Below, one piece after another: positions 1 through 64,000 of a stretch of DNA of 64,000 bases. The notes below the pieces were generated by a model. It had not been told where the DNA came from. It saw nothing but the letters and a program-made list of their open reading frames with translations, and did not search any database. The stretch is from Pseudomonas yamanorum. Lineage in GTDB: Bacteria > Pseudomonadota > Gammaproteobacteria > Pseudomonadales > Pseudomonadaceae. Location: NCBI RefSeq assembly GCF_013386765.1, contig NZ_JACARE010000018.1, forward strand, positions 190,440 through 254,439, read 5' to 3'. Positions within the stretch are counted from its first letter, which is position 1. Every line of letters starts with the position of its first letter. The position numbers and the translations under genes were made by a program.

Positions 1-36
1 CTCGCCACAACAAGCACCCTCGGCACACAGTAGGTC

Positions 37-444
37 TCAGCTTTCCAGCCAGACGTCCCGCGCCCAGTGCCACACCGATTCCCAGGTTTCTTCGGTGACG
101 AGTTCTTCTTCGCCGGACCACAGCACCACAGTGCCGTCTTCTTCGACGCAGTAGTAGTCGTCGCCGTCCTGGCAAATCGGGATCATGCTGCGGTCAACAC
201 CGGCATCCCAGGCGTTGGCGGCAACGTCCGGCAGGTAGGTGTGGGACTGTGGGTCGGTGACAGTCACCGGCTCCAGGCTGCCGTAGACCACATCGCTGAC
301 GGTCAGCAGAAATTCACGGAAGACGAACGGGATATCGATGAACAGTTGTTCCTCGATTTCCACCAGTTGGTCTTCGTCAGGCAGTTCCAGAGGAACCGGT
401 ACCGGTTCGTTGGCTTCACGCAATTGTTCGATAACTTCTTCCAC
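37..444 (-). CDS. SMI1/KNR4-family protein
   Basis: This 135-residue acidic protein has the pattern of the SMI1/KNR4 fold: a helix ending in IPFVFREFLL near residues 38-47, then a run of short strands with the dipeptide-rich QDGDDYYCVEEDGTV segment near 91-105. In bacteria this fold is used both as immunity protein and as a general binding domain; here it sits alone beside housekeeping genes, so no toxin partner is implied. It is read toward the left edge. There is no signal peptide or membrane segment, so it should be cytosolic. The family assignment is from sequence pattern only and the cellular role is unknown. Confidence 0.75.
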   Translation of the reverse strand: MEEVIEQLREANEPVPVPLELPDEDQLVEIEEQLFIDIPFVFREFLLTVSDVVYGSLEPVTVTDPQSHTYLPDVAANAWDAGVDRSMIPICQDGDDYYCVEEDGTVVLWSGEEELVTEETWESVWHWARDVWLES

Positions 445-524
445 GGCCGGGATCCTCTTGCTAGATGGCGCGGTTTATAGGGGCGTTTTATACAGTAGCT
501 CGCTATAAGTGCAACCGTGAAATA

Positions 525-555
525 GAAAACCCCGGACAAGTCCGGGGTTTTTGTT
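525..555. terminator. Rho-independent terminator between SMI1-like gene and Tim44 gene
   Basis: An 11-base inverted repeat (AAAACCCCGGA / TCCGGGGTTTT) with a CAAG loop is flanked by A and T runs on both strands. It lies just past the stop of the minus-strand Tim44-domain gene and most likely ends that transcript. Confidence 0.8.
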
Positions 556-580
556 ACAGCGCACTCAAAGCGTGCAGGGA

Positions 581-1453
581 TCAGCCGTTCTGGCGGATAC
601 CGGCCACCAGCCAAGGCTGGTTTTCGCCTTGCGGGCGTTCCATGTTCCAGCTTTCGCTGAACACTTCGCCCTGGTCGAAACGCGAGGTCTTCGACACGCC
701 GCTGAAGGTCAGGGTGGCGATGGTCTTGTCGGCGCGGTCGTCCACACCTTCAAGCTGCACTTTCAGGTCTTCGATGTAGGTCGACTGGAAGCCGTCGCCC
801 AGGTCGGCACGTTCGCGCTTGAGGAACTCCAGCAATTGCGGGGTCACGAACTCGGCGATCTTGTCCATTTCGTTGGCGTCCCAGTGTTGCTGCAGGGACT
901 GGAAGTGGCTGCGGGCCGCTTCGACGAAACGCTCTTCGTTGAACCAGGCTGGCGCATTGATTACCGGGCGAGCAGCAGCCGGTGCGGCCGAACCACCAAA
1001 CATCGAGTTCAGGGCTGGCTTTTGCTCGAACACTTCACGCTGCATCGGCGCGCCGGCTGGAGCCATGTGCTCCTGTTGCTTGCGGCGACGGGCGGCGATA
1101 AAGCGGAAGATCAGGAAGGCGATGACCGCCATGATCAGGATGTCGAAGATCTGCATGCCCTGGAAGCCGCCGCCCATGAACATGGAGGCGAGCAGGCCGC
1201 CGGCCGCGATACCGGCCAGAGGGCCCAACCAGCGCGAAGCACCGCCAGCCTTGGCAGCAGCGCCTGCGGCACCGGCAGCACCAGCGGTCGCAGCTGCGCC
1301 GCCCATGCCGCCGCCGGATGGGGCCATTTGGCTGGTCTGGTGGCTCGGCGCCGAGCCCATGGATTTGCCGCCACCGAAGCGCTTGGCGTTGGCGTCGAGG
1401 CTCATCGTCAGGCCGATGCACAACGCCATGGCGATGCTAAGAAAACGTTTCAT
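581..1453 (-). CDS. Tim44-like domain membrane protein
   Basis: The 290-residue product begins with a signal-peptide-like stretch (MKRFLSIAMALCIGLTMSLD), followed by the RFGGGKSMG motif common at the mature N terminus of this family. Next come a Gly/Ala-rich region and hydrophobic segments (about 75-125, ending in FRFIAARRRK). The C-terminal half (about 145-290) matches the Tim44/MRPL45 fold, including the NEERFVEAARSHFQSLQQHW helix. A start 15 bases further upstream is possible, but this start gives a clean signal sequence. Bacterial Tim44-like proteins are thought to be membrane-associated binding domains; the substrate here is unknown. Confidence 0.8.
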   Translation of the reverse strand: MKRFLSIAMALCIGLTMSLDANAKRFGGGKSMGSAPSHQTSQMAPSGGGMGGAAATAGAAGAAGAAAKAGGASRWLGPLAGIAAGGLLASMFMGGGFQGMQIFDILIMAVIAFLIFRFIAARRRKQQEHMAPAGAPMQREVFEQKPALNSMFGGSAAPAAARPVINAPAWFNEERFVEAARSHFQSLQQHWDANEMDKIAEFVTPQLLEFLKRERADLGDGFQSTYIEDLKVQLEGVDDRADKTIATLTFSGVSKTSRFDQGEVFSESWNMERPQGENQPWLVAGIRQNG

Positions 1454-1644
1454 AAAGGGAATTCCCATTTGTGGATTGCACGCGCGCCATGTTGCACAGG
1501 TGTGATGTCAGTGGCTAGCGGCATAGTGTTTCGGGCTTTTGCGTAGGGCCAATACCGAATCGTCTGTAGGACTTGTTACAGATATTGGCCCCACCCCTGC
1601 CAAATACAAGGGCGGACCCACATCCTTCATCTTCTACAGTTGTT

Positions 1645-3828
1645 TCAGATTGCTTCGAGCTTGGCGTAGCCCATCATCAGCCACTTGCTGCCTTCGGCGA
1701 AGTTCACCTGCACCCGGGCCTGGGCGCCGGCGCCTTCGAAGTTGAGGATCACGCCTTCGCCGAAGATCGCATGCTTGACCTGCTGGCCAAGGCTGAACGG
1801 CGTCTCGGGGATTTCCGAGCCGGCAAACATGCTGCTGGAGTTCTGCTGCTGGCCGCCGCCGAACGGTCGGCTGACGCTGTTGGACAGGCGCACTTCCTGA
1901 ATCAGGCCTTTGGGCACCTCACGTACGAAGCGCGATACCTTGTTGTAGGTCTCGCTGCCGTACAGGCGTCGGGTTTCGGCGTAGGTCATCACCAGGTTCT
2001 GCATGGCCCGGGTGATGCCCACATAGGCCAGGCGGCGTTCTTCTTCAAGGCGGCCGGGTTCTTCCAGGCTCATCTTGTGGGGGAACAGGCCTTCTTCCAT
2101 GCCCACCAGGAACACGTACGGAAATTCCAGGCCCTTGGCGCTGTGCAAGGTCATCAGCTGGATGCTGTCTTCGTGCTCGTCAGCCTGGGTGTCGCCGGCT
2201 TCCAGAGAAGCGTGGCCGAGGAATGCCGCCAATGGCGTCAGGTCTTCGTCTTCTTCGGTGTTTTCGAACGCGCGGGCGGCGCTGACCAGTTCCTCAAGGT
2301 TTTCTACCCGTGCCTGGCCTTTCTCACCTTTTTCCGCTTCGTGGTACGCGATCAAACCGGACTGCTCGATCACCGTCTGGGTCATCAGGTGCAGGGGCAT
2401 TTCCATGCACTTGGCGGCCAGGTTCTCGATCAGCTCGACAAACACGCTCAGGGCGCCGGCGGCGCGGCCGGTCAGGCCTTTGTTGGCGATCAGCAGGCGC
2501 ATCGCTTCCCACATCGACACATCGCTGTGGCGGGCGTGGTCACGAATGGCTTCGACGGTCTTCTCGCCGATGCCACGGGCCGGGATGTTGATCACCCGCT
2601 CCAGCGCCGCATCGTTGCCACGGCCTTCGAGCAAGCGCAGGTAGGCCATGGCGTTCTTGATTTCGGCACGCTCGAAGAAGCGCTGGCCGCCATAGATGCG
2701 GTACGGAATGCGTTCGCGCAGCAAGGCTTCTTCCAGCACCCGCGATTGGGCGTTGGAGCGGTAAAGAATCGCGATATCGCTGCGGGCCAGGCCGGTTTTC
2801 AGGGCGCTTTCGATGGTTTCCACCACGTAGCGCGCTTCATCGTGCTCGTTGAAGGCGGCGTAGAGGTTGATCGCCTCGCCTTCGCCGCCGTCGGTCCACA
2901 GCTCTTTGCCCAGGCGCCCGGTGTTGTTGGCGATCAAGGCGTTGGCGGCCTTGAGGATCCCGGCGGTGGAGCGATAGTTCTGCTCCAGGCGAATGGTTTC
3001 GGCGTCCGGGAAGTCGTCGCTGTACTGGTAGATGTTCTCGATTTTCGCGCCGCGCCAGCCGTAGATCGACTGGTCGTCGTCGCCCACCACCATCAGGCTG
3101 TCGCCGCCCTTGGCCAGCAGGCGCAACCAGGCGTACTGCACGGCGTTGGTGTCCTGGAACTCGTCCACCAGGATGTGGCGGAAGCGCTTCTGGTAGTGCG
3201 CCAGCAAGCCCGGGTTGTCGCGCCACAGGTCAAGGGCGCGCAGCAGCAGTTCGGAGAAGTCGATGACGCCGGCGCGTTGGCAGGCCACTTCATAGGCTTC
3301 ATAAATGCTGCGCATGGTGGCCAGGAACAGGTCACCGCTGGCCTGGATATGTTGCGGGCGCAGGCCTTCATCTTTCTGGCCATTGATAAACCACTGGGCC
3401 TGACGGACCGGCCAGCGTTGTTCATCCAGGCCCAGCTCGCGGATTACCCGCTTGACCAGGCGTTGCTGGTCGTCGCTGTCGAGAATCTGGAAGGTCTGGC
3501 TCAGCCCGGCTTCCTGCCAATGAGCCCGCAACAGGCGGTGCGCCAGGCCGTGGAAGGTGCCCACCCACATGCCGGCCGGGCTGATGCCCATCAACTGCTC
3601 GATGCGATGACGCATCTCGGCAGCGGCCTTGTTGGTGAAGGTCACCGACAGGATGGAATGCGGTGAGGCGTTCTCGACCTGGATCAACCAGGCGATACGG
3701 TGCACCAGCACTCGGGTTTTACCGGAGCCAGCACCGGCCAGGACCAACTGACGGCCAACGGGGGCTGCTACAGCCTGGCGTTGGGCATCGTTGAGGGAGT
3801 TCAGCAAAAGGGAGAGATCATCGCGCAT
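1645..3828 (-). CDS. uvrD: DNA helicase II (UvrD)
   Basis: The 727-residue protein is a full-length superfamily 1A helicase. It has Walker A AGAGSGKT at 31-38, the Walker B/motif II DEFQDTN, motif III VGDDDQSIYGWRGA, motif IV LEQNYRS, motif V TLHSAKGLEFPYVF and motif VI RRLAYVGITRAM. UvrD unwinds DNA 3' to 5' to remove the incised strand in nucleotide excision and mismatch repair. The C-terminal tail ends in a Tudor-like segment (GVILNFEGAG...VNFAEGSKWLM), which binds RNA polymerase in E. coli UvrD. Length and motifs are complete; nothing suggests damage. Confidence 0.97.
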   Translation of the reverse strand: MRDDLSLLLNSLNDAQRQAVAAPVGRQLVLAGAGSGKTRVLVHRIAWLIQVENASPHSILSVTFTNKAAAEMRHRIEQLMGISPAGMWVGTFHGLAHRLLRAHWQEAGLSQTFQILDSDDQQRLVKRVIRELGLDEQRWPVRQAQWFINGQKDEGLRPQHIQASGDLFLATMRSIYEAYEVACQRAGVIDFSELLLRALDLWRDNPGLLAHYQKRFRHILVDEFQDTNAVQYAWLRLLAKGGDSLMVVGDDDQSIYGWRGAKIENIYQYSDDFPDAETIRLEQNYRSTAGILKAANALIANNTGRLGKELWTDGGEGEAINLYAAFNEHDEARYVVETIESALKTGLARSDIAILYRSNAQSRVLEEALLRERIPYRIYGGQRFFERAEIKNAMAYLRLLEGRGNDAALERVINIPARGIGEKTVEAIRDHARHSDVSMWEAMRLLIANKGLTGRAAGALSVFVELIENLAAKCMEMPLHLMTQTVIEQSGLIAYHEAEKGEKGQARVENLEELVSAARAFENTEEDEDLTPLAAFLGHASLEAGDTQADEHEDSIQLMTLHSAKGLEFPYVFLVGMEEGLFPHKMSLEEPGRLEEERRLAYVGITRAMQNLVMTYAETRRLYGSETYNKVSRFVREVPKGLIQEVRLSNSVSRPFGGGQQQNSSSMFAGSEIPETPFSLGQQVKHAIFGEGVILNFEGAGAQARVQVNFAEGSKWLMMGYAKLEAI

Positions 3829-4097
3829 CGGCGCATTCTAGGGTGCCCGGGGGAGTCGGGCAAATCCCAATGCCGGATGGTCGATGGAAAACTTCACCGG
3901 TCTGTTTTTGATAAGTGCCTGGTGATGACCGGTCGGTCATTGGCCACAGCCCGCGCCCCGTCTCACTCAAACCGTCTGGGACCAAGGTTTGCGGCCAATT
4001 ATTGCGATATTTTAATGACGTAGAGCAGTTTGGCCCCGGCGTTTGCTTGTGTATGCTCCGTGCACGTTTCGGGCTCACCATTATAAGAACACTGCCT

Positions 4098-6971
4098 ATG
4101 ACCCTTAGCATTGACCTGGCTGGCCCCTCGGTGGCGCCGGCGCAGGTTATCCGCAAACACTACGCCATGGAGATGGCGGTCGAGCGCACGCGCCTGCTTT
4201 ACCAAGGCTCCCTGCTGCCTACCTTATTAATGCTGGTGAATGGACTGGTCTGCGCCTGGTTGCTCTGGAGCCCGCAGCGCTACCTGCTGGACAGCATTTG
4301 GCTGGTGTGGCTGCTGGCGCTGGTGGCCCTGCGGGTGATTCAGGTGGCGGCGTTCGATTCCGCGATGCCCAGCCGCCAGGCGCAGCCGATCTGGCGGCGG
4401 ATGTTCATGCTGGGGTCCGCGGTCAGTGGCCTGACATTGGCCAGCGCCGCCATCGCCCTGGTCCCGGTGGACAGTTTCGCGCAACAAGCCTGGGTGTTCG
4501 GCCTGCTGGGTGCGGCGACCTTGTCCGCCAGCGTTGCTTATGCCGTCAGCCTGCCCGCCTTCCTGTCGTTTGCCGTGCCTTGCCTGGTGCCGGCGATTAT
4601 CTATCTGTTCTGGAGCGGCGATCCGCAGCAGCAGGGCTGGGGCTGTTTGGGCCTGATCCTGCTGGCGTCCCTGAGCCTGGTGGCGTGGCAGGTCAATCGC
4701 CTGATTCAGCGCGGGCTGCTGCGGCGTTTTCAGAACCAGGCGTTGATCGAGCATTTGCAGCAAGCGCAGCACGGTAGCGAGCAGCTCAATCAGAAACTGG
4801 TGCGCGAAGTGGAGCAGCGGCGCCAGGTTGAACAAGAGTTGCGCGAGGCACAGACCGGCCTGCAGCAGCGCGTCGATCAGCGCAGCCAGGAGCTGGACGC
4901 GGCGAGCCTGGCCCTGAGCAAAAGCGAGGCGCGCCTGGCGATGGCGTTGCAGGCCAGCGAACTGGGCCTGTGGGACTGGAACCTGCAAACCGACGAGGTC
5001 CACCACACCCAGCTCAAGGAGCTGTTCGGCCTGGAGCCGGAATACGTCACGGCGATGCTCAGCCATCTCAAACCAAGGCTGCACCCGGACGACTTGCCAC
5101 TGCTCAAGCGCGCGCTGGTGGAGCACCTTAAAGGCCGCAGCGAGGACTACCTGGTGGAATACCGGGTGCGCCATGGCGCCGGCCATTGGGTGTGGATCCA
5201 GGACCGTGGCCGCGCCGTGGAGCGCTCGCCGAGCGGGCGTGTGACGCGGATGCTGGGCACCCGGCGCGACATCAGCGCCGGCAAGGCTCTGGAGGAGGAG
5301 CAGCGCCTGGCGTCGACGGTATTCGAGGCGGCCAGCGAAGGCATTGTGATTCTCGACCCGAACTACGTGCTGATCGCCGTCAACCAGGCGTTCAGCCGCG
5401 TCACCGGCTTCGACATTGACGACATGATCGGCCGCAATGTCGTCGAGCTGCCCAGCAGCCGCGACGCACGTCGCCACTTCCCGGTGATCCGCCAGGCGCT
5501 GCTCAGCCACGGCACCTGGCAGGGTGAGCTGGTGGAAACCCGCAAGAACGGCGAACTCTACCCGCAATGGCTGCAATTGAATGTGGTGCGTGATGTTCGA
5601 GGAAGCGTCAGCCATATCGTGGGCTTCTTCGCCGATCTTTCTGCGCGGCGCGAATCCGAGGAGCGCATGCGCTACCTCACTCACTATGACGAATTGACCG
5701 GGCTGGCCAACCGTTCGCTGTTCCGCGAGCGGCTGCGCGAAGCCCACCAGCGGGTGCGCCAGGGCGGCCGCAGCCTGGCCTTGCTGCATATCAACCTGGA
5801 CCGTTTCAAGCTGCTCAACGACAGCCTCGGCCATGAAGTGGCCGACCAGCTGTTGCAGAAAATGGCCCGCCGCTTGATCAACGCCTTGCCTGAGGCCGAC
5901 ACCATCGCACGCCTTTCCGGCGATGAATTCGCCGTGTTGTTCGACGCCTACGGCAACCTGTCGAGCCTGGCGCGGGTGGCCACACGGTTGCTGGCCAAGT
6001 TGCGGGTGCCGGTGACGGTGGAAGGGCACGAGCTGGTGGTCAGCGCCTCAATGGGCGTCAGCCTGTTGCCTGACAATGCGCGGGAAATCTCCGCACTGGT
6101 CAGCCAGTCGAACATGGCCATGCAGCACGCCAAGCATCTGGGCGGCAACAATTTCCAGTTCTACACCGACAGTCTGCAAGCCAGCACCCTGGAGCGTTTG
6201 CAGTTGGAAAACCAGCTGCGCAAGGCGATTGATGAGCGTCAACTCACGGTGTTCTACCAACCGAAGTTGTGCCTGGCCAGCGGCAAGTTGAATGCCGCCG
6301 AGGCGTTGATTCGCTGGGAGCATCCCCAATGGGGCATGGTGCCGCCCGGCGATTTTATCGGGCTGGCCGAAGAGACCGGCCTGATCGTGCCACTGGGGGA
6401 GTTCGTGTTGCGTCAGGCCTGCTGGCAGGCCTGTGAGTGGCAGCGCCAGGGGCTGGCGCCGATCCGTGTGTCGGTCAACCTGTCGGTGCATCAGTTGCGC
6501 CAAGGCAAGCTGGTCAGCCTGGTGCGTCAGGTGCTGGAGGAGACCGGGCTGGATCCGCAGTACCTGGAGCTGGAGCTGACCGAAAGCCAACTGCTCGACA
6601 GTGTCGAGCACATCATCTTGACCTTCCAGCAACTGCGCGACCTGGGCGTGAAGCTGGCGATCGATGATTTCGGCACCGGCTACTCGTCCCTCAGCTACCT
6701 CAAGCGCATCCCCGTGGACTACGTGAAGATCGACCAGACCTTCATCCGGGGCCTGGGCCAGGGGCGGGAAGACGCTTCGATCACCCGCGCCATCATCGCC
6801 ATGGCCCACGGCTTGTCGCTGAAGGTAGTTGCCGAGGGCGTGGAAGATCAGCAGCAGCTGGATTTCCTGCGGGCCGAGCAATGCGACGAGGTGCAGGGCT
6901 ATTTGATCAGTCGGCCGATGGAAGCAGACGGCCTGGCGGATTTGTTACGAAAAAATGCCGATTTTCTGTAG
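4098..6971 (+). CDS. Membrane GGDEF/EAL cyclic-di-GMP protein with PAS domains
   Basis: The 957-residue product has five or six hydrophobic segments over residues 37-200, a Gln/Glu-rich coiled coil (about 215-290), two PAS modules (about 290-535), a GGDEF domain (about 545-695) and an EAL domain (about 705-950). The GGDEF signature is SGDEF, and no RxxD inhibitory site lies before it. The EAL domain keeps EALIRW, the ELTES glutamate, DDFGTGYS, VKIDQTFI, AEGVED and the QGY tail, so phosphodiesterase activity is expected while cyclase activity is less certain. The reading frame is open further upstream, but ATG 4098 fits the start of a plausible N terminus (MTLSIDLAGPS). The membrane region and PAS domains suggest an envelope or redox signal as input. 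Confidence 0.9.
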   Translation: MTLSIDLAGPSVAPAQVIRKHYAMEMAVERTRLLYQGSLLPTLLMLVNGLVCAWLLWSPQRYLLDSIWLVWLLALVALRVIQVAAFDSAMPSRQAQPIWRRMFMLGSAVSGLTLASAAIALVPVDSFAQQAWVFGLLGAATLSASVAYAVSLPAFLSFAVPCLVPAIIYLFWSGDPQQQGWGCLGLILLASLSLVAWQVNRLIQRGLLRRFQNQALIEHLQQAQHGSEQLNQKLVREVEQRRQVEQELREAQTGLQQRVDQRSQELDAASLALSKSEARLAMALQASELGLWDWNLQTDEVHHTQLKELFGLEPEYVTAMLSHLKPRLHPDDLPLLKRALVEHLKGRSEDYLVEYRVRHGAGHWVWIQDRGRAVERSPSGRVTRMLGTRRDISAGKALEEEQRLASTVFEAASEGIVILDPNYVLIAVNQAFSRVTGFDIDDMIGRNVVELPSSRDARRHFPVIRQALLSHGTWQGELVETRKNGELYPQWLQLNVVRDVRGSVSHIVGFFADLSARRESEERMRYLTHYDELTGLANRSLFRERLREAHQRVRQGGRSLALLHINLDRFKLLNDSLGHEVADQLLQKMARRLINALPEADTIARLSGDEFAVLFDAYGNLSSLARVATRLLAKLRVPVTVEGHELVVSASMGVSLLPDNAREISALVSQSNMAMQHAKHLGGNNFQFYTDSLQASTLERLQLENQLRKAIDERQLTVFYQPKLCLASGKLNAAEALIRWEHPQWGMVPPGDFIGLAEETGLIVPLGEFVLRQACWQACEWQRQGLAPIRVSVNLSVHQLRQGKLVSLVRQVLEETGLDPQYLELELTESQLLDSVEHIILTFQQLRDLGVKLAIDDFGTGYSSLSYLKRIPVDYVKIDQTFIRGLGQGREDASITRAIIAMAHGLSLKVVAEGVEDQQQLDFLRAEQCDEVQGYLISRPMEADGLADLLRKNADFL

Positions 6972-7005
6972 TTGAGCCCAAGCCGCGCGCGGGGCTACAT
7001 CAAGC

Positions 7006-7028
7006 CTGCCCGCTGAATCAGCGGGCAG
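7006..7028. repeat. Perfect inverted repeat downstream of the GGDEF/EAL gene
   Basis: The 11-base arms CTGCCCGCTGA and TCAGCGGGCAG are separated by one base. No T tract follows, so this could be a transcript-end hairpin or a protein-binding palindrome rather than a classical terminator. Confidence 0.5.
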
Positions 7029-7070
7029 CAGCGCGATTTAGTGATGCATCGAGCGGGCAAATCGGTAATT

Positions 7071-7089
7071 CTTGTAGTATAACTACAAG
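7071..7089. promoter_or_regulatory. Operator palindrome of the HexR/RpiR type
   Basis: The 19-base sequence CTTGTAGTATAACTACAAG is a perfect 8-base-arm palindrome around an ATA centre. Its core TGTAGT-ATA-ACTACA fits the TGTARTNNNAYTACA pattern known for HexR/RpiR-family regulators. It lies 43 bases before the start of the RpiR-family gene, so autoregulation is the simplest reading. Confidence 0.65.
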
Positions 7090-7132
7090 CTTGCTACATC
7101 CCTGGCTCCGCCCATAACAAGAGTCCTGCCCT

Positions 7133-7999
7133 TTGAACCTGTTGCAACATATCGCCCAGTCGCGCCACCTGTTACGCAAATCGGAACTCAAGGTTGCCGA
7201 TCACGTGCTGCTTGACCCTGCGGCTGTGATGCACAGTTCCATGGCCGACCTGGCCCACAGCGTGGGTATCAGTGAGCCGACCATCGTGCGTTTCTGCCGC
7301 GCCATCGGTTGCTCCGGTTTCCAGGACTTGAAGCTCAAGCTGGCCCAGAGCCTGGCCGCCGGTGCGAGCTTTGGCCAGTTCGCGATTCACGAAGACGATT
7401 CCGTCGCCGACTACAGCCTGAAAATTTTCGACACCACCCTGCACACCCTGATGGAAGTGCGGGAAAAGCTCGACCCGGTGGAACTGCAAAAAGCCGTGAC
7501 CGCCATGTCCCAGGCCCAGCGCGTGGAGTTCTACGGTTTCGGTGCGTCCGGTGCGGTGGCGGCGGATGCCCAGCACAAGTTCTTCCGGTTGCTGCTGACG
7601 GCGGCGGCCTACAGCGATCCGCACATGCAGGCGATGTCGGCGGTGACGTTGAAGCCCACCGACGTGGCGATCTGCATTTCCCAGTCCGGCCGCTCCAAGG
7701 ATCTGCTGATCACCGCCAACCTGGTGCGTGAAAGCGGTGCGACCCTGATTACCCTGTGCCCGAGCCAGACACCGTTGGCGGAGCTTTCCACCGTCAACCT
7801 GGCGATCGACGTGCACGAAGACACCGAAATCTACACGCCGCTGACCTCGCGTATCGCCCACTTGGTGGTGATCGACGTGTTGGCGATGGGCGTGGCCATG
7901 GCGCGCGGCCCGAGCCTGGTCAACCACCTCAAGAGCGTGAAGCGCAGCTTGCGCAGCCTTCGGTTGTCGCCCAAGTCCGTCAAAGCCCTCGACGACTGA
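7133..7999 (+). CDS. MurR/RpiR-family sugar-phosphate transcriptional regulator
   Basis: The 288-residue protein has an N-terminal RpiR-type helix-turn-helix (about 1-77, with ISEPTIVRFCRAIGCSGF) and a SIS sugar-phosphate-binding domain (about 120-255, with FYGFGASGAVA and CISQSGRSKD). It resembles HexR of Pseudomonas but its N-terminal sequence differs from the zwf-linked HexR, so it is probably a paralogue sensing a sugar phosphate or carboxylate intermediate. The likely start is TTG 7133, with CAAGAG nine bases upstream. A palindromic operator lies just before the gene. The neighbouring pyruvate carboxylase locus suggests a role in central carbon control, but no direct link is visible. Confidence 0.85.
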   Translation: MNLLQHIAQSRHLLRKSELKVADHVLLDPAAVMHSSMADLAHSVGISEPTIVRFCRAIGCSGFQDLKLKLAQSLAAGASFGQFAIHEDDSVADYSLKIFDTTLHTLMEVREKLDPVELQKAVTAMSQAQRVEFYGFGASGAVAADAQHKFFRLLLTAAAYSDPHMQAMSAVTLKPTDVAICISQSGRSKDLLITANLVRESGATLITLCPSQTPLAELSTVNLAIDVHEDTEIYTPLTSRIAHLVVIDVLAMGVAMARGPSLVNHLKSVKRSLRSLRLSPKSVKALDD

Positions 8000-8021
8000 C
8001 TCAAGGGCATACTCGGTCAAA

Positions 8022-8113
8022 GTGTGGGAGCTGGCTTGCCTGCGATAGCGATCTGTCAGTTGCCATCTTCATGGGCTGATGCACCGTTATCGCAGGCAAG
8101 CCAGCTCCTACAG
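8022..8113. repeat. REP pair (GTGGGAGCTGGCTTGCC type)
   Basis: Two head-to-head copies of the fluorescent-pseudomonad REP unit (GTGGGAGCTGGCTTGCCTG and its reverse complement) flank about 40 unrelated bases. The pair can fold into one long hairpin at the 3' end of the RpiR-type gene. Confidence 0.85.
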
Positions 8114-8224
8114 TTGATCGTGTTTGAGCCTCAGAAGATTCATCGTCCTGTCATCCCCGCGCCGCCAAACCGTCATCGCCTGCGCCCATCCTGAACTCCC
8201 CGTACTCGCATTGGGAGACTCGAA

Positions 8225-8422
8225 ATGGCTCGGCAATACGAAGAAAGCAACAGCACCGTCAAGACCCGCCGCCAACAGGAAGACCAGCGCCGCATGGCCT
8301 TCCGTCGTGCAATTGAAGACCGCTGCGATCAGCGTCAATTGCAACAGAGCATCAGTGACTATCCGGAACTCCATTGGCAGGCGCCCGCAGCTGCCCAGCG
8401 AAGCGCTCAGCCAGGGCGCTGA
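8225..8422 (+). CDS. PA3496-family putative envelope integrity protein
   Basis: The 65-residue charged protein (MARQYEESNSTVKTRRQQED...) matches the small PA3496-like family of pseudomonads, marked by the KTRRQxEDQRRMxFRRAIE block at residues 13-32. A GGGAG sequence stands eight bases before the ATG. The last 71 bases overlap, in the opposite direction, the 3' end of the pyruvate carboxylase regulator gene, so the two transcripts are convergent and partly antisense. There is no signal peptide, and function is known only through the family label. Confidence 0.7.
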   Translation: MARQYEESNSTVKTRRQQEDQRRMAFRRAIEDRCDQRQLQQSISDYPELHWQAPAAAQRSAQPGR

Positions 8423-9326
8423 TCTGCAGCCGCTCGCTGCGGATAAAGCCCAGGAACGCATGGGCAACCGGTGACAGGCGCTTGGCCTTGGCCTGCACCA
8501 GGCACCAACTGCGGTACAGCGGCAGCTCTTCCACCGGCAGCTCCTTGAGCCCGCCGGTGGCCAGTTCCAGGTTGACCGCGTGGCGCGTCAGCAACGCCAC
8601 GCCCAACCCGGCGGTCACGCACTCGCGTTGCGCTTCGGCGGAAGACACTTCTACCGTCTGGGTGAAATGCACGCGCTTCTCCTTGAAGTACTCCTCGCAC
8701 GCCATCCGCGTCCCGGACCCCGGCTCGCGCAGCAGCAGCGTGTAAGGCTCAAGATCCTGCAGGCGCAACGGCCCTTGATGACTCAGCGGGTGGTCGTGGG
8801 GCGCCACCGCCACAATCGGGTTATTCAGGAACGGCAGGAATTCCAGGCCCATGTCCTGGGGCACCATGGACATGATCACCAGGTCATCCCGGTTGTCTGA
8901 AAGCCGGCGAATCACCTGGGCGCGGTTGACCACCGTCAGGTGCAGGTTGACCTCCGGGTGCTGGCGCTTGAAGGCGGCAAACAGGTGCGGCACGAAGTAC
9001 TTGGCGCTGGACTCCACCGCCAGCTTCAGCTGGCCTTGCAGCGAGCCCTGCATGTCCGAGAGCTGCATGTCGAGGTTTTCCAGGCGCCCGAAGATGTCGC
9101 GGCTGGCCCGTTGCAGGGCTTCAGCTGCTTCAGTCATATAGAGCTTTTTGCCGACGTAATCGAACAGCGGCTGGCCCAGCAGCTCTTCCAGCTGCTTGAT
9201 TTGTAGGCTAACGGCCGGTTGCGTGAGTGACATTTCCTCGGCTGCGCGGCTGTAGGAACGCAAATCACAGACTTCATTGAAAATCTGCAACTGACGCAAT
9301 GTCATACGCATCAATGACTTACGCAT
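8352..9326 (-). CDS. pycR: LysR-family regulator of pyruvate carboxylase
   Basis: The 324-residue protein has a LysR winged helix (about 8-67, with SYSRAAEEMSLTQPAVSLQIKQLE) and a LysR effector-binding domain (about 97-300). It is divergent from pycA with a 194-base gap, the arrangement known for pycR in Pseudomonas aeruginosa, where it controls pyruvate carboxylase and affects virulence. A TATAAG-N6-CTTATA palindrome at 9363-9380 is the likely binding site. In-frame ATGs at residues 6 and 8 are alternative starts. The gene symbol is given from orientation plus family, not from effector knowledge. Confidence 0.85.
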   Translation of the reverse strand: MRKSLMRMTLRQLQIFNEVCDLRSYSRAAEEMSLTQPAVSLQIKQLEELLGQPLFDYVGKKLYMTEAAEALQRASRDIFGRLENLDMQLSDMQGSLQGQLKLAVESSAKYFVPHLFAAFKRQHPEVNLHLTVVNRAQVIRRLSDNRDDLVIMSMVPQDMGLEFLPFLNNPIVAVAPHDHPLSHQGPLRLQDLEPYTLLLREPGSGTRMACEEYFKEKRVHFTQTVEVSSAEAQRECVTAGLGVALLTRHAVNLELATGGLKELPVEELPLYRSWCLVQAKAKRLSPVAHAFLGFIRSERLQISALAERFAGQLRAPANGVPDSH

Positions 9327-9362
9327 TATTCAAGCACTCCCGTCGACCTCTGATGCGACGAC

Positions 9363-9380
9363 TATAAGTCTTTGCTTATA
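9363..9380. promoter_or_regulatory. Probable LysR (PycR) binding palindrome
   Basis: TATAAG-TCTTTG-CTTATA is a 6-base-arm inverted repeat with a 6-base spacer, of the size expected for a LysR recognition site. It lies 37 bases upstream of the regulator start and 140 bases upstream of pycA, where it could serve both autorepression and pycA activation. Confidence 0.5.
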
Positions 9381-9520
9381 CACAACCCAATTATTATTGA
9401 TTTTTGTTAATCCCTGCAGGGGCATAGTGTGTGTCACGCGACTGCCATGAAACATTTGGTCACGCGCCGACCCGCCTCCAGGGTCGAAGTAGGTAGCAAT
9501 CGGCTCAAGGGAATTTCCAA

Positions 9521-10936
<1,416 letters not shown>

Positions 10937-10947
10937 GGAATATAAGA

Positions 10948-12756
10948 ATGAGCAAGAAGATCTTCGTAACCGACACCATCCTGCGCGACGCCCACCAATC
11001 GTTGCTGGCGACCCGCATGCGCACCGACGACATGCTGCCGATCTGCGACAAGCTCGACAAAGTCGGCTACTGGTCCCTGGAAGTCTGGGGCGGCGCCACC
11101 TTCGACGCCTGCGTACGCTTCCTGAAAGAAGACCCGTGGGAGCGCCTGCGCAAACTGCGTGCGGCACTGCCTAACACGCGCCTGCAAATGTTGCTGCGTG
11201 GCCAGAACCTGTTGGGCTACCGCCACTACAGCGACGACGTGGTCAAAGCCTTCGTTGCCAAGGCTGCCGTCAACGGTATCGACGTGTTCCGCATTTTCGA
11301 CGCCATGAACGATGTGCGTAACCTGCGGGTGGCCATCGAAGCGGTAAAAGCCGCCGGCAAACACGCCCAGGGCACCATCGCCTACACCACCAGCCCGGTG
11401 CACACCGTCGAGGCGTTCGTGGCCCAGGCCAAGCAGCTGGAATCCATGGGTTGCGACTCGATCGCGATCAAGGACATGGCCGGCTTGCTGACCCCATACG
11501 CCACTGGCGAACTGGTCAAGGCGCTGAAGGCCGAGCAAAGCCTGCCGATCTTCATCCACTCCCATGACACCGCCGGTTTGGCTGCGATGTGCCAGCTCAA
11601 GGCGATTGAAAACGGTGCCGACCATATCGACACCGCCATCTCCAGCTTCGCCTGGGGCACCAGCCACCCGGGCACCGAGTCGATGGTCGCGGCCCTCAAA
11701 GGCAGCGAATTCGACACCGGCCTCAGCCTGGAACTGCTGCAGGAAATCGGCCTGTACTTCTACGCCGTGCGCAAGAAGTACCACCAGTTCGAAAGTGAAT
11801 TCACCGCCGTCGATACCCGTGTGCAAGTCAACCAGGTACCGGGCGGGATGATTTCCAACCTGGCCAACCAGTTGAAAGAGCAGGGCGCGCTGAACCGCAT
11901 GAGCGAAGTGCTGGCGGAAATTCCGCGGGTGCGTGAAGACCTCGGCTTCCCGCCACTGGTCACCCCGACCTCGCAGATCGTCGGCACCCAGGCGTTTTTC
12001 AACGTACTGGCCGGTGAGCGCTACAAGACCATCACCAACGAAGTGAAGCTGTACCTGCAAGGCGGCTACGGCAAGGCGCCGGGCACCGTGAATGAAAAAC
12101 TGCGGCGCCAGGCCATCGGCAGCGAAGAGGTGATCGACGTTCGCCCGGCCGACCTGCTGAAGCCGGAAATGACCAAGCTGCGCGGCGAAATCGGTGCGTT
12201 GGCCAAGTCCGAAGAAGACGTGCTGACCTACGCGATGTTCCCGGACATCGGGCGCAAGTTCCTCGAAGAGCGCGACGCCGGCACCTTGAACCCTGAAGTG
12301 CTGTTGCCGATTCCTGAAGCCGGCGGCGTGGCCCGTGCCGGTGGTGAAGGCGTGCCGACCGAGTTCGTGATCGACGTGCACGGCGAGAGCTACCGCGTGG
12401 ACATCACAGGGGTTGGCGTCAAGGCTGAAGGCAAGCGCCACTTCTACCTGTCCATCGACGGCATGCCGGAAGAAGTGGTGTTCGAACCGCTCAACGAGTT
12501 CGTCAGCAGTGGCGGCAGCAAGCGCAAGCACGCTACCGCGCCAGGCCATGTCAGCACCGCGATGCCGGGCAATATCGTCGACGTGCTGGTCAAGGAAGGT
12601 GACGTGGTCAAAGCCGGCCAGGCCGTGCTGATCACTGAAGCGATGAAGATGGAGACCGAAGTGCAGGCGGCCATCGCCGGCAAGGTCACCGCCGTTCACG
12701 TGGCCAAGGGCGACCGGGTCAACCCGGGTGAAATCCTGATTGAAATCGAAGGCTGA
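10948..12756 (+). CDS. pycB: Pyruvate carboxylase subunit B (carboxyltransferase and biotin carrier)
   Basis: The 602-residue subunit begins with VTDTILRDAHQSLLATRMRTDD, the conserved carboxyltransferase entry. It carries the metal-binding HSHDTAGLAA, a central domain, an Ala/Gly-poor linker and a biotinyl domain with EAMKMETE, where the biotinylated lysine is K567. It transfers carboxyl from biotin to pyruvate. It is often labelled oxaloacetate decarboxylase alpha (oadA), but the adjacent biotin carboxylase gene and the lack of beta/gamma membrane subunits favour pyruvate carboxylase. The ATG at 10948 follows GAGGAA at a good distance; the frame is open a little further upstream. A terminator follows. 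Confidence 0.93.
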   Translation: MSKKIFVTDTILRDAHQSLLATRMRTDDMLPICDKLDKVGYWSLEVWGGATFDACVRFLKEDPWERLRKLRAALPNTRLQMLLRGQNLLGYRHYSDDVVKAFVAKAAVNGIDVFRIFDAMNDVRNLRVAIEAVKAAGKHAQGTIAYTTSPVHTVEAFVAQAKQLESMGCDSIAIKDMAGLLTPYATGELVKALKAEQSLPIFIHSHDTAGLAAMCQLKAIENGADHIDTAISSFAWGTSHPGTESMVAALKGSEFDTGLSLELLQEIGLYFYAVRKKYHQFESEFTAVDTRVQVNQVPGGMISNLANQLKEQGALNRMSEVLAEIPRVREDLGFPPLVTPTSQIVGTQAFFNVLAGERYKTITNEVKLYLQGGYGKAPGTVNEKLRRQAIGSEEVIDVRPADLLKPEMTKLRGEIGALAKSEEDVLTYAMFPDIGRKFLEERDAGTLNPEVLLPIPEAGGVARAGGEGVPTEFVIDVHGESYRVDITGVGVKAEGKRHFYLSIDGMPEEVVFEPLNEFVSSGGSKRKHATAPGHVSTAMPGNIVDVLVKEGDVVKAGQAVLITEAMKMETEVQAAIAGKVTAVHVAKGDRVNPGEILIEIEG

Positions 12757-12788
12757 ACAACAGCCTTCGTGACTACCGCTTAAACCTC

Positions 12789-12814
12789 GGGGGGGCATGT
12801 GCCCCCTTTTTTTT
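12789..12814 (+). terminator. Terminator of the pycAB operon
   Basis: GGGGGGCATGTGCCCCC followed by eight T residues is a textbook rho-independent terminator, 32 bases after the pycB stop. It also separates pycB from the convergent autotransporter gene. Confidence 0.9.
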
Positions 12815-12825
12815 CGCCTGCAGAA

Positions 12826-14130
12826 TCAGAACGCCAGGGTCCATTGGCCGGTCAGGCCCTGGTTGCGACTGCTGCTGGCGAACTCTGCGGTGTAGGCCAG
12901 GCCCACGGTGTGTCGTTTCGACAGCGCCAGGTCGAGCCCGGTGTGAATGGCCACGCTGTCCCGGTCCAGGGAGGCGCCCTCAATCGTGAAGTTGCTGTTG
13001 AAGCCAGGCCTTTTTACCCAGGCGGAGGATTGGCGAACGCGGCTGCCCACATCGCCGTAGAGGTGTTTCCAGCTCGTGCTCAAGTGGGGTTTGAGGACCA
13101 TTTGACCGTCCAGGGTGTAGGCGCTGGCCAGGCGAACGCCGAAGGTGCTGCTGAGATTTTGCTGGGTCTGTTTGTCGACGTTCAGGGCGTTGATGCCGCC
13201 TTTTTCCTGGTAACGGCCGCGGTGATAACGCTGGTAGCCCAGGCCGCCGAAGGGTTCGGCACTGAAGCCGTCGGTGCCCAGCTGGTAGCCCAGCTCGGCG
13301 AAGGTATTCTGGCTTTGGGCGCTGTACTTGCCACTGAGTTGTTCCCGGTAATCCACCAGATTGAAGTCGACGCTGCGCTTGTTCTCGCCGGTGTGGCTGC
13401 TATGGATTGCTCCCAGGCGCAGCGCCAGAGGCCCGTCCTGACGCACTGCGTAACCGCCCAGGTGCCAGCTGTCCAGCGTGCCGTTGAAGCGGTTGGCACT
13501 CAGGTCGCTGGCGGATTTGGCGCCCAGCACGCCGACGCGCCAGGCGTGGTCCACCGCCCAGTCGGTGCCCAGCACCAGGCCCTGGGTGTGTTGCCGCAAG
13601 CCGAGGCCGCCGTGCTGCCCGTAGAGCTTGCCGCTGTTTTCCAGGCCCTGTAGCCAGACGCGTGGGGCACCGCCGGTGTTGTGTGTGTCACTCAACTGAC
13701 GCATCGCTGAAAGCAGGCTGTTGTTCAGGGCTTTCTGGCTGTTCTGGGTGGCGGCAGCCAGGTTGGCATTCTGGCTGCCTGCCAGTTGCTCAAGGAACGC
13801 ACCCAGGCGCCCGGGCTGCAAGTTGCCCAGCTCCCGGGCAAAATTTTCAACTTCGTACTCTTCCCACTCGTTCAGCTCGCCTGATGCCAGCAGCGTATCC
13901 AGGGCGTGATCCAGCACACGGGCGATGCTTTGGCCATTGTGGGTGGTAGCGTGGTCGGCGAAGTGAAAGTCATGGCTGGGCTCCGGATGAGCAGGGTAGC
14001 CGCCGACGGGTGTAGGGGTTATCCACTCACTGTCGGGCTCGATATCCCCGCGTGCCAAGGCGTGTTGGACGCTGGCAAGACCCAGGGTGAGGGTGATGGC
14101 GAACGCGATTTTTTTCTTTATGAACGGCAT
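12826..14130 (-). CDS. Autotransporter beta-barrel protein with almost no passenger
   Basis: The 434-residue protein has a signal peptide (about 1-26, cut after HALA), a short linker region (about 27-160, with the LEQLAGSQNANL helix) and an outer-membrane beta-barrel domain (about 160-434). The barrel ends in aromatic WTLAF, as the BAM machinery requires. Barrel motifs such as GYQRYHRGRY, SSTFGVRLA and ASLDRDS closely match those in the next gene, so the two are paralogues. A classical autotransporter would have a long secreted passenger; here only about 130 residues precede the barrel. It may display a short peptide, act as an esterase-free porin-like barrel, or be a passenger-deleted relic that is still intact. 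Confidence 0.85.
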   Translation of the reverse strand: MPFIKKKIAFAITLTLGLASVQHALARGDIEPDSEWITPTPVGGYPAHPEPSHDFHFADHATTHNGQSIARVLDHALDTLLASGELNEWEEYEVENFARELGNLQPGRLGAFLEQLAGSQNANLAAATQNSQKALNNSLLSAMRQLSDTHNTGGAPRVWLQGLENSGKLYGQHGGLGLRQHTQGLVLGTDWAVDHAWRVGVLGAKSASDLSANRFNGTLDSWHLGGYAVRQDGPLALRLGAIHSSHTGENKRSVDFNLVDYREQLSGKYSAQSQNTFAELGYQLGTDGFSAEPFGGLGYQRYHRGRYQEKGGINALNVDKQTQQNLSSTFGVRLASAYTLDGQMVLKPHLSTSWKHLYGDVGSRVRQSSAWVKRPGFNSNFTIEGASLDRDSVAIHTGLDLALSKRHTVGLAYTAEFASSSRNQGLTGQWTLAF

Positions 14131-14240
14131 GTAGACCCGACCTCTTGATGGATGAGGCCGGGAATTTAGCGAGGTGACGGGCAGATAAATGTCAGGCTGC
14201 CGACCCGTCGCGTGCGGGAGAAGTCTCTAGTGGGCGACGA

Positions 14241-17213
14241 TTAAAAACTCATCTGCCATTGCCCGATCAGCCCGTGATTGCGGCTGTTACTGCCTATTTC
14301 TCCGGTGTAGCCCACACCTAAGGTATGGCGGGCCGACAGGCCTACGTCCAGGCCGGCCTCCAGCAGCAGGCTGTCGCGGTCCAGGGCGCTGCCTTCGACA
14401 TTGAACGCGGTGCCGCCCATCAGGAAGGCCTGGCGCGTGCTGCTGTCGACATCGCCGTAGGTGTGTTTCCAGCCGGCGCTGACCCGTGGCGTGAGGCTGA
14501 TGCCATTGTCCAGTTGGCTCAGGTGCGCCAGGCGCAGGCCGAAGGTACTGCTGAAATTATCCTGGGTTTGCCCGTCGACATGCAGGGCCGCGGCACCGCC
14601 TTTTTCGTTGTAGCTGTCGCGGTGGTAGCGCTGGTAGCCGAGGTTGGCGAACGGTTCGGCACTCAGGCGCCCGCTGCCCATGGCGTAACCCAGTTCGGCG
14701 AAGGCTTGCTGGCTGTTGGCGTCGTAGTCACCTTTGGGCCGGTCGCTGAAACCGTCGAAGGCTACGGTGCGTTTGCTGTCGCCCTGATGCCCGCTGTAGG
14801 CGGCGCCCAGGCGCAAGGCCAGCGAGCCGCTCTGGCGCATGGCGTAGACGCCGGCGTGCCAGCTGTCGACGCTGCCGTCGACGCCCGTGGTGTCCAGGTC
14901 GGTCTTCGAGTAACCGCCCAGCACACCTACGCGCCAGTCCGAATCGAGTGCCCAGTCGGCACCCAGCACGCTGCCTTTGGTGCGCTGGGTCAGGCCGTTG
15001 CTGCCATGGTCGCCGTCGAGCTTGCCGTAGCTGCCGATGCCTTGCAGCCACAGGCGGCCCCGGGCATTGGGGTCATTGAGGTTGCGCGCCTCGGCGGGTA
15101 CGCCGGTGGCGGCCAATACCGGCGTGTCTTTTTGATCGAGGCCCACCAGCAATCCTGCGCCTCCACCCAGTTGATGCATGGCGCTCAGCATGCTGTTGCC
15201 CACCTGGGCGCTGGCGCCAAGGGTGGCGCTGGTCAGGTTGGCAGTGCTGCTGCCCGCCAGTTGTTCGATGGCAGCACCGGCGCTGCTGTTGGTGGTGTTG
15301 AGCAGGGCGTTATACAGCGCGTTGTTCTTGCCCAGGCTCGCCAGGGCGTTGGCGGCGCTGGTGCCGTTGCCGGTGTTGGCGAATTGATTGAAGGCCACAT
15401 CGTTGCGGGTATAGGTCAGGCCGACCTGGGTGGGGCTGTAATCCAGGGTCGGCGTGAGGAAGGCATAGTCGCTGGTGACCTTGCCGAACGTGCCATTGAT
15501 ACTGCCGGCTTGCAGCACCGTGTAGTGGCTCTGCCACGGGTAGGTGCCGCTGCCGGGATTGATCGCCAGGGTCGCGCCATTCAGGTAGGCGGTGCCACCG
15601 ACCTGCACCGGGGCGCTGCTGCCGTCGGCGTTCACGCCATAGGCCAGGGTCGAGCCGCCGGTCATGGTCAGGTCGCGGGTGATGCTGGCGGTGCCGAGTG
15701 CGGTATTGGTCTGCAAGGTGCCTTTGACCAACAGGCTGCCGACGCTGCCGCCACCGGCATAAATACCGCCTTCATCGACGGTCAGGTTGCCGGCGATCCC
15801 GCCCTGGTTGATCAGCTTGGCGCCGCTGAAAATCTCGCCGCCGTCGCTGAAATCGCCGCTGCCGGTGAGGGTCCAGGTGCCTTGCTTGACGTCCAGCCAT
15901 TCGAAGTTGCGGCTGTCGCCAAAACTGCCGCCGGCGGCGTCGTCCATGGTCAGGCGGTCGTAGCCCGTGCCGCCGTCCACCACGCCGACGAAGCGGCTGC
16001 CACGGAGCAGGGTCAGCGTGTCATCGCCGCCGCCCAGATCCAGGGCCAGGCCGTTGCTGCCGCTGATGGTGCCTGCGTTGACCACCGCGTCGGCAAACTC
16101 GCCGACGAACTTCACGCCGAAGCCGTTCAGGCCCTGGATGGTGCCATGGTTGATCAGGGTGGTGGCTGCCAGTCCCGGGCCGTCGCTGCCGTCGTCCACC
16201 AGGATCGCGTTGTTGGCACCGCTTACCAATGCACCGACGCCGTTGAACACGTAGCCACCGCCGAGGGCGATGCCTTCGCTGCCGTTGGCAAAGCCGTTCT
16301 TGTCCACGCCACCGGCGCCCACGCCCTGGATGATGCCGTAGTTTTCGATGTGGGCGATTTTGTCGATGTCCACGCCATCGCCGTCGCCATCGGGTTGCAG
16401 CCCGGAATAGGCGCCGGTGATGGTGCCGTGGTTGATCACCGTGCCGTCGCCGTCGGAACCAAAGCCCGAGCCGTTGCGGCCGATCACCGTGCCGTAGTTG
16501 GTCAGCGTGGCGCCCAGGTCGGTGGTGATGCCGTGGCGCCCGCCGGAAATCAGGCCGTAGTTGGTCACCGTCACGCCGGTGGCGGAGTCGATGTCGACGC
16601 CGTCGAACTTGTCGTCCCGGGAGAAGGTGTCGCCGGTGGAAATCTCACCGTAGTTAGTGATGGTGGCGTTGGCGCCGGTCTTCATGCCGTCGCTGGCGTC
16701 GCCGCGAATCAACCCGCCCAGGCGGTTGATGATGGTGGTCGTGACATTGGGGCTGCGGATCGCATCCAGGTCCAGCCCTTGGCCGGTGGCGGAGCGAATG
16801 GTGCCGCTGTTGTCGATCAACAGGCTGCCGCTGGCGAAATTGCTGTCGATGCGCAGCGCGTCGTTGGCGCCCTGGATCACGCCGCCGGCGCGGTTGTAGA
16901 TGCTGTAATTGCGCGTGCCGGTGAGGTCGCCGTTGCTGTCGATGGCGCGGCCGCCGGTGGAGATGATGCTGCCGGAGTTGTCGATCACTACGCCATTGCC
17001 GCTGGTGCTGCCAGCCAAGGTGACGGCCACTTTATTGGTGGTGACGCTACCGGGTGCCGAGATTGTCAGCGAGTCACTGCCGCCCAGGGTGAGCGCGGTG
17101 GTGGTCGGGGTGTCGATCTGCAATGTCTTGGGTGGAGCGGGTGCTGCGTCAGCCAAACTGCTGCCCACCAGCAGGCCGAGGGTGAGTGCGAGGCGCTGGG
17201 GTGACGGAGGCAT
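14241..17213 (-). CDS. Autotransporter with repetitive beta-helix passenger
   Basis: The 990-residue protein has a signal peptide (about 1-23), a beta-helix passenger (about 25-480) built of degenerate repeats rich in N-[HY]-G-x-I and G-x-G-x-D (for example NYGEIS, NHGTITG, NHGTIQG), an autotransporter-associated region with a tall strand series (about 480-620), and a C-terminal barrel (about 720-990) ending WQMSF. No protease or lipase catalytic triad stands out, so adhesin or biofilm function is more likely than enzyme. It lies upstream of its passenger-poor paralogue on the same strand with 110 bases between them; joint transcription is plausible. Confidence 0.88.
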   Translation of the reverse strand: MPPSPQRLALTLGLLVGSSLADAAPAPPKTLQIDTPTTTALTLGGSDSLTISAPGSVTTNKVAVTLAGSTSGNGVVIDNSGSIISTGGRAIDSNGDLTGTRNYSIYNRAGGVIQGANDALRIDSNFASGSLLIDNSGTIRSATGQGLDLDAIRSPNVTTTIINRLGGLIRGDASDGMKTGANATITNYGEISTGDTFSRDDKFDGVDIDSATGVTVTNYGLISGGRHGITTDLGATLTNYGTVIGRNGSGFGSDGDGTVINHGTITGAYSGLQPDGDGDGVDIDKIAHIENYGIIQGVGAGGVDKNGFANGSEGIALGGGYVFNGVGALVSGANNAILVDDGSDGPGLAATTLINHGTIQGLNGFGVKFVGEFADAVVNAGTISGSNGLALDLGGGDDTLTLLRGSRFVGVVDGGTGYDRLTMDDAAGGSFGDSRNFEWLDVKQGTWTLTGSGDFSDGGEIFSGAKLINQGGIAGNLTVDEGGIYAGGGSVGSLLVKGTLQTNTALGTASITRDLTMTGGSTLAYGVNADGSSAPVQVGGTAYLNGATLAINPGSGTYPWQSHYTVLQAGSINGTFGKVTSDYAFLTPTLDYSPTQVGLTYTRNDVAFNQFANTGNGTSAANALASLGKNNALYNALLNTTNSSAGAAIEQLAGSSTANLTSATLGASAQVGNSMLSAMHQLGGGAGLLVGLDQKDTPVLAATGVPAEARNLNDPNARGRLWLQGIGSYGKLDGDHGSNGLTQRTKGSVLGADWALDSDWRVGVLGGYSKTDLDTTGVDGSVDSWHAGVYAMRQSGSLALRLGAAYSGHQGDSKRTVAFDGFSDRPKGDYDANSQQAFAELGYAMGSGRLSAEPFANLGYQRYHRDSYNEKGGAAALHVDGQTQDNFSSTFGLRLAHLSQLDNGISLTPRVSAGWKHTYGDVDSSTRQAFLMGGTAFNVEGSALDRDSLLLEAGLDVGLSARHTLGVGYTGEIGSNSRNHGLIGQWQMSF

Positions 17214-17302
17214 GGCGGACGTCCTTGTTTTTAGAAAAGAGTCGACCTGTATAGCGGAGGTTTTTTACAGAATGATGGCGGGGAGCAAAATGGGAGTAGA
17301 TT

Positions 17303-17441
17303 TGCATTTTATTGCGTTGTAGGGCCATGACTTCATCAGGATATGCATTTTAATGCATAAATATAATCTGCGACAAAGCGGTTTATGCACTATATTGCAT
17401 TTTTGAGTGACCCAATTCCCCTATAGGTGCATTAAATTGCA
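17303..17441 (+). promoter_or_regulatory. Array of four phased TGCA-N6-TGCA operators before hipA
   Basis: Four 14-base palindromes with the form TGCA-N6-TGCA lie at 17303-17316 (last base G), 17344-17357, 17386-17399 and 17428-17441. Start-to-start distances are 41, 42 and 42 bases, close to four helical turns, so bound dimers would face the same side. A perfect -10 box TATAAT is at 17362-17367, placing the second palindrome over the -35/-10 spacer. The fourth palindrome ends one base before the hipA ATG. This looks like an autoregulatory site for the adjacent helix-turn-helix antitoxin. Confidence 0.75.
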
Positions 17442-17442
17442 G

Positions 17443-18777
17443 ATGGCGACCACCTACCGATTGATGCTTCAGATATTTGCCAACGGCCGTTGGCATGACG
17501 CTGTGCGATTGGAATTTACTGAGCCGCAAAAGGGCTTCGACGGGCCTTGTCAGTTTGCTTATAGGCAGGACTATCTCGTCGAAAATCTTGAGGATATTCA
17601 GTTACCTTTTTCCAAAGCCGTTAGTGCGCGAGTGCCTTTGGATTGGGATGTTAAATTTCTGAAGACGGCCCCTGCCTTTCTACACGACATCGCACCTGCG
17701 GGTGCGGCAAAGCGATTTCTCATGGAGCATGTCGGTCGAGAGAAGCCTGACTATCTAAGTGCCGATTTATTTTTGCTGGGCCGCAGTACGCCAGCACCGA
17801 TTGGCAATATGCGAATCAAGGAGTCAGTCGAGGTAGTGGATGACAGGCCTCCCATCGGGTTTCCTCGCAACGAGGTCGTTATACGAGACCAGAATTTCCT
17901 GGAGTATGCCTATGAACAAGGCGCGGCTATTGGCGGTGCAAGTGGGGCGGGCGGGGAAGCACCTAAGTTATTGATGGCTGAAGATGCAGAAGGGCTCCTG
18001 TATCCGGATGCCATATTGGTTGATGCGGATGTATCTCAACACTGGTTTATCAAGTTTGCCCGCAATAACGCGACCCAGAATGACCAAGACATATTGAGAA
18101 GCGAGTTTCACTACTACAAAGCACTCCAGGTACTGGGAATCGAAACGGTTGCCGCCCAGGGGCTTGCATTGGAAGAGGCCGCCAAGCCTAGCCTGTGGAT
18201 GCACCGCTTTGATCGCAAGGTTACTGATCAAGGAGTCGAGCGTCTTGCTATTGAGTCGATCTACTCCCTGGCGAATGAGGTCATCCCTGGTGCCAGAATG
18301 GACCATATGGAGGTGGTCCGGTTGTTGGTCAACCAATGGAACAGTGCGGGTCAGGGCGACCAAACAGACGAACTGGTGGCGGAATATCTGCGCCGGGACC
18401 TATTGAATAAAATTTTGGGCAACTCAGACAATCATGGACGTAACACTTCGATTATCCGGGGGGAGGACTCGTTGCGACTGGCACCGATTTATGATTTGGC
18501 ACCCATGGTAATGGACGCTGAAGGTATTCCCCGAACAACCAAGTGGCCAAAAAACTTAGAAGTGGGCGGTCAGATAGATTGGCGCGGGGTGTGCGATGCG
18601 TTGGTTGGCATTGTGGATCCCGAACAAGCCTTTGAGCGGTTGCGCAAAGATGCCGATCATTTGCGTGCGTTGCCGGATATTTTGGCGGGCAGTGGGCTGC
18701 CGTCAGTCACTATGAACCATCGTCACATCCCCCTCGGGAAGCTTGACCAGCGATTACAGGAGTGGGGGTTGAGATGA
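17443..18777 (+). CDS. HipA-family serine/threonine kinase toxin
   Basis: The 444-residue protein has a HipA-type N-terminal lobe and a kinase-like C-terminal lobe. Visible motifs are the glycine-rich loop GGASGAGGEAPK near residue 168, HWFIKFAR (ATP-contact lysine), the catalytic loop GNSDNHGRN near 325, and the metal-binding APIYDLAP near 347. HipA of E. coli phosphorylates glutamyl-tRNA synthetase and drives persistence; the target here is unknown. An upstream GTG (17407) keeps the same frame. ATG 17443 is preferred because it follows the last operator directly, although the only Shine-Dalgarno-like bases (AGG) lie 15 bases away inside that operator. The antitoxin gene follows with an ATGA overlap, the reverse of the E. 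coli hipBA order. Confidence 0.88.
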   Translation: MATTYRLMLQIFANGRWHDAVRLEFTEPQKGFDGPCQFAYRQDYLVENLEDIQLPFSKAVSARVPLDWDVKFLKTAPAFLHDIAPAGAAKRFLMEHVGREKPDYLSADLFLLGRSTPAPIGNMRIKESVEVVDDRPPIGFPRNEVVIRDQNFLEYAYEQGAAIGGASGAGGEAPKLLMAEDAEGLLYPDAILVDADVSQHWFIKFARNNATQNDQDILRSEFHYYKALQVLGIETVAAQGLALEEAAKPSLWMHRFDRKVTDQGVERLAIESIYSLANEVIPGARMDHMEVVRLLVNQWNSAGQGDQTDELVAEYLRRDLLNKILGNSDNHGRNTSIIRGEDSLRLAPIYDLAPMVMDAEGIPRTTKWPKNLEVGGQIDWRGVCDALVGIVDPEQAFERLRKDADHLRALPDILAGSGLPSVTMNHRHIPLGKLDQRLQEWGLR

Positions 18778-19049
18778 CGATTACCATTGATGCTCGTGCC
18801 CTTTTAATTGAGAGCATTGAGCAAGGGTTAGCGGATGGTTCGCTTGAGATAGGCGAAGCCGTGCGTCGCTTGCGAAACGAAGTCACCGGTCTTCACCAAA
18901 GCCAATTCGCCAAGATGTGCAAAATTTCAGTGCGCACCTTGGTACATATCGAACATGGCGAGGGCAATCAGACGCTCAAATCGTTGAATGCGGTATTCAG
19001 GCCGTTTGGGTTGAAGATGGGGGTGGTGAAGGTCCGTAGAAATATGTAG
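18774..19049 (+). CDS. HipB-like helix-turn-helix antitoxin
   Basis: The 91-residue protein carries an XRE-type helix-turn-helix (about 33-75; GLHQSQFAKMCKISVRTLVH, HGEGNQTLKSL) and a short C-terminal strand (FGLKMGVVKVR), the HipB layout. It should neutralise the upstream kinase and repress the pair from the four TGCA-N6-TGCA sites. Its ATG overlaps the toxin stop (ATGA) and is preceded by AGGAG and GGGGG, so translation is coupled to the toxin. Toxin-first order means the antitoxin depends on toxin translation, which is unusual for this family. Confidence 0.85.
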   Translation: MTITIDARALLIESIEQGLADGSLEIGEAVRRLRNEVTGLHQSQFAKMCKISVRTLVHIEHGEGNQTLKSLNAVFRPFGLKMGVVKVRRNM

Positions 19050-19096
19050 GAAAGGCGATGGCGGTGTGTCAGTCGACGCAGTCAGTGACTGAGCCA

Positions 19097-19128
19097 CCGC
19101 TATCGCAGGCAAGCCAGCTCCCACAGGT
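19097..19128. repeat. Single REP element
   Basis: One copy of the GCAGGCAAGCCAGCTCCCAC unit lies after the antitoxin gene. No matching inverted partner is visible nearby, unlike the paired REP copies elsewhere in the window. Confidence 0.7.
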
Positions 19129-19149
19129 GTTTGGTGGCGTTTTATAGAT

Positions 19150-19821
19150 TCAGGTTCGGCACTCTGCCAGTGTTTTCAATTGACCGGAGCCCGCCTGGTT
19201 TGCATCCGACAGCCACGCTTCAAACCCCGCCCCAATCGCTGGCCATTCCCCATCCAGGATCGAATACCACGCGGTATCCCGGTTCTGCCCCTTGACCACC
19301 ATGTGCTGGCGAAACACCCCTTCAAAGCTGAATCCCAACCGCTCGGCCGCGTATTTGGAGCGGGCATTGCCGTTGTTGCACTTCCATTCCAGGCGACGGT
19401 AACCCTGTTCGAACGAGTACTTGGCCAGCAGGTACACCGCCTCGGTGCTTTTTGGTGAACGTTGCATCGGCGCGCCGAAGGTGACGTGGCCGATTTCGAT
19501 GCGGCCCTGGGCCGGGACGATGGACATCAGGCTGAGGATGCCCTGTACGTCGCCGCTGGCTTTGTCGATCACGCTGAAGAAGTACGGGTCGCTGTTGGCT
19601 GCATGGTTGTTCAGCCAGGCATCGAAGGCGGCGCGCTCCAGAAACGGGCCGTATGGCAAATAGTCCCACAACTTCGGGTCGGCACCGGGGCCTTGCAGGG
19701 CTTGCCACAAACCATCGCCATGGCGGGCCGGGTCGAGTTTTTCGAGGCGGATGAAGCGCCCTTCGATAACGGTCGCGGTGGGCGCCGGAACACCTTTCCA
19801 ATCGGCCAATGATGTCGACAT
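19150..19821 (-). CDS. GNAT-family acetyltransferase, RimJ/RimL type
   Basis: The 223-residue protein begins its GNAT domain with the FIRLEKLDPARHG segment near residue 23. It shows IEIGHVTFGAPMQRSPKSTEAVY (acceptor strand and cofactor-binding region) near 109-131 and the RRLEWKCNNGNARSKYAAERLGF signature near 142-164. Relatives acetylate protein N termini or small molecules with acetyl-CoA; the substrate here is not evident. It is first downstream in a minus-strand cluster with a second GNAT gene (10 bases apart) and the PaiB-like gene, echoing PaiA/PaiB pairings of acetyltransferase and flavin protein. Confidence 0.8.
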   Translation of the reverse strand: MSTSLADWKGVPAPTATVIEGRFIRLEKLDPARHGDGLWQALQGPGADPKLWDYLPYGPFLERAAFDAWLNNHAANSDPYFFSVIDKASGDVQGILSLMSIVPAQGRIEIGHVTFGAPMQRSPKSTEAVYLLAKYSFEQGYRRLEWKCNNGNARSKYAAERLGFSFEGVFRQHMVVKGQNRDTAWYSILDGEWPAIGAGFEAWLSDANQAGSGQLKTLAECRT

Positions 19822-19831
19822 GCTGCTCTCC

Positions 19832-20278
19832 TTAAAGACCTTTGCGGAACTGGATAAAGCCGGGGCGTTCGGCGATGCGTTCGTACAGCTGGATGGCGGT
19901 GGCGTTGGTATCGTGGGTCAGCCAGTGAACCTTGCAGCAGCCGTCGGCCTTGGCGGTGGCGTAGACGAATTCGATCAGTTTGCGGCCGACGCCGGTGCCG
20001 CGTTGGGCCGGGTCGACCAGCAGGTCCTGCAAGTAGCAGGAGTTTTCAATGCTCCAGTTGGAACGATGGTAGATGAAGTTGACCATGCCCACGGCCTTGC
20101 CGTCCTGCCAGGCGAGCGCCGAATGGGTGGGCTCGCTGGCGTCGATCAGGCGTTGCCAGGTGTTCTGGCTGACGGCGTCCGGCAGCTCGGTGTTGTAGAA
20201 ACGCAGATAGGCCTGCCACAGGGGCAGCCATGCGGCGTGGTCGGCGGCGGTGACTGGGCGAATCTCGATCTGGCTCAT
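19832..20278 (-). CDS. GNAT-family N-acetyltransferase
   Basis: The 148-residue protein is a compact GNAT enzyme. It has IEIRPVTAADHAAWLPLW at the N terminus, motif A LVDPAQRGTGVGRKLI near 91-106 (the RxGxG acetyl-CoA loop) and the HDTNATAIQLYER motif near 121-133. An AGGAG stands six bases before its ATG, which overlaps the paiB-like stop by four bases, so translation is coupled. The combination acetyltransferase plus PaiB resembles the Bacillus paiAB operon, in which PaiA acetylates polyamines, and polyamine genes lie nearby; substrate is inference only. Confidence 0.83.
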   Translation of the reverse strand: MSQIEIRPVTAADHAAWLPLWQAYLRFYNTELPDAVSQNTWQRLIDASEPTHSALAWQDGKAVGMVNFIYHRSNWSIENSCYLQDLLVDPAQRGTGVGRKLIEFVYATAKADGCCKVHWLTHDTNATAIQLYERIAERPGFIQFRKGL

Positions 20279-20910
20279 GTTGGCTCCTTGGGAATAAAGC
20301 GGGCGAGGGTCTGGTCGCGCACGTCGGTGCTGGCGGCCAACCCTTCGCGAACGCCGGCGATATCCGCCGCGCTGCGGTTCTGGCTGAGTTTGCGTTTGCC
20401 TTCCAGGCGCTGGATCGGCAGGGCAAAGCCGACGATGGCCTTGAGCATGCCGTCGATGTAGTCGGCCGGCGCGTCGCTGACTTTCCACGGCTGGGTACGA
20501 TTGCCTTCGTGGCGGTCGGTGAGGGCGCTGACCAGCGCGAGCAGGCGCTCGGCATCGGTGAACACCTCGGCGCTGCCGTAGGCGTGTACCGCGATGTAGT
20601 TCCAGGTGGGCACGACTTTGCCATGCTCAGCCTTGGCCGGGTAAAACGCCGGGCTGATGTAGGCCTCGGCGCCAGCAAAAATCACCAGGGCTTCGCTGCC
20701 ATTCTGCAGGTCCTGCCACTGGCGGTTGGCTTTGGCCATGTGCCCGTACAGCGTGCCGTTGGGGCCTTCGTCGGGGTTGAGCAGCAGCGGCAAGTGGCTG
20801 GCTTGCAGGCCTTGCTCGCCAAAGGTGATCAGCTGCGCCAGGCGGGTGTGCTGGATCAGTTGCTGGATTTCGGGCAAGTCGTCGAGGGCAAAGGCGCGTG
20901 GTGTGTACAT
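20275..20910 (-). CDS. PaiB-like FMN-binding protein
   Basis: The 211-residue protein matches the PaiB family throughout: MYTPRAFALDDLPEIQQLI at the start, SHLPLLL near residue 43, the split-barrel flavin-binding core GHMAKANRQW and YISPAFYP, and PTWNYIAVHAYG near residue 102. PaiB proteins are annotated as negative transcriptional regulators but are structurally flavin-reductase-like. The chosen ATG gives the conserved N terminus; the frame is open further upstream. It is divergent from the MocR regulator gene with only 90 bases between, so that regulator is a candidate controller. Confidence 0.85.
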   Translation of the reverse strand: MYTPRAFALDDLPEIQQLIQHTRLAQLITFGEQGLQASHLPLLLNPDEGPNGTLYGHMAKANRQWQDLQNGSEALVIFAGAEAYISPAFYPAKAEHGKVVPTWNYIAVHAYGSAEVFTDAERLLALVSALTDRHEGNRTQPWKVSDAPADYIDGMLKAIVGFALPIQRLEGKRKLSQNRSAADIAGVREGLAASTDVRDQTLARFIPKEPT

Positions 20911-21000
20911 GAAGATTTTCCTTGGCGAATGCCTGCATCCTAGGCAGGCTATTGGTTCGTTGTAAGAGCCATCTAGCACCAATTTCATAGGTCCAATGTC

Positions 21001-22563
21001 ATGCCTCCGATTGAGCCACCGTTGTCGTTCAACCCCGCCGGAATTGAACTGGATCGCCGTCAAGGCCTGACGCGCCAGCTTTACCAGGCACTACGCCAAC
21101 GGGTGCTGGACGGGCGGCTGGTGAGCGGCACCCGGCTGCCCGCCAGCCGCGACCTGGCGGCGGCGTTGTCGATCTCCCGCAACAGTGTGGTGCGCGCCTA
21201 CGACCAGCTGTATGCAGAAGGTTTTATCGAAGGTCGGGTCGGGGATGGCACTTACGTCGCGCAGTTGCCGCAAACCCGGGCCGTCGACAAAAAATTATCC
21301 ACAAAAGTATCCACAGGGTTTTCCACAGTCTTATCCCCAGGGTTATCCACAAATTGGCTGGATTTACCTGTGGTTTCATCCAGCCAGGTTATCCACAGCC
21401 CCGCCTTGGGGCGAGTGGAAAGTAACCATTTGCCCCTCCCGCCAACGGGACCGCCACGGGCGTTTCGGGTGGGCGTGCCGGCCTTCGATCTGTTTCCCTT
21501 TGACGTGTGGGCCAAGCTGAATGCGGCTTTCTGGCGCAAGCCGGACCTGCAGCAACTGTGTTATGGCGACCCGGCAGGTGACGAGCGCTTGCGCGGCCTG
21601 ATCGCTGCGTACTTGCGCAGTTCCCGCGGCATGCAGTGCACGGCTGAGCAAATAGTGATCACCAGTGGCGCACAGCAGGCAATCAGCCTTTGTGCACAGC
21701 TGCTGGTGGCGCCGGGGGACAGCGTGGCGGTGGAAAACCCGGGGTACCGCGCCGCAGGCCATGCCTTCGCGATTGCCGGGGCGAAACTTCACGGGGTGGC
21801 TGTGGACGGCGAGGGCATCGATTGCACGGCGCTGCATGCCATCGACCAGTGTCGCCTGGCCTATGTCACGCCTTCTCACCAGTACCCGTTGGGCGTGGTG
21901 ATGAGCCTGGCGCGGCGCCTGGAACTGCTGGCCTGGGCCGAGCGCACCGGGGGCTGGATCATCGAGGACGATTACGACGGCGAGTACCGGTACAGCGGCG
22001 CACCGCTGGCGCCGTTGGCGGCGCTGGACCGCAGCGGGCGAGTGCTCTACGTCGGCACATTCGGCAAGGTGGCGTTTCCGGCATTGCGCCTGGGCTATCT
22101 GGTATTGCCCCAGAATTTGGTGCAGGCCTTCGCCCGGCGCCGGGCGGTGGATGTGCGCCATTCCGAGGTCAGTACCCAGGCGGTGATGGCCGAGTTCATG
22201 GCGGCCGGGCATTTCCAACGGCATGTGCGACGCATGCGCCGCGCCGCCTTGAGCCGTTTGAACACCTTGCTTGGCGAATGGCCCGAGGGCATCGACGGCA
22301 TTGGCAAACTGCCCAGTGTGGCGGCCGGCTTGCACCTGACGGTGCCGGTGGATGATCTGGCGCGGGAGCGGGTTCTGGTTGCCCAGGCCGCAGCGGTGGG
22401 TGTGGAAATCAACGGGCTGAGCAGCTATTGGTTGCCCGACTCCAGCCCCTTGCCCGACCGGCATGCCGGGCTGGTCCTGGGCTTCGCCGCCGTGCCTGAA
22501 GCGCAAATCAGCCTCGCGCTGAGCCGCTTGGGCCAGGCGTGGGCATCCGCGGTAGTGAGTTAG
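21001..22563 (+). CDS. MocR/GabR-type regulator with aminotransferase domain
   Basis: The 520-residue protein has a GntR-type winged helix (about 18-88; GTRLPASRDLAAALSISRNSV), a linker (about 92-155) and a fold-type I aminotransferase domain (about 160-515). The PLP-binding lysine is K356 in the TFGKVAFPALRLGY motif and the aspartate motif is DDYDGEY. MocR proteins use bound PLP-amine or PLP complexes as effector and usually regulate the adjacent divergent gene, here the paiB-like operon. The linker is odd: it contains five four-residue repeats (LSTK-VSTG-FSTV-LSPG-LSTN) encoded by 12-base DNA repeats that match DnaA boxes. Confidence 0.88.
   Translation: MPPIEPPLSFNPAGIELDRRQGLTRQLYQALRQRVLDGRLVSGTRLPASRDLAAALSISRNSVVRAYDQLYAEGFIEGRVGDGTYVAQLPQTRAVDKKLSTKVSTGFSTVLSPGLSTNWLDLPVVSSSQVIHSPALGRVESNHLPLPPTGPPRAFRVGVPAFDLFPFDVWAKLNAAFWRKPDLQQLCYGDPAGDERLRGLIAAYLRSSRGMQCTAEQIVITSGAQQAISLCAQLLVAPGDSVAVENPGYRAAGHAFAIAGAKLHGVAVDGEGIDCTALHAIDQCRLAYVTPSHQYPLGVVMSLARRLELLAWAERTGGWIIEDDYDGEYRYSGAPLAPLAALDRSGRVLYVGTFGKVAFPALRLGYLVLPQNLVQAFARRRAVDVRHSEVSTQAVMAEFMAAGHFQRHVRRMRRAALSRLNTLLGEWPEGIDGIGKLPSVAAGLHLTVPVDDLARERVLVAQAAAVGVEINGLSSYWLPDSSPLPDRHAGLVLGFAAVPEAQISLALSRLGQAWASAVVS
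21295..21397. repeat. Cluster of six DnaA-box-like sequences inside the MocR gene
   Basis: Nine-base elements occur at 21295 (TTATCCACA), 21307 (GTATCCACA), 21319 (TTTTCCACA), 21331 (TTATCCCCA), 21343 (TTATCCACA) and 21389 (TTATCCACA). Four of six match the DnaA-box consensus TTWTNCACA exactly and the other two differ by one base. The first five are spaced exactly 12 bases apart and read in frame as four-residue repeats; the sixth sits in another codon phase (coding VIHS). Whether DnaA binds here is inference. Confidence 0.7.
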
Positions 22564-22593
22564 CGGCACCCGCAGGTGCCGCCATTGCGCCGG

Positions 22594-23685
22594 TCAGGTG
22601 CCGGATTTGATCTTGGTCCAGGCCCGCGTGCGTGCGCGCTCGGCATCACGGCCCAGGGGTTTCAAAGTATACAGCGTGGCCATCGCCGCCTCGGTGGGGT
22701 ACAGGTTGGGGTTGTTGCGGATCGCCGGGTCCACCAGGCTGGTGGCGTCCTTGTTGGGGTTGGGGTAACCGACAAAGTCGCTGATCGGCGCGATCACGCC
22801 CGGTTGCAGCAGGTAGTTGATAAAGGTGTAAGCGTCTTCCGGATCTCTTGCTCCCTTGGGAATCGCGAGCATGTCGAACCAGATCGGCGCGCCTTCCTTG
22901 GGCAGGCGCATGTCCACGGTCACGCCGTTCTTCGCTTCTTTGGCACGGTTGGCGGCCTGGGAGAAACTGCCGGAATAACCGACGGCCACGCAGATGTCAC
23001 CGTTGGCAATATCAGCCATGTACTTGGACGAGTGAAAGTAGGTGATGTACGGGCGGATTTTCATCAGCAGCGCTTCGGCTTTGACATAGTCCGCCGGGTT
23101 GCTGCTGTTGGGGTCCAGGCCCAGGTGCTGCAAGGCCAGCGGCAGGATCTCCGACGGCGAATCCAGCAGCGCCACACCGCACTGCTTGAGCTTGCTGATG
23201 TTCTCTTCGTTGAAGATCAGGTCCCAGCTGTCCACTGGCGCATTTGCACCGAGCGCGGCCTTGACCTTGTCCGGGTTGAAGCCGATGAGGATGGTGCCGT
23301 ACATGTAGGGCACGGCGAATTTGTTGCCGGGGTCGTTGGCTTCGATCAGCTTCATGAGCTTGGGATCGAGGTGGTTCCAGTTGGGTAGTTTGCTGCGGTC
23401 CAGGGGTTGGAACACCGAGGCTTCGATCTGCTTGGCCAGGAACACGTTGGACGGCACCACCACGTCATAGCCGGAGTTGCCGGTCAGCAGCTTGGCTTCC
23501 AGGGCTTCGTTGGTGTCGAAGATGTCGTAGACCAGTTTGACCTTGGGGTTCTGGGCCTTGAAGTCTTCCAGGGCCTTGGGGGTGATGTAGTCGAACCAGT
23601 TGTAAACCCGCAGGGTGGTTTCTTCGGCGTGTGCCACACCGCTGAACACCGCGGCGCACAGGACCAGATGCTTGAGCATGTTCAT
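22594..23685 (-). CDS. Polyamine ABC transporter periplasmic binding protein
   Basis: The 363-residue protein has a signal peptide (about 1-20, cut after AHA) and the PotF/SpuD pattern: LRVYNWFDYITP near residue 26, YDVVVPSNVFLAKQI near 73, NKFAVPYMYGTILIGFN near 121, DICVAVGYSGSFSQAANR near 219. It should bind putrescine, spermidine or an acetylated derivative in the periplasm. The ATG overlaps the stop of the upstream deacetylase gene by four bases, so the two are one operon. No permease or ATPase genes accompany it, so it must share transport machinery encoded elsewhere. Confidence 0.88.
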   Translation of the reverse strand: MNMLKHLVLCAAVFSGVAHAEETTLRVYNWFDYITPKALEDFKAQNPKVKLVYDIFDTNEALEAKLLTGNSGYDVVVPSNVFLAKQIEASVFQPLDRSKLPNWNHLDPKLMKLIEANDPGNKFAVPYMYGTILIGFNPDKVKAALGANAPVDSWDLIFNEENISKLKQCGVALLDSPSEILPLALQHLGLDPNSSNPADYVKAEALLMKIRPYITYFHSSKYMADIANGDICVAVGYSGSFSQAANRAKEAKNGVTVDMRLPKEGAPIWFDMLAIPKGARDPEDAYTFINYLLQPGVIAPISDFVGYPNPNKDATSLVDPAIRNNPNLYPTEAAMATLYTLKPLGRDAERARTRAWTKIKSGT

Positions 23686-24716
23686 GATGCTGCCCCCTCA
23701 AACCCTTCAAGAACGTTGACGGCGTTGATGCCGATTTCTTCGACGGCGTAGCCGCCTTCCATCACAAACAGGGTCGGCTTGCCCAGTTGGGCGATGCGCG
23801 CGCCCATGGCCAGGTAGTCCGGGCTGTCGAGCTTGAACTGCGAGATCGGGTCGTCCTTGAACGTGTCGACACCCAGGGACACCACCACGATGTCGGCGCC
23901 ATAGCGCTGGATTTCCTCACAGGCCTGTTCCAGCGCCGCACTCCAGGTATCCCAGCCCGAACCGGCCGGCAGCGGATAGTTGAAGTTGAATCCTTCGCCC
24001 GGGCCTTCCCCCAGCTCATCGGCGTAACCCAGGAAGAACGGAAACTCCGCCTCCGGGTGGCCGTGGATCGAGGTGAACAGCACGTCGCTGCGTTCGTAGA
24101 AGATCGATTGGGTGCCGTTGCCGTGGTGGTAGTCCACGTCAAGAATCGCGACCTTTTTGTGGCCCTGGTCGAGAAACGCCTGGGCGGCGATGGCGGCGTT
24201 GTTGAGGTAGCAATAGCCGCCCATCAAGTCGCTGGCGGCGTGATGCCCGGGTGGGCGACACAGGGCGAAGGCACTGCGGGCGCCTTGCTGGATCGCTTGT
24301 TGGGCGGTCAGTGCAACCTGGGCTGCGCTGTAGGCGGCTTGCCAGGTGCCGGCGGTAATCGGCGCGCCGCCGTCGAAGCTGTAATAGCCAAGTTGGCCGT
24401 GCAGGCTGGTGGGAATCACCTTGCGCAAGGTGCGGGCGGGCCAGGTGTAGGGCAGCAAGTCGCCGTCCTGGTTAAATTCCGTCCAGCGTTGCCAGGCGCC
24501 CTTGAAGAAGTCCAGGTAGGCCGGGCTGTGGATACGTTGCAGCGGCGCCAGGCCGAAGTCCTGCGGCACATGCACCGGGCCCAGCTCGCGCTCCTTGACC
24601 CGTTGCAGCACATGGTCGGCGCGGGAGGGCATTTCAAAGCAGGGCATCAACTGCCCGTCCATCAACTCGCAGCGGCCGTGGTGCAGGTGGTGATCGTCTG
24701 AATAGATCGTCAGCAT
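23682..24716 (-). CDS. Acetylpolyamine amidohydrolase, histone-deacetylase family
   Basis: The 344-residue protein is a class II-like zinc deacetylase. It contains RPPGHHA (tandem catalytic histidines) near residue 150, VDYHHGNGTQ (zinc-binding Asp and His) near 194 and EGGYAVEEIG near 327. Length and motifs match the AphA/AphB acetylpolyamine amidohydrolases of Pseudomonas, which release acetate from acetylputrescine or acetylcadaverine. Coupling with a polyamine-binding protein gene supports that substrate over histone-like proteins. The upstream AraC-type gene lies on the same strand 133 bases away. Confidence 0.88.
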   Translation of the reverse strand: MLTIYSDDHHLHHGRCELMDGQLMPCFEMPSRADHVLQRVKERELGPVHVPQDFGLAPLQRIHSPAYLDFFKGAWQRWTEFNQDGDLLPYTWPARTLRKVIPTSLHGQLGYYSFDGGAPITAGTWQAAYSAAQVALTAQQAIQQGARSAFALCRPPGHHAASDLMGGYCYLNNAAIAAQAFLDQGHKKVAILDVDYHHGNGTQSIFYERSDVLFTSIHGHPEAEFPFFLGYADELGEGPGEGFNFNYPLPAGSGWDTWSAALEQACEEIQRYGADIVVVSLGVDTFKDDPISQFKLDSPDYLAMGARIAQLGKPTLFVMEGGYAVEEIGINAVNVLEGFEGAAS

Positions 24717-24849
24717 ATTGTTGTTCTCCGCAGGCTGTATCGGTGCATGCAGTCTTGCGGCGGGCAGGGTTTATGAGAACGGCAGGAGCGGCCAAAAGGG
24801 GATAAATACGGCCAATGTGTGTGACCGCAATTCGCCCCTCAATGGGGCG

Positions 24850-25842
24850 TCATGCGCGAAATTGGCTCGGCGCCACGCCGCTCCAGCGTACAAACGCGTG
24901 GCGGAAGCTGGCGGTCTCGCTGAAACCCAGCGCTTCGGCAATCCGGTAGATCGGCAGCTCGTCCTCCCCCAGCAACTGCTTGGCCCGCTCGAAGCGCAGC
25001 TCGTCGAGCAGTTCCTGGTAGCTGCAACCCTGTTCGTGCAGGTGCCGGCGCAGGGTGCGCGCCGAGCAGTTCATCTGTTGGGCCAACCCCTCAAGGCCGG
25101 GCGCGGCCTGCAATTGGCCAGCGAGCACTTGGCGGATCCGCCCCAGCCACGCCTGGCGGCCGGTGAACTCCAGGTTCTGCTTGCGGCAACGTTCGGCCAT
25201 GGCCTGGTGGGTAACGGCGTCCGCCAGTGGTAACGGCTGGTCGAGCCAGCGTCTGTCGAAGGCAAAGGCATTGGCCGTGGCTTGAAACTGCAACGGGCAG
25301 TCGAAGCGTTCGCGGTAGCGCGCCTGATAATCCGGCGCGTCGTATTCAAAGCGCGCACCGAGCAATGGCAGCGGATGGCCCAGCAAGTCGTCGCAGATGA
25401 CTTTCAGGGAGACCAGGCAGAACTCGACGTTGAAGGTTTCCAGCGCCGGGTTCTCCCGGTAATCGCCGGCGCTGAACCAGATGCGCTCGCCGTCTTCCAC
25501 CAGGCTCAGCTCGAAAAGTGTTCCCAACAGCGCCGGATAACGCAGGGCCAGGCGCAAAGCGTCACCGAAGGTGGCACTGGTAAGCAGGGCATAGCCGAGC
25601 ATGCCGTAGGACGAAACGTGCATGCGCCGGCCCAGTTCCAGGCCGATATCCCGCTGCAACGCCACGGCATTGGCGCACACCCGCATCTCCTGGTTGGTGG
25701 TGATGCGTGTGTCGGCGCGGCTCAAGTCTGCCGGGCAGATGCCGCTTCCGGCGAGCAGGGCATCGCCGGGCAAGCCTTGGTCCTTGAAGGTGCCGAGCAC
25801 CAGCGATACCGCGTTGAGGGTCGTGAGGTGGGAGTGCAGCAT
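24850..25842 (-). CDS. AraC-family transcriptional regulator
   Basis: The 330-residue protein has an N-terminal arabinose-binding-like domain (PF12625 type, about 20-205; SSYGMLGYALLTSATFGDALRLALRY) and a C-terminal pair of AraC helix-turn-helices (about 232-328; CSARTLRRHLHEQGCSYQELLDELR and IAEALGFSETASFRHAFVRWSG). This architecture is shared with OruR/ArgR-like regulators of amino-acid and polyamine catabolism in pseudomonads. It lies directly upstream of the deacetylase/binding-protein operon on the same strand, so it is the probable activator of that operon; the effector is unknown. Confidence 0.85.
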   Translation of the reverse strand: MLHSHLTTLNAVSLVLGTFKDQGLPGDALLAGSGICPADLSRADTRITTNQEMRVCANAVALQRDIGLELGRRMHVSSYGMLGYALLTSATFGDALRLALRYPALLGTLFELSLVEDGERIWFSAGDYRENPALETFNVEFCLVSLKVICDDLLGHPLPLLGARFEYDAPDYQARYRERFDCPLQFQATANAFAFDRRWLDQPLPLADAVTHQAMAERCRKQNLEFTGRQAWLGRIRQVLAGQLQAAPGLEGLAQQMNCSARTLRRHLHEQGCSYQELLDELRFERAKQLLGEDELPIYRIAEALGFSETASFRHAFVRWSGVAPSQFRA

Positions 25843-25892
25843 GGGAGCTTCCAGCCAGGGGATGGCTGGAAGAGGAGCAAGTTATATGCCGG

Positions 25893-26870
25893 TCAGCTCA
25901 ACTCGCCACACAGGTCGAGCTCCACCAGGCGGCGGATTTCGGTGCTGTCCAGCCCTGCGCCGAGCAGTGCGTTGAGTTTGCCGAACGCGGCTTCCCGGGT
26001 CATCCCGCCGCCGGACAACACGCCCACGCTGCGCAAGCGGCTGCCGGCTTCATACACATCCAGCTCCACGCCGCCTTCATGGCATTGGGTGATTGCCACC
26101 ACGACCACGCCGTTGTCCTGCGCCCGCTTGAGGCTGGCGAGGAATTCGGGGTTGTCGCTCGGCCCGGTGCCGCTGCCGAAGCATTCGAGCACCAGCGCCT
26201 GGATGCCGCTGTCGATCAGCGCATCTAACTGCGCGGCGGCAATGCCGGGCACCAAGGGCAACACGCCGACATTGGCCAGCGCCTTGGCCTGGCGGTAATG
26301 CAGCGCTGCCGGAAGCATTTCTGCCTGGGCCACGCCGCCGTTACGCTGCAACGCGGCAAACGGATGGCGACCAAAACTGCGGATTTTTGCGCAGCGGGTT
26401 GGGGCCATCAGCACGCCGTGGAAATACAACTGCACGCCCGGTACCAGGCCTTCGCCCAAGGCCACCAGCGCGCCGCTGACGTTTTCCCAGGCATCGCTGT
26501 CGGGCACGCCGGCCGGCAGCATCGAACCGGTAAACACCACCGGTACAGGCAGGCCCAGCAGTTGGAAACTCATGGCCGCCGCACTGTAGGCCAGGGTGTC
26601 GGTGCCGTGCAGGATCAGCACGGCGTCGCAGCCGGCATCCACCGCTTCGATCACCGCCACACGCAAGCGCTGCCAGTAGGCGGGCGTCATGTTGGCGCTG
26701 TCGATCAGCGGGGACATTTCCTGGAAGCGCCAGGCCGGCACGTCCAGTTGGGCGAGGGCTTCGCTCATGCGGGCTTCAAAACCCGAAGCCGGCGCCAGGC
26801 CGTTGGCGCTGGCCTGCATGCCGATGGTGCCACCGGTGTAGAGCACCATGATGTTAGTAGCTGGGGACAT
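25893..26870 (-). CDS. ansA: Type I L-asparaginase
   Basis: The 325-residue protein carries both asparaginase threonine motifs: LYTGGTIGMQ near residue 10 (first catalytic Thr) and ILHGTDTLAYSA near 85 (second Thr with Asp). It lacks a signal peptide, which fits a cytosolic type I enzyme rather than the periplasmic type II. It hydrolyses asparagine to aspartate and ammonia; aspartate ammonia-lyase is encoded nearby, so together they can take asparagine to fumarate. AGGAG stands before the ATG. The upstream symporter gene is separated by a terminator, so it has its own promoter. Confidence 0.87.
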   Translation of the reverse strand: MSPATNIMVLYTGGTIGMQASANGLAPASGFEARMSEALAQLDVPAWRFQEMSPLIDSANMTPAYWQRLRVAVIEAVDAGCDAVLILHGTDTLAYSAAAMSFQLLGLPVPVVFTGSMLPAGVPDSDAWENVSGALVALGEGLVPGVQLYFHGVLMAPTRCAKIRSFGRHPFAALQRNGGVAQAEMLPAALHYRQAKALANVGVLPLVPGIAAAQLDALIDSGIQALVLECFGSGTGPSDNPEFLASLKRAQDNGVVVVAITQCHEGGVELDVYEAGSRLRSVGVLSGGGMTREAAFGKLNALLGAGLDSTEIRRLVELDLCGELS

Positions 26871-26888
26871 CGAAGAATCTCCTGAACG

Positions 26889-26932
26889 AAAAACGCCGCC
26901 GGGCCCAGAGCATGCCCAAGGCCGGGCGGCGT
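26889..26932 (-). terminator. Terminator of the alanine symporter gene
   Basis: On the minus strand ACGCCGCC and GGCGGCGT arms, extended by GGCC pairs, enclose a loop of about 15 bases and run into TTTTT. It follows the symporter stop and precedes the asparaginase gene. Confidence 0.75.
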
Positions 26933-26956
26933 GTCATCTATCTAGGCTTGCGACGC

Positions 26957-28408
26957 TTAGCGCTGGGCTTGAGCGTTCAGTTCTGCCGAGGCTGTTGCGG
27001 CAGGTTCCGGCTTCACCGGATTGGCCGGCCAGGCCTTGCGGTCCAGGTCCAGGTCCGGGAACTGGCTGGAATCGAACACCGGGGTCTTGATGCCCGCAGC
27101 GCGCTGGTTGTCGTAGTCGTTCAGGATGCGCATGGCGATCTTGAACAGGAACGCCAGGGCGAACAGGTTGACGAACGCCAGCAGGGTCATGGTGATGTCG
27201 GCGAAGGCGAACACGGTGCCGAGGTTCTCGATGGAACCCCAGAAAATCAGCACCAGCACCAGCGCGCGGTAGCCCATCAACACCTTGCGGTTGTCGCCCA
27301 CAATGAAGCGCAGGTTGCTCTCGCCGAGGTAGTAGTTGTACATGATCGAGGTGAACACGAACAACGCCAGGGCTACCGAGATGAACATCCGGCCCCAGTC
27401 ACCCACCACGGCCGCCAGGGAGTTCTGGGTCAGGGCAATGCCGTCGCCTTCGAAGCCCGGAGTGTAGAAACCGGACAGCAGGATCAGCAGCGCGGTGCAG
27501 GTGCAGATCACGAAGGTGTCGAGGAATACGCTGAACGCCTGAACCACGCCTTGGGCGATCGGGTGTTCAACCGAGGCCACGGCCGCCACGTTAGGCGCAC
27601 TGCCCAGACCGGCTTCGTTGGCGAAAACGCCGCGCTTCACACCCATGATGATTGCGCTGCCCACCAGGCCACCGAAGGCTTGGTCGAGGCCGAAGGCGCT
27701 CTTGACGATGGTCGCGAGCATGGCCGGCACGTGGTCGAATTGCAGCACGATCACGTACAGGGTCACGGCGATGTAGACCAGGGTCTTGACCGGTACCAGC
27801 AGGTCCGCAATCGAGGCGATACGCTTGATCCCGCCGATGAACACCAGGCCCAGCAGCACGGCCAGGGCCAGGCCGGTGTAGGTGGTGTCCAGGCCAAACG
27901 CGTTGTTCAGCGAGTGAGTCACGGCGTGGGCTTGCAGGCCGTTGAAGGCGAAACCGAAAGTCACCAGCAGCAGGAACGCCATGACCATGCCCAGCCAGCG
28001 TTTTTGCAGGCCGTGCTGAATGTAGTAAGCCGGGCCGCCACGGTAGGTGCCTTCAGCGTCGGTGCGCTTGTAGAGCTGGCCGAGGGAGCATTCGATAAAG
28101 CTCGAGGACATGCCCACCAGTGCGGTGACCCACATCCAGAATACGGCGCCCGGGCCACCCAGGGTCACGGCAATGCCGACGCCTGCGATGTTGCCGGCAC
28201 CCACGCGCCCGGCGAGGCTGAGCATCAGCGCCTGGAACGAGCTGAGCTGGCCGGAGCTGCTCTTGAGGCTGTCTTTGAACACCGAAAACATGTGGAAAAA
28301 GTGACGCAACTGAACGAAACGCGAGCGGATCGTGAAGTAACCACCGAGCCCGACAATGAGCACGATCAATACTTTCCCTGAGAGGAAGTCGTTGATGACT
28401 TCTAGCAT
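26957..28408 (-). CDS. Sodium:alanine symporter (AGCS family)
   Basis: The 483-residue membrane protein begins MLEVINDFLSGKVLIVLIVG and shows the AGCS signature around residues 70-110 (SLAGRVGAGNIAGVGIAVTLGGPGAVFW) and the FANEAGLGSAP motif near 270. About ten to eleven hydrophobic helices are visible. It imports alanine or glycine with sodium. The start at 28408 follows GAGGAA at a good distance; a longer open frame exists upstream but lacks such a site. Close to asparaginase and aspartase genes, it fits a small amino-acid uptake and breakdown neighbourhood. Confidence 0.9.
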   Translation of the reverse strand: MLEVINDFLSGKVLIVLIVGLGGYFTIRSRFVQLRHFFHMFSVFKDSLKSSSGQLSSFQALMLSLAGRVGAGNIAGVGIAVTLGGPGAVFWMWVTALVGMSSSFIECSLGQLYKRTDAEGTYRGGPAYYIQHGLQKRWLGMVMAFLLLVTFGFAFNGLQAHAVTHSLNNAFGLDTTYTGLALAVLLGLVFIGGIKRIASIADLLVPVKTLVYIAVTLYVIVLQFDHVPAMLATIVKSAFGLDQAFGGLVGSAIIMGVKRGVFANEAGLGSAPNVAAVASVEHPIAQGVVQAFSVFLDTFVICTCTALLILLSGFYTPGFEGDGIALTQNSLAAVVGDWGRMFISVALALFVFTSIMYNYYLGESNLRFIVGDNRKVLMGYRALVLVLIFWGSIENLGTVFAFADITMTLLAFVNLFALAFLFKIAMRILNDYDNQRAAGIKTPVFDSSQFPDLDLDRKAWPANPVKPEPAATASAELNAQAQR

Positions 28409-28630
28409 GGAGTGTTCCTCGCTGATTTTTCTAATGGCAAACGCAGGACGGTCCGACGCATCGCTCGGCACCAGGCAGTGCACGACGCTTCGCCCCAATC
28501 CTTTTGCGGGTGTTGTTATTCATGCGGTTTCGCGCTTCCCAGGGTCTCGTTACCGACGACCGCTGACGCGAAGAGGGGCGGCACTATACCTAGGAGTGTG
28601 TGATCCGTCTGCACGAGGCGATTAAAGGTT

Positions 28631-28730
28631 TGTAGGAGCGAGCTTGCTCGCGAAGGTCTTTAACGGTGATGTTGGCTGTCTGGATGATTGCGGTCTCCTT
28701 GCGTTTTTCGCGAGCAAGCTCGCTCCTACA
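28631..28730. repeat. REP-like pair of a second type (TGTAGGAGCGAGCTTGCTCG)
   Basis: The unit TGTAGGAGCGAGCTTGCTCG and its reverse complement flank about 50 bases. This unit differs in sequence from the GTGGGAGC-GGCTTGCC family but has the same paired layout between genes. Confidence 0.8.
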
Positions 28731-28733
28731 AGC

Positions 28734-28770
28734 AAAAAAAAGGGCCTGAAGAACGAGCCTTCAGGCCCTC
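28734..28770 (-). terminator. Terminator of aspA
   Basis: On the minus strand the arms AGGGCCTGAAG and CTTCAGGCCCT run into a T8 tract (A8 on the plus strand at 28734-28741), about 50 bases after the aspA stop. Confidence 0.85.
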
Positions 28771-28822
28771 AAAAGGTGAGAGGTGTCTAGTCCCTCAACC
28801 TGGTGAGCGGTGCAACAAACGC

Positions 28823-30247
<1,425 letters not shown>

Positions 30248-30428
30248 GACGGAAATCATCTCGATAGGGACCCGGGCTAGGCCGGAACGCTGTGAATGCT
30301 AGGCTTGCGGGAAGTTTTGGGCCAATGCTGTTAAACACTGGCCTATGCATAAACGGCATAATGTCGGTGTGACCCCGTTACCATGGCGGACGTGTGTGCC
30401 AAAATGGTGCGTGCCCCGGGAGGATGTG

Positions 30429-31337
30429 ATGAACCTTGAAAGCAAATGGCTGGAAGACTTTAGCGCCCTGGCTGCTACTCGCAGCTTCTCCCAGGCGGCT
30501 GAGCGGCGCTTTGTCACCCAGCCGGCGTTCAGTCGGCGCATCCGCAGCCTGGAGGCCGCGCTTGGCCTGACCCTGGTCAATCGCTCGCGCACTCCGGTCG
30601 AACTGACGGCGGCGGGGCAGTTGTTCCTGGTCACCGCGCGTACCGTGGTCGAGCAGCTCGGCGAAGTGCTGCGGCACTTGCATCACCTGGAAGGCGGGCA
30701 GGGCGAAGTCATGCAGGTGGCGGCGGCCCACTCCCTGGCGCTGGGCTTTTTCCCACGCTGGATCGCGCAACTGCGCAATGAAGGACTGAACATCGCCACC
30801 CGGTTGGTCGCCACTAACGTCGGCGACGCGGTGCACGCGCTGCGCGAAGGCGGTTGTGACTTGATGCTGGCGTTCTACGACCCGGACGCCGCGATGCAGA
30901 TGGACCCGGAGATTTTCCCGTCGCTGCACCTGGGCAACACCGAGATGCTCCCGGTGTGCGCCGCCGATGCTGACGGCAAGCCGCTGTTCGACCTGGAAGG
31001 CGAGGGCAGCGTGCCGCTGCTGGCCTACAGTGCCGGCGCGTTTCTCGGGCGTTCGGTAAACCTGTTGCTGCGCCAGCGAGCGCTGCGCTTCACCACGATT
31101 TACGAAACCGCCATGGCCGACAGCCTGAAAAGCATGGCCCTCGAAGGCCTGGGCATTGCCTGGGTGCCGCAGTTGAGTGTGCGGGCGGAGCTGGCGCGGG
31201 GCGAACTGGTGGTGTGCGGCGGTGCGCAATGGCATGTGCCGCTGGAGATTCGTTTGTACCGCTGCGCCCTGGTGCGCAAGGCGAACGTGCGGTTGTTGTG
31301 GCGCAAGCTGGAAGGTGGAGCGGCGCAGAATACCTGA
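30429..31337 (+). CDS. LysR-family regulator, HypT-like
   Basis: The 302-residue protein has the N-terminal LysR helix-turn-helix (MNLESKWLEDFSALAATRSF, AAERRFVTQPAFSRRIRSLE) and an effector domain (about 90-298) with QVAAAHSLALGFFP near residue 97. The opening and effector segments resemble HypT of E. coli, a hypochlorite-sensing regulator, but the identity is too distant to transfer that role. ATG 30429 follows GGGAGGATGTG. The gene is divergent from aspA, a layout that often means mutual regulation. Confidence 0.85.
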   Translation: MNLESKWLEDFSALAATRSFSQAAERRFVTQPAFSRRIRSLEAALGLTLVNRSRTPVELTAAGQLFLVTARTVVEQLGEVLRHLHHLEGGQGEVMQVAAAHSLALGFFPRWIAQLRNEGLNIATRLVATNVGDAVHALREGGCDLMLAFYDPDAAMQMDPEIFPSLHLGNTEMLPVCAADADGKPLFDLEGEGSVPLLAYSAGAFLGRSVNLLLRQRALRFTTIYETAMADSLKSMALEGLGIAWVPQLSVRAELARGELVVCGGAQWHVPLEIRLYRCALVRKANVRLLWRKLEGGAAQNT

Positions 31338-31353
31338 GCCAACACAGGTCAAA

Positions 31354-31444
31354 GGTGGGAGCTGGCTTGCCTGCGATTGCGGTGGGTCAGCGCCTGAAAT
31401 GTTGGCTGATTCACCGCTATCGCAGGCAAGCCAGCTCCTACAGG
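31354..31444. repeat. REP pair
   Basis: Inverted copies of GTGGGAGCTGGCTTGCCTG surround about 40 bases, directly after the LysR gene. The unit is the same as at 8022-8113. Confidence 0.85.
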
Positions 31445-31544
31445 GTTTTGCGGTGTTTTCGCTGACCTGGAAGTCAATAAAACCGCTACTTTGCGCCACT
31501 GGACAGATGGTCATTCCAGGGGCTGTTTATCTGCGTTATTACGG

Positions 31545-31630
31545 TATACTGCGCGGCCTTCGGCCGGTCCAACCGGCCTTAATTCGTACACCAAGCCACG
31601 CCGGATTTCCCGCGTGGCTTGTTGTTTTTT
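31545..31630 (+). promoter_or_regulatory. purE promoter and attenuator-like leader
   Basis: A TATACT -10 box (31545-31550) is followed by two hairpins and a full rho-independent terminator, all before purE. GGCCGG (31562-31567) pairs with CCGGCC (31573-31578). AAGCCACGC (31593-31601) pairs with GCGTGGCTT (31612-31620), followed by GTTGTTTTTT. CCGGC (31573-31577) can instead pair with GCCGG (31600-31604), which would break both. The next gene start is 38 bases past the T tract. No gene upstream needs this terminator, so conditional readthrough into purEK is the best explanation. Confidence 0.6.
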
Positions 31631-31668
31631 GACGCGCCTGCGGGCGCCCAGAGAGAAGAGGCACGACG

Positions 31669-32160
31669 ATGAGTGCATTGGTTGGCGTGATCATGGGCTC
31701 CAAGTCCGATTGGTCCACCCTTAGCCACACCGCCGATATGCTGGAAAAACTCGGCATTCCCTACGAAGTGAAGGTGGTTTCCGCCCACCGCACGCCGGAT
31801 TTGCTGTTCCAGTATGCCGATGAAGCAGAATCCCGTGGTATCGAGGTGATTATCGCCGGTGCCGGCGGTGCCGCTCACCTGCCTGGCATGTGTGCCGCCA
31901 AGACTCACCTGCCCGTGCTGGGCGTACCGGTGCAGTCGTCGATGCTCTCGGGCGTGGATTCGCTGTTGTCCATCGTGCAGATGCCCGCCGGTATTCCGGT
32001 GGCTACCCTGGCGATCGGCAAGGCCGGCGCGATCAACGCAGCATTGCTGTCTGCCAGCATCCTCGGCGCCAAGCACCCGCAGTTCCACGCGGTGCTGAAA
32101 AAATTCCGTGCTGAGCAGACAGACAGCGTCCTGGACAATCCAGACCCACGCATTGCCTGA
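31669..32160 (+). CDS. purE: 5-(carboxyamino)imidazole ribonucleotide mutase
   Basis: The 163-residue protein is a class I Pur[14 protein letters not shown] near residue 5, VVSAHRTPD near 41, the [13 protein letters not shown] loop near 62 and [22 protein letters not shown] near 84. It moves the carboxyl group of N5-CAIR to give CAIR in purine synthesis. It is followed by purK 12 bases later, its usual partner. An attenuator-like leader lies upstream. Note the GAAGAG ribosome site is placed just beyond the leader terminator. Confidence 0.95.
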
Positions 32161-32172
32161 GGTTGTTGATTG

Positions 32173-33258
32173 ATGAAAATCGGTGTAATCGGTGGCGGCC
32201 AACTGGGCCGCATGCTGGCCCTGGCGGGTACGCCGCTGGGGATGAACTTCGCTTTCCTGGACCCGGCGCCAGACGCCTGCGCGGCTGCGCTGGGTGAACA
32301 CCTGCGGGCTGACTACAGCGACCCGGACCACCTGCGCCAACTGGCCGATGAAGTCGACCTGGTGACCTTCGAGTTCGAAAGCGTCCCGGCCGAAACCGTG
32401 GCCTTCCTGTCGCAGTTCGTGCCGGTGTACCCGAGCGCCGAAGCCTTGCGCATCGCTCGCGACCGCTGGTTCGAGAAGAGCATGTTCAAGGACCTGGGCA
32501 TCCCGACGCCGGCCTTCGCCGACATCCAGTCCCAGGCCGACCTGGACGCTGCAGTCGCCTCCATCGGCCTGCCGGCCGTGCTGAAAACCCGCACACTGGG
32601 TTATGACGGCAAGGGCCAGAAAGTCCTGCGCACCGCTGCCGATGTGGTCGGTACCTTCGCCGAGCTTGGCAGCGTCGCCTGCCTGCTGGAAGGCTTCGTG
32701 CCGTTCACCGGTGAAGTCTCGCTGATCGCCGTGCGTGCCCGGGATGGCGAAACCCGCTTCTACCCGCTGGTGCATAACACCCACGACAGCGGCATCCTCA
32801 AGCTGTCCGTGGCCAGCACCGACCACCCGCTGCAAGCCCTGGCCGAAGATTATTCGAGCCGCGTGCTCAAGCAGCTGGATTACGTCGGCGTGATGGCGTT
32901 CGAGTTCTTTGAAGTCGACGGCGGCCTCAAGGCCAACGAAATCGCTCCGCGAGTGCACAACTCCGGGCACTGGACCACCGAAGGCGCCGAGTGCAGCCAG
33001 TTCGAAAACCACCTGCGGGCGGTAGCGGGCTTGCCATTGGGCTCCACGGCCAAGGTCGGCGAGAGCGCCATGCTCAACTTTATCGGCGTGGTGCCGCCGG
33101 TTGAGCGCGTGATCGCCATCGACGACTGCCATCTGCATCACTACGGCAAGGCCTTCAAGGCCGGGCGCAAGGTCGGCCACGCCAACCTGCGCTGCAAGGA
33201 CCACGCGACGCTGCAAGCGCAGATCCTCAAGGTTGAGGCGTTGATCGCCGAGCAATAA
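32173..33258 (+). CDS. purK: 5-(carboxyamino)imidazole ribonucleotide synthase
   Basis: The 361-residue ATP-grasp enzyme begins KIGVIGGGQLGRMLALAG (nucleotide fold). It contains VTFEFESVPAE, the ATP-grasp lysine segment LKTRTLGYDGKGQ near residue 138, and NEIAPRVHNSGHWT near 256. It makes N5-CAIR from AIR, ATP and bicarbonate for PurE. ATG 32173 is preferred over the TTG one codon before. The gene is complete and co-transcribed with purE. Confidence 0.95.
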   Translation: MKIGVIGGGQLGRMLALAGTPLGMNFAFLDPAPDACAAALGEHLRADYSDPDHLRQLADEVDLVTFEFESVPAETVAFLSQFVPVYPSAEALRIARDRWFEKSMFKDLGIPTPAFADIQSQADLDAAVASIGLPAVLKTRTLGYDGKGQKVLRTAADVVGTFAELGSVACLLEGFVPFTGEVSLIAVRARDGETRFYPLVHNTHDSGILKLSVASTDHPLQALAEDYSSRVLKQLDYVGVMAFEFFEVDGGLKANEIAPRVHNSGHWTTEGAECSQFENHLRAVAGLPLGSTAKVGESAMLNFIGVVPPVERVIAIDDCHLHHYGKAFKAGRKVGHANLRCKDHATLQAQILKVEALIAEQ

Positions 33259-33363
33259 GCCGAGTCCGACGGGAACCATTGGTGACCGTCGTCTCTCTGA
33301 TTGCAGGACGCCAAAGTCTGACTAGGCTTTGGCTTACGCACACTCAATTCAGAGGGAAATGCC

Positions 33364-33609
33364 ATGGGCATCATTGGAACCATCTTTATCGGCCTGATCG
33401 TCGGCCTGCTGGCGCGTTTCCTGAAACCAGGCGACGACAGCATGGGCTGGATCATGACCATCCTGCTGGGTATCGCCGGTTCGCTGGTTGCGACCTATGG
33501 TGGCCAGGCGCTGGGCATCTATCAGGCTGGCCAGGGTGCAGGCTTCATCGGCGCGCTGGTAGGTGCCGTGGTACTGCTGGTGATCTACGGTCTGCTGAAA
33601 AAGAAGTAA
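33364..33609 (+). CDS. GlsB/YeaQ/YmgE-family small membrane protein
   Basis: The 81-residue protein is almost wholly hydrophobic and glycine-rich, with three membrane helices (about 3-20, 28-48, 54-76) and the FLKPGDDSMGWI loop that defines the transglycosylase-associated YeaQ family. AGAGGGAAAT precedes the ATG. It is stress-linked in several bacteria, but the molecular action is unknown. It lies 105 bases after purK and seems an independent transcription unit. Confidence 0.85.
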   Translation: MGIIGTIFIGLIVGLLARFLKPGDDSMGWIMTILLGIAGSLVATYGGQALGIYQAGQGAGFIGALVGAVVLLVIYGLLKKK

Positions 33610-33687
33610 TTTAGCGACCAGGCCCTCTGCGCTGCGCAGGCGCAGAGGGCTAGAATGCCGGCACTGTATTCCTTGCCGAGCCTCTCC

Positions 33688-34224
33688 ATGCGCCGTCTTC
33701 TGTTGACTCTTCTTTTGCTGGGCTGTGGCCTGGCGCACGCTGGCGAACTGCCGGAAACCGACTGGCTGGAACTGATGCCCAAGTCGGACCAGAAAGCCCT
33801 CGAAGAAATGCCCGAAATCGACCACAACTCCCCGGAAGCCCAAGGCACCTTCACCGCAAAGGGTGGCCTGAAGCAGAGCAAGGGCTTGCCGGCGGTGATG
33901 TATTCCACCAAGACCGTGGCCGCGATGAACGGCAAGAACATTCGCATCGGCGGCTACCCTGTGCCGCTGGAAACCGACGCCAAGGGTCGCAGCACGCTGT
34001 TCTTCCTGGTGCCTTACCCGGGCGCGTGCATCCACGTGCCGCCACCGCCGCCCAACCAGTTGGTGCTGGTGCGTTATCCCAAGGGGTTGAAGCTGGATGA
34101 TATCTACACGCCGCTGTGGGTCACGGGCACGCTGAAGGTGGAGAAGGTCAACAACGACCTGGCCGATGCGGCCTATGCGCTGGATGCGGGGAAGGTACGG
34201 GCAGTCAAAGAGTCGGACTTGTAA
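33688..34224 (+). CDS. DUF3299-domain periplasmic protein
   Basis: The 178-residue protein starts with a signal peptide (MRRLLLTLLLLGCGLAHA, cut after residue 18). The mature part carries the DUF3299 pattern: LELMPKSDQKALEEMP, RIGGYPVPLE near residue 87, and FFLVPYPGACIHVPPPPPN near 107-125. The frame is open 11 codons further upstream, but this ATG gives the clean signal peptide. The family is widespread in proteobacteria next to ABC and lipoprotein genes; the role is unproven. The Cys in the PGACIHVPPPPPN segment is conserved in relatives. Confidence 0.78.
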   Translation: MRRLLLTLLLLGCGLAHAGELPETDWLELMPKSDQKALEEMPEIDHNSPEAQGTFTAKGGLKQSKGLPAVMYSTKTVAAMNGKNIRIGGYPVPLETDAKGRSTLFFLVPYPGACIHVPPPPPNQLVLVRYPKGLKLDDIYTPLWVTGTLKVEKVNNDLADAAYALDAGKVRAVKESDL

Positions 34225-34240
34225 GCCGCGACGCAATTCA

Positions 34241-34274
34241 AAATGTGGGAGCTGGCAAGCCAGCTCCCACATTT
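34241..34274. repeat. Perfect 34-base palindrome between convergent genes
   Basis: Arms of 16 bases (AAATGTGGGAGCTGGC and its reverse complement) with a two-base AA centre lie between the DUF3299 gene and the convergent mutarotase gene. It is built from the REP consensus but joined head to head with no spacer, and could end transcription from both sides. Confidence 0.8.
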
Positions 34275-34283
34275 GATTGGGTT

Positions 34284-35183
34284 TTACAGGGCGATACCGC
34301 TGATGCTCACACCCAGGGTATGGCTTTGACCCGGTGCCAGTGTCACCGCATCGTCCAGCACGTTCGCCGTCTCGATGCACAGCATCCCCTGCCAGCCGTC
34401 GTCGGCCATGTCGCTGAAGGCCTTGGCACGTTCGGTCCACGGGTTCCAGATCACCGTCGAGCGCGAGCCCGTGCTGGTGAGCTGGACGCGACGCTGCCAG
34501 TCTTTATCGACAATGTTCAGTTGCGCCGGCGTGTCGAGGTAGATGCGGTCGGTCTCGGCGGTGAAGTGCAGGAGCCCGGATTGCTGCTTGTGGGTCCAGC
34601 CGTCGGCGGTATCGATATAGGTCAGGCCGTCCAACCCTTCGACCTGCACCTTGCGTACATCACTGACGGCAAAGTAGCTGTGCAGCGCCTGGCTGAGGCT
34701 GACGGTCTCGGTGCCACGGTTATGGCTGGTCAGGCGGATGTGCAGTTGATCATCCAGCAGGATGCTCATCTTCACGTCGACCTGATGGGGCCAGCCCGGG
34801 AATCCACCTTCGGGCACCGGCAGTTCCAGCTCCACACGCAGCGCTGTGCCTTGCGCTTCAACGCCCGCCAACGTCCAGTCGGCGGTCCGCACGAAACCAT
34901 GGGCGCCAGCCGGCTCATCACCCTGGTACATGGCCTTGACGCTCTGCGGGTTACGGTCAAATACGCCAAACCACGGCCAGCACACCGGCACGCCGGTACG
35001 AATGCCTTTGCCTTTCTTGAACACCACTTCGTCGTTGGGCCAGATCAGCGGCTTCTCGCCGGCGCGCTGGTAGCTGACGATGTGCGCACCTTGCTGGGCC
35101 ACCACCAATTCGGCGCCGTCATGGCGGATGCGCCAGGCGTTCAGCTCATCCAGTTTTACGGTTTCAACGTTGGGTGTAGACAT
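34284..35183 (-). CDS. D-hexose-6-phosphate mutarotase
   Basis: The 299-residue protein is an aldose-1-epimerase-fold protein of the YeaD type. It has GAHIVSYQRAGEKPLIWPND near residue 32, GIRTGVPVCWPWFG near 60, AGAHGFVRTADW near 93 (catalytic His) and HSYFAVSDVRKVQVEGL near 167; VIWNPW near 248 supplies the glutamate-like region. It interconverts alpha and beta anomers of glucose-6-phosphate and related sugars. It lies alone on the minus strand next to the YciA gene. Confidence 0.85.
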   Translation of the reverse strand: MSTPNVETVKLDELNAWRIRHDGAELVVAQQGAHIVSYQRAGEKPLIWPNDEVVFKKGKGIRTGVPVCWPWFGVFDRNPQSVKAMYQGDEPAGAHGFVRTADWTLAGVEAQGTALRVELELPVPEGGFPGWPHQVDVKMSILLDDQLHIRLTSHNRGTETVSLSQALHSYFAVSDVRKVQVEGLDGLTYIDTADGWTHKQQSGLLHFTAETDRIYLDTPAQLNIVDKDWQRRVQLTSTGSRSTVIWNPWTERAKAFSDMADDGWQGMLCIETANVLDDAVTLAPGQSHTLGVSISGIAL

Positions 35184-35241
35184 GGGCGCGCGCTCTCAAT
35201 GGCAGACAATGGGGCAATGGACCGTCAAAACGTCGCGATGT

Positions 35242-35646
35242 TTAACGCGCCCGCGACGGAACCGAGCGGGTGCGACCGCTGCCGTCGATGGCCACGAACA
35301 CAAACACTGCCTCGGTCACCTTGCGCCATTCGCTGGACAATGGGTCGTCGCTCCACACTTCGACCATCATCTGGATCGAGCTGCGGCCGATTTCCAGGGC
35401 CTGGGTATAGAAGGACAATTGCGCGCCGACAGCCACCGGCACCAGGAATGCCATGCGGTCAATGGCGACGGTCGCCACGCGGCCACCGGCAACCTTGCTT
35501 GCCATGGCCGTGCCGGCCAGGTCCATCTGTGCGACCAGCCAGCCGCCGAAGATGTCGCCGAAACCGTTGGTTTCACGCGGGAGTGCGGTGATTTGCAGGG
35601 CGAGATCGCCTTGCGGGATAGGATCTTCTTGTTCGAGTTCGATCAT
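35242..35646 (-). CDS. Acyl-CoA thioesterase, YciA-like
   Basis: The 134-residue protein is a hot-dog-fold thioesterase. The catalytic helix is NGFGDIFGGWLVAQMDLAG (residues 27-45, with Asp as nucleophile or base), followed by VATVAIDRMAFLVPV near 57. YciA-type enzymes hydrolyse a broad range of acyl-CoA esters and are linked to membrane biogenesis. Size and pattern are complete. Confidence 0.85.
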   Translation of the reverse strand: MIELEQEDPIPQGDLALQITALPRETNGFGDIFGGWLVAQMDLAGTAMASKVAGGRVATVAIDRMAFLVPVAVGAQLSFYTQALEIGRSSIQMMVEVWSDDPLSSEWRKVTEAVFVFVAIDGSGRTRSVPSRAR

Positions 35647-36103
35647 GCCGGTGCCTCTGACCCGTGACGCTTCATGGGTATTTCAAGTGGATAGCCGTCT
35701 TCTGGAAAAACGTTTCAGCACCAACATACACCGCTCGATGCGTTTCTCGTAAGGCGTACTAAAGGGAAACTCTGCCAAATCGGCTGGCGGGCGGCCAACG
35801 ACGTTTTGGCACAGCAGCCCCTCAAGGATGCGGGTCTGGCGCTTGCAATGGCCGAGTATATCGAGCCGTCAGCGCCACGACGACCTCCCGCGCCTCATTT
35901 GGTCGGTAAATCGACGCTGTATTGCGGCTTTTTCCGGCAACTGTGCTCTTGCTCATGTTAATTGCCCCTCTGCGACGGGAATATTTCGCGGATCTGAACT
36001 GTTAAGTGCTCAACGCTGTGCTTTTTCAAGCGATTTGCTATCTTGCCAAGCCTGCCGCAAGTCCCGGGCTTGCCGTCCTGACTACTATAAGAGAAGCCTT
36101 GCC
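35647..36103. other. Gene-free 457-base stretch
   Basis: Between the thioesterase and the MFS transporter no coding potential, REP unit or strong hairpin was recognised. An open frame runs through the last 276 bases into the MFS gene, but its composition is unlike protein and no ribosome site supports it. The stretch must hold the promoters of both flanking genes; AAGAGAAG lies just before the MFS start. Confidence 0.5.
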
Positions 36104-37393
36104 ATGTCCTCCGTGCCCGCAAGCAGTGCGCAACCGTCGCGCCCGCTAACCCGCAACGACTACAAAACCCTGTCGCTGTCTGCCTTGGGCGGGGCGCTGG
36201 AGTTCTACGACTTCATCATTTTCGTGTTTTTCGCCACGGTAGTCGGGAAGCTGTTCTTCCCTGCCGACATGCCTGAATGGCTGCGCATGATGCAGACCTT
36301 CGGCATCTTCGCCGCCGGCTACCTGGCGCGGCCGCTGGGCGGGATCATCATGGCGCACTTCGGTGACCTGCTGGGCCGCAAGAAGATGTTCACCCTGAGC
36401 ATCTTCATGATGGCCGTGCCGACCCTGATCATGGGCCTGCTGCCGACCTACGCGCAGATCGGCCTGTGGGCGCCGATCCTGTTGTTGCTGATGCGGGTGA
36501 TCCAGGGCGCGGCGATTGGGGGTGAAGTCCCGGGCGCCTGGGTATTCGTGTCCGAGCACGTGCCGCCGCGTCATATCGGTTATGCCTGCGGCACCCTGAC
36601 CAGCGGCCTGACGGCGGGCATCCTTTTGGGTTCGCTGGTGGCAACCGCCATCAATACCCTCTACAGCCCGGAGCAGGTGTCGGATTACGCGTGGCGGATT
36701 CCTTTCCTGTTGGGCGGAGTGTTTGGCCTGCTGTCGGTGTACCTGCGTCGCTGGCTGCATGAAACCCCGATCTTCGCCGAGATGCAGCAGCGCAAGACCC
36801 TGGCGGCTGAGCTGCCATTGCGCGCGGTGCTGCGTGACCACCGTGGTGCCATCGTGCTGTCGATGCTGCTGACGTGGCTGCTGTCGGCGGGTGTGGTCGT
36901 CGTTATCCTGATGACGCCGACCGTGCTGCAAACGATCTACCACTTCAGCCCCACGGTGGCGCTGCAGGCCAATAGCCTGGCCATCGTTACCCTGAGCCTG
37001 GGGTGCATTGCCTCCGGTGCCCTGGCCGACCGTTTTGGTGCCGGCCGCGTGCTGATCATCGGTTGCGCCTTGTTGCTGGCCACTTCCTGGACGCTCTATC
37101 ACAGCCTGATGGCTCACCCGGACTGGCTGTTCCCGTTGTACGCCTTGACCGGTCTGTTTGTAGGCACCATCGGTGTGGTCCCCTACGTCATGGTGAAAGC
37201 GTTCCCGCCGGTGGTGCGTTTCAGTGGCTTGTCGTTCTCCTACAACGTCGCCTACGCCGTATTCGGTGGCCTGACGCCATTGGCGGTGTCGCTGCTGATG
37301 AAGGAAAGCCCGATGGGCCCGGCCTACTACGTCGCTGCCCTGTGTGTGATGGGGATGCTGGTGGGTGCTTACCTCTGGAAACGCGGGCGCTGA
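36104..37393 (+). CDS. MFS transporter of the metabolite:H+ symporter type
   Basis: The 429-residue membrane protein has 12 hydrophobic helices. Its MHS-family signatures are LGGALEFYDFIIFVFFATV near residue 27, the GDLLGRKKMF loop near 86, and RVIQGAAIGGEVPGAWVFVSEH near 131. Relatives (ProP, CitA, ShiA types) carry organic acids, osmolytes or dicarboxylates with protons. No neighbouring catabolic gene indicates the substrate. The ATG is placed by AGAGAAG eight bases upstream. Confidence 0.87.
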   Translation: MSSVPASSAQPSRPLTRNDYKTLSLSALGGALEFYDFIIFVFFATVVGKLFFPADMPEWLRMMQTFGIFAAGYLARPLGGIIMAHFGDLLGRKKMFTLSIFMMAVPTLIMGLLPTYAQIGLWAPILLLLMRVIQGAAIGGEVPGAWVFVSEHVPPRHIGYACGTLTSGLTAGILLGSLVATAINTLYSPEQVSDYAWRIPFLLGGVFGLLSVYLRRWLHETPIFAEMQQRKTLAAELPLRAVLRDHRGAIVLSMLLTWLLSAGVVVVILMTPTVLQTIYHFSPTVALQANSLAIVTLSLGCIASGALADRFGAGRVLIIGCALLLATSWTLYHSLMAHPDWLFPLYALTGLFVGTIGVVPYVMVKAFPPVVRFSGLSFSYNVAYAVFGGLTPLAVSLLMKESPMGPAYYVAALCVMGMLVGAYLWKRGR

Positions 37394-37407
37394 CTTACCG
37401 ATAACCT

Positions 37408-37438
37408 TGTGGTGAGGGGGCAAGCTCCCTCACCACAG
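37408..37438. repeat. Palindrome of a third repeat type (TGTGGTGAGGG)
   Basis: Arms TGTGGTGAGGG and CCCTCACCACA surround GGCAAGCT directly after the MFS stop. It resembles the TGTGGCGAGGGAGCTTGCTCCC repeat at 45747-45882, as a single folded unit, and may act as the MFS transcript end. Confidence 0.7.
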
Positions 37439-37559
37439 ATTTTGCTCGGCAACGCTTACAGTGTGTTTCCAACGAACTGCTGCAGTCGCTTCAACCTCCT
37501 CGCAAGCCCCCGGATTTATTGATTTTCCCCTTCCTGACAGGTTTTTCATAAATGATGGC

Positions 37560-37577
37560 CTTTCATCTAATTGTCAT
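37560..37577 (+). promoter_or_regulatory. Pho box upstream of pstS
   Basis: CTTTCATCTAATTGTCAT fits the 18-base PhoB box (two CTGTCAT-like half sites 11 bases apart) with two mismatches. A further TTTCAT half site lies just upstream at 37544. The box is 79 bases before the pstS ATG. Confidence 0.75.
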
Positions 37578-37655
37578 ATTCCAGACATAGAGTGTTCACA
37601 CGGCCTACCGATACTTGGCCCCGATCCAATTATCCCTATCTGCTAGGAGCAAGGC

Positions 37656-38642
37656 ATGAAACTGAAACGTTTGATGGCGGCAATGACTTTTGTCGCTGCT
37701 GGCGTTGCGACCGCTAACGCGGTAGCCGCTGGTGTTGACCCGGCCATTCCGGCTTACGTGAAGACCACTGGTGTGTCGGGCAACCTGTCCAGCGTTGGTT
37801 CCGATACCCTGGCAAACCTGATGACCTTGTGGGCTGAGGGTTACAAGAAGGAATACCCGAACGTCAACATCCAGATTCAGGCCGCCGGCTCCGCCACTGC
37901 ACCACCTGCGCTGACTGAAGGCACCTCCAACCTGGGCCCGATGAGCCGCAAGATGAAGGACACCGAACTGGCTGCCTTCGAGCAGAAGTACGGCTACAAG
38001 CCAACCGCTATCCCGGTTGCCGTGGATGCCCTGGCCGTGTTCGTGCACAAGGACAACCCGATCCAGCACCTGACCATGGAACAGGTCGACGCGATCTTCT
38101 CCTCGACGCGTCTGTGCGGCGCCAAAGCTGACGTCAAGACCTGGGGCGACCTGGGCGTGACCGGCGACCTGGCCAACAAGCCAGTGCAACTGTTCGGTCG
38201 TAACTCGGTATCAGGCACCTACGGCTACTTCAAGGAAGAAGCCCTGTGCAAAGGCGACTACAAACCTAACGTGAACGAACAACCTGGTTCGGCGTCGGTT
38301 GTACAGTCCATCAGCTCCTCGCTGAACGGCATCGGTTACTCGGGCATCGGTTACAAGACCGCCAGCGTGAAAACCGTGGCCCTGGCCAAGAAAGGCAGCA
38401 CTGAGTTCATCGAAGACAGCGAAGAAAACGCCCTGAACGGCAAATACCCGCTGTCGCGCTTCCTGTACGTTTACGTCAACAAAGCCCCGAACAAGCCTCT
38501 GGCCCCGCTGGAAGCCGAGTTCGTGAAGCTGGTTCTGTCCAAACAGGGCCAGGAAGTGGTAGTGAAAGACGGCTACATCCCGCTGCCAGCCAAAGTTGCC
38601 GCCAAGGCACTGGCTGACCTGGGTCTGAAAGAAGGCAACTAA
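37656..38642 (+). CDS. pstS: Phosphate-binding periplasmic protein PstS
   Basis: The 328-residue protein has a signal peptide (about 1-25, cut near AVA/AGV). The binding-protein core has [18 protein letters not shown] near residue 46, the [25 protein letters not shown] phosphate-site loop near 73-97, and [12 protein letters not shown] near 186. It captures phosphate for the PstCAB transporter. A Pho box lies upstream and a REP pair follows, so strong separate expression relative to pstC is likely. Codon use is strongly biased, as for a highly made protein. Confidence 0.95.
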
Positions 38643-38676
38643 GCCTGTAATACCCTGTGTAGGGGCAGGCTTTTAA

Positions 38677-38763
38677 GTGGGAGCGGGCTTGCCCGCGATG
38701 CTGGCGACGCGGTTCAAGGTTGAAATCGTGTTGATGCCATCGCGGGCAAGCCCGCTCCCACAC
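38677..38763. repeat. REP pair between pstS and pstC
   Basis: Inverted copies of GTGGGAGCGGGCTTGCCCGCG flank about 40 bases. This is the GC-rich variant of the main REP unit. Its place after pstS may protect the pstS transcript and lower pstC readthrough. Confidence 0.85.
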
Positions 38764-38837
38764 AAGCCCGGCCTACACCATCAATTTTTTAATCCGCTGC
38801 CAGCCATGCTACGCGGCGGATTTCTTGCGTCACTACA

Positions 38838-38855
38838 CTGTCATCTTTCTGTCAT
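38838..38855 (+). promoter_or_regulatory. Perfect Pho box upstream of pstC
   Basis: CTGTCATCTTTCTGTCAT is an exact match to the two-half-site PhoB consensus with 11-base periodicity. It lies 23 bases before the pstC start, so pstC has its own phosphate-starvation promoter in addition to readthrough from pstS. Confidence 0.85.
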
Positions 38856-38877
38856 ACAGGACCGCTAGGGTGTGCGC

Positions 38878-41163
38878 ATGAATGATCTGGCCAATTCCAC
38901 CATGACGACGACTTCTCCCCCCAAGCGCATTGATTTCAATACGCCTGAGCTGCAACGCAAGCGCCGTATTCGCGCGCTCAAGGATCGCCTGACCCGCTGG
39001 TATGTGCTGATTGGCGGCCTCGCCGTGCTGGGCGCGATCACCTTGATCTTCTTCTTTCTGGCCTACGTGGTCGCGCCGCTGTTCCACGGTGCCAACCTGA
39101 CCAAGGAAGATGCGTTGACGCCGGCCTGGCTGCAGGACGCCGGCAAGCCGCTGATGATCTCCATGGAAGAACAGAACCAGGTCGCCATGCGGGTATCCGA
39201 CAAGGGTCAGGCACTGTTCTTCAACGTTGATACGGGTGCCGAGCTCAAGCGTGTAGACCTGCCGTTGCCGGCCGGTGCCACAGTCGCCTCCATTGGTGAA
39301 GACCAGCCCGGCAGCCCGCTGGTGATCCTTGGCCTGTCCAACGGCCAGTCGCTGGTGTTCCGCCACACCTATAAAGTGTCGTACCCGGACGGCAAGAAAA
39401 CCATCTCGCCAGCCATCGAATACCCTTACGGCGAAACGCCGATCGTCCTCGACGAACAAGGCCTCCCGCTTGAGCACGTAGCCTTGAACGCTACCGACTC
39501 GTCGCTGGTGGTGGCCGGTTCCAGCGGCGCCCATCTGAACGTGCTGTCCATCAGCCGTGAAGAAAACATGATGACCGAGGAAGTCACCACCGAGCAGAAG
39601 CGCATCGAACTGCCGCAGATGACCGAGCCGGTGAAAGCCATCTTCGTCGATCCGCGCCAGCAGTGGCTTTACGTGATCAACGGCCGTGCCCAAGCCGACG
39701 TTTTCAGCCTGCGGGACAAGAGCCTCAACGGTCGATACAAATTATTGGAAGATGGCGTGGCGCAAGTCACGGCCAGCACCCAACTGGTGGGCGGCATTTC
39801 GCTGATCATCGGTAACTCCAGCGGTGGACTGGCGCAGTGGTTCATGGCCCGCGATCCGGACGGCGAGCAGCGCCTGAAGCAGATCCGCACCTTCCAGATG
39901 GGCACCGCGCCTATCGTTGAAATCACCGCCGAAGAGCGTCGCAAAGGCTTCACCGCCCTCGATGCTTCCGGCAAGTTCGGCGTGTTCCATAGCACTGCCC
40001 ACCGCACCCTGCTGGTGGACAAGGTGGTCGACGGCACCGGTGTCTTCGGCATGTCGCCACGGGCCAACCGGGTGATCGTCGAAGCCGGCGGCAAGCTGCA
40101 ACCGCTGTTGCTGGACAACCCGCACCCGGAAGTTTCCTGGAGCGCGTTGTGGAGCAAGGTCTGGTACGAAAACTACGACGAGCCTAAATACGTCTGGCAA
40201 TCGACCGCCGCCAACACCGACTTCGAACCCAAGATGAGCCTGGCGCCGCTGACCTTCGGTACCCTGAAGGCCGCGTTCTACGCCATGCTGCTGGCGGCGC
40301 CACTGGCGGTTGCCGCTGCGATCTACACTGCCTACTTCATGGCCCCGAGCCTGCGCCGCAAGGTCAAGCCGGTGATCGAATTGATGGAAGCGATGCCGAC
40401 GGTGATCCTCGGTTTCTTCGCCGGCCTGTTCCTGGCGCCGTATGTCGAAGGGCATCTGCCGGGGATTTTCAGCCTGCTGATGCTGTTGCCGATTGGCATC
40501 CTGGTGGCCGGTTTCATCTTCAGCCGCCTGCCTGAGTCGATCCGCCTGCGGGTCCCGGATGGCTGGGAAAGCGCGATCCTGATTCCGGTGATCCTGTTTG
40601 TGGGCTGGCTCTCGCTGTACATGAGCCCGTACCTGGAAACCTGGTTCTTCGGCGGCGACATGCGCATGTGGATCTCCCATGACCTGGGCATCACCTACGA
40701 CCAGCGCAACGCCCTGGTAGTCGGCCTGGCCATGGGTTTTGCGGTGATCCCTAACATTTACTCCATCGCTGAAGATGCCGTGTTCAGCGTGCCGCGCGGC
40801 CTGACCCTGGGCTCCCTGGCCTTGGGCGCCACGCCATGGCAGACCATGACCCGCGTCGTCATCCTGACCGCCAGCCCGGGCATTTTCTCGGCGTTGATGA
40901 TCGGCATGGGCCGTGCGGTGGGTGAAACCATGATCGTGCTGATGGCCACCGGCAACACCCCGGTGATGGAGATGAACCTGTTCGAGGGCCTGCGCACCCT
41001 GGCGGCCAACGTCGCGGTGGAAATGCCCGAGTCGGAAGTCGGCGGCAGCCACTACCGCGTGCTGTTCCTCTCGGCGCTGGTGCTGCTGCTGTTTACCTTC
41101 GTCATGAACACCCTCGCCGAGCTGATTCGTCAGCGTCTGCGCAAGAAATACTCGTCGCTTTAA
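38878..41163 (+). CDS. pstC: Phosphate ABC transporter permease PstC, large form
   Basis: The 761-residue protein is more than twice the length of E. coli PstC. One membrane helix (about 42-66) is followed by a large soluble domain (about 70-425) with repeated strand motifs (FRHTYKVSYPDGKKTISP, NSSGGLAQW, DASGKFGVFHS) resembling a propeller. The last 320 residues hold the permease with the EAMPTVILGFFAGLFLAPY and SLALGATPWQTMTRVVILTASPG (EAA loop) motifs. The large N-terminal domain is typical of pseudomonads and its role is unknown. The ATG at 38878 is preferred over GTG 38872. Its own Pho box precedes it. Confidence 0.9.
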   Translation: MNDLANSTMTTTSPPKRIDFNTPELQRKRRIRALKDRLTRWYVLIGGLAVLGAITLIFFFLAYVVAPLFHGANLTKEDALTPAWLQDAGKPLMISMEEQNQVAMRVSDKGQALFFNVDTGAELKRVDLPLPAGATVASIGEDQPGSPLVILGLSNGQSLVFRHTYKVSYPDGKKTISPAIEYPYGETPIVLDEQGLPLEHVALNATDSSLVVAGSSGAHLNVLSISREENMMTEEVTTEQKRIELPQMTEPVKAIFVDPRQQWLYVINGRAQADVFSLRDKSLNGRYKLLEDGVAQVTASTQLVGGISLIIGNSSGGLAQWFMARDPDGEQRLKQIRTFQMGTAPIVEITAEERRKGFTALDASGKFGVFHSTAHRTLLVDKVVDGTGVFGMSPRANRVIVEAGGKLQPLLLDNPHPEVSWSALWSKVWYENYDEPKYVWQSTAANTDFEPKMSLAPLTFGTLKAAFYAMLLAAPLAVAAAIYTAYFMAPSLRRKVKPVIELMEAMPTVILGFFAGLFLAPYVEGHLPGIFSLLMLLPIGILVAGFIFSRLPESIRLRVPDGWESAILIPVILFVGWLSLYMSPYLETWFFGGDMRMWISHDLGITYDQRNALVVGLAMGFAVIPNIYSIAEDAVFSVPRGLTLGSLALGATPWQTMTRVVILTASPGIFSALMIGMGRAVGETMIVLMATGNTPVMEMNLFEGLRTLAANVAVEMPESEVGGSHYRVLFLSALVLLLFTFVMNTLAELIRQRLRKKYSSL

Positions 41164-41178
41164 GAAAGGTAGAAGTCT

Positions 41179-42849
41179 GTGAAACAGAACTCCCTGAATG
41201 GATGGTTCAAGAGCGGCGCCCCGGGCGTCTGGATCAGCGGTGGCGCGGTGTCCATCGCGGTCATCATGACCATTGGTTTGCTGGCCGTGATTGCCGTGCG
41301 TGGCCTGGGCCACTTCTGGCCGGCCGACCTGATCCAGGCCAACTACAACGTGCCGGGCCAGGAAAACCATATCGTCATCGGCGAAGTGGTGCAGAAAGAA
41401 GAAGTGCCCCGCGAGCGCCTGAAAAGCGCAGGCTTGCCGGTGCCCGACCAAGGCCCGGAGTTCATGACCCGCGAGCTGATCAAGGTCGGCAACCGTGACT
41501 TGAACGGCAACGACTTCACCTGGATCGTCGGCGAGTGGCTGACCAATCAGACCAAGCCCGCCGAACTGATGACCATCGAGCGTCGTGAGTGGGGCAACTT
41601 CTACGGCACCCTGGTCAACGTCAAGCAGGACGGCAAGGTGATCGCTGAAGGCGAGGCCGCCTGGCCGGAGCTGCAAGCCCGTGTCGACCGCGTCAACAAG
41701 CTCGCCGCCCAGCTCAAGACCCTTGAGAAGTCTGACATCGGCGCGATCAACGCCGGCCTCGAACGCATCCGCCTGCACGGTCGCAAACTGGAGCTGGAAG
41801 GCAAGCTGGACGCCACCGCCCAAGCCGACATGGACAGCGGCCGCGCTGAACTGAACAACCGCTACAAAGACATCGAAGCCCGCCTGGCCGACCTGCACAC
41901 CCAGTTCAACCGCGACAGCCTCACCGCCCGCGATGGCAACGGCAAGGAAATCGAAATCGGCATCGGCAAGGTGGTGCACGCTTACCAGCCGAACGCCATG
42001 GGTTACCTGACCAAGGTCGGTTTCTACTTCAGCAAGGTCTGGGAATTCCTCAGCGACGACCCACGGGAAGCCAACACCGAAGGCGGGATTTTCCCGGCGA
42101 TCTTCGGCACCGTGATGATGACCCTGATCATGGCGATGATCGTGACGCCGTTCGGCGTGCTGGCGGCGGTGTACCTGCGTGAGTACGCCAAGCAGAACAC
42201 CCTGACCCGCATCATCCGCATCGCGGTGAACAACCTGGCCGGTGTACCTGCCATCGTTTACGGCGTATTCGGCCTCGGCTTCTTCGTCTACGTACTGGGC
42301 GGCTCGGTCGACCGGCTGTTCTTCGCCGAAGCGTTGCCGGCGCCGACCTTCGGTACGCCGGGCCTGCTGTGGGCATCCCTGACCCTGGCGCTGCTGGCGG
42401 TGCCGGTGGTGATCGTGGCCACCGAAGAAGGCCTGGCGCGGATTCCCCGCACCATACGTGAAGGCTCCCTGGCACTGGGCGCGACCAAGGCGGAAACGCT
42501 GTGGAAGATCGTGCTGCCGATGGCCAGCCCGGCGATGATGACCGGCATGATCCTCGCCGTGGCCCGCGCCGCCGGTGAAGTGGCGCCGCTGATGCTGGTG
42601 GGTGTGGTGAAACTGGCGCCGTCGCTGCCGGTGGACGGCAACTACCCTTACCTGCACCTGGACCAGAAGATCATGCACCTGGGCTTCCATATTTATGACG
42701 TCGGCTTCCAGAGCCCCAACGTCGAGGCCGCTCGGCCGCTGGTGTACGCCACTGCGTTGCTGCTGGTGCTGGTGATTGCCACGCTCAACCTGTCGGCGGT
42801 GTGGATTCGTAACCACCTGCGCGAGAAGTACAAGGCGCTGGACAGTTAA
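41179..42849 (+). CDS. pstA: Phosphate ABC transporter permease PstA, large form
   Basis: The 556-residue protein has an N-terminal membrane helix (about 17-42), a long hydrophilic region (about 45-285) with a coiled-coil-like heptad segment (VDRVNKLAAQLKTLEK...ARLADLHTQFNRD), and a C-terminal permease (about 300-556). The permease includes NLAGVPAIVYGVFGLGFFV and the EAA loop REGSLALGATKAETLWKIVLPMASPA. The start is GTG after AAGGTAGAAG. E. coli PstA is about 296 residues, so, like its partner PstC, it carries a large extra domain; the two extra domains may meet in the periplasm. It follows pstC by 15 bases. Confidence 0.9.
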   Translation: MKQNSLNGWFKSGAPGVWISGGAVSIAVIMTIGLLAVIAVRGLGHFWPADLIQANYNVPGQENHIVIGEVVQKEEVPRERLKSAGLPVPDQGPEFMTRELIKVGNRDLNGNDFTWIVGEWLTNQTKPAELMTIERREWGNFYGTLVNVKQDGKVIAEGEAAWPELQARVDRVNKLAAQLKTLEKSDIGAINAGLERIRLHGRKLELEGKLDATAQADMDSGRAELNNRYKDIEARLADLHTQFNRDSLTARDGNGKEIEIGIGKVVHAYQPNAMGYLTKVGFYFSKVWEFLSDDPREANTEGGIFPAIFGTVMMTLIMAMIVTPFGVLAAVYLREYAKQNTLTRIIRIAVNNLAGVPAIVYGVFGLGFFVYVLGGSVDRLFFAEALPAPTFGTPGLLWASLTLALLAVPVVIVATEEGLARIPRTIREGSLALGATKAETLWKIVLPMASPAMMTGMILAVARAAGEVAPLMLVGVVKLAPSLPVDGNYPYLHLDQKIMHLGFHIYDVGFQSPNVEAARPLVYATALLLVLVIATLNLSAVWIRNHLREKYKALDS

Positions 42850-42856
42850 GCGGGCA

Positions 42857-42948
42857 CCTGTGGGAGCTGGCTTGCCTGCGATGCAGGCGACTCGGTTGAA
42901 CAGGTACACCGCGGTGATGCTATCGCAGGCAAGCCAGCTCCCACAGGG
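42857..42948. repeat. REP pair between pstA and pstB
   Basis: Inverted copies of CTGTGGGAGCTGGCTTGCC flank about 45 bases in the middle of the pst operon. Hairpins here could set different message stability for the permease and ATPase genes. Confidence 0.85.
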
Positions 42949-43024
42949 TTGGCGCTAGACACAGATTTTGAGTAAGCCGCCCCGGCGGTTCAACGAAACG
43001 AATTGGTAGCACAGGGAGCATCCC

Positions 43025-43858
43025 ATGCAACAAGAAACCCATTCCCACGGCATCAACATGTCAGCCCTGGGTCGCGACAAGCAGAGCCTGAGCCTGGCCC
43101 AGGAAACCGTGGCCATCGAAGTGCCGGGCCTGAGCCTGTACTACGGCGACAAGCAGGCGCTGTTCGACGTCAGCATGAATATTCCGAAGCAGCGCGTGAC
43201 CGCCTTCATCGGCCCGTCCGGCTGCGGCAAGTCGACCTTGCTGCGCACCTTCAACCGGATGAACGATCTGGTGGATGGCTGCCGCGTCGAGGGCGCGATC
43301 AACCTCTACGGCACCAACATCTACCGCAAGGGCGAAGACGTGGCCGAGTTGCGTCGCCGGGTGGGCATGGTGTTCCAGAAGCCCAACCCGTTTCCCAAGA
43401 CCATCTACGAAAACGTGGTGTACGGCCTGCGCATCCAGGGCATCAACAAGAAGCGCATCCTCGACGAAGCCGTTGAGTGGGCACTGAAAGGCGCGGCACT
43501 GTGGGATGAGGTCAAGGACCGCCTGCACGAATCGGCCCTGGGCCTGTCCGGCGGCCAGCAGCAACGTCTGGTGATCGCCCGCACCATCGCCGTGGAGCCG
43601 GAAGTGCTGCTGCTCGACGAACCGTGCTCGGCACTCGACCCGATCTCCACGCTGAAAGTCGAAGAGCTGATCTACGAACTGAAATCCAAGTTCACCATCG
43701 TGATCGTGACCCACAACATGCAACAGGCGGCGCGTGTTTCCGACTACACCGCGTTCATGTACATGGGCAAACTGGTGGAGTTTGGCGACACCGACACCCT
43801 GTTCACCAACCCGGCGAAGAAGCAGACCGAAGACTACATCACCGGTCGTTACGGCTAG
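43025..43858 (+). CDS. pstB: Phosphate ABC transporter ATPase PstB
   Basis: The 277-residue ATPase has Walker [10 protein letters not shown] near residue 66, the Q loop [10 protein letters not shown], the LSGGQQQR signature near 177, Walker [14 protein letters not shown] near 197 and the switch [13 protein letters not shown] near 230. It powers phosphate import with PstCA and takes part in repression of PhoR signalling. A 176-base gap with a REP pair separates it from pstA; GGGAG precedes its ATG. Confidence 0.95.
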
Positions 43859-43930
43859 CAGCTGGCAGGTTGCACACTGAACTGATGCTGCGGTCGACCG
43901 CACCTTACCGGACGTTCCAAGGACGCCAAC

Positions 43931-44692
43931 ATGATTAGTAAAGAAGGCCTTACCCATCACATCTCCGCGCAGTTCAACGCCGAGCTTGAGGAAGTGCGCA
44001 GCCACCTCCTCGCCATGGGCGGGCTGGTGGAGAAGCAAGTCAACGATGCCGTCACCGCGCTGATCGAGGCCGACTCGGGCCTGGCCCAGCAAGTGCGCGA
44101 GATCGACGACCAGATCAACCAGATGGAACGCAACATCGACGAAGAATGCCTGCGCATCCTGGCCCGTCGTCAGCCGGCGGCGTCCGACCTGCGTTTGATC
44201 ATCAGCATCTCCAAGTCGGTGATCGACCTGGAGCGTATCGGCGACGAAGCCACCAAGATTGCCCGTCGCGCCATCCTGTTGTGCGAAGAGGGCGAAGCGC
44301 CGCGGGGCTACGTCGAAGTGCGCCACATCGGCGACCAGGTGCGCAACATGGTCCGCGATGCGCTGGATGCGTTTGCCCGTTTCGACGCCGAGCTGGCGTT
44401 GTCGGTGGCCCAATACGACAAAGTCATCGACCGCGAATACAAGACCGCCTTGCGTGAACTGGCCACCTACATGATGGAAGACCCGCGCTCTATCTCGCGG
44501 GTGTTGAACATCATCTGGGTGCTGCGTTCCCTGGAGCGCATCGGTGACCACGCGCGCAATATCTCGGAACTGGTGATCTATCTGGTGCGTGGTACCGACG
44601 TACGACACATGGGCCTCAAGCGCATGAAAGCTGAAGTTGAAGGCACCGCCGATCAAATCCCTAATGTTCCTGGCGTTCCTGACGATAAGTAA
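43931..44692 (+). CDS. phoU: Phosphate signalling protein PhoU
   Basis: The 253-residue protein is made of two repeated three-helix PhoU domains. The metal-binding signatures are DRQINQME-like (EIDDQINQMERNIDEECL) and DLERIGDEATKIARRA in the first half, and SLERIGDHARNISELVIYL in the second. With PstB it holds PhoR in the repressing state when phosphate is ample. It ends the pst operon and a terminator follows. Length matches the family. Confidence 0.95.
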   Translation: MISKEGLTHHISAQFNAELEEVRSHLLAMGGLVEKQVNDAVTALIEADSGLAQQVREIDDQINQMERNIDEECLRILARRQPAASDLRLIISISKSVIDLERIGDEATKIARRAILLCEEGEAPRGYVEVRHIGDQVRNMVRDALDAFARFDAELALSVAQYDKVIDREYKTALRELATYMMEDPRSISRVLNIIWVLRSLERIGDHARNISELVIYLVRGTDVRHMGLKRMKAEVEGTADQIPNVPGVPDDK

Positions 44693-44707
44693 GATTGCCC
44701 GAGAAAT

Positions 44708-44740
44708 AAACGCCCGGCCTTTGGTCGGGCGTTTTTGTTT
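44708..44740 (+). terminator. Terminator after phoU
   Basis: AAACGCCCG and CGGGCGTTT arms around GCCTTTGGT, followed by TTTTTGTTT, end the pst-phoU operon 15 bases past the phoU stop. Confidence 0.9.
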
Positions 44741-44816
44741 GCGGTGTCTGAATATTTGGCAAATTGCCATCAGGGAAGCGTTATGCTTGCCGAGGTTTTT
44801 ATAGGATGAAGGGTCG

Positions 44817-45716
44817 ATGAGCAAAGTCAGTGTATTGGTGGTGGATGACGCCTCGTTTATTCGCGATCTGGTGAAGAAGTGCCTGCGCAACTACTTCCCG
44901 GGGATCAAGATCGAAGATGCGGTGAACGGCAAAAAGGCCCAGGCCATCCTGATGCGCGAAACCTTCGACATGGTGCTGTGCGACTGGGAAATGCCGGAAA
45001 TGTCCGGCCTGGAACTGTTGACCTGGTGCCGCGAGCAGCCTCATCTCAAAGCCATGCCGTTTGTGATGGTGACCAGCCGTGGCGACAAGGAAAACGTGGT
45101 GCAGGCGATCCAGGCCGGCGTTTCCGGCTACGTCAGCAAGCCGTTCACCAACGAACAGCTGCTGAACAAGGTCAAGCAGGCGCTGAACAAGATCGGCCGC
45201 CTCGACGCACTGATCGCCAGCGCACCGACCAAGATGAACTCGGCGTTCGGCAACGACTCCCTCAGCGCCCTGACCGGCGGCAAGCCTGAAGCGGTCAAGC
45301 CGGCTCCAGTGGCCGCACCCAGCAAAGGCCTGCTCAACAGCCCGCCGGTGCAGGCCGCTCCGGCAGCGTCGCCTGCCAGCGGGCGTGGCCAGGGCCAGTT
45401 ACGGCTGTCCAGCGGCACCCAGCAATGTGTGATCAAGGCGCTGAGCATCAAGGAAGCGCTGCTGGTGGTGCGTCGCGGTGAAGTCCTGCCTCAGGTACTG
45501 GAAAGCGCCGTGCTCGACCTGGAGCAGGGCGACAACGCTGAAGTGGCCCGCCTCAACGGCTACCTGCACGCCGTCGTGGCCTACGAGCCCAAGCCGGACA
45601 GTGATTGGCTGCAACTGACCTTCCGGTTTATCGACCAGGATGCGCAGAAGCTCGATTACATCTCGCGGCTGATCGCCCGCGGGACTGCGCAGAAGCATTT
45701 TGTGCCGGGTGCGTGA
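44817..45716 (+). CDS. Response regulator with C-terminal PilZ-like domain
   Basis: The 299-residue protein has a receiver domain (1-122) with the acidic pair DD at 10-11, phosphoacceptor D56 in LCDWEMPEMSG, T85/S86 region MVTSRGD and K109 in SKPF. A Pro/Ala-rich linker (about 155-190) leads to a C-terminal domain of about 110 residues that is neither a helix-turn-helix nor an output enzyme. No kinase gene is adjacent. The C-terminal strand-rich segment may bind cyclic di-GMP in the PilZ manner, but the RxxxR motif is not clearly present. Confidence 0.75.
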   Translation: MSKVSVLVVDDASFIRDLVKKCLRNYFPGIKIEDAVNGKKAQAILMRETFDMVLCDWEMPEMSGLELLTWCREQPHLKAMPFVMVTSRGDKENVVQAIQAGVSGYVSKPFTNEQLLNKVKQALNKIGRLDALIASAPTKMNSAFGNDSLSALTGGKPEAVKPAPVAAPSKGLLNSPPVQAAPAASPASGRGQGQLRLSSGTQQCVIKALSIKEALLVVRRGEVLPQVLESAVLDLEQGDNAEVARLNGYLHAVVAYEPKPDSDWLQLTFRFIDQDAQKLDYISRLIARGTAQKHFVPGA

Positions 45717-45746
45717 GCTGACGGTCAATCCTGCCCAACGCATGAC

Positions 45747-45882
45747 CTGTGGCGAGGGAGCTTGCTCCCGATGGGCTACGCAGCAGCCCTGAAACCTTCA
45801 GCGCAGCCTGTTCTGCAGAACCGCAGTGACTTTAATCAGGGCCGCTTCACGCCCCAACGGGAGCAAGCTCCCTCGCCACAGG
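45747..45882. repeat. REP-like pair of the TGTGGCGAGGGAGCTTGCTCCC type
   Basis: TGTGGCGAGGGAGCTTGCTC and its reverse complement flank about 85 bases after the response regulator. This third unit recurs as a short palindrome after the MFS gene (37408-37438). Confidence 0.8.
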
Positions 45883-45959
45883 GTTAGTGGACGGTTCACA
45901 CAGCACTGTCATGATCCCTTGTTAGCCTGCCATTCAGTCGTCCCTGGCAGGCCAACCCC

Positions 45960-46613
45960 ATGCTCGTGCGCTCACTGCTGTTCTGTGGACTGTTCGCCGT
46001 CGCCACGTCGGCGATGTCCATGACCCTCTACAAATCCATCGATGCCAACGGTGTCGTGGTCTTCAGCGACCGGTACACGCCCGGGGCGCAGGCGTTTGTG
46101 TATCAGGAGCGGGTGATACCCAAGCGGGTCTATCCTGCCCAACCCGCCGCGTCCTATCGTTATCCCTTGCCCTGGCGCGGCGGCCCGTTCCGTCTCACCC
46201 AGGGCCCGAATGGCACGTTCAGCCATTCCGAGCTCAAAAGCCGCTATGCGATGGACATCGCCATGCCTGAAGGCACGCCCATCATCGCGGCCCGTGGCGG
46301 TGTGGTACTGAAAACCGAGAACGACCAGAGCGGGCGCGGCGGCGACCCGTCGGGGAATTTCGTGCGGGTGCAGCACGATGACGGCACCCAGGGCGTGTAT
46401 CTGCACCTCAAGCAAGGTTCGGTCAGCGTCAGGGAAGGGCAGCGAGTGGCGGTGGGCAGCCCGCTGGCGCTGTCGGGCAATACCGGCAACAGCAGCGGGC
46501 CGCATCTGCATTTTGTGGTGCAGCGCACGACGGCGTCGGGGCTGGTGTCGATTCCTTACGAATTCAACCAGCCGGTGCAGGCGTTGCCCAATTTTGCATT
46601 GGGCACGCGGTGA
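45960..46613 (+). CDS. Secreted M23-family peptidase with DUF4124 domain
   Basis: The 217-residue protein has a signal peptide (about 1-18), a DUF4124 segment (LYKSIDANGVVVFSDRY, about 22-40) and a C-terminal M23/lysostaphin domain (about 75-205). The zinc motifs are H-x(8)-D in HSELKSRYAMDIAMPEGTP and HLHF near residue 181. It probably trims peptidoglycan or regulates other hydrolases. The spacing in the first zinc motif differs from the classical HxxxD, a form seen in one branch of the family. It is convergent with the CNNM gene and only three bases apart from its stop. Confidence 0.83.
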   Translation: MLVRSLLFCGLFAVATSAMSMTLYKSIDANGVVVFSDRYTPGAQAFVYQERVIPKRVYPAQPAASYRYPLPWRGGPFRLTQGPNGTFSHSELKSRYAMDIAMPEGTPIIAARGGVVLKTENDQSGRGGDPSGNFVRVQHDDGTQGVYLHLKQGSVSVREGQRVAVGSPLALSGNTGNSSGPHLHFVVQRTTASGLVSIPYEFNQPVQALPNFALGTR

Positions 46614-46616
46614 GGC

Positions 46617-47957
46617 TTAATCGAGCAGCAGCACCTTGGCCAATACGATCTTCGGCCCTTTCATCTTCTTGATAATGATGCGCAGGCCTTCGACTTCCAG
46701 CACTTCTTCCTCTTCCGGCACCCGTTTCAGGGTGTCGTAGATCAGCCCGGCGAGGGTTTCGGCTTCGATGTGGTCCAGGTCGACGCCCAGCAGGCGCTCG
46801 ACCTTGAACAGCGGCGTGTCGCCCCGTACCAACAGCTTGCCCGGCTGATACGCGAGGATGCCGCGCTCGGCCTTGCGGTGTTCGTCCTGGATGTCGCCTA
46901 CCAGCACTTCCAGCACGTCTTCCATGGTCAGGTAGCCGATGATCTTGCCGTCGGCTTCTTCCACGAGGGCAAAGTGCGCGCCGCCTTTGCGGAACTGCTC
47001 GAGCAATTGCGACAGCGGCATGTGGCGCGATACGCGCTCCAGTGGGCGGGTCAGCTCGGCCAGGTTGAACGACTCGGGAATGTGGTCCAGGGCCGCCAGT
47101 TCCAACAGCAGGTCCTTGATGTGCAGCAGGCCGACGAACTCGTTGCGCACCGCGTCGTACACCGGGTAGCGGCTGAACTTGTGGCGACGGAACAGTGCCA
47201 GGATTTCCTTGAGCGGGGCGTTGAAGTCCAGGGTCACCAGGTCTTCCCGGGAGTTGGCCCAGTCCACCACTTCCAGCTCACCCATTTCCACGGCGGAGGC
47301 CAGTACACGCATGCCCTGGTCGCTCGGGTCCTGGCCACGGCTGGAGTGCAGGATCAGTTTCAGTTCTTCACGGCTGTAATGGTGCTCGTGGTGCGGGCCT
47401 GGCTCGCCCTGGCCGGCGATGCGCAGGATGGCATTGGCGCTGGCGTTGAGCAGGTAGATCGCCGGGTACATGGCCCAGTAGAACAGGTACAGCGGCACGG
47501 CGGTCCACAGCGACAGCAACTCGGGCTTGCGGATGGCCCAGGACTTGGGCGCCAGTTCACCGACCACGATGTGCAGGTACGAGATCACGAAGAAGGCGGC
47601 AAAGAACGACACGCCCTTGATCACTTCCGGCGATTGCACGCCGATTGCACCCAGTAACGGTTCGAGGATGTGCGCAAAGGCCGGCTCACCGACCCAGCCC
47701 AGGCCCAGGGAGGCGAGGGTGATACCCAGCTGGCAGGCCGACAGGTACGCGTCGAGCTGGCTGTGTACGGTGCGCAGGATCTGCCCGCGCCAGCCGTTTT
47801 TGTGGGCGATTGCCTCGACCCGGGTCGAGCGCAGTTTGACCATGGCAAATTCCGCCGCAACGAAGAAGCCGTTGAGCAGTACCAGGATCAGTGCAAAAAG
47901 AATCATGCCGAAGTCGGCGAAGAGTGTCGCGAGGGTGATGCCAGGGGAAGGGTCCAT
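46617..47957 (-). CDS. CNNM/CorC-type membrane protein with CBS domains
   Basis: The 446-residue protein has a CNNM (DUF21) transmembrane domain (about 1-200; LLNGFFVAAEFAMVKLRSTRVE, VGELAPKSWAIRKPE), two CBS domains (about 215-330; FSRYPVYDAVRNEFVGLLHIKDLL and IIGYLTMEDVLEVLVGDI) and a CorC_HlyC domain at the C terminus. Members are magnesium or cobalt transporters or regulators, often labelled hemolysin. The start at 47957 is chosen for the conserved MDPSPGITLATL-like head; the frame is open ten codons further. Confidence 0.87.
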   Translation of the reverse strand: MDPSPGITLATLFADFGMILFALILVLLNGFFVAAEFAMVKLRSTRVEAIAHKNGWRGQILRTVHSQLDAYLSACQLGITLASLGLGWVGEPAFAHILEPLLGAIGVQSPEVIKGVSFFAAFFVISYLHIVVGELAPKSWAIRKPELLSLWTAVPLYLFYWAMYPAIYLLNASANAILRIAGQGEPGPHHEHHYSREELKLILHSSRGQDPSDQGMRVLASAVEMGELEVVDWANSREDLVTLDFNAPLKEILALFRRHKFSRYPVYDAVRNEFVGLLHIKDLLLELAALDHIPESFNLAELTRPLERVSRHMPLSQLLEQFRKGGAHFALVEEADGKIIGYLTMEDVLEVLVGDIQDEHRKAERGILAYQPGKLLVRGDTPLFKVERLLGVDLDHIEAETLAGLIYDTLKRVPEEEEVLEVEGLRIIIKKMKGPKIVLAKVLLLD

Positions 47958-48080
47958 GATGGGGTTTTGCGGGTTCCGTCTAATCAAAAAGGGTGAGCAG
48001 GTGGCCTGAAAGGCAGGCGCAAGTCAGCCAATGTAGCGGCTGACGGGGCGCTTGCCTAGTGGCGGCTGCCGGGTGGAGGG

Positions 48081-49403
48081 TCACTCGTCCTGATGAACGA
48101 CCCGTGAACGTGTCACCTGGGCCGGCGGGAAATGACAGGTGAAGGTACTGCCATGGCCCAGCACGCTGCTGATTTCCAGCCGCGCGCGATGGCGCAGCAG
48201 CACATGCTTGACGATGGCCAGACCCAGCCCCGTGCCGCCGGTGTTGGAGTTGCGGCTGGAGTCGACGCGGTAGAAGCGCTCGGTGAGGCGCGGCAGGTGT
48301 TTGGCGTCGATGCCCATCCCCGAGTCCTGCACGCTGAGGTGTGCGCCCTGGTCATCGGCCCACCAGCGGATGCGGATATTGCCCTTGTCCTGGGTGTATT
48401 TGACGGCGTTGAAGACCAGGTTGGAAAACGCGCTGCGTAACTCGCCCTCGCTGCCCTTGAGCAGGATCGACGGGTCGGCTTCCAGGGTGATGTTCTGTTC
48501 GCGTTGCCCGGACAGGGCCTGGGCGTCGCCCTTGATGGTCTGCAACAGGCTTTGCACCGACACCGGATGGTTGTCGGAGGGGTAGTCGGTGGCTTCGAGC
48601 TTGGCCAGCAACAGCAGGTCGTTAAGCAGGGTCTGCATGCGCGAGCCTTGCTGCTGCATTTGCTGCAGGGCGCGGGTCCAGCGCGGGTTCACGTCTTCGA
48701 CGTTGTCGAGCAGCGTCTCCAGGTAGCCGCAGATCACCGTCAGCGGGGTGCGCAGTTCATGGGAGACGTTGGCGACGAAATCCTTGCGCATCTGTTCCAA
48801 CTGATGGATGCGCGTGACATCGCGCACCAGCATCAAATGTTCGTTATTGCCATAGCGCGTCAGGTACAGCTGGATGCGTACGCGGTCGTTGGTCGGTGAC
48901 GGGATTTCCAGGGCTTCTTCGTAGTTGTCCTGCTCGAAGTACTCCTTGAAGCGCGGGTGACGCACCAGGTTGGTCACCGGCTGGCCGCTGTCCTGGGGCG
49001 TCTTGAGGCCCAGCAGGGTTTCTGCGGCGCGGTTCCACCATTCCAGGTTGCCGTCGCTGTCGAGCATGATCACCGCGTCTTTCAGTGCGGCGGTGGATTC
49101 CTGCACCCGGTCGATCACTGCCTGCAGACGCCCGCGTACGCGCTGGTCGCGGCGTTGCAGGTGATAGATGCTGTCGAACACCTCGCCCCACAGGCCGTAG
49201 CCGTCGGGCGGTGCTTCGTCGGGTTTGTGCTGGCGCAGCCACTCGTGCAGGCGCAGCAGTTGCTTGAGGGTCCAGCCGAGGTAGAGACCCAGGCCGACGG
49301 CCAGGCTCCAGCCGTAATAGCCGCTGACCAGGCCCACCAGCAGGCAGCCGGTGATCAACAGCAACATGTGGCGGATCAGGGTGCCATACCAGTTTTGGTT
49401 CAC
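48081..49403 (-). CDS. phoR: Phosphate regulon sensor kinase PhoR
   Basis: The 440-residue kinase has two close membrane helices (about 11-45), a PAS domain (about 96-200) and a HisKA domain with phosphoacceptor H215 in NVSHELRTPLT. The ATP-binding domain has N-box FSNLVFNAVKYT, G1 DSGMGIDAKH and G2 GGTGLGLAIVKH. It senses PstSCAB-PhoU status and phosphorylates PhoB. It lies 44 bases after phoB on the same strand, as one operon. Confidence 0.95.
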   Translation of the reverse strand: MNQNWYGTLIRHMLLLITGCLLVGLVSGYYGWSLAVGLGLYLGWTLKQLLRLHEWLRQHKPDEAPPDGYGLWGEVFDSIYHLQRRDQRVRGRLQAVIDRVQESTAALKDAVIMLDSDGNLEWWNRAAETLLGLKTPQDSGQPVTNLVRHPRFKEYFEQDNYEEALEIPSPTNDRVRIQLYLTRYGNNEHLMLVRDVTRIHQLEQMRKDFVANVSHELRTPLTVICGYLETLLDNVEDVNPRWTRALQQMQQQGSRMQTLLNDLLLLAKLEATDYPSDNHPVSVQSLLQTIKGDAQALSGQREQNITLEADPSILLKGSEGELRSAFSNLVFNAVKYTQDKGNIRIRWWADDQGAHLSVQDSGMGIDAKHLPRLTERFYRVDSSRNSNTGGTGLGLAIVKHVLLRHRARLEISSVLGHGSTFTCHFPPAQVTRSRVVHQDE

Positions 49404-49447
49404 TTAAACACGCGTCCTTTCAGCTGTCTGGGGCAGTTCGATCCGGT

Positions 49448-50137
49448 TCAGCCTTTGGTGGAAAACCGGTAGCCGGTGCCGCGCACGGTTTGTACCAGAT
49501 TCTCGTAAGCGTCGCCCAAGGCTTTGCGCAGGCGGCGGATATGCACGTCGACGGTGCGCTCCTCCACATACACGTTGCCGCCCCAGACCTGGTCCAGCAG
49601 TTGGCCGCGTGTGTAGGCGCGCTCCTGATGGGTCATGAAGAATTGCAGCAGGCGGTATTCGGTAGGGCCCATCTCGGCGGGTTTGCCGTCGATGGTCACG
49701 CGGTGGCTGATCGGGTCGAGGATCAGGCCGTCGACTTCGATAGGCGCTTCGCCATCGGTGGGGCCGGCACGGCGCAGAACGGCTTTCAGACGGGCGACCA
49801 GTTCCCGTGGGGAAAAGGGCTTGGTGATGTAGTCATCGGCGCCAACTTCCAGGCCCTGGATCTTGTTGTCCTCTTCGCCCTTGGCGGTGAGCATGATGAT
49901 CGGGATATCCCCGGTCAGCTCGTCACGCTTCAGGCGGCGGGCCAGCTCGATGCCGGAGGTGCCGGGCAGCATCCAGTCCAGCAGGATCAGGTCAGGCTTG
50001 CGGTCGACGATAATGGCATGGGCCTGCTGGGAGTTCTCCGCCTCCAGGCAGTCATAGCCGGCCATTTCCAACGCAACGGCGATCATCTCGCGAATGGGCG
50101 CTTCGTCGTCAACGATCAGAATGCTCCTGCCAACCAT
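49448..50137 (-). CDS. phoB: Phosphate regulon response regulator PhoB
   Basis: The 229-residue OmpR-type regulator has a receiver domain with D10/D11, phosphoacceptor D54 in [11 protein letters not shown] and K105 in TKPFSPREL. The winged-helix domain (about 128-225) shows [13 protein letters not shown] and [15 protein letters not shown]. When phosphorylated it binds Pho boxes such as those found upstream of pstS, pstC and phoB itself in this window. The start gives the conserved [12 protein letters not shown] head; a start six codons upstream is unlikely. Confidence 0.95.
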
Positions 50138-50189
50138 GCTAAATCCTCTTGTCATTTAACTGTCTTGCGCCGCATTAGATAACGGAATT

Positions 50190-50207
50190 ATTGCAGTCGT
50201 GTGACAG
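50190..50207 (-). promoter_or_regulatory. Pho box upstream of phoB
   Basis: On the minus strand CTGTCACACGACTGCAAT matches the two-half-site Pho box with three mismatches in 14 consensus positions. It is 53 bases upstream of phoB. It also lies 83 bases before the divergent COG4315 gene, so it may serve both. Confidence 0.65.
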
Positions 50208-50289
50208 TAATTTAGTCGCTTGGGCAATCCTTGCCTCCCTGGACTACGCTTTGGGTCCGAATCCTGACAACCACAAAAGGAAGGTTCCC

Positions 50290-50670
50290 ATGACTCACAG
50301 TACTTTTTCCTGGAAAGCCCTGCTGGTAACGGCCGCGTTAACGCTGCCGACACTGGCCTTTGCGGCAGACCCTGCGATGACCAAGGACGGGATGCTGGTG
50401 GACCACAAGGGCATGACCCTCTACACCTTTGCCAAGGATGCTGATGGCAAGTCCATGTGCAACGACAAGTGCGCCACCAACTGGCCGCCACTGATGGCCG
50501 AATCCACCGACAAGCCCATGGGCAAGTGGACCGTCATCACCCGTGACGACCAGAAAAGCCAGTGGGCCTACAGCGGCAAGCCGCTCTACACCTTCGTCAT
50601 GGACAAGAAGGCCGGTGACATGACCGGCGAAGGCAAAATGGACGGGGCCTGGAAGGTTGCCAAGCCCTGA
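50290..50670 (+). CDS. COG4315-type secreted repeat protein (lipoprotein_15 family)
   Basis: The 126-residue protein has a signal peptide (about 1-25, cut after AFA, not a lipobox). Two copies of the family repeat follow: LVDHKGMTLYTFAKDADGKSMC (about 36-57) and YSGKPLYTFVMDKKAGDMTG (about 94-113), both with the Y-T/x-F-x-D pattern. The CNDKCATNWPPL segment between them has a cysteine pair. Relatives are secreted proteins of unknown role. It is divergent from phoB across a shared 152-base region with a Pho box. AAAGGAAGG precedes the ATG. Confidence 0.8.
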   Translation: MTHSTFSWKALLVTAALTLPTLAFAADPAMTKDGMLVDHKGMTLYTFAKDADGKSMCNDKCATNWPPLMAESTDKPMGKWTVITRDDQKSQWAYSGKPLYTFVMDKKAGDMTGEGKMDGAWKVAKP

Positions 50671-50690
50671 TCTACGTCGACCTTGAGACC

Positions 50691-50785
50691 ATCGCGGGCA
50701 AGCCCGCTCCCACAGTTGATCTTCAGCGCACACAAAATATGTGTTCAACAGAGATCACTGTGGGAGCCGGGCTTGCCCGCGATTG
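50691..50785. repeat. REP pair, outward orientation
   Basis: ATCGCGGGCAAGCCCGCTCC and its reverse complement flank about 40 bases, in the opposite order to the other pairs. It lies between the COG4315 and ubiA genes, which converge. Confidence 0.8.
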
Positions 50786-50815
50786 CGTCGGCTCGAACGC
50801 CGCCATTCCCAAGCT

Positions 50816-51706
50816 CTAGCGAAACCCGTAGTCCGCCACAATCCCGACAAAAATCGCCAACCCGGCCCAGTGGTTGTGCAAAAACGCCTTGAAGCATTTG
50901 AGCCGGTCCTTGTCCCGGGTGTACCAGAACTCCCAGGCAAAACACCCGGCGGCCGCCAGCAAGCCCAGGTGGAACCAGCCGCCCAGCTCAAAGCGCATTC
51001 CCGCCAGCCACAGGCACACCAGTGCCAGGCCCTGCAAGGTCAGGATGATCACCCGGTCGGCATCGCCGAACAGAATGGCGGTGGATTTGACCCCGATTTT
51101 AAGGTCATCGTCGCGATCGGTCATGGCGTAGTACGTGTCGTAACCCACCGTCCACAACAGGTTGGCGATGTACAGCAGCCAGGCCGCCGCCGGCAGGCTG
51201 CCCGTCTCGGCGGTGAACGCCATCGGCATGCCCCAGGAAAACGCCGCGCCCAATACCACCTGCGGGTAATAGGTGTAGCGCTTCATGAACGGGTAGCTGG
51301 CCGCCAGCGCGAGGCCGCCCAGGGACAGCCAGATCGTCGTGGAGTTGGTCAGCAGCACCAGCAGGAAACTGATGAACATCAGCACCGCGAAGAACACCAG
51401 CGCCTCTTTCGAGCTGATCTTGCCGCTCACCAACGGGCGCTGCTCGGTACGCTTCACATGGCCGTCGACCTTGCGGTCGGCCCAGTCATTAATGACGCAG
51501 CCACCGGCCCGGGTGAGTACCACGCCGAGCACAAAGATCAGGATATTGAGCAGCGATGGCGAACCCTTGCCGGCAATCCACAGCGCCCACAGCGTAGGCC
51601 ACAGCAGCAGATAAATGCCGATGGGCTTGTCCATGCGGGTCAGCTGGACGAAGTCCCAGGCCCTGGGGTTCAGGTGATTCAGGGATTTGAGCAGGCGCTG
51701 ATACAT
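50816..51706 (-). CDS. ubiA: 4-hydroxybenzoate octaprenyltransferase
   Basis: The 296-residue membrane protein has about nine helices and both aspartate-rich motifs of UbiA prenyltransferases: [15 protein letters not shown] near residue 69 and [19 protein letters not shown] near 189. It joins the polyprenyl tail to 4-hydroxybenzoate, the second step of ubiquinone synthesis. The ATG overlaps the ubiC stop by one base (TGATG), so the two are translated together. Confidence 0.95.
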
Positions 51707-52269
51707 CAGCAATTCTCCGGGTGGTCGTGCACGGCTTGCCACAAGGTCGGCAGGAAGATTTCAGCCACCAGCACGCTCAGCGGCCCGCGATCAAAGCGCG
51801 AGCGGCGCGCCCACAGGTGATCGGCCTGGTCCGCCGTGGGCAGCCATTCCCGTGGGTAACGGCACACCTCGATGGCCTGGCGCGTGAAGGCGTGGTCACA
51901 AAACAGCAACTCCCCCAGCGACCGGCTGCCCAACTCATCCATGTGCAAACCGTCACCCTGCAAGGCGCTGCGGGCCGCCACGCTGCGGGCAAACACCCAC
52001 GGCTGGCCATGGCCACGCAAATACACCTCGCGCACCCAGCCGATGCTGGCGGCGGGCAAGTCCAGCGTGGCGCATTCGTCGTCCCGCAGTGGCTGCCAGC
52101 CTTCGAACAGCGGCGTCACGCTGAAGCCATCGCTGGACAGGCGCGTGAGGCGCCGGGTCAGCGAACCTTCATCGAACAGCCAGTTGAGTGTCAGCGGCGC
52201 GGGCAGGGGGCTCAGAAGGCTCTGGGTCAGCCATCGGCAAGCATCGGGAAGGGCGTTTGAATGCGGCAC
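51706..52269 (-). CDS. ubiC: Chorismate pyruvate-lyase
   Basis: The 187-residue protein matches Ubi[13 protein letters not shown] near residue 29 (active-site arginine region), [18 protein letters not shown] near 80 and [14 protein letters not shown] near 116. It removes pyruvate from chorismate to give 4-hydroxybenzoate, the substrate of the adjacent UbiA. The start is GTG with no clear Shine-Dalgarno sequence, so the exact N terminus is uncertain. Confidence 0.93.
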
Positions 52270-52465
52270 GGAGGGTCATTATTGGCAGTTAATGAGGCGG
52301 CGAGCTTACCATGGTGCCCTGGACTTTTGCCGGAGCGCGCCAGGCCCATGCGTCGATCATGCTTGCATCTGCGCCGGCTGATCAGTACAAAACGCCCTGA
52401 GCCGTGCGGCAAGGTTACATCTATCGACCGTCGGCCAACGCGCCTGGACCCTGAGGAAGCAAGTA

Positions 52466-52633
52466 ATGAAGAAGTGGCAATGTGTCGTCTGTGGCCTGAT
52501 CTACGACGAAAAAGACGGATGGCCGGATGACGGCATCGCTCCGGGCACCCTGTGGCAGGACGTCCCCGAAGACTGGCTGTGCCCGGACTGCGGTGTGGGC
52601 AAGATGGATTTCGAAATGATCGAAATCGGCTGA
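52466..52633 (+). CDS. rubA: Rubredoxin
   Basis: This 55-residue gene is complete and short. The two iron knuckles are C6-V-V-C9-G and C39-P-D-C42-G, and the conserved aromatic core (W4, Y13, W30, W37) is present, as is the [13 protein letters not shown] tail. GAGGAAG lies eight bases before the ATG. Rubredoxin carries single electrons from the reductase encoded 29 bases downstream to alkane hydroxylases or oxygen-defence enzymes; no alkane hydroxylase is in the window, so the electron acceptor is unknown. Confidence 0.96.
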
Positions 52634-52662
52634 AACCAGAATTTAACTACAAGGAGAAAGGA

Positions 52663-53811
52663 ATGAACGCACCTGTCGTGATCGTCGGCACGGGTTTGGC
52701 CGGTTACAACCTGGCTCGGGAGTTTCGCAAGCTCGATAGCGAGACCCCGCTGTTGCTGATCACTGCAGATGACGGGCGCTCCTACTCCAAGCCCATGCTC
52801 TCCACCGGCTTTGGCAAGAACAAGGAAGCCGACGGCCTGAGCATGGCCGAACCGGGCGCCATGGCCGAGCAACTGAAGGCCGAAGTGCGCACCCACACCC
52901 GCATCAGCGGCATCGACCCGGGCCACAAGCGCTTGTGGATCGGTGAGGAAGCGGTGGCCTACCGCGACCTGATCCTGGCCTGGGGCGCAGAAACCGTGCG
53001 GGTGCCGGTGCAGGGTGACGCCGCTGACCTGATTTTCCCGATCAACGACCTTGAAGACTACGCACGCTTTCGCGCGGCGGCGGCGGGTAAACGCCGGGTG
53101 CTGCTGCTGGGCGCCGGCCTGATCGGCTGCGAGTTCGCCAACGACCTGATCCTTGGCGGCTACGAGATCGACCTGGTGGCGCCGTGCGAGCAAGTCATGC
53201 CCACCCTGCTGCACCCGGCAGCGGCCGCAGCGGTGCAGGCCGGGCTGGAAGGCCTGGGAGCGCGTTTCCACCTGGGCCCGGTGCTCAATCGCCTGCAACG
53301 CAGCGCTGACGGCCTGGAAGCCCACCTGTCTGACGGTGAAGTGATCCAGTGCGACCTGGTGGTGTCTGCCATCGGCCTGCGTCCGCGGGTCGACCTGGCC
53401 GCCGCCGCCGGCTTGCAGACCAACCGCGGGATCATGGTCGACCGTCACCTCAAGACCTCCCACGCCAACATCTACGCCCTGGGCGACTGCGCCGAGGTCG
53501 ATGGCCTGAACCTGCTGTACGTGATGCCGCTGATGAGCTGCGCCCGCGCGCTGGCCCAGACCCTGGCGGGCAACGCGACGGCCGTCAGCTACGGCCCGAT
53601 GCCCGTCACGGTCAAAACCCCGATCTGCCCGCTGGTCGTCTCGCCACCGCCACGGGGCACCGAAGGCGTTTGGAGCGTCGAAGGGCAGGGCGCGGACATC
53701 AAGGCCCTGTGCCGCGACGCCAACGGGCGCCTGCTGGGTTATGCCCTGACTGGCACGGCCGTGATGGAAAAACTGGCCCTCAACAAAGAACTTCCGCCGT
53801 TGCTGGCGTAA
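52663..53811 (+). CDS. rubB: Rubredoxin-NAD+ reductase
   Basis: The 382-residue flavoprotein has an N-terminal FAD fold ([17 protein letters not shown], residues 5-21) and an NAD fold ([17 protein letters not shown] near 146). The [14 protein letters not shown] motif near 270 binds the FAD and fixes the AlkT/rubredoxin reductase type. It transfers electrons from NADH to the preceding rubredoxin. ATG 52663 follows AAGGAGAAAGGA; the frame is open further upstream within rubA but that start would overlap it. Confidence 0.92.
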
Positions 53812-53883
53812 ATAGCGGTCGTTCTGTCGGATTAAGCATCATTTTGACCGTAGAAAGGTCGCCGTGAGGCTGGCGCAGGCCCC

Positions 53884-53962
53884 GATGGCATGCCATCCTC
53901 ACTCCCGTCTGCCGCAGAGTAGAGCCTGCGGCGCCTTGGGCGCTGCTCCGATAGAGAGCAGC
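53884..53962. other. Palindromes in the leader of the HU gene
   Basis: GATGGCATGCCATC (53884-53897) is a perfect 14-base palindrome. GCTGCTC (53942-53948) and GAGCAGC (53956-53962) form a second hairpin ending 40 bases before the HU start. Either could be a regulator site or a leader structure; no T tract follows. Confidence 0.4.
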
Positions 53963-54002
53963 ACGGACATAACAACAAAAAACCGTCAAAGAGGCTTCAC
54001 TT

Positions 54003-54278
54003 ATGCGTAAACCAGAACTCGCAGCCGCTATTGCAGAAAAAGCAGACCTGACCAAAGAACAGGCCAACCGCGTACTCAACGCCGTACTTGAAGAAATCAC
54101 CGGCGCGCTGCATCGCAAGGACAGCGTCACCCTGGTGGGCTTCGGCACCTTCCTGCAGCGCCACCGTGGCGCCCGCACCGGCAAAAACCCGCAAACCGGC
54201 GAGCCGGTGAAAATCAAGGCGAGCAACACCGTTGCGTTCAAGCCAGGCAAGTCGCTTAAAGACAGCGTCAATCCGTAA
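54003..54278 (+). CDS. HU-family DNA-binding protein
   Basis: The 91-residue protein is a complete HU: MRKPELAAAIAEKADLTKEQ (dimer helices), SVTLVGFGTFLQRHRGARTGKNPQTGEPV (beta arms with the conserved RxGxNPxTG at 56-64) and a C-terminal helix. It bends and packages DNA as a dimer. AGAGG precedes the ATG and a strong terminator follows. It is one of several HU genes expected in Pseudomonas; which one (hupA or hupB) is not clear from sequence. Confidence 0.93.
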   Translation: MRKPELAAAIAEKADLTKEQANRVLNAVLEEITGALHRKDSVTLVGFGTFLQRHRGARTGKNPQTGEPVKIKASNTVAFKPGKSLKDSVNP

Positions 54279-54322
54279 GTAAAGAAGCCTGCGCTACGCA
54301 CATGCGAGTGTGAGCGCGGGAT

Positions 54323-54363
54323 AAAAAATGGGCACGCCGACTGGGTCGGGTGCCCATTTTTTG
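54323..54363. terminator. Terminator after the HU gene
   Basis: AAAAAATGGGCAC and GTGCCCATTTTTT arms around a 14-base loop work in both directions. It marks the boundary between the conserved chromosome and the accessory immunity region, whose genes converge on it. Confidence 0.9.
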
Positions 54364-54387
54364 TTGGGGGCTGGTACGTATGCCAGA

Positions 54388-54762
54388 TTAAGCCAGTTCG
54401 CCTAAACGCGTTTTTAGAGCGTCGACTTGCTCCTCCACTGCCTTGATGACATCAGCACTGCCTCCCCACATATCAAGAAACCCCCAGTCTTCATTGGTTG
54501 GGTCAATCATTTGCGTCAGTATTGAAATCGCGTGCTGGATCAGGGGCTTCAGTTCTGCCAAATGCTCCGCTGGCCATTTATAGGGGTTGCCTAGGGTTTG
54601 TAATAGATAACAGGCAGCCCTAAAGGCGTCATAACGTTCTTCATTGGGATCAAACTGGTTAATTTCGTTGATCAGGACTGCGAAATTCTGTTGTTTCCAA
54701 AATTCTTGAAACCAGTCGGCGGCTTCATCGTTTTCTCAAGGATTGTAATTCCAGGCGCCCAC
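54388..54762 (-). pseudogene. DUF4259 gene broken by an early stop codon
   Basis: Reading from GTG 54762, which follows GAGGAGTAAAAA, gives GAWNYNP, a TGA stop at 54736-54738 (codon 9), then ENDEAADWFQEFWKQQ and a full open frame to TAA at 54388, 124 codons in all. The pattern GAW-x3-P-x-ENDEAADW is the DUF4259 N-terminal signature, where the position of the stop is normally Phe or Leu; TTA to TGA would be one base change. The rest shows LINEINQF, AFRAACYLLQTLGNP and IDPTNEDWG. No downstream in-frame ATG gives a ribosome site, so the gene is probably dead unless the stop is read through or is a sequencing error. DUF4259 genes often sit among toxin-immunity genes. Confidence 0.7.
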
Positions 54763-54846
54763 TTTTTACTCCTCAGAAAATTTTCCGCCGGTGACGGGGA
54801 AGGATTTATTTAATTGATCTGATGATGGTTGATCTAAATAAATCTG

Positions 54847-54856
54847 CCCCCCCCCC
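54847..54856. repeat. C10 homopolymer tract
   Basis: Ten consecutive C bases (G10 on the minus strand) lie 85 bases upstream of the DUF4259 start and 45 bases downstream of the immunity-like gene. Such tracts slip readily and can be phase-variable or assembly artefacts. Confidence 0.8.
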
Positions 54857-54900
54857 TTTATAGTTCTCAGGCCTAGTCCTCACCCTATAAGCATTGCACT

Positions 54901-55098
54901 TTATAACACCATAGGGGTGTACGAAATAATTTTGTCGGCTATGAAATCAGCGGTCCATTCATGTTGGAAAATATATTCGACAGCTTCCGGATCTAAAACA
55001 CTATTTTCCAATAAATCCATGTCCGCATCTGTCTCTTCTTCAGTACCTTCGTTGCACTGAATTTTTAATATAAGCTTTATTAACTCGTCGCGAGACAT
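54901..55098 (-). CDS. Small bacteriocin-immunity-like protein (colicin E9 immunity type)
   Basis: The 65-residue acidic protein MSRDELIKLILKIQ... resembles the short Im9/colicin-pyocin immunity family: helix SRDELIKLILKIQ, the acidic GTEEETDADMDLLEN loop and a C-terminal KIISYTP tail, as in e9imm peptides of pseudomonads. The usual DLIYYP toxin-contact motif is changed to EYIFQH. The ATG at 55098 follows AGGAG by six bases; a TTG two codons upstream is the alternative. No cognate nuclease gene is beside it, so it looks like an orphan immunity gene in the rhs immunity region. Confidence 0.6.
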   Translation of the reverse strand: MSRDELIKLILKIQCNEGTEEETDADMDLLENSVLDPEAVEYIFQHEWTADFIADKIISYTPMVL

Positions 55099-55230
55099 AG
55101 CCAACTCCTAAGAAGTGATTTTCTCTGCCTAGTACATCCAAATTGAGTTTATAGGCGTAGGAGGGCAGGTTAGTGTGCGATAGATTAAAAGGCCACCCCC
55201 TCTTAATGTGTCTTTTCCCTTGTGTCTTTC

Positions 55231-56007
55231 TTAAGCATCTTGAAGAAGTGAGATAAATCGTGAGGTGAATTCCTTGCCCTCATAATCTTCAAGGTTTTCA
55301 ATGTTGAAAACAGCGCCTCGTTGAGTTGTAAGTTTTAACAGTCGTCGCTTCAATATTTTATTGATCTGGCTTTCAGTTTCTGCAGATATGATAGTAAGTG
55401 CTTTTTTTGCACGGACTGCCACGTCTTTGAAGAAAATGTGTTTGGCCTCGATGGGCGGGATTATGTTTTCCAGATTGCAGTTTTCAAAGGTTACATAATC
55501 GAGCTTGCAGAGTTCAAAGTCGGCAGAAAGCGGGGTGCTGGGTTGGTCTGATATGAAATTAACTTCCTGGAGTTTTCCAGCGAATTTAATGGCGGATATA
55601 TTTTTTACATTAAATGAATTGTCAATGATTTTGCACTGAGAGAATGTGCAGTTGACGAAGGTGCAGTCCTTCAAGGACGCTTCTCGAAAGTCGCACTTCA
55701 CAAACGTGCAGTTCTCAAATTCGCTATCGCTGAAACCTGATCCTTGAAAGTTTGTATTTTTGAACGAGCAATGGGTCAAGGATGTTTTATTGAAGAATCG
55801 CGAGCCGGAAAGGTCAGCTTTCTCAAAGTCGCAATCTTCCAAAATACATTGATCAAAAATCGGATCGCAGAGTTTCGCGTCTTTTAGTTTGCAACCACTG
55901 ATCAGCTCGTTTTCAAAACGCGTTTTTTTAGGCAAAACGAGTCCGTCCTGCGCAACGCCGGACAGTACTTTTGATGGGATTTTGCCACTCACCATAATAT
56001 TCCTCAT
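55231..56007 (-). CDS. Pentapeptide-repeat protein
   Basis: The 258-residue protein has a right-handed quadrilateral helix (about 30-175) of A(D/N)LxX-like repeats, for example CDFEKADLSGSRF, CSFKNTNFQGSGF, CTFVKCDFREASLKDCTF. A C-terminal tail of about 80 residues (about 178-258) has no repeats. Start choice is open: ATG 56007 overlaps the upstream small frame as ATGA, while ATG 55995 has the best ribosome site (AGGAATATT) and 56013 is two codons further up. Members act as gyrase mimics, effectors or immunity proteins. Its place in an rhs immunity cluster suggests a protective role, but this is not shown. Confidence 0.75.
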   Translation of the reverse strand: MRNIMVSGKIPSKVLSGVAQDGLVLPKKTRFENELISGCKLKDAKLCDPIFDQCILEDCDFEKADLSGSRFFNKTSLTHCSFKNTNFQGSGFSDSEFENCTFVKCDFREASLKDCTFVNCTFSQCKIIDNSFNVKNISAIKFAGKLQEVNFISDQPSTPLSADFELCKLDYVTFENCNLENIIPPIEAKHIFFKDVAVRAKKALTIISAETESQINKILKRRLLKLTTQRGAVFNIENLEDYEGKEFTSRFISLLQDA

Positions 56008-56162
56008 AACCATTGCCCCAATCCTAAGGGTAAATGGTCTTCGTCTTCGTAAAGCTGGCTGGCGAAATCCTCCGCGCCGTCAGCCTCAATCGAGGCGGAT
56101 TTCTTTTCAGCAACAGCCATCTCCGCGCCCCAGAAAACGTGACAGTCAGTCAGCTGGTTCAT
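56004..56162 (-). CDS. Small open frame coupled to the pentapeptide gene
   Basis: From ATG 56162 a 52-codon frame (MNQLTDCHVFWGAEMAVAEK, then an acidic part ending LPLGLGQWL) ends in TGA that overlaps the pentapeptide ATG at 56007 (ATGA). The frame stays open about 15 codons upstream with basic residues, so it could be the C-terminal end of a lost larger gene. No family was recognised. GC content is higher than in its neighbours. Coding is plausible because of the coupling, not certain. Confidence 0.4.
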   Translation of the reverse strand: MNQLTDCHVFWGAEMAVAEKKSASIEADGAEDFASQLYEDEDHLPLGLGQWL

Positions 56163-56233
56163 GTCCGATCTCTTAAAGCGTGCTTGAACATTGCGCTTAA
56201 ACCCTCGCCTTAGATCCTATGATAATTCTCCAA

Positions 56234-56821
56234 TTACATGAGGATGATGGGATGGAACTCCAAAAAAGAGTGATCGAAATCTAACTCTAGCAATTTCTCT
56301 TTGTACGCTTCTCCAATGATGATATTGAACGCTCCTCCCCAGCCCACCAAACGAAAGACCTCAGCACTCTCAGGGATTTTTTCGGCGATCAGTACCGGTT
56401 CGAAAAAAAAACGTCCTCTTGGATTTTGCCATTCCTTGGCCACGTGATCTTCGGGCCAGGCTTCGTATTTGGATAAGGCCCAATCGACGCAGTCGACATA
56501 ATTGTAGGCATGCAAGAGTCGGTAACGTACTTTTTGGCTTTCGTGGGTGATGCGCAAATATTGCACACGCTCGGTCGCCAGGTTATCCAGCCCTTTAATA
56601 GACTCATCGAATACGAAGAAGTCCGCTCCGATTGTGTTGACCGGGGCGGTTATACCGTCGACAAGAATTTCATAATGCAGCGGTTTCAAATTGCACGGTG
56701 CTCGGCTATTGGAAAGCGCTATGTCATCGACCTCTTCGCCCTTGTAAATGAGCTCTCCAAGATTGACGTAACCATCCCATTTCTCACTGCTGACATTTGG
56801 ATTGAGCTTGAAATAGTTCAT
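56234..56821 (-). CDS. Imm11-family (DUF1629) immunity protein
   Basis: The 195-residue protein MNYFKLNPNVSSEKW... follows the Imm11/DUF1629 pattern: an N-terminal MxYFxLxPN strand, ADFFVFDESIKGLD near residue 66 and a C-terminal RLVGWGGAFNIIIGEAYKEKL segment near 156. Imm11 proteins protect against several polymorphic toxin tips in the Rhs and contact-dependent systems. Its ATG overlaps by one base (TAATG) the stop of a short frame that reads as the end of a toxin, so this immunity gene arrived joined to a toxin module now lost. Confidence 0.75.
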   Translation of the reverse strand: MNYFKLNPNVSSEKWDGYVNLGELIYKGEEVDDIALSNSRAPCNLKPLHYEILVDGITAPVNTIGADFFVFDESIKGLDNLATERVQYLRITHESQKVRYRLLHAYNYVDCVDWALSKYEAWPEDHVAKEWQNPRGRFFFEPVLIAEKIPESAEVFRLVGWGGAFNIIIGEAYKEKLLELDFDHSFLEFHPIILM

Positions 56822-56934
56822 TAATCAACCATCCTCAAAATTTTGTTAAGAGCGGATGTGGGGTCTAGCGCTTTCTTTTTAAGCTCTGCGAGCTCCGCTT
56901 TATTAACTCTGCTTTGGAATTCATAATCAAATCG
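56821..56934 (-). pseudogene. C-terminal remnant of a lost toxin tip
   Basis: This 37-codon frame is blocked upstream by TGA and ends TAA, overlapping the imm11 start as TAATG. It reads RFDYEFQSRVNKAEL, AELKKKALDPTSALN, KILRMVD and has no start codon of its own. A toxin ending in the first base of its immunity gene is the normal arrangement for Rhs and CDI cassettes, so the piece is best read as the tail of a displaced toxin tip (rhs-CT) left with its immunity gene. The toxin type cannot be told from so short a piece. Confidence 0.55.
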
Positions 56935-57301
56935 TCAGCTCAAAAGCGACATTGCCTAAACGATTTTTGACCTTGTAACTGTTTTCATGAAGTTCTGCAT
57001 TTTTGAAAAAATCACTTCGATCAATGAAACTTGGAATCTCATGCATCCAAGTTTTGTTTTTTGTTGGCCCCTGTACATCGCAATACCAGCTTTCTCCGAC
57101 TTCTGCGTTCAAGAGCCTGAAAATAGTGATTCTGTGCTTTTTGTTTTTACTGTTTTTTGCTAGTTTTTTAATAGGGGTCTCCAGCTGAAAATGCGCGTCT
57201 AGGACGCCGTCAGCAGTAGAGTTTATGATTTCAACAGTGGTCTCGTTGTTTCCTTTTTTTGTGGCAATATAAATGAGCGCACTTCGTAATATCTCTAACA
57301 T
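56927..57301 (-). CDS. Second half of a probable split immunity-like gene
   Basis: The 124-residue frame begins MLEILRSALIYIATKKGNN, continues in strand-rich low-GC sequence with ESWYCDVQGPTKNKTWMHEI near residues 69-88, and ends RLGNVAFELTI. Its ATG lies within the last codons of the preceding gene, one base out of phase, in an A6 run. Read through that run, the two frames join without a gap into about 215 residues with a single continuous helix at the junction, so it may be a frameshifted single gene. No family recognised; probably immunity by context. Confidence 0.5.
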   Translation of the reverse strand: MLEILRSALIYIATKKGNNETTVEIINSTADGVLDAHFQLETPIKKLAKNSKNKKHRITIFRLLNAEVGESWYCDVQGPTKNKTWMHEIPSFIDRSDFFKNAELHENSYKVKNRLGNVAFELTI

Positions 57302-57573
57302 TTTTTGTCTTGGCTGAGACGATCTAAGGATAAAAAATGTTTCAAGTCGAAGTCTTCTATGAATATGTTTGTCACGCCCAGCACATTATCAAACAAGTCT
57401 TCGTCGCCGCGGGGGCCTAAAGAAACAACGATTTTACTACTGCCGTTAATGTTCACCTTGGGCAACAGTGTCATGAATATCTGCGTGATGTGGTGGCCCA
57501 GATGGCGGATACGAATGCCCTCATTCAGGGCGGCCTCGTCACTTTCTTGTAGGATAAGTATATTCAGATTCAT
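57295..57573 (-). CDS. First half of a probable split immunity-like gene
   Basis: The 92-residue frame starts MNLNILILQESDEAALNEG, continues with VVSLGPRGDEDLFDNVLGV near residues 49-67, and ends DRLSQDKKC. The stop comes straight after an A6 tract (GAC AAA AAA TGT TAG). A minus-one shift there continues into the next frame (MLEILRSAL...). Either the two are overlapping genes, the A tract has lost or gained a base, or the cell uses frameshifting. No known family; it lies in the immunity region behind the rhs gene. Confidence 0.5.
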   Translation of the reverse strand: MNLNILILQESDEAALNEGIRIRHLGHHITQIFMTLLPKVNINGSSKIVVSLGPRGDEDLFDNVLGVTNIFIEDFDLKHFLSLDRLSQDKKC

Positions 57574-57654
57574 TGCAGTGTTCGCTTCGGGCGAGTAAGG
57601 AGGTTAATTTATCTTATGGCCGTTAATCTAAATAAACCTATACCGTTATAACCA

Positions 57655-58218
57655 TTAATTTTGAGGCGAAATAATTTTACTGATGTCGGCTCCTCTCAAT
57701 TTTAATGATTTTATCGCGCTTTTAATCTCAAGTGCCGTTTCGATACCGAGAATAATGGAAGGGCTCTTTTCCTTGCCGCTACCAAAGCCAATACTTGTGA
57801 AAAACATCCCATACTCAAGTGGTTTGCCAGTTTCCTGATAAAAGATTGGGAGAGGGGCCACACAGTCAAAGTACTGATGACAGGTACTGCAGAGGTTTTC
57901 CTGCTGTTGAGCACTATAACTGATGACATGTTTTGGCCGGATGAGAAAGAGCTGTTTTTTTTCATTGATCAATGAGAAGTCAACATCCAGCTTTAAGCTT
58001 TCAATATATTCCTTGAATCGCAGTGACGCGATGAAGCGTCGATCATATGTTGCGCCAATATCAGCTTTGTTAGATGTTTTAAGCTCAGCAGGGAGGTAGC
58101 CGGGGTCGATACAGCAACCGCAGGTTTTACAAAATATATTTTCAGGTGCCCCCTCAAAAAAATAGGCATGATTATTTATGGCACTTAAGTCGTAGGCAAT
58201 GGTTAGGAATTTAGTCAC
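57655..58218 (-). CDS. Putative immunity protein of the Rhs toxin
   Basis: The 187-residue protein starts GTG in TAGTG, sharing one base with the rhs stop, the usual toxin-immunity junction. It has two cysteine pairs that could bind a metal: CKTCGCC near residue 30 and CSTC near 109, with HQYFDC following. The C terminus is Gly/Ser-rich then helical (ILGIETALEIKSAIKSL). No known immunity family was recognised. Position and coupling, rather than similarity, are the evidence that it blocks the GHH-type nuclease tip encoded just upstream. Confidence 0.7.
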   Translation of the reverse strand: MTKFLTIAYDLSAINNHAYFFEGAPENIFCKTCGCCIDPGYLPAELKTSNKADIGATYDRRFIASLRFKEYIESLKLDVDFSLINEKKQLFLIRPKHVISYSAQQQENLCSTCHQYFDCVAPLPIFYQETGKPLEYGMFFTSIGFGSGKEKSPSIILGIETALEIKSAIKSLKLRGADISKIISPQN

Positions 58219-61200
58219 TACTTTAGCCCCGGGTGTTGTGTGAAGAAGTCGATAACAGCATCTTTGTATTGTGCCCCTTTTCCTTTGTAGAAGTCAGCAA
58301 GCGCTTGGAGCCTTTCAGTCCTGGTGAAGTTTGCTTGAATTTTGGCTCCGCTGTTACCTCGTTGGGGCCGCATATGTACAGGACTCCCATTGATAATTTT
58401 TGTTTTCCCGACCAAGAAATCATTCATGTCACGGTGAAGCTGTTTGTGATCAGAGTCGGTGAGCCTAGTCAGTTTTTGGTTATGTTTGCCACCCATGAAT
58501 TTGGGATCGGAGTGATGCCCATGGTGACCACATGCCCAGCCAAAAGGATCGATCCAGGTGAATGGGTTGGGGGCGTACTGATAAAGGTTGAGCCCACCTT
58601 TCAAATCAATCGGGTCGGGTGTCGTAAAGCGACCTATGTCAGGGTCATAAAACCGAAACGTGTTGTAGTGCAGCCCGATCTCCCGATCTAGGTATTGCCC
58701 CTGAAACCGCAAATTCTGGTCTTCGATATAGGAAGGCTCGCGCTCTTCCCTCAGCGTGTTACCCCACACCCGATAAGTCGCGCGCCAAACATCATGGCCA
58801 TCGCCGTCGGTTAACTGCTCCGGCAAGCCACTGAGGTCGTTGTGGTAGTAGCGGATTTTTTGCAGCGGCCCGATACCGTCGACCCGCGCAAGGGGTTCGT
58901 ACCCCTCTTCCTCATAAATGTAGAGGCTGGTTTGACTGTGTTTATGTTCCTGCAGCAGGCGTAATCCGTCCCAGGTGAAGCGCGTTACGCCCAGTGGATA
59001 GCCATCGTTGTCATGCTCTGTTTTTTCAGTGCGACGGCCCAATGGGTCGTAGGTCATCCTGACCACATTGCCGTTTTCGTTGTGCACTTCAACTAGTCGG
59101 TTTTCTGCGTCGTAGGCAAATCGCTGCAACCCTCGAGCAGCACTACGCTTTTCAATCATTCGACCAAAAGCATCGTATTTATAGCGTTTATCTTGGTAGG
59201 TGAGCAGCCTGTTATGCCTTACCAAGCCACCCTGTAGTGGGCCGTCGAGCAGGTTGGCTGCCGCATCATAAGCAAAGGTCTCGGTCTGGCCTATCTGGTG
59301 GCTTGCGAGAATACGTTCGGTACTGTCGTAACCCAAGTGCTCTTGACGATCATGAACACGGTCAATACGCCGACGCCCGATCAGGTTATCGCTGGGATCG
59401 TAGCTGTAGTCAGTTTCAACCAACGGCGGCAACTGCCACGGTTGATCAATACTGCGGCGCTGGCGCGAGCGAACCCTTCCACTGCGGTCATACGCGGTGT
59501 TCGTTCTGAGTTGGCCCTGAGTGCGCTGCACTTCGCGATGCAGACGATCACGCTCGAAGTCGCTGATGACCTTCCCATCGAGATTCAACTGATGCAGGTG
59601 ACCGCTGCCGTAGTAGAGGCGGTTCAGCCATCGACCGTCGGGCAACTGGGTCTGAATCAGGTTCCCCAATTCGTCGTAGTGATGCTGCAAGGAGCCCGCT
59701 GTGCTTTGCTCCTGCAGCAGTTGCCCCAGCGCGTCGTAGCTGAAACCCAGTCGCTGCTGCTGACCGTCAAGCGCGGTGAACGTGACGCCGACCAGTTGGT
59801 CGTTCAGATCATGTTCATAAACGGTGGAACCGTCCGCTGTCACTTTGCTGACCAGACGTCCAACAGCATCTCGCTGAAACTGGTGCGACAACGGCGCTAC
59901 CGGTTCGCCTTCCGTCCCCGGCAGGTAGTTGACGGCGACGACATCATCCAGCGGATCATAGGTGTAGCAGCGCCGACTCTGGTCGAGGTCTTGCTGCTGA
60001 ACCATGCGGTCGCACGCATCCCACTCAAAGCGATAGCTTTCGCCGTTCTCATTGGTCAGCTTGCGCAGTCGCCCATAGGCGTCGTGATCGAACATGACTG
60101 TGCGGTTGTGCGCGTCCCAGCGTTGTTTGACCAGGCCACGCAGGTCATAGGCATAGCGCGTGGTGCTGCCGGCCGGGTCGACATGGGCCGTGAGGTAACC
60201 GCTGGTACTGCGTTGGAACTGCTCCACGCGACCGTCCGGGAGCTGGCATTCCAGCAATAACCCCTCGGGTCCGTACCGGTAGCGAACCGACTCACCTTCC
60301 GCATTGGTCTGCACCACCAGATTGCCGAAGGCGTCGTATTGATAACGGGTGGGATAACCCGAGCAATCCACCGCTTCGACCAGTTGGCTCCATTCGTTCC
60401 AATGCAGCGTTTTGGTTTTTTCGGTGGCATCGATGATGCGCACCGGCTGGCCGAACCCGTCATAGACGTAGCGTGTGCTGTTGCCCAGTGGGTCGACTTC
60501 CTCGATACAGTTGCCGCGCTGGTCGTAGCGATAATGCCAACTGTTGCCTGCCGGGTCGGTTTCCACCTGGGGCAATGCCCAATGTGCCAACCACTGTGTG
60601 CCGCTGGTTCTGGACAGCGGGTCGATCACCGCGCTCAGGTTGCCGGACTCATCGTAATTGAAGCGCCACTGGCCGTTTTGTGGATCAATCGCGCCGAGCA
60701 ACAGGCGATCTTCGTTCCATTCGAATTGCCAGGTATGGTCCAGGTTGTCGACGTAGCGGGTGATCTGGTACTGAGGGTTCCAATGCCGGGTGCTGACGCG
60801 CATCAGGCCGTCGGTCACCCGGGTAATGCCGGCGTCGAGATCGTAGTCGAAGCTGTATTCATCGCCTGCGTCTGTCCAGTGGCGACTCACGCGCCACTCC
60901 TCACCGTGGGGCCCGGACACTGCTGCCCATTGATAGAAGCAGCGCAGGCCACCCGGCAACTGGTGTTCGACCATTCGCCGGCCGTGGTCATAAGCAAAGC
61001 GTCGACGGGTTGTACCTTGCACGTCCAGGACTTCAGACAGGTCGCCGTTGCTGTCATAGCGGTAACTGACGAGCACATCGCTGCGCGCATCGAAATGTTC
61101 CTGGCGCAGGTAACGCCGTTCGATGTGGCTCACGCGCCGTGGGTGTTCGGCCGAGTAGTTCAGCTCGACGTGCATCAAGTCATGGGTGTCGCGCAGGCGA

Positions 61201-62531
61201 TGCAGCCGGCCCTGAGTGTCGTAGTCGAGAAAGATCCGCCCTTCATTGCGATCACCCAGCAGCTGCAGACGCATCCGCGCGCTGTTCAGCGGGTCGGGCT
61301 CGAACAGTCGATACAGACCGTCGATGCTCTCGATCAATACCGCGCCGTCGGCACTGCGCCTGACCGCAAGGCCTTGGCCCGGGTCGAACGCTCCGCCAAA
61401 CAACGGGATGTAGCCGATCTCCAGGCGGCGACCTTGCTCATCGATGTAGAGCAGGTTTTCGTCTGCATCTACCTCGATCGACACTTCATACGCGACGCTC
61501 CAGCCCGCACCAAAGAGGCCGTCCTGGCGTGTGTCGAGGCTGCTGTAGAAGCGCTGCCAATCTATCGGGAGCAAGCCCGGCAGTACGAAATCCAGCTCTT
61601 CATCCCCGCCGAGGATCTTGGCCCCAGTGGCACTGTGAACCGGATTGGGCGAACCATTCATGGCGCTCTTGAGCGCTGAAGTGACCTTGCTGGTTGCGTA
61701 TGAGATGGCGCCACCCACCAGCAAACCACCGACCAGGCACGGCAGCTTGGTCCAGAAGCATTTCAGGTTGCCCCGCAACGCCATCACCACGGCAATTGCC
61801 AGGCCTACGCCCGGCGTTTTTCCGCTGCGAATTTCCTGCACCACGATGGTCCCGCCACCGATGCGCACATCCGGCGAGATCAGGCCCGGGGTTGTACCAA
61901 TCTTGGCGTCGCACGTACTGCGATCGCCACTGCGCGCCGCAGGCTGGCCGTTGATGAACACCGAGCTGGACCCCTCGGCAATGAATTGCAGGGGCATGGG
62001 CGGGTGCTTGGTGCACGCCACGGTATCCAGCGGGCAAGGCTCGGTGCCGGGGGCAGGCGAGGCGACGGTCGGGCGCCACATTTGTGAGAAAAACTCCCCG
62101 GCCATGTCCAGGAAGCTGGGCGCCGGTGGCTCGCTGGGCGCGACTGGCACGGCCGTCATCTTGCCGGCGGCGCGGGCCGCCTTTTTGCCATTGATGAAGA
62201 CGTCGTCCGAGCCGCTGGTGATAAAGGCGTCGATCACCGGCGGGAACACCCAGTTGGCGGCTGACTCGCACCAACTGGATATTTTCAGATCAGCCCCTGT
62301 TAGCCCCGCGGTAATGCCTACGACGGCACCCACGACCAACACCAGGGCAACGCCGCCGGTAGCGATAGTCGCACCGGTTGTTATGGCAACAGCCGCCGCT
62401 ACCGCCAGGCAGCCCACAGTGGTGATCGCCGCATAGGCTGCCACTTCCAGTACACCGCCGAGAATATCGGCCATCACCGAGGTGTGCAGCAGTGCGTCGC
62501 CTTCGCGGGCAGCCCAGAGGTCTTCACTCAT
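58218..62531 (-). CDS. PAAR-Rhs polymorphic toxin with GHH/HNH-like nuclease tip
   Basis: The 1437-residue effector has an N-terminal region with hydrophobic segments (about 30-75; AAYAAITTVGCLAVAAAVAI) of the kind bound by Eag chaperones. A PAAR-like domain follows (about 190-240; INGQPAARSGDRSTCD), then a further hydrophobic pair (about 250-290) and the Rhs/YD-repeat cage (about 310-1325). The core ends at PFTWIDPFGW near 1322-1331. The last 105 residues are the variable toxin: GHHGHHSDPKFMGGKHNQ and LTDSDHKQLHRDM suggest a GHH-type HNH/endonuclease VII-fold nuclease. The cargo is delivered on the VgrG tip of a type VI secretion machine; the tip DNA is AT-richer than the core. Confidence 0.88.
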   Translation of the reverse strand: MSEDLWAAREGDALLHTSVMADILGGVLEVAAYAAITTVGCLAVAAAVAITTGATIATGGVALVLVVGAVVGITAGLTGADLKISSWCESAANWVFPPVIDAFITSGSDDVFINGKKAARAAGKMTAVPVAPSEPPAPSFLDMAGEFFSQMWRPTVASPAPGTEPCPLDTVACTKHPPMPLQFIAEGSSSVFINGQPAARSGDRSTCDAKIGTTPGLISPDVRIGGGTIVVQEIRSGKTPGVGLAIAVVMALRGNLKCFWTKLPCLVGGLLVGGAISYATSKVTSALKSAMNGSPNPVHSATGAKILGGDEELDFVLPGLLPIDWQRFYSSLDTRQDGLFGAGWSVAYEVSIEVDADENLLYIDEQGRRLEIGYIPLFGGAFDPGQGLAVRRSADGAVLIESIDGLYRLFEPDPLNSARMRLQLLGDRNEGRIFLDYDTQGRLHRLRDTHDLMHVELNYSAEHPRRVSHIERRYLRQEHFDARSDVLVSYRYDSNGDLSEVLDVQGTTRRRFAYDHGRRMVEHQLPGGLRCFYQWAAVSGPHGEEWRVSRHWTDAGDEYSFDYDLDAGITRVTDGLMRVSTRHWNPQYQITRYVDNLDHTWQFEWNEDRLLLGAIDPQNGQWRFNYDESGNLSAVIDPLSRTSGTQWLAHWALPQVETDPAGNSWHYRYDQRGNCIEEVDPLGNSTRYVYDGFGQPVRIIDATEKTKTLHWNEWSQLVEAVDCSGYPTRYQYDAFGNLVVQTNAEGESVRYRYGPEGLLLECQLPDGRVEQFQRSTSGYLTAHVDPAGSTTRYAYDLRGLVKQRWDAHNRTVMFDHDAYGRLRKLTNENGESYRFEWDACDRMVQQQDLDQSRRCYTYDPLDDVVAVNYLPGTEGEPVAPLSHQFQRDAVGRLVSKVTADGSTVYEHDLNDQLVGVTFTALDGQQQRLGFSYDALGQLLQEQSTAGSLQHHYDELGNLIQTQLPDGRWLNRLYYGSGHLHQLNLDGKVISDFERDRLHREVQRTQGQLRTNTAYDRSGRVRSRQRRSIDQPWQLPPLVETDYSYDPSDNLIGRRRIDRVHDRQEHLGYDSTERILASHQIGQTETFAYDAAANLLDGPLQGGLVRHNRLLTYQDKRYKYDAFGRMIEKRSAARGLQRFAYDAENRLVEVHNENGNVVRMTYDPLGRRTEKTEHDNDGYPLGVTRFTWDGLRLLQEHKHSQTSLYIYEEEGYEPLARVDGIGPLQKIRYYHNDLSGLPEQLTDGDGHDVWRATYRVWGNTLREEREPSYIEDQNLRFQGQYLDREIGLHYNTFRFYDPDIGRFTTPDPIDLKGGLNLYQYAPNPFTWIDPFGWACGHHGHHSDPKFMGGKHNQKLTRLTDSDHKQLHRDMNDFLVGKTKIINGSPVHMRPQRGNSGAKIQANFTRTERLQALADFYKGKGAQYKDAVIDFFTQHPGLK

Positions 62532-62545
62532 TGTTCAGACTCTGC

Positions 62546-62980
62546 TCAGGGGGTGACGGCAAAGTTGAGCGTGTTCTTGAGCGTTGCCCAATGTGCCGCC
62601 TCGGCAGGCCCCAGGGGCTGGGTCTTGACGTAGCTCAAGGCGATCAGGTTGCGTGTGCCGGGTATCTGCATTGCCAACTGATATTGGTAAATATTGTCGC
62701 TGCCTTTGTTGAAACGGTTCTGGACTTCAAAGGCGTCGATGTCCTGCGCCGGCCCCACCTTGATGGCTTGCGCTGGCGAATAACGAAGGTCTTTGACCTG
62801 CTGTTCGAGCTTTTTCAGCTGGCCCTCGAAGTTGTTTTGCAAGGTCTCGCCATCTGCCAACGGGCTGCGACTCACCACCAGCGTGGTGCCCAGCTTGGCG
62901 AATTTGAGAATGTTGATCGAGGTGTCCTGTACCTCAGCGTCGGGCAGGGTGAATTGGGCTTCGTTGATCAGGTAATTCAT
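62546..62980 (-). CDS. Eag-type T6SS chaperone (DUF1795)
   Basis: The 144-residue protein matches the DUF1795/DcrB-like fold of EagR/EagT chaperones: MNYLINEAQFTLPDAEVQDTS, then TTLVVSRSPLADGETLQNNF near residue 32-51 and LIALSYVKTQPLG near 112. These bind the hydrophobic N-terminal helices of PAAR-Rhs effectors and load them on VgrG. It sits between vgrG and rhs with 15- and 14-base gaps, consistent with one operon and with the hydrophobic segments seen in the Rhs product. Confidence 0.85.
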   Translation of the reverse strand: MNYLINEAQFTLPDAEVQDTSINILKFAKLGTTLVVSRSPLADGETLQNNFEGQLKKLEQQVKDLRYSPAQAIKVGPAQDIDAFEVQNRFNKGSDNIYQYQLAMQIPGTRNLIALSYVKTQPLGPAEAAHWATLKNTLNFAVTP

Positions 62981-62995
62981 GGTGGATAAATCTCG

Positions 62996-64000
62996 TTATT
63001 GACCAGCGCCGGGCTTGCCGGGAAATTTTGATTCGACGGCGGACTTGATCGTGCTTTGCACACCTTGGGCGCCGGGCACCGTGCCCTTGTCGCTGCCCAG
63101 GTTGATATCCAGTTTGCCCTTCGTCTGGATTTTGCTGCTGCCGGTGGAAAACAGATTGAACGAGCCACAGGTCAGGTTGATGTCGCCGCCAGCCTTGAGC
63201 TCGATGACGCTGTCACCGCATACCAGGCGAATACTGTCGCCGGCCTCGATGGTGTAGGTCGTGGCGGCGCTGTCGGACTTGGCACCGCCCACAATCACGG
63301 TGTCGTTGTTGCGCACAACCCGCAGGCGGTTACTACCAATCGTCACCGTCTCGTTATGCCCAATACTCTTATTCCGGTCATGCCCCACCGAATGGCTCTC
63401 ATCCACCTCAACCACGATGTCCTGATTCCGCTCGGCATGGATGTACAACTGCTCCAACCCCTTCTTGTCCTCCATGCGGATTTCATTGAAGTTGGCGGGC
63501 GTACCGCCTTTGCTGGAGCGGCTTTTCATCCCGCTTTGGGTGGCGTTTTCCGGCAAGTCGTAAGGCACGGTCTGCTCGGCGTTGTACACCCTTCCGGTGA
63601 TGATCGGCCGGTCCGGGTCGCCTTCCAGGAAGCTCACAATCACTTCCTGGCCGATCCGTGGAATCTGCATCGAGCCCCAGTTTTTCCCGGCCCAGGACTG
63701 TGACACGCGAATCCAGCACGAGCTGTTTTCGTTGGATTGGTCGTGGCGGTCCCAGTAGAAGTGCACCTTCACCCGGCCATATTGGTCGGTCCAGATTTCC
63801 TCGCCCTTGGGGCCCACCACCAGTGCGGTTTGCGGGCCTTTGACGATGGGCCGGTAGGTGTTGGCCAGCGGGCGGAAGCTCTGTTGTGCGTCGATGCAGG
63901 TGAGGGTGCTTTCGAACTGGGCCGAAGGCGCGGCGCCGCCGCTTTCGAGGCTTTCCTGGGAGATGTAGTAACGGGCGCCGACGATCAGGTATTCGCGGTT
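62996..64000 (-). CDS. vgrG: Type VI secretion spike protein VgrG (C-terminal part, cut at the window edge)
   Basis: The frame is open to the right edge, so the N terminus lies outside. The visible part starts NREYLIVGARYYISQE, then KGPQTALVVGPKGEEIWTDQYGRVKVHFYWDR (gp5-like OB fold), WAGKNWGSMQIPRIGQEVIV and the repeat-rich spike (HAERNQDIVVEVDESHSVGH, NKSIGHNETVTIG, LKAGGDINLTCG). The protein ends FPGKPGAGQ and has no extra C-terminal effector domain. It forms the trimeric tip that carries PAAR-Rhs cargo. The linked Eag and rhs genes show that this is an orphan vgrG island rather than a main T6SS cluster. Confidence 0.92.
   Translation of the reverse strand, partial: NREYLIVGARYYISQESLESGGAAPSAQFESTLTCIDAQQSFRPLANTYRPIVKGPQTALVVGPKGEEIWTDQYGRVKVHFYWDRHDQSNENSSCWIRVSQSWAGKNWGSMQIPRIGQEVIVSFLEGDPDRPIITGRVYNAEQTVPYDLPENATQSGMKSRSSKGGTPANFNEIRMEDKKGLEQLYIHAERNQDIVVEVDESHSVGHDRNKSIGHNETVTIGSNRLRVVRNNDTVIVGGAKSDSAATTYTIEAGDSIRLVCGDSVIELKAGGDINLTCGSFNLFSTGSSKIQTKGKLDINLGSDKGTVPGAQGVQSTIKSAVESKFPGKPGAGQ

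What the first reader, a model, noticed from the sequence alone, without database searches (positions are those of the whole stretch)
17303..18777. Four operators phased at 42 bases before a toxin-first hipA-hipB pair
The four TGCA-N6-TGCA palindromes recur at 41, 42 and 42 bases, very near four DNA turns, and the last touches the hipA start codon. A perfect TATAAT sits between two of them. HipB of E. coli uses differently spaced TATCC-N8-GGATA sites, and its gene precedes hipA. Here the toxin gene is first, the antitoxin start overlaps the toxin stop, and the toxin has no clear ribosome site apart from bases inside the last operator. Repressor bound along one face could form a stacked or looped complex, and the antitoxin dose depends on toxin translation. 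The site pattern is seen directly; the binding is inference.
Basis: partly seen in the sequence, partly recalled or inferred. Interest (0 to 1): 0.8.

Follow-up and report, generated by a model that had tools for sequence, protein, structure and literature searches.

The report
Evenly phased operators of toxin-first hipA
A bacterial growth-arrest gene pair, with the toxin gene first, carries a row of repressor-binding sites spaced almost exactly four turns of DNA apart, and relatives keep that spacing even where the letters of the sites have changed, so the geometry itself seems to matter.

Summary
Three sites are exact TGCA-N6-TGCA (17344, 17386, 17428); the first (17303) has one mismatch. 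Starts are 41, 42 and 42 bp apart. No chain of three such sites appeared in 20,000 shuffles. The array is conserved: 128 of 135 non-redundant Pseudomonas upstreams have 3 or 4 sites, and in a lag count without spacing limits 309 of 346 pairs with lags 20-60 are 41 or 42 bp. Clades lacking TGCA carry other palindromes at the same spacing. Operator type agrees with antitoxin residue 57, in the recognition helix, in 130 of 130 loci, though this code does not carry over to all distant relatives. A motif-free test picks 41-42 bp in 23 of 42 distant loci, against 16 of 420 controls. So this is very probably a HipA-family kinase toxin with a HipB-like antitoxin that represses its own operon from a same-face array. 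Reversed hipAB order, multiple HipB operators and evenly spaced HipBST operators are known, so this is a new variant. Binding, cooperativity and toxicity are untested.

The parts
17303..17316 (.). operator 1, TGCATTTTATTGCG (one mismatch to TGCA-N6-TGCA)
   Evidence: present in orthologues at about -139 from the toxin start
17344..17357 (.). operator 2, TGCATTTTAATGCA
17386..17399 (.). operator 3, TGCACTATATTGCA, the most conserved site
17391..17396 (+). likely -10 box TATATT inside operator 3
   Evidence: TATANT in the penultimate site of 71 of 94 T-type loci; its two free letters are AT in the penultimate site of 61 of 61 four-site T-type loci but in 3, 2 and 15 of 61 for the other sites; start site inferred about 17403
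17428..17441 (.). operator 4, TGCATTAAATTGCA, ends one base before the toxin ATG
17362..17367 (+).
   Evidence: exact in 1 of 87 loci at this place, the window's own
17443..18777 (+). HipA-family kinase toxin gene, 444 aa
   Evidence: Pfam HipA_C 1.8e-26; model pLDDT 90, best PDB match HipA 3tpd Z 26.6 over 368 residues; D329 aligns with HipA D309
18774..19049 (+). HipB-like antitoxin gene, 91 aa, ATGA overlap with the toxin stop
   Evidence: HTH_3 2.3e-05; model pLDDT 88.5, helix 53-61; HipB structures lead the list, tied with other XRE proteins
18942..18944 (+). codon of antitoxin residue V57, the proposed specificity residue
   Evidence: explains all operator-type variation in 130 loci; aligns with HipB S43
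18758..18769 (+). strong Shine-Dalgarno-like stretch of the antitoxin (AGGAG..GGGGG)
   Evidence: -9.1 kcal/mol against -3.3 for the toxin

Best explanation
This is a toxin-first HipA/HipB-type toxin-antitoxin operon with negative autoregulation. Antitoxin dimers, probably with toxin bound as HipA2HipB2, sit on three or four palindromes whose centres are 41-42 bp (about four helical turns) apart, hence on one face of the DNA, and contact their neighbours, probably through the toxin, to form a cooperative array. The penultimate site covers the -10 box and the last site covers the region between transcription start and toxin start codon, so a filled array shuts the promoter. A weak toxin ribosome site and a strong antitoxin one keep the antitoxin in excess although its gene comes second. 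When antitoxin falls, the array empties and the operon is re-expressed. Shown by sequence: array, conserved spacing, covariation, gene order, kinase motifs. Inferred: binding, cooperativity, toxin contacts, promoter position, toxicity.
For: Array with 3 or 4 sites in 128 of 135 non-redundant orthologous upstreams. Lag count without spacing limits: 309 of 346 pairs with lags 20-60 are 41 or 42. At least 58 spacing changes on the toxin tree, nearly all between 41 and 42 (that call used chains limited to 40-43). Spacers 28.5% identical and sites 83.5% in 31 loci (the sites were picked by motif, so the spacer figure is the informative one). Operator type follows residue 57 in 130 of 130 loci: V/I/A with T, R with G, Y with A/G, S with C. 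L163, from another genus with R57, has GGCA-type sites; its antitoxin was printed before its upstream. Motif-free test: 41-42 is the best lag in 23 of 42 distant loci, controls 9 of 210 and 7 of 210. Three toxin copies without antitoxin match (L158-L160) have no site. Fold matches to HipA and HipB. Shine-Dalgarno energies weaker for toxin in 91 of 96.
Against: No binding, footprint, transcript or toxicity data. Operator types were defined after the residue pattern had been seen, with few independent switches (4 changes on the tree). The code fails at distance: L164 has S57 but mixed A/T/C outer bases, other S57 relatives have GAGCA-like sites, V57 in L188-L190 goes with mixed letters, N57 in L191 goes with T, and A57 relatives on alphaproteobacterial plasmids have CCCAT-like sites. 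13 of 42 distant loci gave a best lag outside 41-44; many of the 42 are related to each other, and the best pair is not always a recognisable operator. No conserved -35 box was seen for the T-type promoter. Same-face spacing could also serve independent, non-cooperative binding.
Confidence: 0.78

Rival explanations
1. The palindromes are operators of the antitoxin, but each dimer binds on its own; the four-turn spacing only places each dimer on the face opposite RNA polymerase or tunes promoter geometry, without contacts between neighbours.
For: Site number varies (3 or 4) and site 4 is missing in one clade; the authors of the Legionella HipBST paper raise the possibility of intermediate occupancy on three evenly spaced sites (PMC10653801 passages).
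Against: Promoter-like elements seem to differ between clades (read by eye) while the spacing stays; in the window operator 1 lies about 75-90 bp upstream of the likely -10 box, and the third interval from the 3' end still keeps 41/42 in 61 of 62 loci (chains limited to 40-43).
Confidence: 0.2
2. The sites belong to another DNA-binding protein of the host (a global regulator), not to the antitoxin.
For: No binding data exist.
Against: Site letters covary with antitoxin residue 57 in the recognition helix; the site pair occurs only at this locus in the genome and no site was found at three copies without antitoxin match; distant relatives have different site letters.
Confidence: 0.04
3. The even spacing is a relic of tandem duplication of a 42-bp unit, without present function.
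For: Even spacing is what duplication would leave.
Against: Spacers are at near-random identity between loci (28.5%), and 41/42 switches are frequent while other lags near them are rare; the spacing survives change of site letters.
Confidence: 0.04
4. The last palindrome acts in the RNA, as a hairpin that hides the toxin ribosome site.
For: It abuts the start codon, and in many orthologues its right half plus GGTG looks like the Shine-Dalgarno sequence (read by eye).
Against: The predicted leader 17403-17480 folds no better than shuffles (z 0.49; 138 of 200 shuffles fold at least as well) and its best structure does not show the operator as a hairpin of its own; the same letters recur in upstream sites outside the predicted transcript.
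Confidence: 0.04

Closest known systems
E. coli K-12 hipBA (HipB operators TATCC-N8-GGATA)
   Same: HipA-fold kinase and HTH antitoxin; four palindromic operators in front of the operon; HipB binds cooperatively with HipA as co-repressor (PMC3920265 passage).
   Different: Antitoxin gene first; sites start at -134, -106, -67 and -39, so 28/39/28 bp apart, not even; other letters.
HipE / reversed hipAB modules (Gerdes 2021, PMC8262856)
   Same: Toxin gene before an HTH antitoxin gene; N-subdomain-1 present (passages).
   Different: The passages seen give no operators for them; placement of this protein in clade IX, VI or VII was not tested (the member table is in a supplement that could not be opened).
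Legionella HipBST (PMC10653801)
   Same: Several evenly spaced, conserved operators (three, 53-bp gaps) bound by the HTH protein (passages).
   Different: Three genes, HTH gene first, other spacing; no switch of operator letters at constant spacing is described in the passages seen.
Caulobacter hipBA1 and hipBA2 (PMC7029023)
   Same: [quoted passage not shown] coli higher-order complex (passage).
   Different: Antitoxin first (gene name order); intervals not given in the passages seen.

Membership tests
HipA/HipB type II toxin-antitoxin module | HipA-fold Ser/Thr kinase with catalytic Asp and metal-binding Asp | tested here: met
   Pfam HipA_C above cut-off; HipA structures lead Foldseek and VIA-align; D329 aligns with HipA D309 and is kept in at least 90% of 44 rows, D351 in all; the roles of the two residues are recalled
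HipA/HipB type II toxin-antitoxin module | Adjacent HTH antitoxin with HipB-like fold | tested here: met
   HTH_3 above cut-off; HipB chains 8ezt Z 9.1 and 4pu7 Z 9.1, tied with other XRE proteins
HipA/HipB type II toxin-antitoxin module | Toxin arrests growth and antitoxin neutralises it | not testable with these tools
   needs expression in a laboratory strain
HipA/HipB type II toxin-antitoxin module | Antitoxin binds operators in its own promoter | tested here: inconclusive
   conserved palindromes covarying with residue 57; no binding assay
Canonical hipBA with TATCC-N8-GGATA operators | Antitoxin first, TATCC operators | tested here: not met
   toxin first; TGCA-N6-TGCA sites; E. coli layout
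HipE (hipEB) | Reversed gene order with HTH antitoxin | tested here: met
   description in PMC8262856
HipE (hipEB) | Falls in clade IX of the Hip tree | not tested
   member list is in a supplement not available here
YjjJ / HipH | NCBIfam NF007297 above cut-off; monocistronic | tested here: not met
   49.7 bits against cut-off 401; two-gene operon
HipBST | Three genes, kinase lacking N-subdomain-1 | tested here: not met
   two genes; model matches whole HipA, residues 5-444
Y4mF-type antitoxin TIGR03070 | Score above curated cut-off | tested here: not met
   39 bits against 71.65

The most novel reading that the evidence does not exclude
The fixed 41-42 bp period is a structural ruler: HipA-HipB complexes polymerise along one DNA face into a three- or four-unit filament held by toxin-toxin contacts, so the promoter itself stores and counts toxin. 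Evolution may rewrite the operator letters together with antitoxin residue 57 but not the period, because the period is set by the toxin.
Probability: 0.4. Interest if true: 0.78.

Novelty: new variant of a known kind. Interest (0 to 1): 0.62.

Why it matters
How HipA and HipB build higher-order repression complexes bears on how cells enter dormancy, and the best-known array, that of E. coli, is uneven. Here nature supplies more than a hundred arrays with the same geometry and several operator alphabets. That makes it possible to separate recognition (residue 57 and outer base) from geometry (period) by simple swaps, and gives a spacing rule for finding operators of a little-studied, plasmid-borne toxin-first family.

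Tried and rejected
The generic promoter scan found two weak sites (mean 0.7 in shuffles), neither at the conserved box, and was not used. The idea that orthologues without TGCA sites had lost the array: rejected, most have other palindromes. A one-residue code for all relatives: rejected, because S57 does not give C outside two loci, N57 in L191 goes with T, and A57 in L196 and several alphaproteobacterial plasmid loci does not go with TGCA. An RNA hairpin at the start codon: no support. Phage origin: no match in the phage collection at E 1e-20; plasmid records do hold relatives (126 records, all under 60% identity). Sequence search of the PDB gave no toxin hit at 0.01 and one antitoxin hit, at 0.059, so folds were used. 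Literature: the searches listed no paper on phased operators of a toxin-first hipA (searches showed 20 of 22 and 20 of 34 papers); subscription papers are mostly not held, and the 2014 Shewanella paper was not held.

Rows dropped: 15 of 161 loci with weak or partial toxin matches, one more with only a partial toxin (L079), and ten with identical upstreams (145 to 135). Partial toxin matches (for example in G352, G083 contig 2 and G189) were not fetched. Five of the 135 loci, with fewer than two sites, were not given an operator type. L156, first counted among toxins without antitoxin, was taken out because its contig ends 68 bases after the toxin. The site chains allowed only spacings of 40-43; the unlimited count is that. 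Of the loci, L166, L184-L187 and L197-L202 (partial or repeats of loci already held) were not put into.

Full report
What is there. The stretch 17303-19049 holds a four-site palindromic array, a 444-residue ORF (17443-18777) and a 91-residue ORF (18774-19049) that overlap by ATGA. Three sites are exact TGCA-N6-TGCA; the first has one mismatch. Starts are 41, 42 and 42 bp apart. In 20,000 dinucleotide-preserving shuffles of the 230-bp intergenic stretch the longest chain of such sites was two, seen 4 times. In the whole 7.1-Mb genome a pair at this spacing (exact, first site allowed to end in TGCG) occurs only in this array. Of 32 related loci in named genomes 31 are from Pseudomonas and one is a 32% Caulobacter match, so the window is taken to be Pseudomonas (inference).

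What the proteins are. The first protein scores above cut-off for HipA_C. Its model (pLDDT 90) matches E. coli HipA over almost its whole length (3tpd, Z 26.6, rmsd 3.6, 368 residues aligned). Its D329 aligns with HipA D309, the catalytic Asp (role recalled), and D351 is invariant in 44 aligned sequences. The second scores above cut-off for HTH_3. Its model (pLDDT 88.5) has HipB chains at the head of the list, tied with other XRE-type proteins. Helix 53-61 corresponds to the HipB stretch that I recall as its recognition helix. The genome has four further HipA_C genes; in all four an ORF that reads like an HTH protein comes first (the HTH was judged by eye).

Conservation of the array. Orthologues came from 57 relatives, 398 genus members (179 have any match at E 1e-3, distant HipAs and fragments included), named genomes and 78 stretches fetched for the full-length matches. 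Of 161 loci, 146 had a strong toxin match; after dropping one partial and ten identical upstreams, 135 remained. With a motif core GCA..TGC and outer bases left free, all site pairs were counted without spacing limits: of 346 pairs with lags from 20 to 60, 135 are 41 and 174 are 42; lags 31-32 and 51-52 total 26 (10 bp off the main lag, perhaps overlapping half-sites), and 40, 43, 44 and 45 total 6. Longer lags cluster at 82-84 and 124-125, the multiples. Chains limited to 40-43 give four sites in 62 loci, three in 66, two in 2, one in 2 and none in 3. Spacing changes at least 58 times on the toxin tree, nearly always between 41 and 42 (same limited chains). In 31 loci with equal spacing, spacers are 28.5% identical, near random, and sites 83.5% (the sites were chosen by motif). 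The period is thus kept by selection while the DNA between is free.

Change of letters at constant geometry. Clades without TGCA sites turned out to carry other palindromes at the same places: GGCA-N6-TGCC, C[AG]GCA-N6-TGC[CT]G, GCGCA-N6-TGCGC. Operator type and antitoxin residue 57 agree in 130 of 130 typed loci: T with V/I/A (94), G with R (23), A/G with Y (11), C with S (2); no other antitoxin column explains all of it, the next explaining 92%. The outer base is T in 586 of 686 half-sites of the T type, with C in 96, so the T type tolerates C. The types were set after the pattern had been seen, and the tree needs only four type changes; the separation of the two G clades rests on a node with support 11, so the statistics are modest. 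Outside: L163 (another genus, R57; antitoxin printed, upstream, no written prediction) has GGCA-type sites; L207 (R57) has CGGTA..TACCG, G in three of four outer places; L208 and L223 (Pseudomonas plasmids, Y57) have C[AG]G-type sites; L192 (A57) has TGCA-type sites. Failures: L164 and other S57 relatives have GAGCA-like or mixed sites, not GCGCA; V57 in L188-L190 goes with mixed letters; N57 in L191 goes with T; A57 in L196 and in alphaproteobacterial plasmids goes with CCCAT-like or unclear sites. Residue 57 aligns with HipB S43. So the antitoxin is very probably the protein that reads these sites, and within the near family residue 57 is a main determinant, while at distance other residues must count too.

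Toxins without antitoxin. Four of 146 loci have no antitoxin match. Three of them (L158, L159, L160, from two genomes) hold 591-594 bases after the toxin and have no site; the fourth (L156) is cut 68 bases after the toxin and has one poor site, so it says nothing. The four form one clade.

Reach of the spacing rule. Relatives were found in other genera and families (34 of 390 genomes of the order at E 1e-40 with L164 as query, own genome included; 14 of 398 of the phylum with L165) and on 126 plasmids, none in phages. Of 42 such loci examined, 40 have an HTH-like ORF starting between 40 bases before and 25 after the toxin stop (exceptions L175 and L183); in 15 of 16 annotated plasmid stretches an HTH gene is annotated there (L213 has none listed). 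In a test that was given no motif, only the wish for two alike 16-bp palindromes at any lag from 18 to 69, the best lag was 41 or 42 in 23 of 42 loci, 43 or 44 in 6 more (four of these at 44), and something else in 13. The 42 are not independent (several are close relatives, L188 and L190 share the same pair), and in a few, such as L175, the best pair is not a convincing operator. On the six alphaproteobacterial plasmids the best lag was 42 once, 44 three times, and 33 and 21. Controls: 9 of 210 shuffled upstreams and 7 of 210 stretches inside toxin genes gave 41-42; the method recovers the E. coli spacings 67, 28 and 39, and none of the four antitoxin-first HipA genes of this genome gave 41-42 as best, though L173 has 41 as second. 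Site letters among these relatives range from GAGCA..TGCTC to TACAA..TTGTA and GGCTATTATAATAGCC.

Promoter and translation. Among 94 T-type loci, 71 have TATANT inside the penultimate operator, 16 of the rest in the last one, 7 in neither. Most letters of TATANT are part of the operator motif itself; the telling ones are its second and third letters, which are AT in the penultimate site of 61 of 61 four-site T-type loci but in only 3, 2 and 15 of 61 for the last, second and first sites. In the GGCA clade the box seems to lie between the last two operators, with TTGCCT of the penultimate operator as -35; this was read by eye. In the window this puts the start near 17403 and operator 4 about 25-38 bases downstream, ending one base before the ATG. 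The leader does not fold better than shuffles. Pairing with the ribosomal anti-Shine-Dalgarno tail is weaker for the toxin (median -3.3, 115 loci) than for the antitoxin (median -7.4, 113 loci) and weaker in 91 of 96 loci with both (toxin start taken as the first in-frame ATG after the last operator). The toxin gene ends in ATGA in 113 of 135 loci. A weakly read toxin and a strongly read antitoxin would keep the antitoxin ahead in spite of its second place (inference). The antitoxin signal partly coincides with codons of a conserved Glu-Trp-Gly, so it may not be selected for translation alone.

How it most likely works. Antitoxin dimers occupy the palindromes; since 41-42 bp is close to four turns (10.5 bp per turn, recalled), all dimers face the same way. 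In E. [quoted passage not shown] The same contacts here would turn the array into a short filament covering promoter and start region. Probability that the antitoxin binds these sites: about 0.93; that neighbours cooperate on one face: about 0.7; that toxin-toxin contacts set the period: about 0.4.

Known and new. Reversed order is known: subclades of clades VI and VII and the HipE family of Gerdes and colleagues (PMC8262856; abstract, outline and passages seen). Evenly spaced operators are known for Legionella HipBST, three sites with 53-bp gaps, bound in gel shifts (PMC10653801, passages). Repeated inverted repeats are mentioned for Caulobacter hipBA1 and hipBA2 (PMC7029023, passages). What was not found in the searches is a toxin-first hipA array, a period kept across changing operator letters, or the residue-57 code. 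Hence: new variant of a known kind.

Noticed in passing
14241-17213 (-): A 990-residue autotransporter gene is transcribed divergently from hipA and shares the 230-bp intergenic stretch, so the array could also affect it.
   Followed up: no
12826-14130 (-): A second ORF whose translation reads like the autotransporter's C-terminal part (by eye) but with a very short N-terminal part lies directly downstream of it.
   Followed up: no
L158, L159, L160 (and L156, cut by its contig end): Orthologous toxins at about 49% identity with no antitoxin match downstream and no operator array; they form one clade.
   Followed up: partly
L170-L173: Four other HipA_C genes in the same genome, each preceded by an ORF that reads like an HTH protein; none has 41-42 as best lag.
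   Followed up: partly
L165, L219, L196, L215, L216, L222: Six distant or plasmid relatives gave a best spacing of 43 or 44 bp rather than 41-42 bp.
   Followed up: partly
L012, L143: In two loci the TATATT-bearing operator is the last one; in L143 it ends about ten bases before an ATG, so the transcript may be almost leaderless.
   Followed up: no
G083, G234, G411, G362, G080, G156: Toxin copies that are partial and interrupted by stops are present in several Pseudomonas genomes, which suggests repeated decay of the module.
   Followed up: no
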